NCBI GenBank assembly: GCA_963971225.1
Contig: OZ020269.1
Location: 94,143,540 to 94,207,539, forward strand
Length of the DNA stretch: 64,000 bases
Direction: 5' to 3'
Source: Melieria omissa
Taxonomy: Eukaryota; Arthropoda; Insecta; Diptera; Ulidiidae
A model generated the notes under the pieces. The model saw only the letters and a program-made list of their open reading frames with translations, ran no database searches and was not told where the DNA came from. Shown here piece by piece: positions 1-64,000 of the stretch. Position 1 is the first letter of the stretch; the number at the start of each line of letters is the position of its first letter. The position numbers were made by a program, and so were the translations under genes.

Positions 1-437
1 TGCATTGAACCCATACACAAATAAAAAAAATGAATTCTTTTATTTACATATTTCAATTGCGTGAAGCTTTTCCATAGTCTAAATAATCGCTATTTGCACT
101 CTATCGCCTCGTACTGAACCCATAATGAAATTTCATCATGTACTGAACCAACCCTTTCGTGTGATAACAGTTCTACGTCAAGTTGGGGCGTACTGAAATT
201 TGCAGGCGTTGATTTCCTACAATCCTGATCACCGAATCGACGACCACAACATTTGTGATTCCTCATCATAAGAATTGGTTTTAAATTGTTCTTCACGATA
301 CAAAAATTTCAACATGGTTGTGTTTGTTATTTGGTTATTAGTTTCTTAAAATTTTCCTCAAATTTTCAGTATCCTTAATGTAACTTTATTTAAATGATTC
401 GAACCATGGTTCAACTACAAGGTTGCAGCAAGCCACC
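1..437. other. AT-rich leading sequence, no gene recognised
   Basis: The left edge of the window is AT-rich and has no feature I can name. A short minus-strand open frame at 90-296 has a CCGRRF stretch but no recognisable domain, signal peptide or splice sites. A perfect palindrome GAACCATGGTTC lies near 402-413. Confidence 0.4.
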
Positions 438-441
438 GGCT

Positions 442-666
442 GATCGTTTATCGCTTCTGTCAAAATCGTCGGTGTCAGCAGTGGTGCGGTGTTGCCGCAT
501 CGGTTGAAATTGAAAATACCTGACTGAAAACAACTGACCTGAGCACTTTTCCCGTTTTTTCACTCAAATACAGCACCGTCTGGCAACAATCACTTTTGTC
601 TGTTTTCAGTTTCTCCCTCTTTCGTCGGAAAATGACAGCTGAATTTGACAGTAGCGATAAACGATC
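442..666. mobile_element. Small MITE-like element with ~24-bp inverted ends
   Basis: The segment 442-465 (GATCGTTTATCGCTTCTGTC...) is repeated in inverted form at 643-666 with 23 of 24 positions matching. The interior of about 180 bp is non-coding. Inverted ends around a short non-coding core are the usual form of a MITE. I could not identify a target-site duplication, so the true ends may lie a few bases further out and the superfamily is unassigned. Confidence 0.55.
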
Positions 667-1084
667 CTATCAACAAAATACATGTGGTTTTTGGTGTTGC
701 GGGGATGCTATTACCTTGTTTATTGTGCCATGATTCGAACATAGTGAAACATGATAATAATTTCACTATGGTTTTGAAGAAAATGTCAAAAAAAAAATGA
801 ATGAAAAAACAAAAAACTAGTATTGAAATTGAAGTCATGGTGACTATTTCAAGAACGATACCAAATATTTGAATCATGGTTTCAAGTATTGTATGGATTC
901 AAGTATTTCGATGTCCGCTTTGAAGAGTGGCACCGATATGAATTGAGTAGAATGAAGAAACCATAAAACCATATAGACGATACACATGTCCGTGCGTAAA
1001 ACTCGAATGACCTTTTAGGGTTCAGAATCCAAGAGAAATTTTGACTTTAAAGCATTATGTTCTTCCAATACTCTTGGCGTGGGC

Positions 1085-1400
1085 ATGGGACACTGTTGTG
1101 ATACGAACTGCCGACCCTTGGAGTGTTGGACAAGAAGGTGCTTCGCAAAATCTTTGGCCCTGTTGGCAACGGCGATGACCATCGACTACGAACGAACGAA
1201 CTGTATGAGCTGTTTAAAGACATGCGCTGCGAATCGACATCCAGTGGCTTGACCATATCTCCCCTATGGACCAAAATGGCGGAAAAGGCATTCGATGCGA
1301 TATTTAGAGGTGGACAGCGAAGAAAGGGACCGTGCCTCCAGTGAAAGGTCCATGTTGAAGACTCGCGGAAAATACAAGCCAACTGTCTTACGAAGCATCC
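1085..1400 (+). pseudogene. RTE-like retrotransposon fragment, RT C-terminal part
   Basis: In the plus frame from 1123 the translation contains KKVLRKIFGPV and later NELYELFKDM. These match the same blocks in the longer element at 12246-12605. The downstream GQRRKGPCLQ corresponds to the basic end of RTE-like reverse transcriptases. Polymerase motifs are absent, so this is a 5'-truncated remnant of the C-terminal domain. Several frame breaks occur between 1080 and 1400. The clade is inferred from similarity to the element at 11-12.6 kb. It ends before the CAA-rich simple repeat at about 1450-1490. Confidence 0.75.
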
Positions 1401-1444
1401 TAGCCCAGGCCTTCAGATCAAGGAGCTACCGTGAAAAAGTTGAT

Positions 1445-2100
1445 TGAAACAACAGTTGCTGGACAACAACAAACAACAACAAGTCGTACTGAGCCCACTG
1501 CATAGCTTGTCGGAGGTCCTTGATGGCAGAAACCATTTGGAGCTGCCAGTCGATCGAAGTCAAAAAAGCCGATGGCGTTGGAGAGACACATTCCATCGCA
1601 TTGCTTTATACATATCACTTTGCTATATTTCTCTACATATTACTTCAACATTTATAACCCAATTTTCGTGGCGCCATTTCACCGAATTAGCTCGATTTCT
1701 GCTTTTTTTGTAGCGTTGTTATATTTGAATAGTCATTACATAGAATAGAGCAATTTGGGAAACCACATATACGATCCGAGTTGACCAACGGAGCGACACG
1801 CAGACAACTTCCGTCACCCAAAAGAACGTCACAGCCACTAGGAAAATTTTGTTGCAGGTCACGCACGCTGTTCCACCATAAATACTGTTCGGATAATATT
1901 CCCAGTCATTACTCTGCCTCATTTTAACCGGTCAAAAATCGACTCCCAAGTATTAAAAATTGCCCGTTAAAAAAATATGTGATTTATACGTGTAAAAAAA
2001 AATATTGTTTTTATTTTTCCAAAGACGGCAAATTCGCTGATCAATTTCACTTTAATCATTTTCGGGGTTGTTTTTTGATATACATTTTCAAACAAGAAAG
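1445..2100. other. Non-coding stretch
   Basis: This holds a short CAACAA run near 1460-1490 and AT-rich sequence. Open frames are short, overlap on both strands and show no domain. I see nothing else to support. Confidence 0.4.
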
Positions 2101-2125
2101 CATTACGTTAGGACTTTTTCTACAT

Positions 2126-2650
<525 letters not shown>

Positions 2651-2659
2651 CGGTTGATT

Positions 2660-3530
2660 GCATTGGCTATGTCGAACTTTAGCTGAAGCACAATGGAAAA
2701 ACGCATAATTTATATTATATTATATTATTTATTCTACGCATGTTCAATAATTCAAAAATCCAGCTACCGATTTGTGTTTCCAAACAGGCGCCGATTTTCC
2801 ACTGTGCATCATCTGCGCCGTTAACTGTCAGCCATGAAATGGCAGTGACGTTAAATTTGATCACAATTTTCTTCGAATCCGTTGCGTTTCAATTTGTTAT
2901 CTAACGCGACTCTACTTTCATTTGCCTTACGTATGTATGTTTGTGTGCATGTATATGTGCGTTTTGTTTACACGTTCGTAACAGCAACAACAACGACAGC
3001 TGAATGTATAAACAATCATAAACATTTACTTTTCTGTACAATTTGCCCATAATTGCAAACTAAAAGCGCCAAGTCACTTTTCGCACAATTCGCCGTTCGC
3101 TGTGTACAACTGTGCCTTGGTGTCAGTTGGCCAGTTGCTCGGTTGGGAATTAACCGGCAAGTGCGACAAATCCTCAAACCGCATAGCCGCATTAAAATGT
3201 TGTCTTTTCGCATTTGTGGTTGCAACATCTCGCCGCTTTGCCATCGCTTGCCTGTTAATGGAGCGCGCAACAACAAAGCGTTCGTCATTGTAATCAGCCG
3301 CTACTTGGCCACCGGCCGCATGTGCAGTGTTACGTCGATGCCGTCCAAGTACTCGATACCAAAACTTGATACTTGTACATACATGTTCCATTCACCTATC
3401 CATATGAAAAAATTAAATATTCGATATCGAACACTGCAGGGCCATTGCGCCTCGCAGAAGAGAAGCTCTCAGCATGTTGAAGTAGACACTTAGCACGGAA
3501 CAATCTGTGTTTAGAAAGTAAACGAAATTT
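2660..3530. other. Non-coding stretch before retroelement remnant
   Basis: Moderately GC-balanced sequence with CAACAACAACGACAGC near 2985. Several short frames on both strands overlap the same DNA between 3016 and 3493. They lack homology I can recognise, a signal peptide or splice pattern. I do not call a gene here. Confidence 0.4.
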
Positions 3531-3539
3531 CAACTTTTA

Positions 3540-4600
3540 CCAAGGTACGGGACGGCGATCCTGCAGAGCCGGGCAGTGGCACAGGAAGTGATGATTCGTT
3601 TCAACTTCGTCTTCATCTCCGCAGTTTTTCAGACATCCAGTGTCCAGTAATGACTTCAATGAGCTGTCTAATAAAGGTGAGACTCATGGTCCATAGTGTC
3701 CGGCAGGGGCTACAGTCCATCCTGCTGGACTCAACCTGTCAATGTACATATCAGGCAGGTATCGAAAGAACCGCAGAGTTATCTGCTTCGGTGGTAGGCA
3801 AGACGACCCCCTTTCTTGCCATTTCGTCTGCTGCTTCGTTCCCTGTCACTCCAGAACCCAAAACCCCGAACCCATCAGAGAGTAACTCGGTGATCCCAAA
3901 TACCCTGAAGTGCAGTGCGGCAATTTTGCACTAACTTCGATTTCACCACAGCTGATTCCAGCGCTCTATGGGCTGCCTTACTATCCACGAAGATTGTGAC
4001 ATCTGTGAGGGATAATCCATTGTCACGGATTAGTTAAGCAGCTTTCTAGATTGCAAAGATCTTCGCCTGAAAGATACTACAGAGGTCCGGGTGTCTGAAT
4101 GGGTCCGTACTATATCTGAGTGGAGACCAACTCCTGTACCTTTATCCATTTTAGAGCCGTCGGTGAAAACGGTTATGGACTCGTCTCTAGTCACAGCCGT
4201 AGTCTCCCATTCCTCTCTTGTGGAATTAAAAGTAAGTTGCGTGCGTATCAAAATCAAAGTTTGGGATCAGATACTCCGTGCTGGAATCGGTGCTGGACTT
4301 ATGCTCTGTACCCGGCCTCTCAAATGACCTTAGAATCCCAGAGTGTCCAAAAGCGTGCTCCCTCCACAAGTAGGCCTCTCTCACCCTGAGAGTGCCCATG
4401 CGGCACAGCACTTAATGGTCCCCAATTGCGTTCTCGAGAAGCAGGACTTGCTTTACCACAGGTTCCTCAAAGAAACTAGGAACTTCGTGGGAAGTAAGGA
4501 TCCCTAATGCTTTCTGCAAATCTCCTCTTCCGACCCTTTTCACTATCCCGCTCGGAAGTGCTATGGAAGGTATATATGGAATTATTTATCCCAGATATAA
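3540..4600 (-). pseudogene. Non-LTR retrotransposon remnant: RNase H and C-terminal zinc motif
   Basis: On the minus strand, 4030-4257 reads ...TVFTDGSKMDKGTGVG, the first catalytic aspartate block of an RNase H domain. The next block follows as VTIFVDSKAAHRALESA (about 3960-4015). Near 3545-3620 another frame reads CLKNCGDEDEVE...HHFLCHCPAL, the Cys/His motif that closes many R1-, Jockey- and I-type elements. Upstream (about 4270-4400) REAYLWREHAFGHSGILRSF fits the linker between RT and RNase H. Frameshifts separate these blocks, so it is dead. Exact clade is uncertain. Confidence 0.8.
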
Positions 4601-5200
4601 AAGTGACCTATCTTTATGTTGCTGGGAATTTACCATTTCAACTGTTAAACTTCAACATTTGCCAGTGTTTTTATTGAAGGTCCGTTGACGCTTTGGCAAA
4701 TTAAGAATGCATGAGCTCTCAACCGCTGCCAATTCGCACCTCTCGCTTCGTCTCTCTCACAAACCAGCACTGGTACCGCGTTATGCTCACGCGGAATTCC
4801 ACCTGTGGACGGCAGCAAAAAAATCCAACTACATACACGAGTACATACATATGGGCATCTCCCAAAAAAGGTCCACCACGAGTGAAAAATTCAAATTGCT
4901 CAGAAAAACTTTTTATTATCCAATAATACAGCTTAAATATCTATATTTTATAAATGTAAAAGAATTTTTAATTTTTTTTAATTTTTGACCGAAATATACT
5001 ACTGTAAAAGAAAAAAAAATTTGTCTGAGCCTTTTGACGAATTATATGCACATTTTGTCGTTTCGTTTTTGTCTTATTCAAGTAATATTATATTTTTCTT
5101 GTAATGCAAAAGTTTTCTACTAACAACAATCTTATGTATTAGAGAAAGCGAGAGAAAGTGGAGTTCGAAGAACGGAAGTTTGTTTAGTTTGCTTCTTCCT
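4600..5200. other. Non-coding AT-rich stretch
   Basis: Nothing recognisable apart from poly-A/T runs. Short open frames at 4707-4988 have no domain. Confidence 0.35.
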
Positions 5201-5210
5201 GTATCCTATT

Positions 5211-7266
5211 GTCGCGTCCGTGCCCAAAAAACCTTATTAGTTGTTGCCATTAGTGGACAAACTTTTCAAATGCAAGTAGCTGTCAGTTTTTAAATAGGTG
5301 CATTGTTCCCGTTAGGAAAATATAATAATTGGTTCCCGGCAAAATCGGGAAAAAATTTTATGGGTGTTTAAAATTTGTCGCGTCCGTAACCGGAAGCTCT
5401 GAATCGATTCGATTGTTTTTCAATTTCCGGTAAATTTCCGCATTTCTTGAGATACAATTTTTTTTTCAAAATATCGACTCTCATTGAAGATTTTAGCAAT
5501 AAAATACAAGAAAATATCAAAAAAATAATTTTGGTTGAGAATAACAGCTTCATCAATTTTGTACGATATATCGTACAATGGTGCGCAAAGGAGTAAAAAT
5601 GCATGAAACTTTTTTTTCGTTTTTTTTAATTTTATGAACAATTCATTGGCTTATTTGGTAAGAAAATATAAATTTAACAACAAAAATCAAAACGTGATTT
5701 CATTTTGATCGAAAACTATATAAATTATATATTTAAACAATTGAGTAACATCTATCAGGCCTTATAAAACCGTTATTGCTGTTGCAAAGCCCTTTCCCCT
5801 CAATAAAACACAGAATCAACTAAACACCATATAGCTTTGTAGAAAGATACCGAATATAGCCGATTCTTATTATCGTAGTGGGAGTGGCAAGTACTCATGT
5901 CTAACCTTACATAATCTGTGTCTGCCCAGTGAAACACAAAATCGTTAAGTAATTGTTATTTCTGAATAGAAATAGTCAAACAGTGGAATTTTATTAGTCA
6001 TACGATTTAGTGATGGGCGTGGCATTCAGGCAAACAGAAAAATTCTGTTACCAATTCCATAACTTAAAAAATATGCTACACCACTTGCAACCTTTGCCTG
6101 CCATTTGTACGGTAAATCGTACAAAGCTTTGCAACCCTTGTATACAATACTATCGTATTCGTATATCGTATTCGTATATTCATTCGTATATCGTATTGTA
6201 CGATATATCGTCCAATTTTTTAAAGGCTCGGGAAAAATATTTAGAAGCAAAAATTGTTAAATTTAATAAGTTTTATAAATGAACTGAGAAAAGTTTTACA
6301 TATTTAAAAATTCCTCCTCAGAAGCATCGCATCGCCAAATTCTTGCAAAGAGCTTCTTACAAAACGCACTCACACTGTATCACACGGCTATTGTGATTTA
6401 TATTTTCAAACAGAATGGTAAAACATAACCTACTTAATAAGAATTAAAAAGCCGTTTCATAAAAAATACATTCGCTGTCAAAAAAAAATCTTTAAAAAAA
6501 ATTGTACGATATATCATACAAATTTCCGGAAAGGGTTAATGAAAAATACTGTACAAATATGTTCAGCTAGTTAATTAATTTAATTTAATTTAATTAATTT
6601 ATTAAGTTATTTCTAAAACCAGTTTGCTGCGATGTGATGAATGAAAGGTGCATTGCTAATGTATCTAAGAGCTGTTTCCACGATATTAAACAAGATCTAA
6701 TTCCAATAGAGTTCCTCAGGAAAATTAAATAAACCACACTAAGAAGTTTTAACTTTATTTTTTCCTTATTTTGATTGCTGTAACTTTAATTTAACTTGTT
6801 ATGTGTTATTTTTTATTAAAAGCTGCAGTGTTATAATGAAAACCATTACTGTATTTAATAAGGGGAATACCCTTGGAAAAATTTGTCGCGTCCGTGATGT
6901 CGCGTCCGTATTCATGATATACCAAATTAAAAAAAGATAAAACAAAATTCTCATGTTTCATAAGTCTACGAAGAAAAGTTATCCTTTGACCTTCATTTGC
7001 ATGTATATATATAAAAAAAAAGTTCCCAAAAATCGCTAAATTTTGTATATTTCTATAAGAGCTTCAAAAAAACTTCTTTTTTTTGTCGCGTCCGTTTCAT
7101 TGCATAATTGCTCCTTATTTTGTACTAATTTGTACTAAATCTTTCCAATATATTTCTAAAATGTAGCACCATTTCAGCGCGTTAGAACACTAAAAAAACA
7201 TATCGACTTTTTGTGTTTCTTTCTTATTTTTGGTGTAATTGAAAGCGTGCGAATGTTGCGTCCGTG
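5211..7266 (+). repeat. Dispersed TGTCGCGTCCGT motif, six copies
   Basis: The CpG-rich 12-mer TGTCGCGTCCGT (first base varies) occurs at about 5210, 5375, 6884, 6899 and 7084, with a one-base variant (TGTTGCGTCCGT) at 7254. All copies are in the plus orientation. The surrounding 2 kb is very AT-rich, so six near-identical copies are not expected by chance. They are unevenly spaced and cluster at both edges of the region, as subterminal transposase-binding motifs do. No transposase is visible inside. Function unknown. Confidence 0.6.
5559..6521. repeat. Recurring 20-bp palindrome
   Basis: A perfect palindrome, TTGTACGATATATCGTACAA, lies at 5559-5578. Near copies occur at 6105-6124, 6196-6215 and 6502-6521, each with one or a few substitutions. 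Degenerate TCGTATTCGTATA repeats at 6150-6195 adjoin the third copy. The dyad symmetry suggests a dimeric protein target or a hairpin, but that is inference. Confidence 0.65.
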
Positions 7267-7930
7267 CCACTGGGAGATGCCCATATGTGGCAGTACATGA
7301 AGGTGAGAGAAAATCCCCAAATAAATGACGTAAATGAATTGTTTGCACTCGAGTGGTGCAACTGTTATTTGGGTAATCCGCAATCATGCAGCGGACAGCA
7401 GCGCCAACGGTTCATACCGCCCACCCCTTTCCGCCCACAAGATGACCAAAGTGCTGGCCAACGGCCGCAATTGTCTCACTGTGGAGCACGCAGCGTCACT
7501 GCAGTGGTTACTTTGCATGCAAAAACCAATCATAAAAATTCCCGCAGAACAACAACAAATAAAAAAAGAGTCACTTGAAAAAACAAAGACAAAGATCAAA
7601 TGTAAAAAGTTGAAGTGCGGACACAAAATGCAAGCAACAGTGCAAGCAGTAAAGGGACGAAAAATTGAGTAAATAAATGCCGAGTCTACAGAATGACGTC
7701 TGCGGATCATTGAGCAGGCGAGTGGTTGTTTTAATTGAAAAAAAAACAAGAAAAACTACTAATGTACGTGAAATGTTTATTAAAACCTTTCGGAACGGAG
7801 TTTAATCCAAATCTAATAAACTCTTAGTAGATATATTCTCTATCTGTAATTGTTTTGAGGGACATTAAAAACTTGCTGGGACGTATTATCCCTTATCCCA
7901 CCTTTTTGGAGGGAGCTTTATTGCCCATAC
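7267..7930. other. Non-coding stretch
   Basis: Contains poly-A runs near 7740 and overlapping short frames on both strands (7264-7749). No recognisable domain, signal peptide or splice structure is visible in any of them. Confidence 0.35.
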
Positions 7931-7944
7931 GTTGATTTCTTCTA

Positions 7945-8110
7945 ATAGTTCCTACAGCTTATAGTTGGTTCGCATACGATAGTCGACGCAAATATGAACA
8001 GGGCCGAAGATTTTGCAAAGTATCTGCCTACATCGTTTCGCAACAGTGTTCACGTCTCCGCAACATAAAGGAGCATGGACAGAGTTAGCATCCTTGTCAA
8101 GGGAAAGCAT
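7945..8110 (-). pseudogene. RTE-like RT C-terminal fragment
   Basis: On the minus strand the DNA reads SMLLYVAET, LLRNDVGR, then CKIFGPVHIC and VDYRMRTN after frameshifts. This is the same sequence of blocks as in the RTE-like element at 12246-12400 (LLYGAEAW, RNDIAALG, RKIFGPV, EYRIRTN). It is short, frameshifted and certainly inactive. Confidence 0.65.
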
Positions 8111-8404
8111 TGCTGCTGTTTATGGCGACGCCAAGGTAAAAGAATTCTTTGACAACTTAAAAATTATACCTGTCAGCGTCGACGTGAGACCGTAGCCGCT
8201 GCCAGTCCCTACGTGTAAGTAGCATATATTGCGAAGACATCTCGCTTCGCTGATACCTGATACCTCATCCTGAAATAAACTGCAAAGACTACGAATTCCG
8301 AACGAGTATTCGAACCGATGTACATCTGATTATTAAGACTGTACGATTAGTCGATTTGAAGTACATCACTTTAGAAAAAGTGAAACTTTTCATAAAGTAC
8401 CAGA

Positions 8405-9320
8405 GTTATGGAAGTTAAGAACATCCGTCTCGGAAGTCTAAACGAGTACTGGAAGTTTAGTACATCCGTTTAGGAAGTCTGAACGAGTACTGGAAATTTA
8501 GTACATCCGTCTAGTGTGTCAAAACTAGTACTGGAAGTTAAGTAAATCTGTTTACGAAGTCTAAAGTAGTAGTAGAAATTAAGTACATTTATCTAGGAAG
8601 TCTGAACTAGTTCTGGAAGTTAAGAACATCCGTCTGGGAAGTCTGAACGAGTACTGGAAGTTTAGTACATCCATCTAGGAAGTCTGAACCAGTTCTGCAA
8701 ATTAAGTACATCCGTCTAGGAAGTCTGAACTAGTTCTCGAAGTTAAGAACAACCATCTAGGAAGTCTGAACCAGTTCTGCAAATTAAGTACATCCGTCTA
8801 GGAAGTCTGAACTAGTTCTCGAAGTTAAGAACAACCATCTAGGAAGTCTGAACCAGTTCTGCAAATTAAGTACATCCGTCTAGGAAGTCTGAACTAGTTC
8901 TCGAAGTTAAGAACAACCATCTAGGAAGTCTGAACGAGTACTGGAAATTAAGTACATCCATTTAGGATGTCTGGACTAATTCTGGAAGTTAAGTACATCT
9001 CTCTAGGAAATCTGAACCACTACTCGCTACTATATAAATTCAGCTAGGAAGTCTGAACGAGTACTGGAAGTTAACTACATCCATTTAGGATGTCTGAACT
9101 AGTTCGGGAAGTTAAGTACATCCCTCTGGGAAATCTAAACCAGTACTCGAAACTTTATAGATTCGGCTAGGAAGTCTGAACGAGTACTAGAAGTTCAGCA
9201 CATCCGTCTAGGAAGTCTGGACCAATTCTGGAAGTTAAGTACATCTCTCTAGGAAATTTGAACCAGTACTCGAAACCATGTAGATTCGCGTAGGAAGTCT
9301 GAACGGGTACTCGATATTAC
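8405..9320. repeat. 41-bp minisatellite, about 22 units
   Basis: The unit, beginning AGGAAGTCTGAAC..., repeats every 41 bp and ends with a TACATCCGTCT-type segment. Between about 8660 and 8930 the units alternate in an 82-bp dimer present about three times almost unchanged. From about 8990 to 9300 three variant units form a 123-bp trimer containing a distinctive ACTATATAAATTC-like segment. Edges are degenerate. No open frame runs through it. Confidence 0.9.
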
Positions 9321-9329
9321 ATACATTAG

Positions 9330-11010
9330 GTACGAGTTAATGTACGTTTTGTGTTGTTTATTGGTTTAATCTGGTTAGTACTTTGGACCAGCGCGGTGAG
9401 GTGATACTCGAGCGCTGATTCAATCGCTTACCGTTGCCAACATTGAAGTATAAATACTTTTAAAATACTTCTTTTGTAGCTACATCGTCTCAGCGTTGAA
9501 AAGACTAAAGGGCCTAAGGGAAGTGTCTAAGTAGCTCTCTAGCCGCTCTGTTGGAGACAAGACTGAAATGCATCAAGTCCTACCTTGGTGATGTATTGTA
9601 TTGGCTTTCATACGCACGAACCGATTATGCCTTGATTTTGTACATTTTTTTTAAACACACTGTCCGTGGCGCATGCCACATATTCCTAATCCAAACAGTA
9701 GGCGTGGCTGTCCAATCATACTTAAGGCGAAATCATAGTGAAATACATAGTGAAATAAATATGAGGCGAAATCAAAGGCATTCTCTGTTGCCACAATGAC
9801 GTTTATTCCCATAAAACTTGTTTAACAAGTTGGCAGTTGTTCGTATACAAAATTTTGTTTCATTAAAATTTTGTAAATCGTTGTAAACAAGTGCACGATT
9901 TGTATGAAAGGTAGACGCGACAGTCGTCTACCAGGTAGTTTGATGGGTATCGTCCCAACAGCCACGGCACAATGCACCTCAGTATTCGTCCTTATCGCGA
10001 GCAGCGGCCTTTTAGGCCGCGCGAAGCAGTGCTCGTGCAGAGTTTTATCGATAGGCGTCGTTAGTTTTCAGGACTCAAGCGCCACCAGGACACTATTTTT
10101 GTATTGTACACAATCAAAAATGCCAAAAGTACATACAAAAGCACATATTGCGTAATGCGAAAACTAATCGTTATACAAAATTGATCTAATTTTATAAAAT
10201 ATATTATGTCGGTCACGCGACACCATCGTGCGCAGTTGGGCTTCGGTTTCGCAGCGAGTTGCTGGCAGCTAGTCGCTACGTCGATGTACCGTCACATAGA
10301 CCGCTTTCAACATCCACACGAGCGCGAATCCCAGCACCAAAACTTGATTGACGTACACGAAACCTGCCGACCCTCCTGCTGGTGCTGGTGTTGCATCATC
10401 CATGGTGTCGCTGTTGTGGCGGTGTGTGTGTGTGTGTGGTCAAGAAATTTGAACTGGGGCTGGTCCTCCTTTTTAAGGTTTTTCAAAAGAATTCGAAAAT
10501 TTTTAAACCGTACGCGACTGAAACGTGTGCTTTCTTTGGCGTATGAGAAATTAAAATAAAATTTTTCCCGATCGAAAAATCACTGGTAAATAGTCTTATT
10601 TTGTTTTATTTTTGTAAAATTGTATTGAAAAGTTTCATTTCATAAATGCACTGTGTCTGGTGTATAGTGTATTACAGTCGATTGGTATGTAAGTGTAACG
10701 CAACTTTACATCTTCAAATGTAATCAAACAGTATGCAATGGTCTCGGTGTCGGTGAAATCAAAAATGTCCACACCCATGAGTTGGGTTAAATTATTGCCT
10801 TGCGATACTTTTTGATATGGTGCCGAGAACAACCTCGGCTGCGGGAATTTCTTCAACATTTAGACTGTGCTCAGAAAACAGGCAACAAGCAAGACACAAA
10901 ACGAAAAACATTGAGTTCCCACGGAAATGTTGCACCCTTTCGTGTACAGCGAGTTGACTTTTGTTGGTTCACCCTTACTTGAATGCAACAAACACATCTT
11001 TGTGGCTAGC
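9330..11010. other. Non-coding stretch
   Basis: Mixed unique-looking sequence. It includes a short GC hairpin, GCGGCCT-TTT-AGGCCGC (10004-10020), and a GT run at 10423-10438. A minus-strand frame (10635-10859, 74 codons) starts just after a CAG and reads LMGVDIFDFTDTETIAYCLI. It looks slightly protein-like, but I cannot assign it. Confidence 0.35.
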
Positions 11011-11012
11011 TT

Positions 11013-11040
11013 ATCTACTTACTTACTTAAGTAATGGTCA
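11013..11040 (-). mobile_element. RTE-type 3' tail remnant, minus strand
   Basis: The plus strand reads ACTTACTTACTTAAGTAATGG then TCATAAC. Its complement, GTTATGACCATT followed by (TAAG)n, resembles the end of the element at 12590-12621 (GTTATGGCCAG, TTAAG, TAAG repeats). It directly abuts the plus-strand endonuclease fragment that follows. Confidence 0.55.
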
Positions 11041-11047
11041 TAACTTG

Positions 11048-12621
11048 GCCCCACAGTCGGGCAGTTCAGCCTCCATGGGACCACTTCGAACAACGGTCTG
11101 CGGCTGATCGATTTCGCCGCGGCACGAAACATGGTAGTTAGTAGCACCAGATTCCAGCACCTCGATATCCACAAGGCCACCTCTGGTTATCCCCCGATCA
11201 ATCCACCCGCAACCAGATTGATCACATTGTGATTGATGGAAGGCATGCTTCTAGCATGATAGTAGTGGTAGATGTCCAGATGGCACCAATCGACGACGAC
11301 GGTGTGGATGTGCCACCGCCCAGCCATGACGAGGTCCGGGTCGCTATCCAGCGACTCAAGAACAACAAAGCTGCAGGGCCGGATGGGCTACCAGCTAAAT
11401 TGTTCAAGGCCGGCGGCGGTGAGCTGATTGGGTGCATGCATCAGCTCATTTGCAAAATATGGCCCTTTGTCCTGTGCTGAAGAAAGGCGACCCAACAATA
11501 TGCGCCAGCTACAGGGGTATCAGCCTACTTCCCATTGCATACAAGGTCCTGACGAGCGTACTATGTGAAAGATTAAAGCCACTCGCCAAGGCATCGCCGT
11601 CATCGATTACAAGGCAGCATTTGATAGCCCGATAAGGGATCGCCTATATGCCGCAAAGCTATAATGCTCGCAAAGCTCGTTAGACTTTGCAGAGCGACGT
11701 TGACGCGCAGCTCCGTCAAGGTTAGAAGTGACCTCTCCGACCCCTTTGATACCGTTCGAGGTTTCAGACAGGGCGATCCTTTGTCCTGCGGCCTCTTCAA
11801 CTTCACCATGGAGAGTGTTCTGCGCAAGGTCGGTGTACATCGTAATGGCACAATCTTCAACAAAAGTGTCCAGCTCCTTGCCTACGCAGATGACATTGAT
11901 GTCATCGGGCGCAACAAGCGAGATGTCACCGCTGCATTTGCGGCTATCGAAAGAGAATCTGCCAAAATGGGTCTGGTGGTAAATGAGGGCAAGACGAAGT
12001 ATATGCTATCTACACGCAGTGACTCGCAGCGGCTAGGGTCTCACGTCGAGGCCGACAGGTATATCTTTGAAGTTGTCAAGGAATTCGTCTACCTTGGCAC
12101 CGCCATCAACAGCAGCAATGATGTCAGTCTGGAGATAAAGCGAAGGATTACTCTTGCCAACAGGTGCTACTACGGTCTCGGTAGGCAATTGAGAAGTAGA
12201 GACCTCTCGCGACCGACAAAACTTGCACTCTAGAGGACGCTTATCTTGTCCGTGCTCCTCTATGGCGCTGAAGCATGGACAATGACACGAAATGACATAG
12301 CGGCCCTTGGAGTGTTCGAGAGGAAGGTACTTCGCAAAATCTTCGGCCCTGTTCGTGTTGGTGACGAGTATCGTATACGAACCAATAACGAGCTGTATGA
12401 GCTGTATAAGGACATGGACGTAGCGCAGCGAATTAACATCCAGCGGCTACGATGGCTCGGTCGTGTCTGCCGCATGGACGACGAAGCTCCGGCGAAAAAG
12501 GTGTTCGATGCGGTGCGACCAACTGGAGAGGGCGCGCGCGAAGCAGAGGCGCCTGAAGAGAAGTTTGCGGCAGGCCGTAACCCGATAACGGTTATGGCCA
12601 GTTAAGTAAGTAAGTAAGTAA
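11048..12621 (+). mobile_element. Degraded RTE-like non-LTR retrotransposon (endonuclease + RT)
   Basis: Domains run in plus-strand order. At 11048-11260 is the APE-endonuclease C-terminus (NGLRLIDFAAARNMVV and VIDGRHASSM). At 11325-11440 is the RT start (AIQRLKNNKAAGPDGLPAKLF). At 11465-11580 is KKGDPTICASYRGISLLPIAYKV. At 11664-12233 is the palm, with RGFRQGDPLSC and the intact catalytic block LLAYADDIDVIG. At 12246-12605 is the C-terminal domain. The element ends in (TAAG)n at 12603-12621. No RNase H follows, which fits RTE. Sequence is missing between the endonuclease and RT and again near 11630, and frames shift several times, so it is non-autonomous. It is the longest retroelement piece here. 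Confidence 0.88.
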
Positions 12622-12990
12622 AGGCCATAACAACCCGTTACGGTCTGCCGCAGAAGTTCCTCCAGGTGCCCCTATTTTAAGCGCGCCTTCTCCAGATGAT
12701 TACACCAAGAGATGATAGGACGTTCTACACTGAATCGCGATCGCCCTTTTCGCCATCGACCTCCAACTACCTGTTTTCGTCGGAGCTTCATCGTCTATAC
12801 ACGAGACATGACATCTTAGGCGCTCGACAATGATTCGCTGTTCTACGCGTCATACAGCTCGTTGTTCGTTCGCCATCAATGCAAACAGGTCCAACGATTT
12901 TGCGAAATACCTTTCTCTCAAACAACCCAAGGGTCCCTATGTCGTTACGCGACAGTGTCCATGCAACAACATCGTCATCAATAACATCGC
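12622..12990 (-). mobile_element. RTE-like 3' end, minus strand, tail-to-tail with previous copy
   Basis: The complement reads SRNDIGTLGLFERKVFRKIVGPV (split for length: SRNDIGTLG, LFERKVFRKIVGPV) then CIDGE, followed by the usual RTE 3' end with ...GTTATGGCC next to the tail. It meets the preceding plus-strand element at their shared (TAAG)n/(CTTA)n tail. The last 80 bp of one are an approximate reverse complement of the other. Only the RT C-terminus and 3' UTR are present, with frameshifts. Confidence 0.75.
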
Positions 12991-14080
12991 TGTGGCTTAG
13001 TTTGGCTCAATTATAACTTCACTTGGGCTCTCTTAGTTATTTTCTGGGATACCATAGAGTATCATGTCACATAACTGGTGCTCTATTGATGGCGGCGATA
13101 TCGTACAATGCATATAAGGATCAGCCGTATAGCGTACCTAGACTTTTCAGTTGTAAATCCACATGTTCAGGTTCATAAATCATTTACAGTCATCAACTAA
13201 AAAGTTCAAACCATACGAGACTCCTATTCGAATCTTTTTGCTACTGTCTAAAGTTCGAAGCCAATTCCAGCAGTACTCCAACGTATCTTCAGTCTTTCAA
13301 CCGATACGTACATGTGATGGCTCTGGGAGCTTTTCAAAAACACTGAATATCAGGTGCACTCAGTATCTTGGAAAATACGCTTAGGTAAACTGAACCGCAA
13401 TCCTTGGACTATTTCATACACTAAATGGTCCTCAATTGATCGACTGGTGTTGCATAAGGAAATCCTTACAGCGCTGAACAACCGAGCGCTGTTGTTGTCC
13501 GGGAATTCGATGAAGCAAATCAATGATTCTTTGCTTAGGTCAGTAAACTTTCAGTTGACTAACTGCATTGACCATGGGACATTTATGCCTTAGGAGACAT
13601 CTAGCAAGGCCCAACCTTAATGATAAAGAACCCTGTAGAGGATGATGAGATAACCATAGAAATTGTACGACCTGTTGAAAAATGTGTATTTCGGGACAAC
13701 TATTGGTGAGAGAACAATTTTACAAACGTCCAAAACTCTCATCGTTCGCCAAACATTTGCCCTAATTCTTCTGACGTACTCATTGAACGTTATAAGCCCT
13801 GTAATGAGACACACAAGGGTTCTCAAATCATGTTTGTTTTTCGATTGCCTACAGCCCTGCAGCCACAGCTTTTCTGTTGCAGATAGCCAGATTGTGTTCG
13901 ATCAAACTGCAGTCAATTGCTGGCTGTGGCCTTTCAAAAAGGATCTGCAAGTCAGCTCTTGCGAGTGTGACCGAACATTCGGAGCGGTTTTAGAGAATCC
14001 TCTCTGTTCCCCCTGCGGATTGCTTGCCGCATAGTCTTGCACTCTACTTGCGATGCATAGCAGACTTTGAAAGCCGCTTG
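12990..14080. other. Unassigned stretch
   Basis: Unique-looking sequence with frames of 69-123 codons on both strands (13163-14034). None has a domain, signal peptide or splice pattern I recognise. It may include the eroded end of the RTE copy to its left. Confidence 0.35.
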
Positions 14081-14081
14081 A

Positions 14082-14870
14082 CTATCCAGCATCCGAGAGG
14101 AATTTTAGTATGTTTGCTAAACCTTTGGATACCCAGTCTGAACCTGATATGAGATGGTCCCCCAGGTACTTCTTTCTTTTATGCATGAGTACAGGGCACT
14201 TTTCTAGTATATGTAGTGCAGTCTCGTTTTCCGTCAAGCAGAACCGGCAATACCCGTATTCACGGATTCCTAGTTTAGTTAGATGATAGTTCGATCTACA
14301 ATGCCCTGCAAGCATTCCCATGATAATCCTTAGATTATTTTTTGATAAGGTCATACATTCCTCGAATCGTTTTCGAGTGTAGGACCCAATAACCAGCTTC
14401 GAATGCTCCAGGCCTGGTTGATTTTATCAGTATTGATTTCTTCTAGTTTTCTCGTCCTTTCTCATTAGGATGAAGCTCCTTTTCCCAAACCACAAGGGTG
14501 TGGAAGCTCCCCTCCTTGCCAGCTCGTCAGCCCGTTCGTTCCCTTCAATGCCGGTGTGGCCCGGATCCCAAAGTACCCAGACCTTATTGTAACGGCCAAG
14601 TTCATTCAGCTTCTCAAGGCAATCGAAAACCAGTTTCGATGACATCTGGGAGGATCTCAGAGCGTTGACTGCCGTTTGGCTGTCAGAAAGGATGTCAATC
14701 TTTCGGTTCCGGTATTTTTTCGCCAGATTGAAGTAAGCACACCTTTAAATGGCGTATATTTCTGCCTGGAAGAAAGTGGTGTGCTTTCCTGTAGATTCCA
14801 AGTATCTTATCCTCGGCCCGTATACTCCTTCCTCCGTTAAGAAGCCATCTGTTGGGTGGGTTAGGAAAAA
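14082..14870 (-). pseudogene. Non-LTR retrotransposon remnant: RNase H and zinc motif
   Basis: Minus-strand 14427-14645 reads VLWDPGHTGIEGNERADELAR, the conserved final RNase H block of R1/Jockey/I-type elements. 14082-14354 reads CRFCLTENETALHILEKCPVL, the C-terminal Cys/His motif. 14695-14870 reads a damaged start of RNase H, where the expected TDGS has become LNGGRS. The blocks lie in separate frames with stops between them. It grades on its left into the unassigned stretch and on its right into the tandem repeat at 14875. Residue runs are shortened by stops; the clade is not resolved. Confidence 0.82.
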
Positions 14871-14874
14871 CTCG

Positions 14875-15540
14875 TATCATCCGATAAGAGCTGATTCTTA
14901 TTGATGGACCCAAGGTTAGGGAATCTAAGCTTGTTACGATGAAAGTTGATAATTGAAACAAACCTCGAAATGGCTAGAAATATAAAATAAATATTGGATT
15001 TAAGAAATTATCATTTTCATTAGCCCATCTAAGGTTATCAGGGAGTTCGATCTGATCCAAGGTTAGGAGGCACTTGTTGGGATGAAAATTTATAATTACG
15101 AAAGGCCATCAAATCAGTTTGCTTTGAGAAAACATCCGATAAGAGTTGAGTTTTTATTGGTCGACTCAAAATTAGAAGGGTCGACGGTTAAGAGATCCTT
15201 AGCGTGTTAGGATGGTAGTTGAAAATTGCGGCAAATCCTTGAATGGCTGCAGAAGAATTAGGAAAACGAAATACCATTAAATAAGTTGATTTTAAGAAAT
15301 CATCCGGTAAGATTTGGTTTTCATTAGCCGATCTAAGGTTGTTACGGAGTTCGATCTGATGAATGCTAACAAAAAGCCATCAAATAAGGTTGCTTTGAGA
15401 AATCATACGGTGGTTTTAATTGGTACGTCTAAGGTTTGGGGGGGGCTGTTATATAAAGGTTAAGAGATCCTAAACTTTTTTTGGATGAAAGCTTGCTGAT
15501 GGAAACTGGTTCGAAAGTTCCTTGGTAATAGGTTCATTAA
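14875..15540. repeat. Imperfect tandem repeat
   Basis: Segments such as ATCCGATAAGAG(C/T)TGA recur near 14878 and 15133 and, more degenerately, near 15297 and 15402. They share the flanking phrases CATTAGCC(C/G)ATCTAAGGTT, GTTAGGATG and CATCAAATAAG. Spacing is uneven (about 105-255 bp), so units are partly deleted. The left end overlaps the RNase H remnant, suggesting that the repeat captured or invaded its edge. Confidence 0.65.
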
Positions 15541-15945
15541 GAATGTTTATGATAATTTCTTATCACATGCTCTCGCTGAACATCGACCAATACATCTTGG
15601 CATTGTTTAGGCCCCTAGGCTTTCTTTTCTAGTGAATACTAGAATACTGTACTAACGGTCAAAACGTTGATTATGCATGATGGCGGAGATTGAGGTACAA
15701 TTTATGTATAGTTTTTTAGATGAATTTTTTGGTTTGCTTTAATTTGTGTTGACAAGTAGAAAAACCACACGGTTGCATAAAATTTATTGCAAAAAAGTTT
15801 AATCAGAATGGATTTATTTCGGATGTGGCTACAAAACCTTAAACTTCTTTAAAGTATATCAAAGTACTGTAAAGAGTCGACACCCTTTTATGAGCGGCAT
15901 TTCCGCGACTCGAGGACTCCCTGGTAGGTGAAAACCGGAAGGCCA
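15540..15945. other. Non-coding stretch
   Basis: No recognisable feature. Confidence 0.35.
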
Positions 15946-15949
15946 TTGA

Positions 15950-16361
15950 AGGTAGGTTAGGTTAGGTTATGGTGGCTGCCTCCGTTAGAGACACACTCGG
16001 ATGCCTATTATGAGGCCCATTGTGATACAACATATTTCATCCGTTTTTGAAATGTGTATGCAATACGGCCTTTCCAAAATATGTTACAACAGCCATTTCA
16101 AGCGGTTGGGGAAAGGGATGGGAGGGGACCTACAGTTTAACGCCGAATCCGAACGGCGATTGGCTGTTTTTCTTTTTCACACTTTGAGGTTTTGCCATTG
16201 CCTGCCAAGAGCGCACTTGTGCGATTCTTGTAATTCTCATCTGCTTCATGAGGATAGCGATAGGAGTAGATGAGCGTTTTACCAGCCCGAGCCAGGAATC
16301 GAACCTGGGGTCTCGGTATGAAAAGCCAGAGCGCTACCTGCTGGACTATTGAGGCCGGCCC
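15950..16361 (-). mobile_element. tRNA-derived SINE, minus strand
   Basis: The complement begins at about 16361 with a tRNA-like head. Box A, TAGTCCAGCAGG, is at 16337-16348 and box B, GGTTCGATTCC, at 16295-16305; both match the pol III consensus. The body continues with ATGAAGCAGAT, CGGCGTTAAACTGTAGGTCCC (split: CGGCGTTAAACTG, TAGGTCCC) and an ATACACATTTCA segment. It ends with repeated AACCT next to TACCTTC. The same blocks, in the same order, occur on the plus strand at 54031-54322. I infer a pol III-transcribed SINE. The head is not a functional tRNA gene, since its stems are degenerate and a SINE body follows. Confidence 0.85.
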
Positions 16362-16734
16362 CTTAGAAGGCAGATTTCAGTTTTTGGGCCAAGTTGGTCC
16401 TATAAGCAGTTTGGGGAATCGATCCAATGTGGTTTTGCGGTAAGGAATCCGTTTTCTTGGAGTCGATGTTGCTGGGTGCATTGTTGCAATGGCTGAACTC
16501 AATTCAAAACTACAGTTTTTGATATGTCTTTACTCGTGAACACTTGACAGACGTCTTCATACCTAATTTTCTCAGTCCAATATGAAATTTGATGGTGAAA
16601 TGCCCTTTAATCGTTAACTTCAATTTGAGCTTGAAGCGAGTCACTCAATTAAATTTATTGAGTGACTAAAAACTTGAACTCTCCTGAAACGCTCGCAGGT
16701 GACTGACGTTTTTCGGAGTTGAGACTCCCACCAC

Positions 16735-16893
16735 CAGGCGCGGATTCAGAAAAATATTTCGGGGGGGGTTTCAAAAAGTAATTCTTTAATAATTGTAAAA
16801 TGTCTTTTAATTTGTATGTTGTTTTATAGGCGATCCAAATATTTCGGGGGGGGGGGTTTCAACCCCCAAAACACCCCCCTGAATCCGCCACTG
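16735..16893. mobile_element. hAT-type MITE, 159 bp, with 8-bp target duplication
   Basis: The left end CAGGCGCGGATTCAG is mirrored by the right end CTGAATCCGCCACTG (15-bp terminal inverted repeats, 13 of 15 matching). The element is flanked by the perfect 8-bp direct repeat CCCACCAC at 16727-16734 and 16894-16901. An 8-bp duplication with CAG...CTG ends is diagnostic of the hAT superfamily. The 159-bp core is non-coding and holds two TTTCGGGGG tracts. Related copies occur at 33865, 52724 and 57047. Confidence 0.92.
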
Positions 16894-16901
16894 CCCACCA
16901 C

Positions 16902-18480
16902 CCAAACCCACTGATGGCGATATTGCTTTCGATACTTTTATGCAAACCCTTGAAATCCTGTAAAATGTTGATTTTGACTGAATCCCGATTAATCGAGATT
17001 TGCACTATAAGCCGTTAAGTTTTCACTGTGATTGCACTACGATTCACAATGGACAAAGCGGCGGCAATTAACGCGAGCTCAATCGTTTTATCCGGACAGC
17101 CGCATTATCCGTAGGTCTTTTAATTCGAGTCATTTCATGCATAAAGCTGCCATAATTACCTTCTTCCTACTCGCCCTAATACACACTCACACACAGACAT
17201 GTAGTTATGTCACCATGGCGCTATCCACCCACTTTGGTGTGCATCCTTTCTGTCTATTAGTTTTAATATTTTCATAGCACTTTGGCGCGTTTTACAGCAC
17301 GTAAGCCTCGGCAATCGCTTCACCAGTTCATTGACTTATTATCCTCGCCATTGTTCTTTATCAGCGGCACACACACACACACACATGCACAGTTGGGGCC
17401 AATTTTTTCGCTCATTTTTCCATTCTCCACTTCAACTGTCTATTAGTTTTTTAAGCATGCGGCAGCCGACGCTGCGCTGCCAACGTTCGCAGCTGCGCTT
17501 TTGCATACTTTTCATGATTGAAATGCACGTTCGGCTGCGCTCTCTGCATCTGCGTTCGCGTATGTCGCCCAACGCCTTCAACTCCGCACGCTGCCCATTT
17601 GTGGCCACTCTACAACTGTTGCCTGCACAAGCACAAACAAATTGCCACCGCTTGCCGCACATATTGGTAACATGTCGACTCAACCTGCAGCGCTGCCCTG
17701 CGCTTCCTCTGGCTGACGCCGATGCCGCCAACGCCATCGCCAGTGATGAATGATTTGCGATTTGTGTGCTCATCGAGCACTCGAGCCGCACCGTCAGTCG
17801 TTTCATCTGCCCCACTCGACGCTTATCATACTTGGCTTTTATGTACTTTTGTTATTGTTGTTCTTGCAGTTGGTGTTATTGTTGTTGTTGCTTTTGCCTC
17901 ATAATAATAGTGGAATTTTTGAGCTAAAAGCAAAGCGGGCCCCGCTTTGCTCTCCGCTCACGCCAACACGTTCGAAGTGCGCTTTAGTTAAATCTACGCT
18001 TAAATGCGCTAATATGGCAGCGCTTTGAATGCCAACAATGCTGCCATACTTTTCAGTTTTATTTATTAATTTTTTTGTTTTTGCCAGCTAAGGTGGTTGC
18101 TGGAGATTGTGTGAGGTAAGCAGCGCCGAAAGTAGTTTTATGATTTGGTTTTAAGCGAAGAAAATAGTAAAGAAAAATGTTGCATACTTTTAGGTGGTTA
18201 GAACAGGCTTTAAAATAAGGATTTCAAATTTAAGTGGTGAATGTTTAGTAATAATTATATTCTTGTTGATTTCAGTATTTCATATTAGTAATGACAGTAA
18301 TTTTCGAGTTTAGGCCAGAAAGCATTTTAATAATTTTTTGTTGATTAATCAGGAAATGAGAATGAAATCTTTTTAAATATTTGAAGTACTCGAAAAACAA
18401 TAGTAACAGTTCGACAATAGTTAATGAATCAATGGGAACATGAATTATGGGTGAAATTGATGAGTCAATAGATAAAGAAA
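16902..18480. other. Non-coding stretch with CA and GTT microsatellites
   Basis: Contains CA runs near 17190 and 17368-17386, a TTG run near 17850-17895, and GC-richer sequence at 17450-17750. Open frames of 80-140 codons overlap on both strands over the GC-rich part and show no domain. The composition resembles long introns or intergenic DNA of flies. Confidence 0.4.
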
Positions 18481-18484
18481 TATA

Positions 18485-19004
18485 CGTGGATGGACCAATA
18501 AGTACTTAGCCTACAAAAGAAAAACGAAAATTTTTGAAAAAGTGGCGATTTATTTCTCAACGTAGTCTCCTTTCAACTCGATACACTTGACCCAGCGATG
18601 CTCCAACTTCTTTAACCCGTCTGAAAAATACGTTTTCTGGAGGCCTCCGTGGCAGCGATAACCTCCTCATTCGACTCAAATTTCTGCCCGGCGAGTGACT
18701 TTTTCAAGTTTGGAAACAAAAAGAAGTCACACGGGGCCAAATCTGGAGAATACGGTGGATGGGGCAGCTGATCGTAGCCTAATGCGACCAATTTGGCGAA
18801 TCACCGACCGATATTGCTCTTTTCGATTTTTCTAAAATCCGCGGACACGTTCGTTTCCACACGCGGTCAAAACAAAACTACAAATCCAATATGGCTGAAA
18901 ATTTGACAGTAGCCGTCTACGACGATGTACTATGCGATAGTATATTGCTCTTACGATAGTGGCACCACCGGATGGTGGGGCTATGTACTATCGGACTGCC
19001 CACG
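18485..19004 (-). mobile_element. 520-bp internally deleted mariner with ITRs and TA duplication
   Basis: A 27-bp left end (18485-18511, ...CCAATAAGTACTTAGCC) is inverted at the right (18979-19004) with about 20 of 27 positions matching. TA flanks both ends (18483-18484, 19005-19006). On the minus strand, 18545-18790 reads LGYDQLPHPPYSPDLAPCDF then FFLFPNLKKSLAGQKFES and, after a frameshift, EHRWVKCIELKGDYVE. That is the C-terminal part of a mariner transposase including the third catalytic aspartate. The N-terminal end is reduced to a few codons (YRSVIRQIG). The first two catalytic aspartates are lost, so it could move only in trans. ITR layout suggests the irritans group. Confidence 0.9.
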
Positions 19005-19019
19005 TAAAGAAGAAAAGAG

Positions 19020-21110
19020 GAATGAATGGGTTGTTTGGTAAAGGTATGAGTAGAAGGAAAAAAGCAAAGAGGAAGGAAGAATAGATTAATTGATGAATGG
19101 ATTAAATGGATGGATAAATGAATTAATGGAAGACTAGTTGAAGGAATAAATGCATTAATGAGTGGATGGATACATGGAGTGGATTGATGACTGTGTGAAG
19201 GAATGGATAGATGGAGTAGATGGGTAAAAAAAGAAAATATGATATATATGGATGATTGAAAGATGAAAAAAATATATGGAATAAATGACTAAATTGATAG
19301 GATGAATGTGTGGATGGGATGATTACGATTAATGAGATGCATACGATGGATGGGATGGAATGGAATGATTAAATGAATAGGATAGGTTGGTAGGATATAT
19401 AGGATGATTTGAGAAGGTGAATGGTTAGGATGGATGGATGGATGGATACGATCAAATATGTAATACTTCTATATTGGCACTAACGTATCTTCACAATGTG
19501 TTTTCATTCGGAAATCAAAAGGAGACAAGCGATGAGACAGAAAACACGAAATTTTGTGAATATACACTATGATCAATAAGTACCGGGACTGTGTATTTTA
19601 AATTTTCCGCCGTTGCCCGATGCAGGTAAAAAATTTTTTTTAGGTCGGAAGGACCTTAACTGACATCTGTGTCAAATTTTGAGCGGGATTGCATCATTAG
19701 TTTTTGTTTGGCAGCTGTTAGTTAGTTAGTCAATTTTTTGTACTTCGTCGCGTTTGGGGATGAATGGAATGGTTACGATAGATAGTCAGGAAGTAATGAA
19801 TGGATGTATGGGGTTGAATGGAATGGTTACGATGGATAGGATAGATGGGATGAAAAGTTTGGATAAGATGGATAGACCGGATCTATGAGATGGGTTCATA
19901 CGATGAAAGATAATGGATGATGAGGTATAGATGATATAAATGAATCAATTGAAAGAATGAATGGTGTGGATGGGATGGTTACGATTAATGATATGTATAG
20001 GATGGATGGGAAGGGATGAATAAGATGAATAGGATGGGATATATTAGATGGGTTGATGAGATGAATGGTTTGGATGGACGGATGGTTGGATGGGATGGAT
20101 GAATAGAATGGATGGATGAGATGGATGACATAGATGGACAGGATGCATAAAATATAAGGTTGGGATGGATCGACCGAATGGATAGGTGGAGTAGATGGAT
20201 GAAAAACGGATTATATGTAGATAAATGAATCAAAATTGGGATTGGGATGAATGGATAATGAGGTAAAGATAGAATAAGTGGAAATATTATTAGGATGAAT
20301 GATGTCCAAGGGATGGTTACGATTAGTGAGATACAAAAAATGGATGGGATGGAGTGGAATGATTAAATGGATTGAAGATATGATATATAGGGCTAACAGG
20401 ATGAATGGGTAGGATGGATGGATAGGATGAATGAACAGAATGGATGGATGAGATGGGTGAGATCGATGCGTAGAATGTTTAGAATGGATATATAGGGATG
20501 GATGGAATGGAAAGTTTGGGTAGACCGTATGCATCGGATGGGTGCATACGATGGAAGGTTGGGATGGATCGACAGAATGGATGGATGAGATGCGTGAGAT
20601 CGATGCGTAGAATGTTTAGAATGGATATATAGGGATGGATGAAATGGTTACGATGGAAAGGATGGATAGAATGGATAGACCGGTGCATACGATGAAAGGT
20701 TGGGATGGATCGACAGAATGAATGGATAGGACGCATAGAATAGATGGATGGAATATATAAAAAGGACAGGATTTACAGTATGGATGGTTGAGATAGATGA
20801 AATAAATGGATGAATATGATAGTTATATAGGATGTATACGACGGATGGGTAGATATAATGGAATGAGAAAAATTGGTGAAAAGGATGATTGGATAGCATA
20901 TATGTGGCGGATTGGTAAGATATATAGCATGGATCGGTAGAGGCATAGAATAGATGGATGTATAGGATGCATGGAATTGGATGGAATTGATGGATTGCAT
21001 GGATTGATGGAATGGATAAAATGAATGGTGTGGTGGGAATTGGATTGTAATTAGGTGAATAGAATGAACAGGTGAAAAGAAGTAATTGAATTGGTGTATA
21101 AATCAATTAA
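19020..21110. repeat. Degenerate GGATGGAT-type repeat region, ~2 kb
   Basis: The plus strand is dominated by GGATGG, GAATGGAT and TAGGATGGAT variants. Minus-strand frames read Ser-Ile-His-Pro-rich strings that are only translations of the repeat. Larger repeats are superimposed. A segment with GAGATCGATGCGTAGAATG, then TTTAGAATGGATATATAGGG, occurs at about 20455-20500 and again at 20590-20640. GGTTGGGATGGATCGAC occurs near 20158, 20560 and 20699. A mariner end fragment interrupts the region at 19559-19760. Confidence 0.9.
19559..19760 (+). mobile_element. Mariner left-end fragment inside the GGAT region
   Basis: The sequence TATGATCAATAAGTACCGGG resembles a mariner inverted terminal repeat, with the same ATAAGTAC core as the 520-bp element at 18485. 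About 200 bp of unrelated, non-GGAT sequence follow before the GGAT repeat resumes. No transposase codons can be identified with confidence and the opposite ITR is missing. Confidence 0.5.
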
Positions 21111-22630
21111 TGGTTGTAATATTGTGTGATCCATTGTGTTGTACGAAATAAGTCAATGTTTTCTGCACATTGGAAGTACTCTGAGTTACGTTAGTTACGT
21201 CAACTCAACTTTTTCAGGGCAAAAAACACAAGTGGAAAAACCACATATAATTCGGGCAACAATAAATGTCCACGAATGGTGAACCATCCAAGCAATCGTA
21301 AAACAATTGATGGTTGATCGATTGATTGTTCAAGAGTGGAAATGAAAAAGTTCCCAATCAGTCGTTCGCTATCTGTGGTGTCTGAGGGGAAACTCGGCCT
21401 TAATATTTCAGCGAGTTGTTGTGCCATTTATATATATCAAATATATATACATATAATTATTTATCTTGCAGCAGCTTAAAGAAATTGCGAAAGCCGCGTT
21501 ATTTCATTGACACAGCAGCATCACTGGAGTCCATTGTGGTGGCATACGAACGCTACAATTAAACAAAAGTAATCACAGCAATGTAACAACAACAACGAGC
21601 ATTAAAGTCGTTTTGCAACAGCAAAAAGTTAGACATGTATGAAAGCGATATTCACAGCCGAAGCGGAATGGGCAATGTCCTTAAAGTGATTGTCACTGCG
21701 GGAAGCATTTGAATGTCAAGTGCTCAAACGCTGAGAAGAAAAAGCGAAATTCAATTACCGCCCACACCGCCGCACACTGCACCCTACAAACTGCGCGCCG
21801 AGCAATGCAGTGAAGTCGCGCAAAGCGGGTGGCCGCACAAAGACACACATGTGCGCCGTATAATGACGAGCAAAAACATCCTGTCGTGCGTTGCGCCGTT
21901 GCTACGTCTATTTCACACTCGCGCCCGGCACACATGTCAGTTGTTGCGCAGGATGTGCTTTGACTTACAAGACAATAGCACTGACGGCGTAGCCGCCGTC
22001 GCCGCCGACGATGCGATGACGATGACTGTATTTGTTGACTCCGGCGACTTTTGTCGTGACTTTTACGCGCTGTCTGTGCACGCACAACAGTCACACAACA
22101 GCCTTCGCTCGTTCCCGCACGCTGCCTCCTGCCGTTTTAACCGATTACGATGGCTGTAGATGGTTGTTAGACGAAAAAGCGGCTGCCAGCCAGCAACAGG
22201 ACATAATAAGGATAACGTCAGCGAAGGCGGCGGCGGCGACGGCGTCAAGTTTGCTGCGAAACGCGCATCGGTTCGTTGCTGGCAGTGCTATGCAGCCGTC
22301 TTTGTGACACATGCTTCTTTTATTGTTGCTATTGTTGTTGCTGGCATTGCTGCCAAAGTTAAATGGATCTCGTAATTGTTGTCGTCGCTGTCGAAAATGC
22401 AACCGTGTTGTGATTCTTTATTCCATTCATTGCACATAAGTACATATACATGCACACATCTATGTATCTTATATAAAAGTTATGTATTTATCCCTTCCGG
22501 GTGATGTGTGGCGCGGGTTGACTTTTAATAGCAGAGCAGTGCCGCTTTATGCGAAATTGCGGTATAATTGCAGCAAGATTACAGTGCGAAGAGGGACCAC
22601 AGCAGTGGCTGATGCTTAGAAATTCTTACG
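21110..22630. other. Non-coding stretch
   Basis: Contains CAA-rich sequence near 21585, GC-rich sequence at 21750-22270 with GCC/CGG clusters, and TTG runs near 22320. Overlapping frames of 60-148 codons on both strands show compositional bias only. I see no domain or splice structure. Confidence 0.4.
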
Positions 22631-22679
22631 ACTTTAAATGTTTAGCATTTTGAATGAAAACCAATTTTTTAGGGAAAGG

Positions 22680-24710
22680 TTTTCTCATTCATATAATAGA
22701 TGGTTTAGATAGATTTTGATGTCAATGGGCCCAATAAATCAAGTTTCTTTTAGCCTTTTTATGAAAATCAATAAAGTCAATAAACCTCTCAAATCATGCT
22801 TCCCCATAGAAACTCTTAACACTACAACGACCGTAGGTTTTCTATACCTACAAGGACTACATATTATATCCGCTAATATCTCGAAAAGCACACATTGGAT
22901 GTGGCTAATTGTATTTGTAGAACCCTAATTGTAGAACCAGTTATAGAACCCGATAAAAAAAATAAAAGTCATCAAAGCAAAAATTGATAGAAATACTAAA
23001 GAAAATACAAATATATAAAAATGAAAAACCGTCAATATGACCGCAATTGTCTTTCTAGAGTTAACTTATCGTTGACCCCATCAGATTTTGGTATTCGAAA
23101 AAATGAAATTACGTGTTGAATGATTTCTCTCTAAAAGTGCCAAGTTTGCTGTGAAAAATCCTTTAAATCATGTTTTGTCATATAAACTTTTAACCCATCA
23201 TTGACCCTTCAGATTTTGATTAAAAAAAGAAACATTGGAAAAAATGTATCTAATAATTTTAGGATTTAAAGTGTTTTTATCAAATTTGAAGTCATTAATT
23301 AATTAGAATTAATTGAAGTCATTAATTAATTAATACAACAATTAAATTATTAATCTAAATGAACTCTTAACCCGTCTTTGACTCAGATTAGTCAGTCAGA
23401 TTAGGATTTTTGGAAAAATGAAAAACTTGTATGAAATTATTTCACATTTGAAGTGCTCTAAACAAGTTTGAAGTCAAAACGCCAATAAAGTCTAGTTTCT
23501 CCATACAAAAATTAACCCTTTGTTTACCCATTTAAGTTTTGATTTTTACAAAAAATAAAAAAGTTGTTAATAATTTTTTTGTTTTTAAGCGTTTCCACCA
23601 ATTTTGAACTCAATAGCTACATTAATTCAAGTGTTGTCGCAGTTATTCCAAACAAAGTCTTAACCCATTGCTGACTTGGTCAGATTAAGATTTTTGAAAA
23701 AAATTAAAAACACGTACGAAATTATTTCACATTTGAAGTGCTCTAAACTAGTTTCAAGTTAAAATGCCATTAAAATCGTGTTTTCCCGTACAAAACTTAA
23801 CCCTTTGTTTACCCATTTAAGTTTTGATTTTTACAAAAAATAAAAAAGTTTTTAATAATTTTTTTGTTTTTAAGCGTTTCCACCAATTTTGAACTCAATA
23901 TAACTACATTAATTCAAGTGTTGTCGCAGTTATTCCAAACAAAGTCTTAACCCATTGCTGACTCGGTCAGATTAAGATTTTTGAAAAAATAAAAAACACG
24001 TACGAAATTATTTCACATTTCAAGTGCTCTAAACTAGTTTCAAGTTAAAATGCCAATAAAACCTTATTTTTCCATTCAATTTTTAACATTTAACCCTTTG
24101 TTTACCCCTTCATGTTTTGATTTTTACAAAAATACAAAAACGATTGAGCGATTTGACCAATTTTGAAGTCAATAGCCACATTAATTCATGTGTTGTCACA
24201 TGAATTTGAATTTCACAGTTACTCTAAATAAACTTTTAACCCGTTGGCTCAGATTTCGATTTTTTTAAATTAAAATCACGTAAGAAATTATTTCACATTT
24301 GAAGTGGCTTCACCAAGTTTGAAATCAAAAAGCGTCAAAAATCATATTTCCTCATAAAAACTTTTAACCCCTCACGTTCACCCCTTTAAATTTTGATTTT
24401 TATTAAAATAAAAAACACGTGTTTAATTATTTTTTATTTCAAGTATTCACACCAATTTTTAAGTCAATAGCCACAAAAATATTGTTGACTCCGTTAAATT
24501 TTGAGTTTTTATTTTAAAAATACGTGGCAATTAATTTTTAGTTCAGTTTGAAAACAATTGGCTCATAAAATCACGGTTCTTCATACAACATTTTGACCCC
24601 TTTAGATCTCGAATTTCAAAAATTTCGTCTTAACGAAGATTTACATATATTCTTCAAAGTATCTGCAGTTCAAATTTCATGACTATAGTTTCAAAATTTT
24701 GGGCTGGGCG
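22680..24710 (+). repeat. Tandem array, unit ~137 bp (copy A)
   Basis: Landmarks TTAACCC...TTGAC(C/T)CC...CAGATTTTGATTTT recur about every 125-150 bp. They alternate with ACCAAGTTTGAAGTCAA and a CATACAAACTCTTAA-like phrase. About twelve units are visible. Between about 23515 and 24090 two adjacent units form a ~286-bp dimer repeated with very high identity, so a local higher-order repeat expanded recently. A TTAA MITE sits inside the array at 22820-23060. The same unit makes up the array at 44150-45900. Confidence 0.88.
22820..23060. mobile_element. TTAA-flanked MITE, 241 bp, piggyBac-like
   Basis: TTAA flanks both ends (22816-22819 and 23061-23064). The right end, in complement, begins CTCTAGAAAGAC, close to the CCCTAGAAAGA-type ends of piggyBac elements; the left end CACTACAACGAC is an imperfect match (10 of 15). 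The host array resumes directly after the right TTAA, so the insertion boundary is clear. A second copy lies at 58385-58587. Confidence 0.78.
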
Positions 24711-25415
24711 GTTATGAATCAGTCAGTTAGTCAGTCAAGAAGAACAATTTTATGTTAAGAGATAACTAACTTTTTTAGGAACTTGAGCTGCATTCATTTC
24801 TGGCAACTTCCAGAAACTCCGGTAACCGTCGCTAAGCTAATTATTCTGATTTACTGATCATTCCATTCTCGACCTCAGGTTGGATGCTCTGCATATAGAT
24901 TCAAGTCAAACCAGTTTGACTGTGACTGAGAATCACCAGATTTGCCTCAATGTTACTTTTCGAAATCGGATTCAAACTAATTAATTCAATCTGATTCAAG
25001 CTCATTCAAACTAAACGGCAACAGAGGCGATTCTTTTTTGGGCCATCGAAAGCTGACTCGTAATCAGTGAATTGAATTGGCTCGTGTGGGTTCTTTTTCG
25101 ACACATGGAGTAACGAGACCAGCTGATCTATGGTTGGTTGGTCTGACGTCTGAGTCACAAAAGCCCAATCAGTGTTTGTCTGAGTTACCCCAATCTTTCA
25201 CAGTACTATGATGAGCTGATAATACAGGACTATGATAGCACTTCCATAGTTATTAAGATCAGTCTACTGTATCCAAAGAAAGAAAAGACGAAACGCGTTC
25301 ACAGGACCTTTGTATGCGATGAGAAGTAGGTTGATGTTTCCTCCCAGTGGAACGTCTGATTGTGTCCTCTATGTCTTTGAGAAGTACGCTTATCTGTTTT
25401 AAATGCCATGCCAAA
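24710..25415. other. Non-coding stretch
   Basis: AT-balanced, with tandem GTCAGTCAGTTAG-like motifs near 24720 and several TTCAAACTAATT/GATTCAA(G/A)C phrases near 24960-25010. On the minus strand the frame SVLLKDIEDTIRRS (about 25325-25395) could be an out-of-frame continuation of the neighbouring retroelement ORF1. Confidence 0.4.
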
Positions 25416-25422
25416 AATATTA

Positions 25423-26046
25423 CGGGAGTTGATTTTCGCTAACCTCTTTGTCGCTGCTCACCATTGGTTCTGCAGGCTTTGCACTGCGAACTGTTGCGCT
25501 TTTATTCCTTTTTGGCTGAGTTGGTCGCTCCGTCAACTTTCTTTCCCTTGGTCGCTTGGCCATCTCGCTGCGATTTCGCTGTACCACCGGTGAAGTTTGC
25601 GCCCCTCTTTCTACCTGGCCCCTTGCCACTCGTTGCTCACCCACTTCGGCAGCACGGCCATAGAGCACTGCAATATTGCTGACCAGGTCCCTCATAGTCT
25701 GATTGACCGATCGTCGTCCACTTCCAAACATGCCTACCAGCTCTTTAATTTGACCACCTAGCTGGTCAAACGCATCGGCGCTTGAATTGGCACTCCGATC
25801 CTCTATCGCTGCCAACTCGCCTTCAGAATGAAGGCCAGGTGGCGAAGACTGCGACCTTTCGCCTCTGCGTGTCGGTGAGCGCGCTATTTTTCCACTTCGC
25901 CTAAACGGATCCATCATATTCGGCCCTGGGCTAATACCTACCGCACTCGTGGAGGCACCGCTGCTTCCATTTGGGCCCATTAGTGGGGTAACATCATTCC
26001 CGTCCGTCGCGCTCCGCCCTTGCTGGGGCGAGCGTTGAACACTCAT
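25423..26046 (-). pseudogene. ORF1 (Gag-like) of an R1/LOA-type non-LTR element
   Basis: A 208-codon minus-strand frame begins with ATG at 26046. It is Ser/Pro/Arg-rich at the N-terminus (SPTRRGERSQSSPPG), has a short helical segment (GGQIKELVGMFGSGRRSVNQ, about residues 97-116) and a basic C-terminus. No signal peptide or enzyme motif is present. This layout and its place below a long 5' non-coding region fit the N-terminal half of a non-LTR ORF1. The zinc knuckles usually found at the end of R1/LOA ORF1 are absent, because the frame stops early and the element is cut off. A host gene is less likely, given the retroelement surroundings. Moderate certainty. Confidence 0.6.
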
Positions 26047-26862
26047 AGCACAATTGGTTTTTTATTTTTTACCCAACGATCAGTCTGACTACTACCACTA
26101 CTACTACTAAGAACAAAAGGTTCGGCTTAGTAATATAAATATTCGGCACTAGAGCTTATTTCGGAATTTTCCTTAATTCTCTCTTATTCACTCACGGGTG
26201 GCAGCGCTATATGCTTAACTACTCCGAAAATAACAAAAGAATTTGAAAAAGGTAGGCAACACACCCACACAATTTAAGCTGTCTCTATCAGCATATATTA
26301 AAAGCAAACGATTAGCTTGGTACTTATCGGAAAAATATAACTGCGATGGTTCGCAACTAAGGTCGATCAATTGATGCCTTCCAACTTCCTCGCACGGCGT
26401 GATTTACTGCCGCACCTCACAAATGTTCGGCTCGGGTTGCTTCTTAAGAATTTCTCGCGACCCTTAAGGGTGGCAGCACTACGCCCGTTTGCAGACGTGA
26501 CACTCCGAAAAAAGAGCAGCTTTGGCTAGTAAGCGACACTGATTATCTGACAGACCACGATCGGCCGTCAATCACGCTTCGGGACTGTTCTCAAAAACAA
26601 CAACCGTTTACCGCCTGTAAAAATATTTTCCGATATTTCCGCTTTCCAATATTTATAATTTATAATTTTCACGATGTCGCGCACGCCTGTTGAGATTCTC
26701 GAATCTACACTTGGACCTGCACTTATACGAAACGCGCTTGCAAAAAAGTTTTGTCTCCGCGGACCTGTAGACAGGTAAATTGGATTTCCTTTTCCACTGC
26801 GCTCAGTCCACACAACCTTTCGCGTTCGTCGTCGTCGTGTAATCAAAAACACGACGACGACG
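26047..26862 (-). mobile_element. Putative 5' UTR of the ORF1-bearing element
   Basis: Upstream of the ORF1 start on the minus strand lie about 800 bp of non-coding DNA. The phrase GGGTGGCAGC(G/A)CTA followed by ACTCCGAAAA occurs twice, at about 26199-26240 and 26460-26508 on the plus strand, about 260 bp apart. Repeated 5' monomers act as promoters in some non-LTR elements; here that is inference. The right end holds a 14-bp-stem hairpin (26827-26862). Confidence 0.45.
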
Positions 26863-26907
26863 GGTGCCCTAGCTCCGCGGCACCCCGCGGAGCTAGGGGT
26901 GCCGCGG
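26827..26907. repeat. Cluster of strong hairpins at a retroelement junction
   Basis: Hairpin 1 is CGTCGTCGTCGTGT at 26827-26840, pairing perfectly with 26849-26862 around an 8-nt loop. Hairpin 2 is CCCTAGCTCCGCGG at 26867-26880, pairing perfectly with 26885-26898 around the loop CACC. A competing pairing joins CCGCGGCACCCC at 26875-26886 to 26896-26907. Hairpin 2 and the competing stem are mutually exclusive. They lie exactly between the minus-strand element to the left and the plus-strand RT fragment to the right. Confidence 0.9.
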
Positions 26908-28335
26908 TTTGCAGGTTTGTTAGTAGATGCACCCAACAAGGAGGGATACTCTCTCCGTTCCCATCGGTTGCAACGGTCAACCAACTTTTGCAGCGCATGA
27001 AAACCGGGGGCTTACAAGGTTATCACTTATGTGAACGACGTTGCAGTAATTGCGTTGTAATGCAAGGGAAATTCCCACAAACGCTGACCGATATCATGGA
27101 ATCAGCCCTACAGACTCTCTGAACCTGGGCGAGCAGCTGTGGACTCGGTGTAAACCCGGCTAAGACTGAACTAGTACTTTTCACTAGACGATACAAGACT
27201 CATCTATGACCTCACTTTTAGCGACAAGGCAAGATACCTGGGGATCATTCTAGATAAGAAGTTGCTCTGGAACGAAAACGTAATAGGGCGCATCAAGAAA
27301 GCGACTACAGCGCTATTTACTTGCAAAAAAGCAATAGGCACAGCATGGGGTTTCTCCTCCAAAATTTCAAACTGGATATATACAGTCATCGTACGTCCAA
27401 CTCCACTCTACGGGGTTCTTGTATGGATGTCAGCAACTAAAAAGTCAACGACACTGAAGCAGTTGCACAGAGTGCAAAGAAGTGCGGAGATATGCATCAG
27501 CGGGGCACTTTGTTCTACCCGTACTGATGCTCTAAGCACGATTCTTTACTTACCTCCTTTTGACATTGTAGCTCAGGGGATCGCATTAGCTTGCGTGCTA
27601 AGGCTCAGGGAGTCTAGGTCTTGGCGTCAATACCCTATATTGGTCAATACCCTAACATACTGACTACTGTATACCTGCCTTGGCATTCGCCAAAGAATAT
27701 GATGTCTTAATACCAAGCAGACAGGAGTGGCTCAAACGACCTCGGTAGATACGAGATGCCATCAACTTTTTCAATGACGGATCTAGGCTGGACGGGAAGG
27801 TTGTAGGTGACGTATTCTCCCCAGACACGGAGATTGAAATGTCTATCCGACTCCCGGATCAGTGCAGTGTAAATCAGGCGGATATGATCACCATCCAGGA
27901 TGCCAGTCTGGACCAAGCTGCGCTTAAAGCTATGGATTCTTGCGTGGACAACACTGAGTGCCGCAGATCTCTAACCGATATAGCAAGTACTACAGTACTT
28001 ACCTCATCTGGGTGCCTGGGCACCGCAACATTGAAGGCAATCCGGACAGCTCAGGAGCGTTGGCATAATTTCTTCTCATGCGCAACAGCAGTCGAATGCT
28101 TCGACAATCCAGCAGTGGATTGTAGAAGTGGACTGCAAGTATCCTAGGCCTCAAAAGGGCGCAGATATCCACAAGGACTCTCATCAGACACGTCATCAGC
28201 ACACGCCATCAGACTGGGTGTCAACCCAAGAGACTTTTGTAGAAGCTGCGATTGCGCTGAAGTGGAAGAAAGCATGCAGCATCTCCTCTGTTCCTTTCAA
28301 ACCTGGCAGAAACATCGTGCATAGATGTTAAAACC
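26908..28335 (+). pseudogene. R1/LOA-type non-LTR remnant: RT, RNase H, zinc motif
   Basis: Plus strand. At 26912-26950 is a decayed RT block (RCTQQGGILSP). Near 27015-27055 the catalytic block reads TYVNDVAVIA, where YVDD is expected. Then NPAKTELVLFTRRYK (about 27150), LGIILDKKLLWNE (about 27240) and WIYTVIVRPTPLYGVLVW (27370-27430). RNase H begins near 27765 as FFNDGSRLDGKVVGDVFSP, where FTDGS is expected. A Cys motif, FCRSCDCAEVEESMQHLLCS, lies near 28235-28295. Frames shift repeatedly, and both the polymerase and RNase H first aspartates are altered, so it is dead. It ends about 210 bp before the peptide gene's poly(A) site. Confidence 0.85.
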
Positions 28336-28552
28336 CTACTTAGCTTTATAACATCGTCCAGAGGAGCAATCAAGTTAGTTTAAGCCGTTTTATGGCATCA
28401 AAATGGTCCAGTATCTTGGCCTAAGTGTGTGATTATTGCTATCCAGCCATTCTAACCTGAACATGAACTCCCTTCCACTGCGATTGGACAACAGTTCCAC
28501 TGTGGCTCACACCGAATATTCCAAGATCCCAAGTTACAAACAATACTTAAAA

Positions 28553-28558
28553 TTTATT
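28553..28558 (-). terminator. Poly(A) signal AATAAA for the minus-strand peptide gene
   Basis: AATAAA on the minus strand lies about 60 nt downstream of the stop codon of the gene at 28619-28855. That is a normal distance. Confidence 0.6.
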
Positions 28559-28618
28559 TATAATACAAAACAAAAATCAGTCAAGTCAAACTAAAAACCG
28601 AATTACAATTAAAGCAAA

Positions 28619-28855
28619 TCAGCTGCGCACTCGCTTCATGCGCTTGCGACATCGTCGATTCGCCAGAATGTAGCCTTCCGGGCAGGCGGGCAGCGGCTTT
28701 CCTTCCAGTATGTGGTACGGCCGCACCAGACCCGCCGACCAATGCGGCACATTTTCACTGGCCTCCACCACTTCGCCAGACTGCTGCGGTCGCGTGCAGC
28801 CGCCCAACAGCCACAGAACTTGGCATACAAACAAGAAAGTGGCGTTTGTCTGCAT
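28619..28855 (-). CDS. Short secreted peptide with secapin-like two-cysteine loop
   Basis: A single-exon 78-residue protein. I take the ATG at 28855 because a hydrophobic signal peptide follows at once (FLFVCQVLWLLGG, residues 7-19); upstream in frame there is no ATG, only a TTG. The mature part is acidic then basic. It ends with CPEGYILANRRC followed by RKRMKRVRS, so one disulfide could close a 10-residue loop before a very basic tail. The spacing CPxG(x7)C matches the secapin-type peptides of Hymenoptera, which are short secreted single-disulfide peptides with protease-inhibitor and antimicrobial activities. The relationship is inferred from pattern only. A TATA-like box lies about 100 bp upstream and AATAAA about 60 bp downstream. 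The plus-strand relative starts 1.8 kb away. Confidence 0.7.
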   Translation of the reverse strand: MQTNATFLFVCQVLWLLGGCTRPQQSGEVVEASENVPHWSAGLVRPYHILEGKPLPACPEGYILANRRCRKRMKRVRS

Positions 28856-28950
28856 TCTGACGCGCAGATGTCTGTGGAAACGATTCGCCAAACTGCAACG
28901 CTGTCGACGTGCGGAGCGCGACTTGCTGCCGCCGCCACATCATGCGGCAC

Positions 28951-28958
28951 TTTTAAAG
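28951..28958 (-). promoter_or_regulatory. TATA-like box upstream of minus-strand peptide gene
   Basis: The complement reads CTTTAAAA about 96-103 bp before the ATG at 28855. A start about 30 bp downstream would give a 5' leader of roughly 70 nt. No clear initiator is visible. Confidence 0.35.
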
Positions 28959-29005
28959 CGAAACTCGAAGTGTGCCGCTTGGAAGTTTGGCCACTCGGAT
29001 TGGTG

Positions 29006-29407
29006 TCATGAACAGTCAATGTGGCACTTTACTGCACACTTATGTCCATAAACGACGCGGCGTGTGCGCCTCGCGTTAATGAGACAACATGTTGAGCACA
29101 CCTTCGCCGGCATTGCGCAGCCGCAGTCGAAGTGCGCCGAAGGTCGGCTGGCTGCTGGCTGGATGACGAAGATTTGTTCGACGCGGTCAATGGCCAATGA
29201 CAGTAAATCGGAATTGCGTGAAATTGAAACACAATTATAACACATCATCCAAATGGAACTGTAGAAGTCTTCAGTGCTTCTCTGTAGAGCGCGAAGCTGT
29301 GTGGGCGTGAAGAGATGACCAGATCCAATACTTGTCCAATGCTGTGCAATGGACATTTTTGTTTTATTCCGCCATACACTTGAGACTCGAATTAAGCTGT
29401 GAGTCAA
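29006..29407 (-). other. Uncertain minus-strand open frame, 133 codons
   Basis: The frame has an internal ATG in good context (AAAAATG, residue 18) and a plausible acceptor (TTGACTCACAG) upstream near 29405. It reads SIAQHWTSIGSGHLFTPTQL then RALQRSTEDFYSS. It ends with a Cys-rich stretch (DCGCAMPAKVCSTCC). I recognise no domain or signal peptide. Other frames across the same DNA are also open, so it could be chance or an exon of an unknown gene. Confidence 0.2.
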
Positions 29408-29409
29408 TT

Positions 29410-30495
29410 AAAATTTCTGGCAAAAGTTTTTAAAAAACTTTCCGTGTTACCTACTAAACTGACGCTATAACAGTTTATCGGCCGTAAGCCGAACCCAAAA
29501 CAGCGCGACATCGGCTTCTGTTCTGTGCTGGCTGTCTGCTTCTGTCCAGCGTCGTTCAACGGGTACCGTCTTTTAGATATTCTTTGTTTGATCTCGAGGC
29601 TCGATAGACAAAGTCGTTCACCATTTCAAATCCAAATCAAACATGCCATGAGTGAAGTGTGGTCCAAGACTCTCTGTGTTTTGATGTTTGCGTTCGTCGT
29701 TCGTCGTTCGCCGCACAACCCACTTCTAGCTCGCTCGCTTCGCTCGCTCGCACTGTCGGAAACCTCGCTTGGTTTAGAACGGTTTGGACAGGTCCTTTCC
29801 TATTCTAACGGAACTAGCGGAGGTCTTCAACGCCACGATGATGGCTTCGTCTTATCACATTTCATCGCACTTTGTGTATGACTGAATAAACATTTTGAAG
29901 TAGAAAATGAGCATAAAACCGGCAGCGTCTCATAAGCATTGAAACTTTGTAAGCACTGACTTTGACTGACTTACTAAGTTTTGTTGTTTTGTTTTTAGTT
30001 TTTTTTATTTTTACTTTTTAATTGTTGAGCTTAAAAAGTAAAAAAATAAAAACTAAAAACAAAACCACAAATGTTTACTACGAAAGGTGTAAAGTGTTGT
30101 GCGATTAATAGATTTGGCAAACATTTTCGTCCTTGATGTGTTACGAATAAATGTGGAAAGATTTAAGATGTTTCAGTATTTTTTTTATTTTATTATGTTA
30201 TACACGTTTTAGTTTTTTAAGTGCAAATAAAAAACATTCATTTGAGTGTGACTAATGTAATCATTCTCAAAATTAACAGCATCAAAGTGAATGTGGAAAA
30301 TTGCCGCCGTTGCTGGGTAATTTATCTAACTGGAATAATTTCAATTACAGTTATTACAAAAAACAGTTATTGCTAAAAAAAAGTATTATAAGGTTTTTCT
30401 ACTTATTTATGTCAATTTAAAACCTTAGCCAATTTCAACGTGACAAATTTTCGAATAGACTTTTCATGCCTAAGCATGTCTAATTTAATTTAAAG
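29410..30495. other. Intergenic region between the two peptide genes
   Basis: Mostly AT-rich beyond 29900. It contains the ~80-nt hairpin described separately and GC-richer sequence at 29500-29850, where the plus frame 29525-29881 shows no domain. As the shared upstream region of two divergent genes it may carry regulatory sites, but none was identified with confidence. Confidence 0.4.
29986..30065. repeat. Near-perfect 80-nt inverted repeat (long hairpin)
   Basis: The left arm (29986-30021, starting GTTTTGTTTTTAG and ending ACTTTTTAA) pairs with the right arm (30031-30065) over about 35 bp with one small bulge. The 9-nt loop is TTGTTGAGC. Arms are AT-only except for a few G/C pairs. Confidence 0.85.
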
Positions 30496-30501
30496 AAACC
30501 A

Positions 30502-30537
30502 TTTAAAAAGGGAATCGACTGCAGACTTCTCTACAGT
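30502..30537 (+). promoter_or_regulatory. Candidate core promoter of the plus-strand peptide gene
   Basis: A TATA-like TTTAAAAAG lies at 30502-30510, and a weak initiator (CTACAGTG) about 30 bp later at 30531-30538. This would give a 5' leader of about 140 nt before the ATG at 30677. The match to the initiator consensus is partial. Confidence 0.35.
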
Positions 30538-30676
30538 GCGAATGCAACCGTGGAACGAGCGATTCGACGTTCTAAATCTGACTCGGCGTTGTATTGAATC
30601 CTTGAGTTTTCCTTTAGAGAAATTGAATAATTAGTAACAAATTAAAGTACGCCAACGAAATCTGAAGATTTGAAAA

Positions 30677-31542
30677 ATGTTTACCATGAAATTGTTAGTG
30701 TTGTTGCTGGTAGCGTTGGTGGCTTTGACAAGTGCCAGGCCCTCAGCAGAGGTTAATGATCCAGGTAAGTCACGAATACATTTAAGAAGCAAGAACATTT
30801 TGTGTTCAACCGATGATTCACTATTTGCATTAATAATTCGAGATAAATCAGTGACGTAAAACGTGCGTTCTATTCGTTTGTAGAAACGTTTTCCGTAAAC
30901 CTACACTTCCCAACAAAACTAGGAGACAATTGGTGCGACTGCGTTTATTCGTGGCTTCGCATTGCAAAAGAAAACGCACTGAAGTTTTGTCCGTCTAATG
31001 TTAGTCAGACAACTTCGATGTCTGTTTTTTCTTATGAAAAAATCCTTTGGAATGAAAATCGGACAATCTGATCTGTGGAGACAGTAGTAGAATACAGACA
31101 GTCTGAAAATCCAATCATGTCGGACCTTTCGAAATACAACGATAGACCATTTGTAAATTCTGAAAACTGAACCATTCAGTCAATCTCACATTAATTTTTA
31201 ATCATTTTTTTTTACCATATTGAGTCTAGTTTTTTCCAACCCTTTCTACTTGATTATGACATTACATATAAAAAAATATTAAAAAAAAATTTTTACAAAT
31301 TCTTTAAAATTAAACGTCATCAGTTATAGTAGCATTTTGCAGAGACTTTGACGAAATCGATCTGAATCCAGTGTACCAACTATTTAATCGATAATATTTG
31401 TGATGAACAATGACAGCAGATTTTCATTACAGCTGACAACCGCCGATTAATCGAGCCCGAAGCCAGATCCATGCCTTTGCAAAATCGTTGTCCTCCAGGC
31501 TTCATACGAACCTGGCGAGATCACTGCCACATGTTGGCGTAA
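30677..31542 (+). CDS. Two-exon short secreted peptide with two-cysteine loop
   Basis: Exon 1 is 30677-30764 and exon 2 is 31433-31542. The 668-bp intron starts GTAAGT and ends TTTTCATTACAG, and it splits a codon after its first base. The joined frame encodes 65 residues. Residues 1-20 form a clear signal peptide (KLLVLLLVALVALTSA core), with cleavage likely before RPSAE. A short acidic propeptide-like segment follows, then CPPGFIRTWRDHC near the C-terminus and a stop four residues later. The CPxG(x8)C loop parallels CPEG(x7)C in the divergent gene at 28619-28855, so I infer two diverged relatives. AATAAA follows at 31566. The pattern recalls secapin-type peptides; that is inference. Splice sites, signal peptide and poly(A) signal agree, making this the best-supported gene here. 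Confidence 0.82.
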
Positions 31543-31565
31543 ACATGCAATCTTATTTTCGCTTA

Positions 31566-31571
31566 AATAAA
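31566..31571 (+). terminator. Poly(A) signal AATAAA for the plus-strand peptide gene
   Basis: AATAAA lies 24 nt after the TAA stop at 31540-31542, giving a very short 3' UTR. Confidence 0.75.
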
Positions 31572-31639
31572 CACAATCATTTAAGTAAAGTAGTATATGT
31601 ACGATCTTTTAATAAGAGGGCTCGATTTGAAAATGCATC

Positions 31640-31800
31640 CGTCTTCTCCAGTTGGTCACATCAAGAGAGAGAGAGGGCCTACGAAACTTGGTCCTTCCAA
31701 CGGAGATACAATTTTCTTCTACGCCGTTGACCTTCAACTATTGCATCGATCAACTTTTTCATCGGAGCTTCACTGTCCAAAACATGGGACATGGTCGAAT
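31640..31800 (-). pseudogene. RTE-like 3'-end fragment
   Basis: The complement reads SEAPMKKLIDAIVEGQRRRR then KLYLRWKDQV and, after frame breaks, CDQLEKT. It is the same end-of-RT sequence as in the elements at 12480-12560 and 63540-63680 (EAPAKKVFDA, WKD, TNW). It begins about 70 bp after the peptide gene's poly(A) signal. Only the last ~50 codons survive. Confidence 0.7.
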
Positions 31801-31929
31801 CTAATGGAGCCGCTGAATGTGGTTTCACATGTTGGGTAGGTAAAATATTCAATGAATGAAATCTGTTGAAATTTGATCGATGGTTTTGTTATGTTAACTT
31901 TACGGGCGTCAATTGTTGGAGACTTGAAT

Positions 31930-32110
31930 TGTAGGTACATCTTGGAAAATGATTTTTGGAATTTTTCAAATTTCGGGATCTGAACATATGTTAAGGTGTT
32001 GTATGAAGAAACTTGATATAATAGGCCTATTGATTTCAAACTTTGTGAAAATACTCCATATCGAAAATAAAACTAGGTGTCATATTTTAAAATTTTTCCA
32101 AAATAAAAAT
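31930..32110 (-). repeat. Single inverted unit of the ~137-bp repeat family
   Basis: Read on the minus strand, it contains AGTATTTTCACAAAGTTTGA, AATCAATAGGCC and TTTCTTCATACAA, then CCTTAAC. These are the landmarks of the arrays at 22.7 kb and 44.2 kb, here in reverse orientation and alone. Confidence 0.65.
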
Positions 32111-32119
32111 TTAAAGAGG

Positions 32120-33320
32120 TCGGTTAAATGGGTCGAGAGGAGATTTCACACATTTGCCAACTGCTGTGCGCCGCGGCGCCAGTCAGAAACAATGTCAGAA
32201 CAAGAGTGGAGCCAAACAAAGCCAACAATGCAACAGAAAGAGAGAGAGAGTGAGAGACAGAGTGAGAGTGAGAAGGACAGAGGAACAAACACAATTGCGC
32301 TGCTGGCCATCGTTGCTGCCGCGTGTTGAGTAACGCCGTGGCGGTGCATTCTACATTATTCGTACGCCTCATCATGCATTTTGTTCCAAAATAAATTAAA
32401 AAAAAAAATTAAAATTACGACGAAAAAATTCGCTCATGCATGCGTGAAAGTCAATTAGGCGCATTAAGTGAGAATGACGTGAACGGTGCGCAAGTGTCGC
32501 CTTTGGACGTTGGCTTAAAGTTATACTATTGCTGTTGTTGTAATTGTTTTTGTTGTTGTAATTATTGTTGTTGTAAACGTTGTTGTTGTAATTGTTGTTG
32601 TTGTAGCTGTCCTCTAGACACATTTCTTTCGGCAGATTCAAGTAAGTAAACGACACTCGACTCACATTACCAAGCAGTGACGCACACAGGGGTTGGGGGT
32701 CAAGTTTTTTTTGGTACCCAAAATCCCTCAAATACAAAAATTGTTTGTACAAAATATGCTTACAAATGGTTTTCGGTTGTATGCAAAATTTCTCTCAAAA
32801 TGAAATTTTGTATGCGACACTGTTACCAATCATCGGAGTCCTTCCGGCACATTGTTCGCCCACGATTGAGGTTCGTAAAGATCGCGCACTATCATAATGT
32901 ATATAAATGCTTCATACGGTAAGCAACAATAATATTTTATGATTGGTATTGTTGTTGTTGTTGTTGTTGTTGTACAAAAAATTGGGTCTTTCTATTGCGT
33001 CACTGTTTGTGCGTCTGTTTGTTGTTGAGCTCACATTTGAATCGCATCACAAAATGAAGGCGCTTTCAAAAACTTTTATCTTTTTTTTTGACAATTCAAG
33101 CGAAAATTATCGAAATCGAAATTTTTAACTGAAATTTTCGTCTTCTTGAAATATGTAGAATACCACCATATCTCAGCAACCAAGCGCGCCATCTATGTGC
33201 GAGCACAAGCGTTTTGAAGCTTCAACCTTCCTCTACTAACTGTCAACCAAATGCCATTTCATGACATTTTGTTGACATTTAATATTTATTAAAATTCATT
33301 TTGCAAAACACGTTTTCGTT
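32120..33320. other. Non-coding stretch with GA and TTG microsatellites
   Basis: Contains a GAGA-rich run at 32238-32275, TTG runs at 32529-32606 (broken) and 32949-32972 (eight units), and a poly-A run near 32398. Overlapping frames follow the simple repeats. Confidence 0.5.
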
Positions 33321-33329
33321 TTATGTTGA

Positions 33330-34180
33330 AATTATGCAAAAATTAATTAGAGTCTGTCATTCTACAGACATCGTTGAAGCCGCAGAAAATGTTCCAAACT
33401 TCCTGAAAACAATTGTTACGGGTGATGAAACATAGTATTTCCAATACGATCCAGAAACCAAGCGTTTAAGTGCGGAATAGAAATCAAAAAACTCACCACA
33501 AGCAAAAAAAAAACACGAAAAGTTCCATCATAAATCAAAACAATGCTCATCCGATTCTTCGATAGCAAAGAAATTATGCACAAAGAATTTGTTCCAACTG
33601 GTCAAACAGTTATTGCCGCATATTACCTCAAAGTTTTGAAGCGTTTTATGGCCAGAATCCGTCGTATTCGACCAGAAAGTTGGTCTCTGTTGCACGATAA
33701 TGCACCGAGTCACACAGCACTCATTGTTCGTCAATTTTTGGCTCGGAATCAGGTCTGTGTGTTGAACCATCCGCCGTATTCACCTGATTTGGCATCGTGC
33801 GACTTCTCTTTGTTCCCGAAACTGAAATTGATTTTCAAGGAAGTCTTTTTTGATGACATTCGGACAGGTGCGGATTCAGAAAAATATTTCGGGGAGGGTT
33901 TCTAAAAGTAATTCTTTAATATTTGTAAAATGCCTTTTAATTTGTATTTAGTTTTACAGGCGATCCAAATATTTCGGGGGGTTTCAACCCCAAAAACACC
34001 CCCTTAATCCGCCACTGCATTCTGACCATACAACGGGCTTCGACGAGGGCACAGATGAGCTGGAACACGCGTTTGAATCTCTATTAAATCGATGTTACAA
34101 GTGTATTGAATCAGGAGGAGAATATTCCGAATAAATATACCGAAAAATTAGCAAATATCGTGTTTTAATTGTGTTTTCTA
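33330..34180 (+). pseudogene. Mariner transposase pseudogene, interrupted by a MITE
   Basis: All three catalytic aspartate blocks are visible in order: IVTGDET (near 33415), LLHDNAPSH (near 33690) and PYSPDLASCDF (near 33780). The third lies 34 residues after the second, the DD34D spacing of mariners. After the inserted element the C-terminus resumes (CYKCIES near 34095). Two early stops both replace an expected tryptophan (ETxYF and AExKS, each TAG). A frameshift lies in an A-run near 33510. The N-terminal helix-turn-helix part is missing and the ITRs are not certain. It cannot encode active transposase. Confidence 0.9.
33865..34017. mobile_element. hAT-type MITE, 153 bp, nested in the mariner
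   Basis: Starts CAGGTGCGGATTCAG and ends TTAATCCGCCACTG, flanked by the 8-bp duplication CATTCGGA/CATTCTGA (one mismatch) at 33857-33864 and 34018-34025. Its sequence is closely similar to the 159-bp copy at 16735. Removing it and one target copy leaves the mariner reading frame continuous (DDIRT...), so it landed in an existing mariner and is younger than it. Confidence 0.93.
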
Positions 34181-34199
34181 GAGGAAGTCTTAATACATA

Positions 34200-36620
34200 A
34201 TTGTCGCACTGTGCATTTTTATTCAAAAATTGCAGTATGTAGAGCATAGAGGCAGAAAAAGGCAAACAATTCTTTAGTCAGCAGCCGGAAAAGACTAATC
34301 TATGAGCTGCGGCAAGAGGACATGAGCATTGAGCATTTGACATTAGCTGCCAAACGAAATGCAAATGAGGCAATGTAAACACTTTACTCATTTCAAATTA
34401 CGCATTTGGGCTCAGTGTAAACGTATTATTCGATTTTGAAATTCCTTATTTGAACTCGGTTTGAGTTTGGTGATGAGGAATTTGTCATTCAGTCAGTAAC
34501 GAAAAAAAAAAAATATATATATATATCTATAGGACCAGCTATATAGCACTATACTATATTTTCATGTGTCTAACGACTATTTTCAGCTGAGTAGCTGAGT
34601 GCCATCATTGACCCAGTAAAGTAGGCTCCTAAAAATTCTAAAAATTATAAAAACATATATTTGAAAATCCTTAATATTTACTAATAACATTTTGCGACTG
34701 GAAAAACTTGAAGTTGCTCGACATTTGCACTCAATTCGCGACACATATTTCAGCGTCAAGCAAAATGAGCAAAATTTTGCGCTTTTCCTCCATTTAGTTG
34801 CCATGGTTAGCAGTTAAAAATGTCCCCCACTGTATTCATTGTGCATTGTATTTTGTTTAGAGTTGTTATTGCGTAGCCAATTGAATTGGCACTTGAAAAA
34901 ATTCGGTCAATAACATTGGCCTGGCAGTATTTTGCTGGTTTTATTGTTGTTGCTTTGTTTTAATTTGTGTTCTGACAATTTTCCTTTTTTTATATTTTTT
35001 TTTAATTTGTATGCCAACTAAAAACCACTTGATTCGGTTCATTTGAATTCCTCACCTTTGCCGCTGCGTCGCTTGATTAACAATTCATGATAAATTCATC
35101 AATTTGGCAATGCCGAATGGCAGAAATTCGCAAAATCAAACATTAAATGTGAATTGTTTTTTGTGATTGTTGTTGTTGTTAGTATTATTGTTTTTGTTTT
35201 TGTTGCTCGCATTTTCGATTAGCAGCATTGAAACTCATCACGCCTCGACACTCAACGCCACAGGACTTCACTGTGTGCCCGCACATGTGTGTGAGCTGGC
35301 AACACTGGCAACACACAGCGTTGGCAGCTACAGTAGTGGCTGGATTATGTGTGCTTTACATGTCAATATTGACATGAAAGATACTCCGTTATTAATATGG
35401 AATTTTCGTCGTCCTTTCGGCACTGACGTCGCTCAAACGGGCGCTGCGTCAATGCTGACATCGATGCTGATGATGCTGATGATGATGCTGTCGTGGTTGT
35501 TGTTATTGTCGCTGTCATCATTATCGGCACTGATAGAAATGTTGATGCAGTTAATTCTGTTGGTGTTGGCGTCGATAGTTTGCGCTGCCGAGATTCGATA
35601 CGTAAGTGTTTAATATGTCGCAGGAATTTAATGCAAGAGGACACATACACACTTACAAACACACGTGTGTGTGTATATATATAGATATATGCATAGTTGT
35701 CTTATGTGCAGACAACTGTAAAGCTATATCGATGTGATCGACAAATGATATCAGCGCAGTGTCAACAGTGCCATGTGACAAATTTTCTGGGCCCTATGGA
35801 TGTGACGACAGCAGGTCTGAAGGTTTGCAATCTCGAACTGGGTTTTTCAAGAGCTAAGCAATTCTACAGTTCATGTTTATAGACCCTTCAACATTTGCAG
35901 ACCTGCGCACAACTTTCAATCATTAACCGATTTTCTGTCGTGCAGTTTAATACACTCGACACTCAACACTTAACGACTTAACGCCTCCACTGTAAAGTTA
36001 ATACGGTAAAAATTATATCGACTACTGCCACAAGGCTTTCAACTGTGATTGTGCGACACGCAAAGCCGCCCAACGTGGTCTCGTTGCCGTCAGCGCTAAC
36101 TGCATTCATTGCAAACAGCAATAAACCAAAACAAAGCAACAACAAAAAAATGGTTCATCACAGACAGTGTCACACCCGACCATCGTTACCAACGACCGCC
36201 ATTCGGTATTGACTGATTGAATTCGCCAGCCTGCGGCGTATGCGCTGCATTTGAGCCGTGTGATTAGTCCACACACGTACACATACACACATACACACAC
36301 ACACACAGATACACATGTTTTGCCACATTCTCGCACTCACCGCTTTCCCAATTTCGAAATCCCTTTTTTACGCTCTTTGAAGCATTTTTTATTTTGCATG
36401 TTTTTGCTGATTTGCAAAGTTGCACTCGATGTGCTGTGCATTGTTTTGCTGTGATTGCAGTGCAGTGATTTCAGCTGTGTGGCCACCTTAAATATTTTTA
36501 TAAACATTTTCTTAATGAATTTGTGTTTTATTCGAAACTTAAAGCATTGAAAATGCATTTTTACGAATTTGTTATCTAAAAAAATAAAAGGTACATATAA
36601 ATAAAAGTGGTATTCACACG
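34200..36620. other. Non-coding stretch with AT, TTG, GAT and CA microsatellites
   Basis: Contains TA runs at about 34510-34535 and 35675-35690, TTG/TTT runs at 35168-35205, GAT/TGATGATG at 35460-35500, and a broken CA run at 36270-36310. A leucine-rich 148-codon frame at 35167-35613 follows these repeats and has no credible domain. Confidence 0.45.
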
Positions 36621-36639
36621 GCAAATTTAATTTTTATTA

Positions 36640-37990
36640 AAACAAAAAATATTAATACCAACGCTTTAACTGCGAAGCATTCTAATTGCAAGCTTCTTGC
36701 GACTCTTGTAAATTGGGAACAACAGACACAATAGCGGTATTCACCTGATTTTGTTTTATTACAAATCTTTAGAAATATTATTCCATTATCCTGATTGGCT
36801 CGAATTTAAGTCGAAAGCGTTATTACGACATCAGTAAACTGGAAAAAAATAAAAAGTAGGGGCCTTCACCTTAATAATTTTATTGCAAACCTAAAAAAAA
36901 TTTACACTTTAGTTGCAAAAAGACCAAATCTTAGTTGAAAGGACTGTTACTGCATTTTTAGATGGTAAACCAGCATAACAGGGGTGTTCACCTGATATTG
37001 TTTTATAGCAAATCTTTACAAAATGTATTCTAATGTCCTAATTGGATGGAAAAACAAGCATAATAGAGGTATTCACCTAATATTTTTTTATTCAAAATCT
37101 TAAAAAAAAATATTCTAATTTACTAATTGGCTCCAATTTAAGTCGAAAGCATTATTACGACATAAGTAAAGGAAAAAAACAATAAAAGTTAGGGGCTTTC
37201 ACGTAAAAAATTTTATTGCAAATCTAAAAAAACATACACTTAACTTGCAAAAAGGCCAAATCTTTATTGAAAGAACTGCTACTACATTTGTAAATGGAAA
37301 ACAAGCATAAAAGGGGGTATTCACCTAATATTGTTTTATTGAAAATCTTTACAAAATCTTTTCTAATGTACTAATTGGCTCGAAATTAAGTCAGAAGCAT
37401 TATTACGACATCAGTAAAGTGGGAAAATAATAAAAAGTAGGGGCATTCACCTAAACAATTTTATTGCAAACCTGTAAAAAATTTACACATATTTTCCAAA
37501 AAGGCCAAATCTTAGTTGAAAGAATTGTTACTACATTTGTAGATACAAAAATAAGCATAATAGGGGTATTCACCTGATATTGTTTTATTGCAAATCTTTA
37601 CCTACCTACCCTTGTCCTAAGTGGCTCGAATTTAAGTCGAAAGCATTATTAAGACATAAGTAAAGGAAAAAATAATAAAAGTTAGGGGCTTTCACCTAAA
37701 TAATTTTATTGCAAACCTAAAAAAATTTACATTTATGTTCCAAAAAGACCAAATCTTAAATGAAAGAATTGTTTCTATACTTGTAGATGATAAACAGACA
37801 TAAAAGGGGTACTCATCTGATTTCATTTTATTTCAAATCTTTAAAAAATTTATTTTAATATCATAACTGGCTCGAATTTAAGTCAGAAGCATTATTATGA
37901 CATCAATAAAGAAAGAAACAAAAATAATAGGGGTATTCATGTAAACAATTTCATTGAAATCCTAAACAGAATTAGAAAGAATCCGCTGGA
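36640..37990 (+). repeat. Tandem array, ~245-bp unit of two ~122-bp halves (left arm)
   Basis: GGGGTATTCACCT-type half-units (near 36733, 36981, 37061, 37315, 37562, 37805) alternate with GGGGCTTTCACCT-type half-units (near 36861, 37193, 37441, 37685, 37929). Each is followed by TTTTATTGCAAA(T/C)CT. Between them recur AATTGGCTCGAATTTAAGTC and ATTATTACGACAT. About five full units are present. The same landmark occurs reversed at 40590-41420. Confidence 0.88.
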
Positions 37991-38345
37991 ATCTCATTGG
38001 AATTGTCAGATTTTTTGGTTGCAAATTATTTCGTATTTGGTAAAATACTTTTATGATGGCAACCCTATTAAAAAATCTGACTTGCTTTCCACATAGTCTT
38101 CTTAGTCCATTTTCTCAGCAGCTTTTTGCTGGAATCTCATTGGAATTGCCAATATTTTTGGTGACAAATTATTTCATATTTGGAAAAAACCTCTTATGAT
38201 GGCAACCCTATTTAAAATTTGACTTGTTTAAGTAAATTTTAGCCTATATTTTCTCAACAGCTAGCGCTGGAAGATTTTTTTGTGATACATTATTTCATAA
38301 TTGGTAAAATACTCTTATGATGGCAACCCTATTCAGAAATCTAAC
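37985..38345. repeat. Short tandem repeat, three ~135-bp units
   Basis: The phrase TTATGATGGCAACCCTATT, preceded by a TTATTTCATATTTGGTAAAA segment, appears near 38045, 38185 and 38310. Between them is GCTGGAATCTCATTGGAATT. The unit differs from the neighbouring array. Confidence 0.75.
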
Positions 38346-38349
38346 TTGT

Positions 38350-40585
38350 TTTTCATATAGTGTTTTTAGGCCATTTCCTCAACACCTTTTTGTTGGAATT
38401 TCATTTGATTTTTTATTTCCATTCATTCATATCTGGTGAAGAAAAATTTGAAATTTGTATCCAATTCAATCATCAATCAATCAATTCGATCATGTTTTAG
38501 GTCTATCGACACCATAAAACTGACATATGGACTAACATGACTAAATCACATCTCTTGGGGATCTTGACTACAAATATACTTTGCCATACCGGCATCTCCT
38601 GGCCATTTTAAACTCCATACCAGCTTAAAAAAATAAACATTAAAGCGATACAGAAAACATTTTGTATGTCAAACATTTTCTCTTGTCATATGAAAAGTTC
38701 ACTTTCTTTAAATAAATGTTGCCAATATAAAACAACTTAAAGGTCCATAGCACCCCAGACCACCGAATTATCTCTATTAGTGCTGAAGTTATGAGTCAAA
38801 AGTCCAGCACTGTCAGCCACTGTGGCTGTGGATTTATGCAAAAACGTTCCATATCCTCGTTGCATTTACAATTACGAATGCAAATTTTGTAGGCTGTGAG
38901 AGTGTTGGTTTCAGTTTAGCATTGTCTCCTTCACCCTGCCAGTGCTGCCACCCGGCCAAATGACAAAGGCAAACGCATAATTGTTACATAATGATAATCC
39001 ACAGCGCAAACACGCCGAAGCTATCATCACTCATCACAGTTCTTCGTGCTCGCCTCCGTCGCGTGGTCGTCGTCCTCAACCAGCCAGCCAGCAGCTCAGT
39101 CAACACATCAACGCAAGGCTTCAACTCACTCAACTGACTGCCACATTTGGCCTCTCCATCCCCCTTCTTTGGCCGCCACTTGAGCCACTAATTAAGAAGA
39201 TAAACTGAAACTTAAGTAAATTTTAAGTCGAACCAATGCTGCCAACACGCTTTGTGGCAATGCTGAGTGTGCCACTTTCTTATGCCAATTGATGGCGAAT
39301 GGAGTGCTGAGTGGGATTTCGGTTGCTGCAACAATAATAAAAAGAAAAAAAATGAAATTAAATGAAAGCAAAGGCTGCAGCGAACGAGGAAGCCGGCTGT
39401 GGCTAATGGCCAACGTTGCAAGTGCAAAGTGCGTAGGCAAAGTGAAGCCTGGAGGCGATCACTGGAAAATAGTTGAAGGTTGCGGGACAATGATGCGGGG
39501 AGCGGTGCAAGTAGTGGGAACAAATTGTTGTTGTATTGTATGCAGATTTTTGGCCCAATGTGGACCGCAATATTTCGTTTGTAAAGCGGCGGACATGACA
39601 CAGAAATGAAATGCTGCCATGTGTCCTTAATTATGTGCGGGTGTGCATGTGTGTGTGTGTGTGTGAAAGTGAGTGTGTGTGGGCACTGAAGAAGCCCCAA
39701 AATATAATACGCCAATTGTAAATTATAAAAGTATACTAGAAGCAGACACTGCCGAGTGATGGAGATATTTCAATGATTTGTGGCCATTTCGCTGAGAAAC
39801 GAAAAAAACCTTGAATCATCGACACGTTGATTGACCCACGTTCGTGCGGTTATTATTGCCGTAAATGGAATTTTAAATGCATTTGGTGCACAATGAGTGT
39901 TTTTAATGATTGATTGCACATAATGGCTTTTCGCAGACGTTTTCTTCAGTCAGGCAACATTAAAATTTCCATTTCCATTTAGAACACTTGAAGCACTTCT
40001 TTTTGGTTGGATAATGGATTTGGAATGGATTAATTATTTTGATGTTATTTATTTTTTATTTAATTTTATTTCATCTTTTTAGGTAACTAGTCATTTATTT
40101 TATGGATGGTTGAGGCATCAAGTTGACTGCTTCTTTGTACTGAACACTCATCTAAATCCACTTTCGATGGTTACTGCTGCAGCGGCAAATTGGTGAATGA
40201 GAAGAAATGAGGGCAGAAGAATGGCTTAGTATTGGAAAAGCAACCACCATAACCTAACCTGACCTTATCTAGAAAATATAAACTCTATATAGTAGGGACC
40301 TCAATGATCTGTCTTCGATTCGTTAGATAATCTGTATGGTTCAGAGACAATTAACATTTATGATGCTTTTAAATAGAATTTTACTAACTCATAGAGAGTT
40401 GGTGACATTTTGGTAAGTGTTACAATACAAGTGAAAGCGTGAATAACCTTAATATTTCCTAAAATTACAGTCAGGAAGTGCCTGCTTTTTTTATTTCCCA
40501 TCTACAGAGATCGCACAAATGTTTGCGACCAAAACTCTATCTAATCGGAATATGAATGCGTACTTATTTAAATGCTCCTCATAAA
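38350..40585. other. Non-coding stretch between inverted arrays
   Basis: Includes GC-richer DNA at 38730-39620 and a GT run at 39648-39664. Frames on both strands at 39190-39715 overlap one another and show no domain. Confidence 0.4.
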
Positions 40586-40589
40586 AATT

Positions 40590-41420
40590 TACCACATGAA
40601 CACCCTTATTACTCATATTTTCTCATCTCAAAGTGTCTTAAAAAATATTTTGAATAAAATTCTTGCCATTTGGTACATTAATGTAAATTATGTTATGTGA
40701 CCACAATCAAATTGACTGTGTGAATACCCCTATTAAATGTTTTTCCCTATCTGCATTCGTTGTAAATGTAAATTTTACCCAATTGAGACAATTTTGCATA
40801 TTGATTTTAAAATCATTTGCAAATTGATTACGTGAACACCCCTATTACTTTTATTAACTCATCTAAAAGAGTTGTAAAAATTCTTCCAAATAAAATTTTG
40901 CTAATTGGGACATTGGAAAATTATGTTATGAGTCATAATCGAATTGATAGCGTGAATACCCCATTTGCTTTTTTTTGTTTCAATATTAGATTTTGCACTC
41001 ACTTGCAAAATGATAACGTGAACACCCCTATTAGTTTTTAGCCCCTATCTTCGTTGTAAATGTGCTTTCAACAAAAATTCCACCCATTTGAGACAATAAT
41101 GTATATTGATTTTGCAATCACTTGCAACATGTTAACGTGAACACCCCTATTACTTTTATTTACTCATCTAAAACTGTTGTAAAAATTCTCGTAAATAAAA
41201 TTTTTGCTAATTGGGACATTGGAAAATTATGCTATGGAATCCATAGTATGGATCATATTCAAATTTGCAGCGTGAATACCCCTATTTGTTTTAATTTTAT
41301 ATCCCTACAAATGCTGTTTATATGCTTCTGATTATATTTCGACACAGTTGAGACAGTAATGCATAATTATTTTAAAATCACAATCGAATTATTATTGTGA
41401 ATACCCCTTTTATTTTTTTC
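40590..41420 (-). repeat. Tandem array, same family as 36640-37990, reversed
   Basis: The landmark reads GTGAACACCCCTATTA or GTGAATACCCC on the plus strand, near 40597, 40719, 40829, 40951, 41017, 41134, 41270 and 41396. It is the reverse complement of the AGGGGTATTCACCT landmark in the left array. Spacing is mostly about 115-130 bp. Short frames reading VNTPITF are products of the repeat. Confidence 0.85.
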
Positions 41421-41424
41421 TCAT

Positions 41425-42275
41425 CTATAGAAGTTCAAGTATATAGGGTATATATATTTTTTTATAATCCGAAAAAAAAATTTACAAAGTGAAAATTTAC
41501 AAGAGTCGTACAAATGATTTCTACACAAGTTTAATCTACGGAGACGTACAGAGACATAACTCCTATGAAACGATATATAACAGTCCCAACACATTGGACT
41601 GCTACGCTGGAAGAATTTTAAGTGATTAACCTAACCTATGCAAGGCAATAGTATTGCTGAGGCCCTATGTAGTAAGTAGGAAGTAATCGTCTGTCAGTAA
41701 TCTCTCGATGGACAGTTAAGAATTCTAGGAACAAGTATAAGAAAAAAAAGTTAGGGAAAAGATCGGCCTTGTAGCATTATAGTGTAGGTGTTGATCTAAG
41801 CCGACAGCGTCCACATATATCGACTGGAACAGCTCGACAGGAAGCTTCAACTCTAAGAAGTCTAGTAGAGAGAAGTGTTTTGCTTCAGCCCAATTATTTT
41901 GGTATATCCCTGGTTGTACATGACCATATTGTATATAACACTTGGTATATCCCTGGTTGTACATGACCATGTTGTATATAAGACTTTTGTACGAAAAAAT
42001 TGAACTAGTGGGCCTAGTACCTAACTGAGGCAGTACGGCAAGTAATACGAAGGTGCCCCACTTCACTTCTACAGTAGTGTTGAATGACTAAGAGATTTCA
42101 TTTTTTATTTTCGAGAATTCTTGGACTCTTAGGAGGAAGTTTAGAACGAACCATTGTTTAGGAAAACATTTTAGAAATTTAACTGTAGTGGACTTCTGAC
42201 AAGTTTTCGTTTAACGTAGTGAATCAATTAAACTGGTATTGAAAATTATATACAAATCTCTGACAAATCTTCTCT
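41425..42275. other. Non-coding stretch with a 43-bp tandem duplication
   Basis: At 41901-41943 and 41944-41986 a 43-bp unit starting GGTATATCCCTGGTTGTACA is duplicated in tandem with three or so differences. Nothing else is recognised. Confidence 0.6.
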
Positions 42276-42279
42276 CTTA

Positions 42280-42706
42280 CCATGTTTATACGACGGTCCC
42301 AGTCGATTCGCATTGACTCGATACACTTTCGAGCCAGGTGTTTATACTTTAATTTCAGAAGCGAATTGACTGCAGACGGTTTGAAAAGTATACTATACTT
42401 TTATATCTTGGTTTTTCCTAATTTTTGACGGCTGAATGAAAAATAGCTGTTAGTATTGCTTTTTGTTTAGTTGAAAATGCTCAAAAAACTGATTGCACAT
42501 CACCATCAGTTGATTTTCAAAGCACTTTGAAAATGTTTAACCGTTTATACGAACTTTCGAAGCGACCTGAAAACTTAAGAACTCATTTGAAAGCGCTTTG
42601 ACCCGATACGCTTAAAATGTACAAAGCGGTTTGAAAACGTGTTTATATGACTGATTGAGTTGATGCGTATTGACTCATAGCGACTTGAGCTGTCGTATAA
42701 ACGGGG
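42280..42706. mobile_element. 427-bp MITE with GTTTATACGAC inverted ends and TA duplication
   Basis: The left end CCATGTTTATACGACGGTCC is mirrored by the right end, whose complement begins CCCCGTTTATACGACAGCTC. The similarity extends to about 40 bp, including AGTCG and ATGAGTCAATACG-like segments. TA flanks both ends (42278-42279 and 42707-42708), fitting Tc1/mariner-type insertion. The interior is non-coding and carries further CGTTTATACGA and GTGTTTATATGAC motifs. Confidence 0.85.
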
Positions 42707-42709
42707 TAT

Positions 42710-44145
42710 CTGATCGAGAAGATAAGTATTTATGTCGTTCTTAGTTTTAGGAGAAAGTAATTTCAAGCATCTGGCAACACTGTTTTACACCATCAATTAA
42801 ATTTCACAAAATTAAAACCAAATTTAAAGCGATTTCAGTGTTTGTCACTTGGCCGCTTACTGACGGTGCACAGATTCGATGCGGGACGAGGCAAGGCGCG
42901 GCGCGGCGCTTCAAAGAGAGTTTTCCCGCACGCCGCACAATACCCGGTTAAGGCGCGTTAATTTCCACTGCCTTGCTTGTTGTTTATTTGCTGTTTGTTG
43001 TGGTGTATGGGTGTTGGTGTTGTTGTTGTTGTTGACGTTTTGCAACTCAAAGCAAGCGACAGCAAACATTGCACCTCAGCCCAGCCACACCAGCCACATC
43101 CAGCACGAGGCGAAAACTGTGCGCACACTGGAGCGGAGAATCGTAGAGCAGCGAGAAGAGTGCAGCGAGTGAGTTGAACTGCGCTGCAGGCTGGAGTGTT
43201 AATTGTCATATGCAAATTTTTGCGTGCACACGAAATGCAACACAAAATACAAAATGCAAAGATGCAAATTGGGTTGTTGGATGCGTTGCGGGCGAGGGCA
43301 CGTGTGACCGAACGGGCCAAGCGGTGAGTGGTGGGGCAGTGGGGCGGGCATTTGCATAGGATGAGCGTGTCACAATAAGCTCGAAATGACATTTGTTGCA
43401 GGTCAGCGGCAAAGGAGCGTTGCATAGGAGAACGAGTGCGTCCAACACCAGCGCGCAGATCATAAGTGATGCGTAATTTGCATTTGACAGATACGAATGA
43501 CATGTTAGGTGGGAGGACGAGCAGAGGAATGAGGAGACAGCGATGCGTGGGAGGGCCGAGCGGACACAGCGCGCCGAGTTGGACAAATTGTCAAAGCAAA
43601 AACGCAGCAGACGCAGCAATGCACAGCGGAGGGCGGCAATTTCGCCGTCTGACTCGCCTGATGAATGTGTGATTCTGACATTTGATTAGGTTGGCATGTC
43701 GAAATGTTAATTTTGTTACGCTCTAAGCCATGTCAAAGTGGGCACGACGGCAAATTCGTTCGATTTGTCTGTGTTCGATGCATCGAGGGGTTTTTGACGA
43801 AGTCGCCCGGTGGGGCCAGGAGCGTGAGGGCGCAGATTGAAGCGTATGCGGTGCAACAAATTGCCATCGATTGTTGGCAATAATTCAAGAAAGGGAAATT
43901 CCTGCATCAAATGCAGTGAAAAATTACAATGACTGGAAATGCATACGAAGGATTTAAAGTAAATTTCAGACTGTACACAAATGGGGTTTTAATCCATTGA
44001 GGACCAATGTAATATGTGTGTTCTTGATTGGTTGGTTCCAGTGGCGGGGATCCGACAGTTTGTTGGCGTCATTTTGGATTGCACCATTTCCGGTAGCTAC
44101 TATGTTGTATATGGTAGACTAGCAGGGCCTCGCGGCTTTGAACGC
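42710..44145. other. Non-coding stretch, GC-richer core
   Basis: 42870-43660 is notably GC-rich, with TTG runs at 43012-43034. Overlapping 60-181-codon frames occur on both strands without domains. A promoter or 5' leader of an unseen gene is possible, but I found no convincing elements. Confidence 0.4.
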
Positions 44146-44149
44146 AAGT

Positions 44150-45900
44150 GTTAAATCAATTGGGCCAATAAACCAAGTTCTTCTTAACCCTTTGTTGATC
44201 CCCTCAGATTTTTATAAAACAATTCTTATCTAATTATTTATCATTTCAAATGTTTTCACCACATTTGAAGTCAATTGGCGCATTAGGTCATATTTCCCCA
44301 TACAAACTCTTAACCCCCCGTTGACCCCATCAGATTTTTATTTTCGAAAAAACACATGAAAATTTATTACTCACTAAGAGTACTTTCACCAAGTTTGAAG
44401 TCAGAAGGCCCATGAAATCTTGTTTCTCCATACAAATTCTTAACCCATCGTTGACTCCGTCAGATTTTGATTTTCAAAAGAGTGAAAAACTCATATCAAA
44501 TTATTTAGCATGTTAAGTGCTTTTACTAAGTTTGAAGTCAAAAGGCGTAAAAAATCATGTTTCTTCATAAAAACATTTAACCCATTGTTGAATCCGTTAG
44601 AGTTTGTTTGTTTGATTTTCGAGAAAATGAGAAACTCGTGTCGAACTATTTCTCACTAAGAGTTCTTTCACCAAGTTTGAAGTCAATAGGTCCATTAATT
44701 CATGTCTTTTTTACAGTTTCTTCATACAATCTTTTAACTTGTCGTTGATCCCGTCGAATTTTGATTTTCGATAAAATGAAAAACATGTGTCGATCTATTT
44801 CTCACTAAGAGTACTTTCACCAAGTCTGAAGTCAATAGATCCATTAATTCATGTTTTTAAACAGTTTTTTCATAAAAACCCTTAACCCTTAACTCTGTTG
44901 AATTTCGATTTTCGAAAAAATGAAAAGCACGTATCGTATTATTTAACATTTGAAGTACTTTCACCAAGTTTGAAGTCAGAAGGCGTAAAAAATCATGTTT
45001 CCTCATGCAAATATTTAACCCATTGTTGACTCTGTTAGAGTTTGTTTGTTTGATTTTCGAAAAAATGAGAAACATGTGTTGAACTATTTCCAGGTCCATT
45101 AGGTCCATTAATTCATGTTTTTTACAGTTTCTTCATACAATCTTTTAACCTGTCGTTGATCCCGTCGAATTTCGATTTACCAAAAAAATGAAAAAGTCGT
45201 ATCGAATTATTTCACGTTTGAAGTACTTTCACCAAGTTTGAAGTCAAAAGGTGTAAAAAATTATGTTTCCTCATGCAAATATTTAACCCATTGTTGACTC
45301 TGCTAGAGTTTCTTTGTTTGATTTTCGAAAAAAAGAAAAACACGTGTCGAAATATTTCTCACTAGGAGTTCTTTTACCAAGTTTGAAGTCCACTAATTTT
45401 CACAGTTTCTTCATACAAACTCTTAACCTGTCGTTGATTTAAAAAAAATTAGAAACACGTATCGAAATATTTCATGTTTGAAGTATTTTCACCAAGTCTG
45501 AGTTCAAAAGGCGTAAAAAACCATATTTCTTCATAAAAACTTTTAACCTTTGTTTCAACCCTTTAAGGTTTGATTTAAAAAAAAAATGAGAAACACGTCT
45601 AAAATTATTTTTAATTCTAAGTATTTTCACCAAATTCGAACCCAATAGGTTAATCGGTTTAGGGGTTTTTCGTAGTCATCCCGTACACGAACCTTAACTC
45701 ATTGTTGATCTCGTTAAGTTGAGTGATTTTCGAATAAATAAAAACTACGTGTCGAATTGTTAGACACGTCAATTTCACCAGATTTGAGATCAAAAGGATC
45801 ATTAAATCGCGTTTCTTTATACACCTTAACCCATGGTTTGCCCTTTTCGACCCACGAATTTCAAAAAATTCCATCTTAGCGGATGTTCATTTTTCATTCT
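44150..45900 (+). repeat. Tandem array, unit ~137 bp (copy B)
   Basis: Thirteen TTAACC landmarks (near 44184, 44312, 44441, 44577, 44737, 44882, 45016, 45143, 45283, 45423, 45544, 45690, 45827) give unit lengths of 121-160 bp. Each unit carries TTTCACCAAGTTTGAAGTC, a TTTCTTCATACAA phrase and a GATTTTCGAAAAAATGA phrase. Units alternate between two subtypes (GTTGATCCCGTCG and GTTGACTCTGTTAGAG), a weak dimer structure. It shares unit sequence and orientation with 22680-24710. Confidence 0.9.
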
Positions 45901-45984
45901 ATAAAAGTACACAATTTTATTAAAAAAATTTTTTTTTGTTGAGAGAGTTTTGATATTTTTATAGCATTGTAAAGTAGACTTTTT

Positions 45985-46205
45985 CCCATTAAGTGTGGAA
46001 TAAGAAAAATATCTGCCAAATAATCCCCACGGCTCTGATCACATATCCTTTGATCCTTCTAGGCTTTCGATGACATTCTGACAAAGTTCTGGTGCTATCT
46101 CACCCATAACATGTTGGATTTCGACTTCGAGCTCAGGAACTGTTTGTGGTTTATTTGCATAGACAGGGATTTCCAAGGAACATGTCCATAAATTTATTGA
46201 AAGCT
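45985..46205 (-). pseudogene. Tc1/mariner-superfamily transposase C-terminal remnant
   Basis: The minus strand reads PVYANKPQTVPELEVEIQHV then MGEIAPELCQNVIES. After frame breaks it reads RGDYLADIF. This layout (a Pro/Gln-rich linker, a helix with I-PEL, then a basic RGxxLxDI end) is typical of the C-terminal tail of mariner-like transposases common in insects. The catalytic domain is absent. It lies immediately right of the 137-bp array. Confidence 0.7.
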
Positions 46206-46209
46206 TTCA

Positions 46210-47970
46210 AAATTTTATATTTCAGACAATTTTTGTTTGTCCTTCAAAAACCACATTAACTGCCTTTAATGATTTCACTTTGATTTTTAAGGCAATTTCT
46301 ATGCGGCGAAAAAATTGAATAAATAAATACGCAATAAAGAAAGTGTCGCGAACGAGTTGATTGCTGATGCGACGTTTTATTGACAAATAAAATCAGTGCC
46401 TTACGCTCAACAGATTTCCTGTTTATGTGGCAACTTTATGCGGGCAAATGGCGGCTTTTATTGTTGTGAATGTTGTTGTTGCTTTTGTACTTGTGCTGCA
46501 TTGTGTGTTTTATGCAACACGCATGTAGGTTGATGGCGCGTGCCACAGCAACAACTCGTGTGCTCCCTTCCTCCTACTCTCTCTATCTCTCACTCTCTCT
46601 CTCTCTCTTTCTATTGCCATCATTGGCACCGTGCTGACCAAATGCAACAATGGCCAATCGATTTTATGGCGTCGCAAAGTCATTTATCACCCATGAAGAC
46701 TGACCTAATGCGCCTTCAAAGGTGCCTTTCCGTCGCTTCGTTGCAGAAAAATCGCCATTGCAGTGGCGCCAAACATTGCTTCGCTGATTGAAAGCGTGGG
46801 CAGTCCGGGCACGAGTCGAGGCATAGCGTCGACACTAAAACACACACACACACACATACCGAAAGACATACAAGAGAACTGAAAAGAAACACTCGAACAC
46901 GTACAGCGGCCGGCCGGAGGGCGCCGAATAACGCCTGCAGTCGAGGTCCTCTCGCTTTCGTTCGCTCATAAATCATAACATTGTCGCATATGGATGGAGG
47001 AAGTGGCCCGTGGGCTTAGGGGCTCCACTCGACTGTGGCGCTGTGAAATGTGGCGAAAAAGATTGTTAAGACAAAAGTTCACTTTTTAGCAATTTGTAAG
47101 TGATGTCGTTGCAAAGGCGGCTAACGGAGTAAATTTTGTAGGTTTTTTCTAATACTTTGTAAAATAGACTAAATTAGAAAATATTACTAACGCTTTAAAT
47201 AAAATAATAAGACAGTTGGAAAATATTTTGTCCAGCATCCTAAGGTGATGAGTGTCATGTTTATGTTTACATCGATATGAAGAATTCAAGAGCTCTTAAT
47301 TTTCATTAGGTTAAGGGTGGGTTTTAAGTTTCGAATAGTTCGAATCACATAAAATTAATTATGAATAATTGAATTTAGTTCTTTAGCTCAAATGTTTTCT
47401 TAGGCAGGTTTGCTCGCCAGATTGCGCAGACAACGATAGCTGTGTGAACTTGAGGATTCAGAAGCTATGTAGATGAGATGGTCTTGTTTAGAATGGCTCA
47501 GAGTAGGACTTTAATGACCCGAGCCAGGAACTGTACGAAACAATTTAAAGGTCCACAGACTGTTCGATAGAGTTCAGTGTAGTATGGATTAGTCGTACCA
47601 GTGGAATGGGATGACCCTAAAAATGCTAATGGGCACCCAAACCGCATACCGTGGGAGGGAGTTGCTATAGACTTAACTTTGAACAAGACGAGAAAGCCTT
47701 ACACATCATGTACCTCTCTAACTTAGAGAAGAATGTACTTTGGGGGGCAACCGTTGATACAAGAGAACCAGGGATCATTTCTCAAAGACGCGTGGCACAG
47801 TGACTAGGAGGATCGTTGTTGATTACAACATATCTCTGAATGAGAAGTTGCGAACTTTATGGATCAAAAAGTACTCACTTTGTAGTCCGGTTAGGCAAAT
47901 CTCGGAATAGGGTGTGGTTTCTAGTCAGTAAGAATACGGCAGGCAATTAGATGCATCGTTTACGGCTTGT
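46210..47970. other. Non-coding stretch
   Basis: Contains a TTG run near 46470, a CT run at 46577-46609 and a CA run at 46841-46858. No coding feature is supported. Confidence 0.4.
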
Positions 47971-47979
47971 TTTGTGCAA

Positions 47980-48466
47980 GTAGTACAGTCGTGTCTGGGT
48001 ATAGTGAACCCCCTATATAGTGAACAATTGGCCCAATTAAAGAAACCAATTGAAGAGAAACGTCCCATTTTGGCCAATCGCAAAGAAGTCCTCTTCCACC
48101 ACGACAACGCCAGACCATATGTTGCAAAACCGATTCTGTCCAAACTGAAGCAGATGAACTGGCAAATCATGTCGCATCCTCCATATTCAGCAGACATCGC
48201 GCTTTCTGATTTCCACTTATTCCGATCATTGCAAAATAATTTGAATAGAAAAAGATTTAAAACCGTGGACGACGCTAAAAACCATCTTGTCCTCTTTTTT
48301 AACGAAAAAACGCGTGATTTTTAGGAATCTGGCATCCGTAAGTTGGTTGATCGTTGGGAGTGGATTGCCGAACATGATGGCGAACACATAATTGATTAAT
48401 AAAGATTTTGTTTTGAAAAATTTTAATTTGAGTTTTGACTTTAAATTGGGCACGAACTTATGCACT
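47980..48466 (+). pseudogene. Second mariner-like transposase remnant with 3' terminal end
   Basis: The plus frame reads LKKPIEEKRPILANRKEV, then LFHHDNARPYVAKP (second catalytic aspartate, near 48100) and HPPYSADIALSDFHLFRSL (third, near 48195). After a TAG it continues ESGIRKLVDRWEW and EHIID before the stop. HHDNARP and SDFHLF place it in a different mariner subgroup from the copy at 33330. The N-terminal half and first aspartate are missing. The sequence GGGCACGAACTTATGCACTC near 48447-48466 looks like the right terminal repeat. Confidence 0.85.
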
Positions 48467-48469
48467 CAT

Positions 48470-48940
48470 CCAATATATCCAGCCACCACTGTAGTTCTGA
48501 AATTTTACAGCATGATTGTTCTCAATATTCAAAAGAGAACGCGTCGCAAAGAATGAACGCGTTGCTATTGTGAAAATCGATTTATTTGAGCAACGATTTC
48601 CAGACAGAACCATCTCCAATAATTCCCATGTCAACTGGTGACCAAAATTGTGAGATTTCTTTGTTTAGGGTTTTTGTGTAATCTTTGGTCTATGTGAATA
48701 AAACAAAAATCCAACGCTTAATCGTGAAAATTTAATCAAAAATCTAAAAAGAGCAAAGTAAGTTATCAGAAAAGTGTGGGTCATTTACAGGACATTTTAT
48801 TCCATATTTAATAGGAACATGTCAACTTTAGAATGTAGTAAAAACAGTCGTTGTAGTGTCGTTCTTGTGTCTTCATAAAAGTGCACCAAGTTTTTTCTAC
48901 TTATAGAAAACGAGGTTTTCTTTTGCACTGTCATCCCCAA
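48470..48940. other. Non-coding stretch
   Basis: AT-rich; nothing recognised. Confidence 0.35.
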
Positions 48941-48944
48941 CCAC

Positions 48945-49300
48945 ACAAACTTCGGCAAATCTATCGGCCATTCCTTCTATAACCCACTGTCCGGAAACCC
49001 GACAAAGAGCGGCATCATGGTTGATTATGGATTTTGCAATTCCCGGGTACTTTTAATTTTACTGCGGGCACCTCTAGTGATGTTCTCAAAGGCGCAAAAA
49101 TGGAAACAAACAGTTGAATCCTTTCAGTTGGGTTATGTTCTAAACAGCATAGATCTCGACATGGTAGCCTATAAGACAGTTGAACTTGGAATTTTTAGAA
49201 GTGGACTACTTCAGTACTATTATCTATTATTCAGTGCTATTATCTATTGTTCAGTACTGTTATCCATCTTGGAACCGTCAGTGAAGTTGTTGCGTTCGTT
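48945..49300 (-). pseudogene. RNase H remnant of a non-LTR element
   Basis: The complement of 49255-49285 reads NFTDGSKMDN, the first RNase H block, closely matching the copy near 4150 (VFTDGSKMDK). About 250 bp further on it reads WVIEGMADRFAEV, a decayed form of the GIEGNERADxLAR block. Frames differ between the blocks. The plus-strand frame over the same DNA is a shadow. Confidence 0.6.
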
Positions 49301-49309
49301 GGTTCTCTT

Positions 49310-52130
49310 CTTCGTTCTATTGTTCCAAGCGTTCATTCAAGCTTCTGAATAAGAGTCAGAATCTGAGTCAGAAGAATTCTTACATAGGTACTTATAACTG
49401 GTTGGCCGATTGACGGCACATGAACACCTGTTGACTTCTTAGCGATACAAGATGGGGATCCATTTGTGAGTTGTAGTCGTGATTAGTTAAAGTCAGTGCT
49501 GTGTATCACAGAAATCTGTGAAATGATTTGGTTCAGTGGTTCATTAATGTTTCATACCACTGATTTCATACCTCTGATTCAGTTCATAAACCGATTAGAA
49601 CTTAATCTTGAACCATGGTTTGATTCAAAAATAGTTTAGTTAAAAAACTAAGAAATACAATGTTATTTCTTTTATCTGACAAAATACATTTCTTGCAGCC
49701 ACTTATGTGGTTTCTTAAATAAATTCGTAAAAATTTGTCTGACACACATACTTAAAAATCAAAATTAAAGCATAAAAAAGTGTTCAAAACGAATAGAAAA
49801 AAATTCCTTTGAATCAGTAAATAAGCAACATAAACCCTAAAATTCACTTAAGGCTAACATAACAGATTTCTATTTTAATAACAACAACAACAACAAGACA
49901 TACTAATGCATGCTCACAGCATCAAATATTGCACTTAGTTGGACCCTTCAAACTGCCAATGAAGCTCGAGCGCTGCATACACACACACACACTCACACAT
50001 AAACACACATTTGAGCTGTTCGAGCCGCGCAACCGAATCGACAACATAAACTGCAGCAAATGATGGCCTTCAATTTTCGAGGTCATATTTCTTTGGGTGT
50101 TTTTCTCTTTTTTATTTGCAAGAATTTTGGGGCCGTTGCCTTGACGTGCAACAAATTTGAAAATTGCTGCCTAATTTGTAGCTTTTTTTTCTCCAGCTCT
50201 CCAAAAATATCCAACGGCTGCTGCCTGACCGAGTAAATTCGGTTTTTATGCGCGTTTTCCATTTGCGCGCTCAACAACAACAACAACAACAACAACAACT
50301 GTAGCAACTATAGCTCCTGGCACTAAACAAAAAAATGAAATTACACAAAAAAAAGGAAAGGCTGCGCACTACACTTGTAAAAATTTTGTAAAATTTGTTG
50401 TTGCAAAGTTTGTTGTTGTAAAATTTGTTGTTGCAATCTTGTGTACACATTCGCTTCTTTGCATACTTTGGTTTTTTTTGGCTGCGTTCAATTTTTCGTG
50501 CACTTCTTACATATTTGCCATGTTTTTGTTTTTTCTTTTTAAATTTTGTTGACTTTTTGTTACGTTTTTTAGTTGTTTGTTTCTGTTTTTTTTTTTGTTC
50601 CTGCTTCACACCGAAAATTTATTTATAGCGGCGGCCATAATCCGGCGGCAAAATTCGACAAGCATGAAAATGCGACCATCGCCAAACCGCCAACCGCGCC
50701 GCAACCCTTCGCTCTTCACGCGCCATGTCCGCTCCACTTGAATCCCTTCCTCCTTCCGCCCGCTGTGCTGTGCTGTGCTGCTTTCTAACTGTTGCTGTTT
50801 GCGTTCGCCGACGCTGGCAACCGGCTATTGGGGAAAATGTAAAGCAAAGCTGGAAAAAAACGCATAAATTTGGAAAATATTTATGTGTGTGTAGGAGAAG
50901 GTGAGCGGGAGATGGGGAGAAAGGAGAAACGGCCAGGAGAAGGCGTTAGGCTGGCAGTGTGCTCTGTACAATACACTGTGCGCGGACGGACATACTTACA
51001 CACACTCTGGCGTACATACAAATTTTCAACTAAATTATTCATTGCGTTCGGCCATGTGTGTGTGTGTGTGTTTGGATGTGTGTTTGTGTTAGCTGCAATG
51101 CCCGGATATGCGTCGCATACGTTGCAACACGCCGCACAGACACAGACACCGCACAGCCAGGAAGAATTTATTCAAAAATAATCCAAAAATATTGCAGACA
51201 AACAGGCGCACGCACACAGTCATAGAGTGGCCATTCGTTTTCATTTTGGTTTTATACAAAAATGTTGATTTGTTGTTGAATTTATTGTTGAATGTAGAGC
51301 AAATGTGTAGCGTAGAACATACCATCCGGCCACATTATTGCGTTGATTATGTGACATAAATAAAATTGCTAGTTTTTATCACCAAAAACTGGTCACTCTA
51401 ATGCCATGAAAAACTGTTCGGTTGCTGTTGCTTACATTGTTAATGTTGTTTTGATTTTTTGTTCAATGGTTTTTTATTGTTGTTGTTGTTGTTGCTGTGC
51501 CATATTGATTGCTATTGTTAGCATTGTTGGTATTTGTAGATAATTGAATTTTCCGCCATGCAAACTGAAACGTTCGTAATGGCAATAAGTTGTGAAAGGG
51601 AACTTGCACGTTGTGCAGTTATTAAATTGACTATTAATACACTAACAGTTTTGTAAAAAAATGAAAAAATTTATTTTAAAAAAAATATAGTAAGAAACGA
51701 AATTGAGGGAAGAATATAAAAAAAAGTTAATTTCTGAGCTTTGATGTATTCAGAGACCTATAGTAGAATTTTTTAGCGAATATTTTCGTGGTGCATTTTG
51801 TCCTTAAAAAGTCCTGATTCACAGGACATTTTTTGCATTTTAGGTAAAAGGGTCAAATTTACCCAAACAAATAGGAGCTACAGGGTTAAAATGCTACACA
51901 AAAATGTTCTTCGTATTATTTGACATCAAATTACTAACTCATCATAAACCTAAAATGTGGGGTTATATGGTTTTCGTATGCCGATTCACCATAAGAATGT
52001 GCAAAAAGGAAAAATTTGACCCCTCCTAAAAAAACATTCAAACGTAAACCTTCAAAACGCCGAAAAACGTATATTTTTTTGTTTGGCGCCTCTAGCAGAA
52101 TCCGTTGTCAGAACCTTGTTATTTTTTTTT
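49310..52130. other. Non-coding stretch rich in CAA/TTG microsatellites
   Basis: Contains CAA runs at 49881-49896 and 50273-50300, TTG at 50397-50437 and 51477-51492, CA at 49979-49992 and GT at 51055-51071, plus long T runs near 50590. Near 51835-51900 a segment ending CTACAGGGTTAA with GGTAAAAGGGTCAAATTTACCC looks like one end of a TTAA-type MITE, but no partner end is found. Confidence 0.4.
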
Positions 52131-52139
52131 GTTGAACAG

Positions 52140-52640
52140 TGTTCAGAGTCTTCTATGCCTCGTAAGTGGATCAAACTGATTCAATGAGTGAATGGATTTA
52201 AGTTCGATTGATTTTCTGATAATCGATTCAGATTCTTCTAGGCTTCGTAAGGAGCTCAAACTGATTCAATAAGTGAGGAGATTTTAAACTTCAATTGATT
52301 GTCTTATTCACAGTCTTCTAAACTTTGTAAGGAGCTCAAACTGATTTCATGAGTGACCGGATTTTCAACGTCTATTGATTGTCTGATTGTTGATTCACAA
52401 TTTTCTGTAGAGCTCAAACTGATTCCATGAGTGTGTAGACTTAAGTTCGATTGATTGTCTGATTGTTGATTCACAGTCTTCCAGGAATCACAAGGAGCTC
52501 AAACTGGTTCCATGAATGAGTGGACTTAAGTTTGATTCATTGCCTGATTGTCAATTCACAGTTTTCGTAAGTAGCTCAAACTGTTTCAATAAGTGAGCAG
52601 ATTTTCAACATCGATTGATTATCTGATTGTTGATTCTTGT
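52140..52640 (+). repeat. Tandem repeat, about six ~80-bp units
   Basis: GGAGCTCAAACTGATTCAAT and its variants recur near 52170, 52254, 52332, 52405, 52498 and 52573. Each is followed by a GAGTG-A..GATT segment and ATTGATTGTCTGATTGTTGATTC. Unit length varies from about 73 to 93 bp because of internal deletions. Confidence 0.82.
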
Positions 52641-52723
52641 GGCTTAAGTGGGCTCCCCTTTTGGCAGTCATTGCTAGCTACCTATCTCCCTTCAGTCGAT
52701 CTCGATCGATTATATACTATAAC

Positions 52724-52880
52724 CAGGGTGGATTCAGAAAAATGTTTCAGGAGGAGGGGGTTCAAAAAGTAATTCTTTAATATTCATAAAATGTCAAAAA
52801 ATTCATTTTAATTTGTATGTAGATTTAAAGTCGATCCTAGTATTTCAGAGGGGAGCGGTTTCAACTCCTCAGTAACGTTT
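52724..52880. mobile_element. Divergent hAT-type MITE copy, right end lost
   Basis: Starts CAGGGTGGATTCAG and follows the 16735 copy through AAAAAGTAATTCTTTAATAT, a CGATCC segment and TTTCAACTCCTCAG. It is more diverged, carries a small insertion near 52795 and lacks the right inverted end. Confidence 0.75.
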
Positions 52881-52884
52881 TTTT

Positions 52885-54025
52885 CTCTTATCAACACTAG
52901 AATGTCCAAAGGATTCCAAAGGACTTTATTGATTTTTTTAATTTTAAATAACTATCAAGTATCAGTGCTGCCAGGTACCTGAACTGACTTTCTCCTATAT
53001 CTGAAAAAGCCGCATTTTCCTCCCAACAATTTAAAAAAATCTCCTACATTTATTGTTTATAGGAGGAAATCTCCTGATCTGCCAACACTGTCAAGAATTG
53101 GCTTACTAAAAAAAATGTTATGCACATTGTCTAATTTTTAATGCTAAACCAAACTGGAAAAGAAAAGCTTTAGAAAACAAAAATTTTTAAGAAAATTTTC
53201 AACATTTACCTTAAAGACCCAAGAGTAGACACCATGGGAGCATATGAAGCATAGTTGGATCTAAAAGGGGAACATAAATCGAAATGACGAAGTACCCGAG
53301 AGAAAATATTGAAGTCAATTAGACTCAGAAGTTACGTACAATCAACAGACCCAGTCATGGAGAAACAACAGAGACATTATAACTTTTCAAGCTTTTGACT
53401 TTCAAGTGAGTTGAGGAAAACTTTGTGAAACGAAGGCCAAAACTCAAGAAGTATTTTTGGATTTTCCAAATGCGCTTACAATGAGACATTTTATGGTAGA
53501 TGGATTTAATACAAAAGACCAACATTCCAATAGGGATCCTAAAAAATATATCAGAACTATTTTAACGAGCAAAAGTTAAGCAATAAATAAGCGTTCGAAA
53601 TAATAACATTTATTTGACTAACAAAAGACGGTTTTGAGTCAAAACTTAACAATATATGAGTCTGGAGATATCTAAGCATTCAAGAAATTTCAAGAACGCT
53701 AGTGGCTTAAGTCAGTTCAATGTATCTGCTTCTCCTACCTAATCTAAGCTGCCGTTCAATTAACTTCTTGATCCGTAAGAGTGGGTCAATTCACAATCTG
53801 TTTTAAGTTATATATTTAAGGATACGAGATATGAACTTTCCATTGGATGCTTGACTTTTGTATTTCGTATATATTTTTCAAAATTGTTTACAAATTGTGT
53901 ATCGTTGACATTGAGTAAACAATCTAATCACAAGTATTTCACTTTGACTTGTAGATTCCTTAAATCAGGTAGGGAAGGGTTTATGCGGCACCGATTACAC
54001 TTTCACTTCCTGAACTACCTTAATT
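52885..54025. other. Non-coding stretch
   Basis: Nothing recognised; AT-rich. Confidence 0.35.
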
Positions 54026-54030
54026 TCATA

Positions 54031-54322
54031 CCGGCCTCATTAGTCCAGCGAATAGCGCGCCAACTTCTCATACCAGAGGTACTAGGTTCGATTCCTGGCT
54101 CGGGCTGGTGAAACACTCATCTACTTCTATCGCTGTCTAAATGAAGCAGATCAGCATTCGGCGTTAAACTGTAGGTCCCCCACACCTTCTTTCCCTCATC
54201 TGTTCGAAATGTGTGTTGAAACAGTATTGGATACACATTTCAAACGGGTGGAATTCTTGGTATCATAAGGGACCCATATGAAGGCTTAGGTGTGTCTCAG
54301 CCACTACCACCTACCTTCATAC
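54031..54322 (+). mobile_element. tRNA-derived SINE, plus strand
   Basis: The head GGCCTCATTAGTCCAGCGAA (box A partly mutated) and box B GGTTCGATTCC (54085-54095, perfect) are followed by CTGGCTCGGGCTGGTGAAAC, CTCATCTACTTCTATCGCT, ATGAAGCAGAT, CGGCGTTAAACTGTAGGTCC and GTGTGTCTCAGCCAC. It ends ACCTACCTTC. The minus-strand copy at 15950-16361 has the same blocks in the same order plus an insertion of about 70 bp. Confidence 0.85.
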
Positions 54323-54329
54323 CTTCACT

Positions 54330-56065
54330 TCATCTTTACTCCAAATCCTAACTGAATATAGTCTAAAAAGTGCAATCATTCTGATTAGTTCAATGTGATA
54401 TCTCTTATCAGTTTCTAGATGTGGCCTATTCTGTAAGCACTGTTTTGTGTATACATTCCGCCAATCAAGGGTTAATGTTACTACACAAAAAAGTTTGTCT
54501 CTTATGGGAAATATATACTTTTATGTTATTAAGGCCAAGTGGGAGCGTCCAACCAGCCGCTGCTGCCACTGGAGCAGTTAGTCGTCAATCGTCCGGCAGC
54601 CAGTCAGATGGCAAGTGTTGCCTCTCTTCGGGCCAATAGCCAATTGTCAACAAATGCCTTCGTCCAAGTGTCACGCTATTTTGATTTATTTACAAAACGT
54701 TTCATCACACACACACACACACTAACGCACACAAACAGACAAACCCTCGTACGCGCATCGCAGCCTTTTAAGTTCATTTATAACTCAAGCGAATGTCCCA
54801 ACGCGACGATGCAACACTTCTGTTCCACGCTCGCTCGTCTTCCGCTACTTCCTGTCTCCATGGGCCGCGCTTCGTTTGCAGTGTGCTGCGTCCTCATGGC
54901 GCTTTCATTATATGCAACTTTTGCGCACTGAAAAGTGAAACGTGCCCCAGCAGTTAATGGCGCCGACCAACTCGCACCCTTTGCTCAACCGATTCCGCTC
55001 TACGCCGCCGTTGCCGCACTCGCACATTCGCAGCACGCGGAAGCGCATTACGTCACGATTTTGCTAAACTTTGCCAATAATTCACTCAGCACTGCAGTCG
55101 GCGGCGTCCGTCGTTGGCGCTGTTGACGTCGCGTCGCTGATGCGAATGATTTCGTCGCTGCGTTCGAGGTTGACTTCAATGATGATGATGATGTAGAGAA
55201 TGATGATGTAGACAATGATGATGTAGAGAATGATGATGTAGATAATCATGATGTAGACAATGATTCCGATACTGATAATGTTAACAATGATAATGATGAT
55301 AGCTTTCATGTTGCCGCTGAGCGAGCGCATCGAATTCCCACATCGCGAGCGACAAAATGACTCAGACTCAAGTTGAGTGTGAAAATTGTGAAAATGCATT
55401 CGATTGGAAAATTCACCAGCCCAATGACTGTGATTGCGGTTTTTGGCAAATCGGCAGAAATGCCAACTGGCTGCCTGATGCCAACAACTGACTGACTTCT
55501 GCTGCCGTTGACGATGTCGGCGACAAAGCTGCCAGCTTGTTTGATCAGTGCTATGTGTGTGTGTGTGTGTGTGTGCGTGTGAGTGCGCGCCTAAAGTGGT
55601 TTTTGTTGGTTTTTCTTGTCTTAGTTTGGTTAGTTGTTGTAATGCTCTTTTTGTTGTTGTTGCTGGCGCGGCTTATTGCAAGCTTAGTGCAGTAATTGAG
55701 TGAGTATCTGTGCGCGCGGTGAGTGCATGCGGTGTGCGCACTCGAATGGAAGTTGCATTTGCATATTTGGGGTTTTTTCAGTTTCTGTTTGTTTTTGTTA
55801 TATTTTTTTATTTTGGCACGCATCAGTAAACTGAAATGTTATTGAATCTATTTTGCATTGCTTTTATTTTTTAAACAGATTTAAATATTTTGTTTGAATG
55901 CTTTGATTTGTATTGTTTTAGTTTTTTAATCAAATTTCCATTAAACTTTTTTATGGGATTTTATTTGAGTACTTAGTATGGTGCGTTCGTTGGTTGTTGA
56001 TTGTTTAAGAAGTTGAAAATATCTAAATTAAATTTACTTAGGTATAGCTGACTTACAGCAATGAA
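54330..56065. other. Non-coding stretch with CA, GAT and GT microsatellites
   Basis: CA at 54708-54722, a 21-bp-periodic GATGATGTAGA(G/C)AAT repeat at 55180-55300, and GT at 55555-55574. GC-rich DNA at 54800-55150 has overlapping frames with no domain. Confidence 0.5.
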
Positions 56066-56074
56066 ACCTGTTGT

Positions 56075-56460
56075 GGAATCAGGTAAAGGTAAATCCACCT
56101 ATGTTTATAGCGACAGTCAAGCTGCGCTAATGGCCTTGGACAATTTGCTAACCACTTTCACGACAATTAAGTCTTACAAATCCAGGCTTAATTATATCAG
56201 TAGATATAGGTTAGGTTAGGAGGGAAGCGTGTATGCGACCCAGAGGCTGCACTTTCACTCGGAGGCCAAAATGGCTCATTGTGAATCCCTTCTTGGAAAG
56301 TTCTGGACCCCTGGATCAGCAGATATCAAAGCCTGACACTCACTTGGATCCCAATACAAGTAGGAATTGCTGGTAAAGCGACCTAAGATTCCTTAGCTGG
56401 AGTGGGCTCTGTGGGTGCATTTATGGACCTTAAATCCCTTATCTGTAGCATCAAAGTCAC
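56075..56460 (+). pseudogene. RNase H remnant with internal insertion
   Basis: The plus strand reads STYVYSDSQAALMALDNLLT (second RNase H block) at 56098-56157. About 190 bp later it reads LTWIPIQVGIAGKA and then DSLAGVGSVGAF (third block, expected WIPGHxGIxGNExADxLAR). About 120 bp between them, starting GGTTAGGTTAGGAGG, does not belong to the domain and looks inserted. Key residues (GH, NE) are lost, so it is inactive. Confidence 0.65.
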
Positions 56461-56666
56461 TAATAGTCAGTAATAAATGGGTGGTTTCCGGCCACGTGCA
56501 ATCCTGACAGGATGAGCGACTGTAGCTGATCGAAGCTTATGCTTTCCCATCGTTTCACCTAATTCCATTAGACATCCATGAGAGACAATTGGCCACCAAT
56601 GCAGCCATCAGAAGGCGAGCTGTTTTGCAATAACAAGTCGGCCGAAAAAAGGACTCTACAACTTAA

Positions 56667-56990
56667 CCCTTTCGACCCCAAATTTTACCCAGTGTCTCGA
56701 TATTACTTTTTAGTCACCATGCGGCTTTGTTGGAGTTCTAGAGCTTGTTTACTTTTGAACAATTTTAGCTTAAAATGGGTTAAATAAATTTTGAATCAAT
56801 ATTTTTTAGTTACAAGAAAATTATATAATATTTATTGAAAAATACAAAATTATTATTATATTATTATTATTTTATTTATCTAACCATTATTAAAGAAACA
56901 GTGTTTTGATAACTCGCGCCCAATTCGTAGACTTCAATTAGAACATAAACTTTCCTTTCTATCGCTGCAATTTATTGGAAATTGTTGAGT
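56667..56990. mobile_element. Truncated TTAA-type MITE, inverted copy of 58834-59353
   Basis: TTAA at 56663-56666 is followed by CCCTTTCGACCCCAAATTTT and TGTCTCGATATTAC. This matches the complement of the right end of the element at 58834-59353. The match continues to a CGCGCCCAATTCGTAGA segment and fades near 56990, so the far end is deleted. Confidence 0.8.
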
Positions 56991-57046
56991 ACATATTTTT
57001 AGCTCAATACCATTTGAAATCTGATTTTGTACAATAATTGTTTGTG

Positions 57047-57090
57047 TTTCGGGGGTTTGAACCCCAAGCCTCCCCTTGTGTGCGCTACTG
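57047..57090. mobile_element. Right-end fragment related to the hAT-type MITE
   Basis: TTTCGGGGGTTTGAACCCC followed by a GCGCTACTG end resembles the last ~45 bp of the MITE at 16735 (TTTCGGGGG...TTTCAACCCC...GCCACTG). Confidence 0.45.
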
Positions 57091-57880
57091 GTTGGATCCA
57101 AGGCAAGGTGAGTTGTGGTAGACCAAGTTTTAATTTCGTTTAGGGTAAGCGGGATATCGGCACTTGATATCCTGGCGCTATTGGACAGCCAATCCTCTCT
57201 TAGGGCTCTGGATGCAGTTGAAATAACATCAAAAACTGTTCTGAGATGAGGAAATCTTTCAATTAGTCCGCCATGTATCTTGAACTTCGACTATGCTCGA
57301 TTATGTTTGAGGTATCGCAATGGGATTTCATGGCCTAAGCGACCATCGTGGAGTCTCCACTGCTATCTACCTATGCTTCGCGTCATCTCAGACCAATGCT
57401 CGTAGTCTGTGCATGATGTACCGCAGTCAGTCAATAGACCTAATGACGAGCCGCTTTCTGTAGGCGAAGCATGTCCTACCTGTGGAAGGTGATATCTAAT
57501 AAGACGATTGGTCACTCTCTGTCTGTATTCCTCACGTACACCCGAATCAAGGTTGAGACATTGGCACTGATGTATTGAGAAGCGACCACCTTGGCTCCTA
57601 CGCATCGCATTCAGATTGCTTCGGGCATCGGCTAGATTAAAAAACAATGAACAAGGAACCTTCAGTTGCAATACAATGGCTGGCTGTAGACATGATCCGC
57701 TTAAGAACAAAAAAAAATTCCATAATTGGCCTCGGTGGATCTTATTACAGAGCTTTTTCTCGTTTCTCGAAGACAATTTGGCAAAAAAGTGATTTCAAAG
57801 ATTGGATCTCAGCCTTAAGCCCAGGAAAGTTTAGTTGCATAGATCAGAGATTTTACAAAATCCCCAAGAAAGATACTATA
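57091..57880. other. Unassigned stretch with a minus-strand open frame
   Basis: The minus frame 57363-57776 (137 codons) includes RRSQGGRFSIHQCQCLNLD and GVREEYRQRVTNRLIRYHLP. Similar open sequence continues to the left with stops. It looks like decayed coding sequence of a mobile element, but I cannot name the family. Confidence 0.3.
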
Positions 57881-57884
57881 CTAT

Positions 57885-58680
57885 TATTGATTGCCCAAAT
57901 CTCTATAACTAAAGATCGTTTTCACCTTATTCACTTCACTTGGAAGCATAGAGCCTCAACAACTCCAATGCTTTGTGTTGGTTACGTTAATCGATTGCTG
58001 TTCTGCCAGAATGCGTGATTGCCATGGGGCTATCATTTGTCGTCCTCTTCTAAGTGACAACTGAATTTCGAGAGATGATTCGATTTGGAAATGGTTGATC
58101 CAGTAAATCAATTGCTTTCACTACAATAACGCATTCTTCCTTTGTGCAGCTCTTCATTGTGTTTTATCGGGAAAATTGTAGTCAACATCCATGAAATATC
58201 AGGGCTTTGAATCCAAAAAAAAAAAATTCCATTAAACTTATATCTTAGATACAGTCTTATTGGAACATCCTATACAGCTTTTGTGCATTAAAATCTTCAT
58301 AACCAAAAATCGTTTACTCTTTATTCATTTCACTTGGAAGCATAAAGCTTCAACAAGTCCCATGCCTTTTGTTGATTACGTTACGGACTACTTTTATATT
58401 CGCTGATATCTAGAAAACTACACATCATAACTGGCTAATTGCAATTGTAGAGCACTAGTTGTATAATTAATTGTAGAGCCCGATAAAAAAATTAAAGTCA
58501 TCAAAGCAAAAGTTGATAGAAATACTAAAAAATACAAATATTTAAAAATCAAAAACTTTCAAAATAACCACAATGGTCTTTCTAGAGTTAATCGGTTGAA
58601 GTTCTGACAGAATGGGTGATTGACATGGGGCTACCATCGTTTGTTCCCTTAGAGAGACGCTTTCATTTGGGAAAGTTTAT
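57885..58680 (+). repeat. Direct duplication, second copy split by a MITE
   Basis: The segment from about 57893 (ATCTCTATAACTAAAGATCG...) to 58040 (...GATTGCCATGGGGCTA) is repeated at about 58293-58640 (ATCTTCATAACCAAAAATCG...GATTGACATGGGGCTA). Shared internal landmarks include TTCACTTGGAAGCATA and TTGGTTACGTTA/TTGATTACGTTA. The second copy differs by one large insertion of about 205 bp at the TTAA of the first copy. Confidence 0.85.
58385..58587. mobile_element. TTAA-type MITE, second copy of 22820-23060
   Basis: GGACTACTTTTATATTCGCT, AATTGTAGAGCCCGATAAAA and GGTCTTTCTAGAG parallel the 241-bp copy at 22820. It is bounded by TTAC (58381-58384) and TTAA (58588-58591). About 35 bp of the left end are missing relative to the first copy. 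Confidence 0.85.
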
Positions 58681-58833
58681 CACTGGGTTGTGCAGAGCAG
58701 CCTCTGTGCCTCAGTTGCCGCTGTGAAGGATAAGTTCTTGGAAAACGTAGAGGTTTGTGTCTTTGATGAGCTTATTTTTGGGTTGATGCATACGCTGCGA
58801 AATATTTCCGTTAGTTTGAACTGAAAGTGTTAA

Positions 58834-59353
58834 CCCTTTCGACCCCAAAGTTGCCTGAGAGCAATTTCATCTATTTGTCATCTTATAGCAAAAGCTACGA
58901 TTGATTTGTGGGTTTAATTTAAGTAGGCACCAACAACAAATTAATATTTTTAGAAGTGAATTCAAAGCAAATTACAAAAATTTTACTGTTATTCCCAAAA
59001 TAATTTCCAAAAATTTGCGACGATATCAGGGAAAGTTTGTGTTCTAATTGAAATCTACGAATTGGGCGCGTTTTATCAAACCCTGTTTCTTTAATAAAGG
59101 TTAAATAAATTCAAAAGTCATAATTTTGTATTTTGCCATAAAGGTTAAATAATTTTTCTGTAATTAAAAAATATTGATACAAACTTGTTTTAACCCGTTT
59201 TAAGCTAAAATTTTTCAAAAGCAAACTAGTATAGCGTTAGAACTCGAACAAAGAGGCGACTTCAAATGTCGTGTGCACATTTCTTTGGGAAGTTTTTCAT
59301 GATTTAAATACCAAAAAGTAATATCGAGACACAGGGTAAAAGGGTCGAAAGGG
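58834..59353. mobile_element. piggyBac-type MITE, 520 bp, with TTAA duplication
   Basis: Both ends carry TTAA (58830-58833 and 59354-59357) followed inward by CCCTTTCGACCC. The inverted ends match perfectly for 12 bp and partly beyond. TTAA duplication with CCC starts is characteristic of piggyBac-group elements. The AT-rich 520-bp interior has no transposase. A truncated inverted copy lies at 56667-56990. Confidence 0.9.
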
Positions 59354-59503
59354 TTAATGATGTTGTTGCTGGGGTAATACAGCTAACTACTGGATATGAA
59401 AATCTGCTGCTAGTTGCCCATCACAACTGATTAGAGTAGAAAGGATAAGAGAAACAATTAGATATAATTAAATTAGGGAATTAGGAAATAATTAGAAGGA
59501 AGG

Positions 59504-59575
59504 AAGCCAGGGAGGAATCAAAGCCATGGCCGCTGGAATGTGAGCCAGTGCACTTGACGCTGGACTACTGAGGCA
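59504..59575 (-). mobile_element. Third SINE copy, 5' head only
   Basis: The complement reads TTGCCTCAGTAGTCCAGCGT, then a GATTCC-like remnant of box B and CCTGGC. It aligns to the tRNA-like heads of the SINEs at 16361 and 54031 and lacks the body. Confidence 0.6.
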
Positions 59576-59579
59576 ACGA

Positions 59580-61040
59580 ATCAACAATTGTACTGAGAAA
59601 ATTTTATTCTCTTTTAGGATTTTGTGTTATTTAGTCAATTTTTGAAAATTTTTACTACAAATTTTTAGTAGTCTAAATTTGTTACTATGTAAAATTAAAT
59701 TATTTGGAATACTAAACTTGCAAATGACTTTGTGAAATTCCACCCAGCACTAATATGGCAATTTTCCATACCAACAATTTCACATGTTGTTCATTTTTTT
59801 TCAAACTTTTTGGCCATCTCCGCACTCATCGATAATAATCCTCTATTCATTTTTTGTTACAATTTCAAAAAACCCTGCTGTCCAAAAATGTGCATATCCG
59901 ATCATAGACACACACATAAAAACATGCACACATATGTATGAACGTCTGTTTGTATGTTGTTAACGTGTTTTTTTTTATTTCCTGCCGCTTAATGAAATGG
60001 AAAATTCAATAAGGTTTCTGTTTATACGCTGCGCGCCGAATCGCTTCCATCGCCCACTAACAACGCGCGCACGCTGCACACTGCCGCCGCTTCAGCCGCT
60101 TCAGCCATTCATTATGCGTTTTTGCAACAATTTTTCCAGTTTTTCTGCTGCCAGCAATGTTGCACATTGTGGCGTGTTGCAGGCAGCGGGGCGCGTTGCA
60201 TTTAATTGCGCACTGAAGCGGAAAACACTGGAGGACGTACTTTACGTCCTCGTGCCGTTTGCCGCTAATGGGAAGTGGGAAATTAAGTCACTGGAAATGC
60301 GCGAGCGCTGCAAACAGCAATAAGCAACACACAAACAACAACGACGGCAACAACAACAAATAAATAATAATAAAATAAGCAGCGTATTTACACTGAAAAT
60401 AGTTAAACTTAACACTTTCACTCACGCAACGCGACGCGACGCCACTCAGCCACTCGTTCGCTCGCTCGCTCGTTCGCTCACTCACTTTACGCAATTACAC
60501 TCTTATTGAGTTTGGCACTAATGAGCAGACACTTTGTGTGGATTGTGGCAATTCCGCACTTAATGACATTTAAAATCTTTTTCAATTAATCTGGGAACAA
60601 AACAAATGCAAAATGTCGATACAGTTGTGGGCGCGAATTTGTTTTGGCGCTTTGGAGTTTTTTTAATTGAGTTCAGTTTGATAGTGGAGATATATTTATT
60701 TAACAATCAGTGAAGTAATTAAGAAGGATGCTCTAACATAGTTTTTGGTTTTGTGAAAATATAAATTTAATTTAATTTTTTATGAATAGAAATAAAAATT
60801 TTTTCTAGAAAATCAAAGTGATTTCTTTGGACATTTAGGTATATTCGAAAATTTTTTAAATGTTCCTTTTAATTTAATTTGCATTAAAACACTGAAAGAA
60901 AATACTGCTAGAAAAATGATTTCTAATATGATAAATGACCCTGACGCAGTCATTTCGACTTTCTTGGCCATTGTTGTTAAAAAATTTGCTACAGGTTTTA
61001 CAGAGTCTTCTGTGTAGTTATTTGATTCGACTTGATTTGA
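59580..61040. other. Non-coding stretch
   Basis: Contains short CA runs near 59910, CAA repeats near 60335-60358 and a GCTCGTTC-type run near 60455-60480. No coding feature is supported; frames at 59997-60494 overlap on both strands. Confidence 0.4.
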
Positions 61041-61044
61041 TTAG

Positions 61045-61650
61045 ATTTTATTTTATTTTATTTTACGTTATTTTGTGTTTATTTTATTTTATTTTATTTT
61101 ATTTTATTTTGTTTTATTTCATTTCATTTCATTTTATTTTATTTTATTTTATTTTATTTTATTTTATTTTATTTTATTTTATTTTATTTTATTTTATTTT
61201 ATTTTATTTTATTTTATTTTATTTTATTTTATTTTATTTTATTTTATTTTATTTTATTTTATTTTATTTTATTTTATTTTATTTTATTTTATTTTATTTT
61301 ATTTTATTTTATTTTATTTTATTTTATTTTATTTTATTTTAGTTTAGTTTATTTTATTTTATTTTATTTTATTTTATTTTATTTTATTTTATTTTATTTT
61401 ATTGTATTTTATTTTATTTTATTTTATTTTATTTTATTTTATTTTATTTTATTTTATTTAATTTGATTTGATTTGATTTGATTTGATTTGATTTGATTTG
61501 ATTTGATTTGATTTGATTTGATTTGATTTGATTTGATTTGATTTGATTTGATTTGATTTGATTTGATTTGATTTGATTTGATTTGATTTGATGTGATGTG
61601 ATGTGATGTGATGTGATGTGATGTGATGTGATGTGATTTGATTTGATTTG
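61045..61650 (+). repeat. Pentanucleotide array: ATTTT, then ATTTG, then ATGTG, then ATTTG
   Basis: ATTTT units run from about 61045 to 61459, with a few C or G variants near 61110-61130 and 61340-61350. ATTTG units follow at 61461-61590 (26 units), nine ATGTG units at 61591-61635, and three ATTTG units at 61636-61650. Neighbouring units inside each block are almost identical. Phe/Leu/Tyr-rich and His/Ile/Thr/Ser-rich frames here are products of the repeat. Confidence 0.97.
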
Positions 61651-61654
61651 AATA

Positions 61655-63250
61655 ATCTCTACACGGCCCTGGGACAACTCAAAAGTTAGATAGATTTGAA
61701 AGGGGAAATGTGCACTGAGACCAAAGTTGATCTACTGTTCCCCAACGCTTTTTGCAACGAGACTAGAATTTAAAGTTTGGCACAAGATCCATAAATGTTG
61801 AGTTCCAAACCAAGTTTTTTGTTTTTGCAATACCATAAAACAATCACACTTTACAGTTTAATTTAAAGTCTTTTCTAAAAGAAAATATAAGTGTAAAAAT
61901 ATAATTTTTAACAAAAAAATATAAAAAGCATAAAATTGAGAAAAAAGTTAATCTGTAATCGAGTTTGCACTTTTTCTTATTTTCATTACATTTTCCAAGA
62001 AACTTCATGAGTAAATAGTCCTCTCTCTCTATCTCAGCACTCTCTCTATCTCTCTCTCTCCACTACCACTTGACCTCATCAAAAATCACTGCTCTCACTC
62101 TCGCTTTCCAGTAGATCCTTTCGCCGCCGCTTCCTGCTACCGTCCATTGCTCCATAATTGATTTCCTTCCAATGGCAAATACATATTTCAAAAATTGCAC
62201 TTACACACACACCCCCACACACACAAAGTGCCGCTGCAGCAAATTTGTGGCGTTTGTTGCTTTGCAAATGTGCCGGCGAATCCTTTTGCAATCCTTTGAC
62301 TTGGCGGGGCGTTCAGTGCGCTGATCAATTGCGCCGCTCGTAATAAATGCCGCTCATGTCTGAGCGAAAAATGAAAAATTATTGACTGCAAGAAAAATTG
62401 CCAACAACTTTGCCGCTCGGCGTCCTGCGGCAGTGAGCTGACCGAGCACAGCGTCTGCCCAGCGCCGCTGGTGTGCGGCAACGCAGACGACACAATAATG
62501 CTGCCATTAATCTTCAGGCACGACTGATTTGTTTGGCTTGCGTCTTTGCAACAGTGCCGGGCAACAGGCCGGCGGCCACTACACCAACAACAACGCCACT
62601 CGACGCAGCAAGCGGACGCCGTTGCGGCGTTAAAGTGTTGAATTGATGGTGGCGAGCAGCTCAAAAAGTCATCGTCATCGTCATCTTCGTGCTCATTATT
62701 ATCCGCATCAGCGGTGCATAATCGTTTGCGCAGCAGTGCTCTCCAGCAATGCTGATGGCAACTCTAGTGCTGGCAACCATACCAATGATGTTCGTGATGA
62801 TGATGATGATGATCATGTTGTAGTTGCAGTTGTTTTTGATTATGTTGACGATGATGATGTGTCATTAGTGCGTCCAAGTGCGCCCTTACGGCAATGAATT
62901 GCGCCCTCTTGCGCCAATTGTTTGCACTTCAAGTGTGGAGGATTTTACACCACAACAACAACAAGAGTCAAAATGAAATGGCAAAATAATTTCAACAAAT
63001 CGACTCGACGCGGCGCCTTGTTTGCACACTGTACACAAATTAAGTCACTGAAGTTTGATGCAGTGGCCAAGCTTTGATGCTCTCTGTGATTCGTCTCGTG
63101 CATTGCATGTAACAAGTGACAAGTCACTTGACGAAGGGAAAATCGTTTGTTTTTATTTGACAGCTTTTGAGTTGTCATTATTCATGTGAAATAATTATTA
63201 CGAATTTAAAATACGATTTAAAATAGATTTTAAAGTTAAGCTTTCAGGAT
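61655..63250. other. Non-coding stretch with CT, CA and GAT microsatellites
   Basis: CT runs at 62022-62060, CA at 62204-62224, TCATCG at 62668-62686 and GATGAT at 62796-62812. GC-rich DNA at 62250-62640 has overlapping frames without domains. Confidence 0.45.
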
Positions 63251-63254
63251 ATTT

Positions 63255-63425
63255 GAAATAAAGAACCAGTGAAGGAAACCGTTCATCACTTCCTCTGCAC
63301 CTATTCGGTCTTATCAAGAAGAAGGTGGACGACACTAGGAAAACCCATATATCAAAATTTTTCAGAGATTGAAAAATTCACCGCAAACTCGCTACTCGCC
63401 TTCACTGACCTCTCGGACTGGATAT
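63255..63425 (+). pseudogene. C-terminal fragment of an RNase H-bearing non-LTR element
   Basis: The plus strand reads VKETVHHFLCTYSVLSRRRW, then GKPIYQNFSEIEKFTANSLL followed by AFTDLSDW and a stop. The HFLCTxxVLxRRRW block is the Cys/His end of R1/Jockey-like elements, with one of the paired cysteines now tyrosine. Only the last ~55 codons remain. Confidence 0.7.
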
Positions 63426-63472
63426 AGAGTGCACATAATCCAAGAGACAACACACTGACACTTCCCAAGAAT

Positions 63473-64000
63473 TACTTACTTAACTGCCCACAACAACCCG
63501 TTACCGGGTTACGGCCTGCCGCAAACGCTCTTTCCAGGCGCCTTTGCTTTGAGGGTGCCTCCTCCAGTTGGTCACACCTAGAGATGATAGGGCCTCCTCA
63601 AAATGATCCTTCCACCGGAGACATAGTGTTCCTCTTCGTCTTCAATCTCTAACTCTCGCATCGAATACTTTTTCCCCGGAGCTTCACTTACTAAGAATAG
63701 TACTAACAAAATGGAGCCCATGCGCTCATTGGATATCGGCACATTGCCACTGAAGCCAATCAACCTATCAGCTCCAAGGTCAGCTTCATTGATCTGTCTC
63801 ATCATCCATGCTTCCATATATGTATTGTAAAAGCAGAGGTTGATTCATTGACCTACAGAACGTGGTTTTTGTTGGTCTAGTAAGAGAGCATTACATCCTT
63901 ATTGCTTACTGAGACCTTAGCAGCACCGGTTGCCAATTCGCTTCCCTGAATCTCCAGATATCGCACAGGTATCTGAAATCATTGATAGTTTCAAAAGCTG
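63473..64000 (-). mobile_element. RTE-like retrotransposon 3' part, running off the window
   Basis: The minus strand ends in GGCAGTTAAGTAAGTAA (63473-63490), preceded by ACCCGGTAACGGG, the 3' end shared with the copies at 12.6 kb. Upstream are CDQLEEAPSKQRRLERA-like and APGKKYSMRELEI blocks. FETINDFRYL near the window edge corresponds to the VVKEFVYLG block of the 11-12.6 kb element. Frames are shifted and stops are present. It continues beyond position 64000. Confidence 0.75.

Follow-up and report, generated by a model that had tools for sequence, protein, structure and literature searches.

Judged from their sequences, both genes described here look like real members of a locally amplified cluster of tiny putative secreted peptides, each with a single predicted disulfide loop. 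In several genes of this cluster the loop is changing much faster than the surrounding DNA, which we read as a sign of an evolutionary contest. The genes lie in a window of 64,000 nt, the whole stretch of DNA that was analysed, on the forward strand of Melieria omissa contig OZ020269.1 (assembly GCA_963971225.1, positions 94,143,540-94,207,539). The features are as follows, in window coordinates.

26888..32121: stretch with a piecewise duplicate at copy D (chromosome piece C3, about 93777.5-93784.4 kb)
28553..28558, minus strand: poly(A) signal AATAAA of the minus gene (TTTATT on the plus strand), 60 nt past the stop
28619..28855, minus strand: minus gene, an intronless precursor of a 78-aa putative secreted peptide (from the ATG at 28855 to the end of the stop at 28619)
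28649..28684, minus strand: two-cysteine loop of the minus gene, CPEGYILANRRC, C58-C69, from the sequence and from loop profiles trained without the minus gene
28796..28855, minus strand: putative signal peptide of the minus gene, called by composition over residues 1-20
30677..30764, plus strand: exon 1 of the plus gene, putative signal peptide; the copies share the inner ATG at 30686 as start
30765..31432, plus strand: phase-1 GT-AG intron of the plus gene, 668 bp, 27 of 638 aligned bases differing from copy D
31433..31542, plus strand: exon 2 of the plus gene, carrying the mature peptide and the stop codon, from the sequence and the copy alignment
31462..31533, plus strand: hypervariable stretch of the plus gene, 31 of 66 aligned bases differing from copy D; the intron and 3' flank differ by only about 4%
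31489..31527, plus strand: two-cysteine loop of the plus gene, CPPGFIRTWRDHC, from the sequence; the exon-2 model has two short strands here
31566..31571, plus strand: poly(A) signal AATAAA of the plus gene, from the sequence

The preliminary description had reported a divergent pair of short secreted single-loop genes, of 78 residues on the minus strand and 65 residues on the plus strand, and the coordinates, motifs and poly(A) signals of both were confirmed. Each gene looks like a real precursor of a short putative secreted peptide of single-disulfide type, with one C-terminal two-cysteine loop and a signal peptide called from composition rather than with a predictor. The minus-gene loop reads CPEG-x7-C and is followed by a basic tail; the plus gene as first modelled encodes 65 aa with a CPPG-x8-C loop. 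The two exons, the 668-bp intron and the loop of the plus gene stood, but its start is probably the inner ATG. Copies G and I lack the outer start codon (MFTM...), but the inner ATG (MKLLV...) was retained in 9 of 9 aligned copies, suggesting that the protein probably has 62 aa rather than 65. The splice donor GTRAGT was conserved in all nine aligned exon-1 copies, a count that leaves out copy F (a 65-base match), and a matching acceptor was found in eight of the nine, the exception being copy I. A one-sequence structure model of plus-gene exon 2 placed two short strands at the loop (mean pLDDT 69); that of the minus gene, made with no alignment, was poor (mean pLDDT 54) and contained no hairpin.

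The head-to-head arrangement is real, but the pair does not stand alone: it belongs to a unit that recurs along C3. The window copy (94.17 Mb) and copy D (93.78 Mb) keep both genes open, and most of the other copies are missing one partner. The window and copy D were 90% identical over 26888-27665, 92% over 27913-30008, 89% over 30454-31610 and 97% over 31709-32121. On C3 the minus gene has two more intact copies, 99% and 94% identical in aa, as well as a partial one, and in a search of the whole genome all four matches to its protein were on C3. Exon 1 of the plus gene had significant relatives in the whole genome on C3 only, and nine of the ten rows for its protein were on C3, the tenth being on C2 with an E value of 4.3. 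Plain assembly duplicates were dropped as a candidate, the copies standing at separate places with 82-97% identity, and some assembly error may remain.

In the 284 kb read, a count that leaves out C3:93.89-94.14 Mb, 18 loop-bearing places were found, and 11 full precursors combined a signal-like N-terminus with a single two-cysteine loop. With cleavage points assumed, each of the 11 predicted loop-bearing mature parts contains two cysteines. Seven two-exon genes are open, namely W (the window plus gene), B, C, D, E, G and H, and each has two cysteines past the signal. The CPxG...C loop announced for the pair is present in both window genes, but four copies of the plus gene itself have lost CPxG, the motif reading CADG in B, C and E and CSGPR in D.

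We compared the loop with its surroundings in six pairs of two-exon genes, chosen out of 21 possible among the seven and not independent because they share sequences. The plus gene and copy D differ at 30 of 66 bases in the loop window, whereas a scan of 379 windows along the same pair gave outside exon 2 a maximum of 11 and a median of 2 differences, and the edges of the divergent stretch are sharp at either end. In five of the six pairs nonsynonymous divergence was 2-8 times intron divergence (7.8 in W-D, 4.7 in W-G, 4.9 in D-G, 4.7 in C-E and 2.0 in B-E), with large gaps in the W-G and D-G alignments and the cysteines unpaired in D-G. The corresponding ratio for the signal peptides of the same pairs was 0 to 0.6. 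A conserved signal exon and intron with a faster mature part was thus the pattern in five of six pairs; G-H was the exception, with no nonsynonymous excess (1.2, p 0.58). At the DNA level, an excess in the loop stretch was borderline in C-E (p 0.065) and absent in G-H (p 0.5) and B-E (p 1).

We consider it fairly probable that the window genes are a head-to-head pair copy in a C3 cluster whose loop diversifies, and that a secreted hairpin blocks a changing protein. The pair has been duplicated as a whole several times, and most copies now lack one of its two genes. Among the two-exon genes, signal exon, intron and the DNA by the stop have stayed alike; it is the loop part of exon 2 that diverges, in several pairs faster at amino-acid-changing sites than the intron. 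The peptide would be secreted, with a disulfide stabilising a short beta-hairpin; variable residues, some enclosed by the cysteine pair and others flanking it, would bind and block a protein. This protein may itself change, for example a protease or receptor of a parasite, a microbe, rival sperm or a mate.

Synonymous sites of exon 2 were also raised in three pairs (0.17 in W-D, 0.43 in W-G and 0.33 in D-G, vs 0.04-0.07 in the intron); therefore, amino-acid selection alone is not the whole story. Older loop variants may instead have been kept apart while gene conversion homogenised introns and flanks, with no recent burst of selection, a history that we hold to be somewhat improbable. The synonymous values and the sharp edges in W-D fit it, but the changes in C-E and B-E are mostly nonsynonymous (8:0 and 14:2). 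The probabilities given to the alternatives here and below exclude neither one another nor the preferred explanation.

A bolder version would make the locus a small chromosomal factory, the fly counterpart of the conotoxin system. A divergent pair would be copied and only about 70 bp of binding-loop DNA renewed, by loop-limited exchange among copies or by locally raised mutation with selection acting afterwards, while the intron and untranslated parts are kept alike. We regard this as quite unlikely. Conotoxin families (PMC10561478) likewise combine a conserved signal, a hypervariable mature part and many copies. The likeness drawn here concerns the mode of evolution only, and the cluster differs in having one disulfide vs several and no venom context.

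The two window genes had been proposed to be related, and the loop supports this. A profile from three genes outside the unit, searched among 11,249 ORFs, placed the minus gene at the top of the window ORFs (E 1.5e-5) and did not find the plus gene (E > 1). When the plus-gene relatives G and H were added to the three, the minus gene reached E 1.4e-6 and the plus gene was a weak match (E 0.052). A single base-shuffled version of the sequence (11,403 ORFs) gave no match at E <= 1 with either loop profile, and chance ORFs were dropped as a candidate after this search. A profile of the two-exon group found the minus gene (E 0.0011) and the solitary genes (8e-4 to 0.024), the best shuffled match being 0.19; ORF 93834613, taken for chance, scored E 0.016 and so outscored two solitary genes. 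Because profiles from one group find members of the other, the sequence data support a relation between the two-exon group and the minus/solitary group through the loop, weakest for the plus gene itself. The further claim that the two genes arose by duplication and inversion found no support, because their likeness is limited to the loop and the pair is copied as a unit; signal peptide and exon structure also differ.

The loop had also been likened to that of secapins, as either related or convergent. That these genes descend directly from the bee and ant secapin family, with protease-inhibiting or antimicrobial action, is in our judgement decidedly unlikely. Both window genes do show a signal, by composition, and a single C-terminal CPxG...C loop; the CPxG-x7/8-C spacing and the basic tail of the minus gene fit secapin. 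Like the cluster, secapins and secapin-like peptides of Hymenoptera and caterpillar setae are short secreted precursors with a C-terminal single disulfide loop, and some cluster members share the CPxG-type start and the basic residues past the second cysteine. Secapin-like peptides are predicted beta-hairpins, and Diptera and other orders are said to have secapins, according to a caterpillar paper that cites other work for the latter (PMC11335235).

The secapin profile PF17521 was run as a search, and it was the best Pfam model for member G (E 0.023) and for a 49-aa fragment taken from the twin loop exon (E 0.049). Yet its best score, 15.1 bits for G, is below the curated cutoff of 25.9, as are all others, and neither window gene was matched. 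With the loops alone, PF17521 matched 2 of 11 at E <= 10, and EGF-type and CC models also matched 2 of 11 each. Ant C1 secapin genes have the whole ORF in exon 1, with the intron right after the stop, and are tandemly clustered in an ant (PMC10800049). The plus-gene intron, by contrast, is in-frame, in phase 1; the minus gene has its ORF in one exon and its AATAAA 60 nt past the stop. A bee-wasp study reports that secapins are absent from sawflies and located at neurexin-1 and near carbonic anhydrase-related protein 10 (PMC10591384); the neighbours recognised here were polysaccharide deacetylase and ribose-5-phosphate isomerase ORFs, the Pfam scan of the window covering 6 of about 26 15-kb frame pieces. 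Taken together, the pair looks real and related, but membership of the secapin family was not supported, and the preliminary description had overlooked both the cluster and the locally concentrated divergence of the loop.

Other databases gave no significant relative of either window gene in Pfam, PDB or a set of 5.8 billion proteins; the last result says little about insects because the set is, we assume, mainly prokaryotic and metagenomic. With family profiles, PDB gave complement-receptor chains at E 0.007-0.008 with no single stretch passing, thrombomodulin at E 0.48 and above, and signal-peptide and other weak matches from 0.22. The last cysteine pair of cEGF and EGF_Tme5 resembles the loops in the C-xx-G-[YF]-x(n)-C spacing, an EGF signature pattern, and the weak Pfam and PDB matches of the loops are to EGF-type pieces, thrombomodulin included. 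No full EGF domain was present: the predicted mature parts have two cysteines vs six, and scores are below cutoff.

Immune and reproductive roles were weighed separately. An identity as antimicrobial or immune-induced peptides that Toll/Imd controls and that diversify against microbes seems doubtful. It would fit tandem expansion and decay, which are common among families of immune peptides, and several short putative secreted members are cationic (minus gene +6, the intronless trio +5 to +12, D, G and H +4 to +5, with cleavage points assumed). But, counting from residue 19, C (-7) and E (-3) are acidic and W and B neutral (0), with one charge more each if cleaved before arginine. Of the 11 upstream regions of 500 bp, 9 had no strict NF-kB-type site and two had one or more, and strict NF-kB-type and GATA-type upstream sites, bar single ones, were not enriched over shuffles. 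Paillotin (IM18), a short secreted dipteran peptide whose C-terminus is most conserved and which starts with XP or XA after the signal, was considered by its published description and dropped as a candidate; the words cysteine and disulfide are absent from the text of that paper (PMC12419901).

Reproductive peptides, of the seminal fluid or otherwise, that diversify through sexual conflict would be an unlikely identity too. A rapidly diverging mature part, mixed charge and turnover in tandem characterise this class and suit the cluster, but no Pfam family scored above its own cutoff, which we count against this reading.

Returning to the diversifying binding loop, the earlier view that the system is a candidate for an undescribed one was supported, with no such fly cluster among the literature matches listed (including the best 15 of 55 and the best 15 of 2,493). 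Families in which the binding loop alone evolves fast usually signal a direct molecular contest. The fast stretch here is about 70 bp long in otherwise similar copies; therefore, the contest, the paralogues and the residues to test would all be found together. Should the peptides prove immune, seminal or salivary, the cluster would offer a compact model for the renewal of small insect effectors, and the secapin-like loop would be a scaffold open to rebuilding outside venoms.

Both genes proposed in the preliminary description were present in the sequence: an intronless minus gene and a two-exon plus gene, each with a hydrophobic N-terminus and one two-cysteine loop near the C-terminus (CPEGYILANRRC in the minus gene, CPPGFIRTWRDHC in the plus gene). 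Their features in the window are as follows.

28553-28558, minus strand: AATAAA of the minus gene
28619-28855, minus strand: minus gene, 78 codons
30677-30764 and 31433-31542, plus strand: exons of the plus gene, 65 codons
between these exons, plus strand: intron of 668 bp, GT-AG, phase 1
31566, plus strand: AATAAA of the plus gene

The window also contains long simple arrays at 2126-2650 and 61020-61651 (ATAG, about 131 copies; ATTTT-type, about 109-126 copies) and minisatellites at 8409-9311, 37049-37966 and 44365-44978 with units of 41, 248 and 149 bases. A mariner-type transposase remnant lies at 33495-33794 (PF01359, E 7e-5; DDE_3, 5e-4); another at 47932-48324 was judged by eye, as were LINE reverse-transcriptase-type ORF pieces at 11628-12605 and 27175-28147.

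We searched the home genome (490 Mb, 164 contigs), in which the window occupies C3:94143540-94207539, with both proteins. The minus protein gave 4 matches, every one on chromosome piece C3, its own locus included. Of the 10 rows for the plus protein, two were its own exons, seven were exon-1 matches at separate sites within C3:93.736-93.818 Mb (E 3e-8 to 0.024), and the last, on C2 (E 4.3), was taken for noise. The other minus-gene matches were the following.

C3:93733752: copy, 99% identity
C3:93778981: copy, 94% identity
C3:93792893: partial copy of 35 residues, 91%

DNA was then compared over 200 kb around the cluster (2500 bases being N) and 20 kb to its left, with 93.89-94.14 Mb excluded, and ten exon-1 copies were found in total, W in the window and A to I elsewhere on C3. 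The run of 2500 N, at C3:93831040-93833540 adjoining the cluster, may be an assembly gap. Seven copies (W, B, C, D, E, G and H) are open two-exon genes with the loop; A ends early and lacks cysteines, F is a 65-base match only, and in I exon 1 is degenerate and a second exon was not recognised.

At W and D both partners have open frames and stand in head-to-head arrangement (at D, minus gene 93779214 and plus gene 93782996), and at A, C and E the minus gene survives at the head-to-head place only as DNA remnants (near 93745.1, 93763.5 and 93787.7 kb). Thus, we concluded that the pair was copied together and then mostly decayed. Judged from the positions and strands of the copies, the head of B yielded no remnant of the minus gene, and the intact minus copy at 93733752, which faces the tail of A, lacks an open plus gene at its own head. 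Nothing in the data demonstrates the earlier proposal that one member arose from the other by inversion. The window matches the D place piecewise: 26888-27665 at 90%, 27913-30008 at 92%, 30454-31610 at 89% and 31709-32121 at 97%. The LINE piece at 27175-28147 sits in this duplicated stretch, and the minisatellite at 44365-44978 matches L007:278-724, adjoining copy D, at 64-70%.

Between W and D, 31 of 66 bases differ in the loop stretch, compared with 2 of the first 29 in exon 2, 27 of 638 in the intron, 10 of 237 in the 3' flank and 62 of 299 in a 5' flank of 300 bases, where the 188 bases nearest the gene are more alike (91%). In a scan of 379 windows of 66 aligned bases, covering 4338 aligned bases of both places, 30 differences fell in the loop window, against at most 11 (median 2) in windows outside exon 2. 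At DNA level a loop excess was also seen in W-G and D-G, was borderline in C-E (p 0.065) and was not found in G-H (p 0.5) or B-E (p 1). Codons were counted in six pairs chosen from 21 possible. The ratio of nonsynonymous divergence in the mature part to intron divergence was 7.8 for W-D, 4.7 for W-G, 4.9 for D-G (an alignment that leaves cysteines unpaired and carries little weight), 4.7 for C-E, 2.0 for B-E and 1.2 for G-H, and 0 to 0.6 for the signal peptides of the same pairs. Nonsynonymous versus synonymous differences numbered 8 vs. 0 in C-E and 14 vs. 2 in B-E. Because synonymous sites were likewise raised in W-D, W-G and D-G, these data suggest a contribution, besides selection, from older loop variants, from exchange between copies or from local mutation. 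Unlike the plus-gene loops, the minus gene differs at only 2 to 7 of 237 bases among three intact copies, too few to test.

A loop search of the 284 kb read gave 18 loop-bearing places, which take in the 7 open two-exon genes, four copies of the minus gene (one incomplete), and the following genes and pieces outside the pair unit.

C3:93688721, 93690614 and 93692509: intronless trio with related signal peptides
C3:93795774: loop remnant
C3:93798901 and 93799425: tandem twin loop exons, identical in the last 21 residues, with differing upstream frames
C3:93825135: weak candidate gene (profile E 0.097), a signal-like start followed directly by a CPKG-x7-C loop

In the last, a GTAAGT about 55 bases past the stop could begin a 3' intron, somewhat like ant secapin genes. 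A blind loop profile that drew on three genes not belonging to the unit (93690614, 93692509 and a twin exon) found the minus gene among 11,249 ORFs at E 1.5e-5, and the plus gene was not among its matches. When the plus-gene relatives G and H were added, the minus gene scored 1.4e-6 and the plus gene 0.052; neither blind profile matched one base-shuffled DNA copy (11,403 ORFs) at E <= 1. When the profile was built on the two-exon genes, with W among them, the minus gene scored E 0.0011 and the solitary genes 8e-4 to 0.024, the best shuffled match being 0.19; this profile also listed ORF 93834613 (E 0.016), which was taken for chance. These profile results support, without proving, a relation by loop sequence between the two groups, weakest for the plus gene itself.

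Classing these fly genes as secapins (single-disulfide secreted peptides of Hymenoptera) failed the tests made. PF17521, the Pfam Secapin model, was the best model for G (15.1 bits) and a twin-exon piece (14.1), below its cutoff of 25.9, and matched neither gene of the window; EGF-type and CC models reach similar scores when given only the loops. The secapin genes of an ant are reported to keep the ORF within exon 1, with an intron past the stop (PMC10800049), a structure that the plus gene does not share. Bees and wasps are reported to have two secapin genes, one at neurexin-1 and one near carbonic anhydrase-related protein 10, and sawflies none (PMC10591384). The neighbours recognised here are a polysaccharide (chitin-type) deacetylase ORF inside the cluster (C3:93724698-93725447, E 1.5e-5) and a ribose-5-phosphate isomerase A ORF to its right (C3:93875944-93876351, E 1.1e-29). 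A passage of a caterpillar paper, citing other work, places secapins in Diptera too (PMC11335235). Among the matches listed from open-access literature on dipteran secapins, secapin-like, salivary or single-disulfide peptides and tephritid seminal-protein clusters, none describes a fly cluster of this kind, two topics being covered by the best 15 of 55 and 15 of 2,493; annotation without a paper may exist.

Each of 11 predicted mature parts with the loop has two cysteines, and their net charge, with cleavage points assumed, runs from -7 to +12. That the peptides share an antimicrobial action is doubtful: two of them (C and E) are acidic and two (W and B) near neutral, and 2 of the 11 upstream regions contain strict kB-type sites. 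Modelled from its single sequence, the window's exon 2 has two short strands where the loop lies (mean pLDDT 69), resembling the beta-hairpin that PMC11335235 reports for modelled secapin-like peptides; the minus-gene model, a poor one, has no such strands. The peptides may work like secapins. A short hairpin whose residues change in a fixed frame would suit a binder or inhibitor with a changing partner, and the mode of evolution is similar to that of conotoxin genes, as PMC10561478 describes it.
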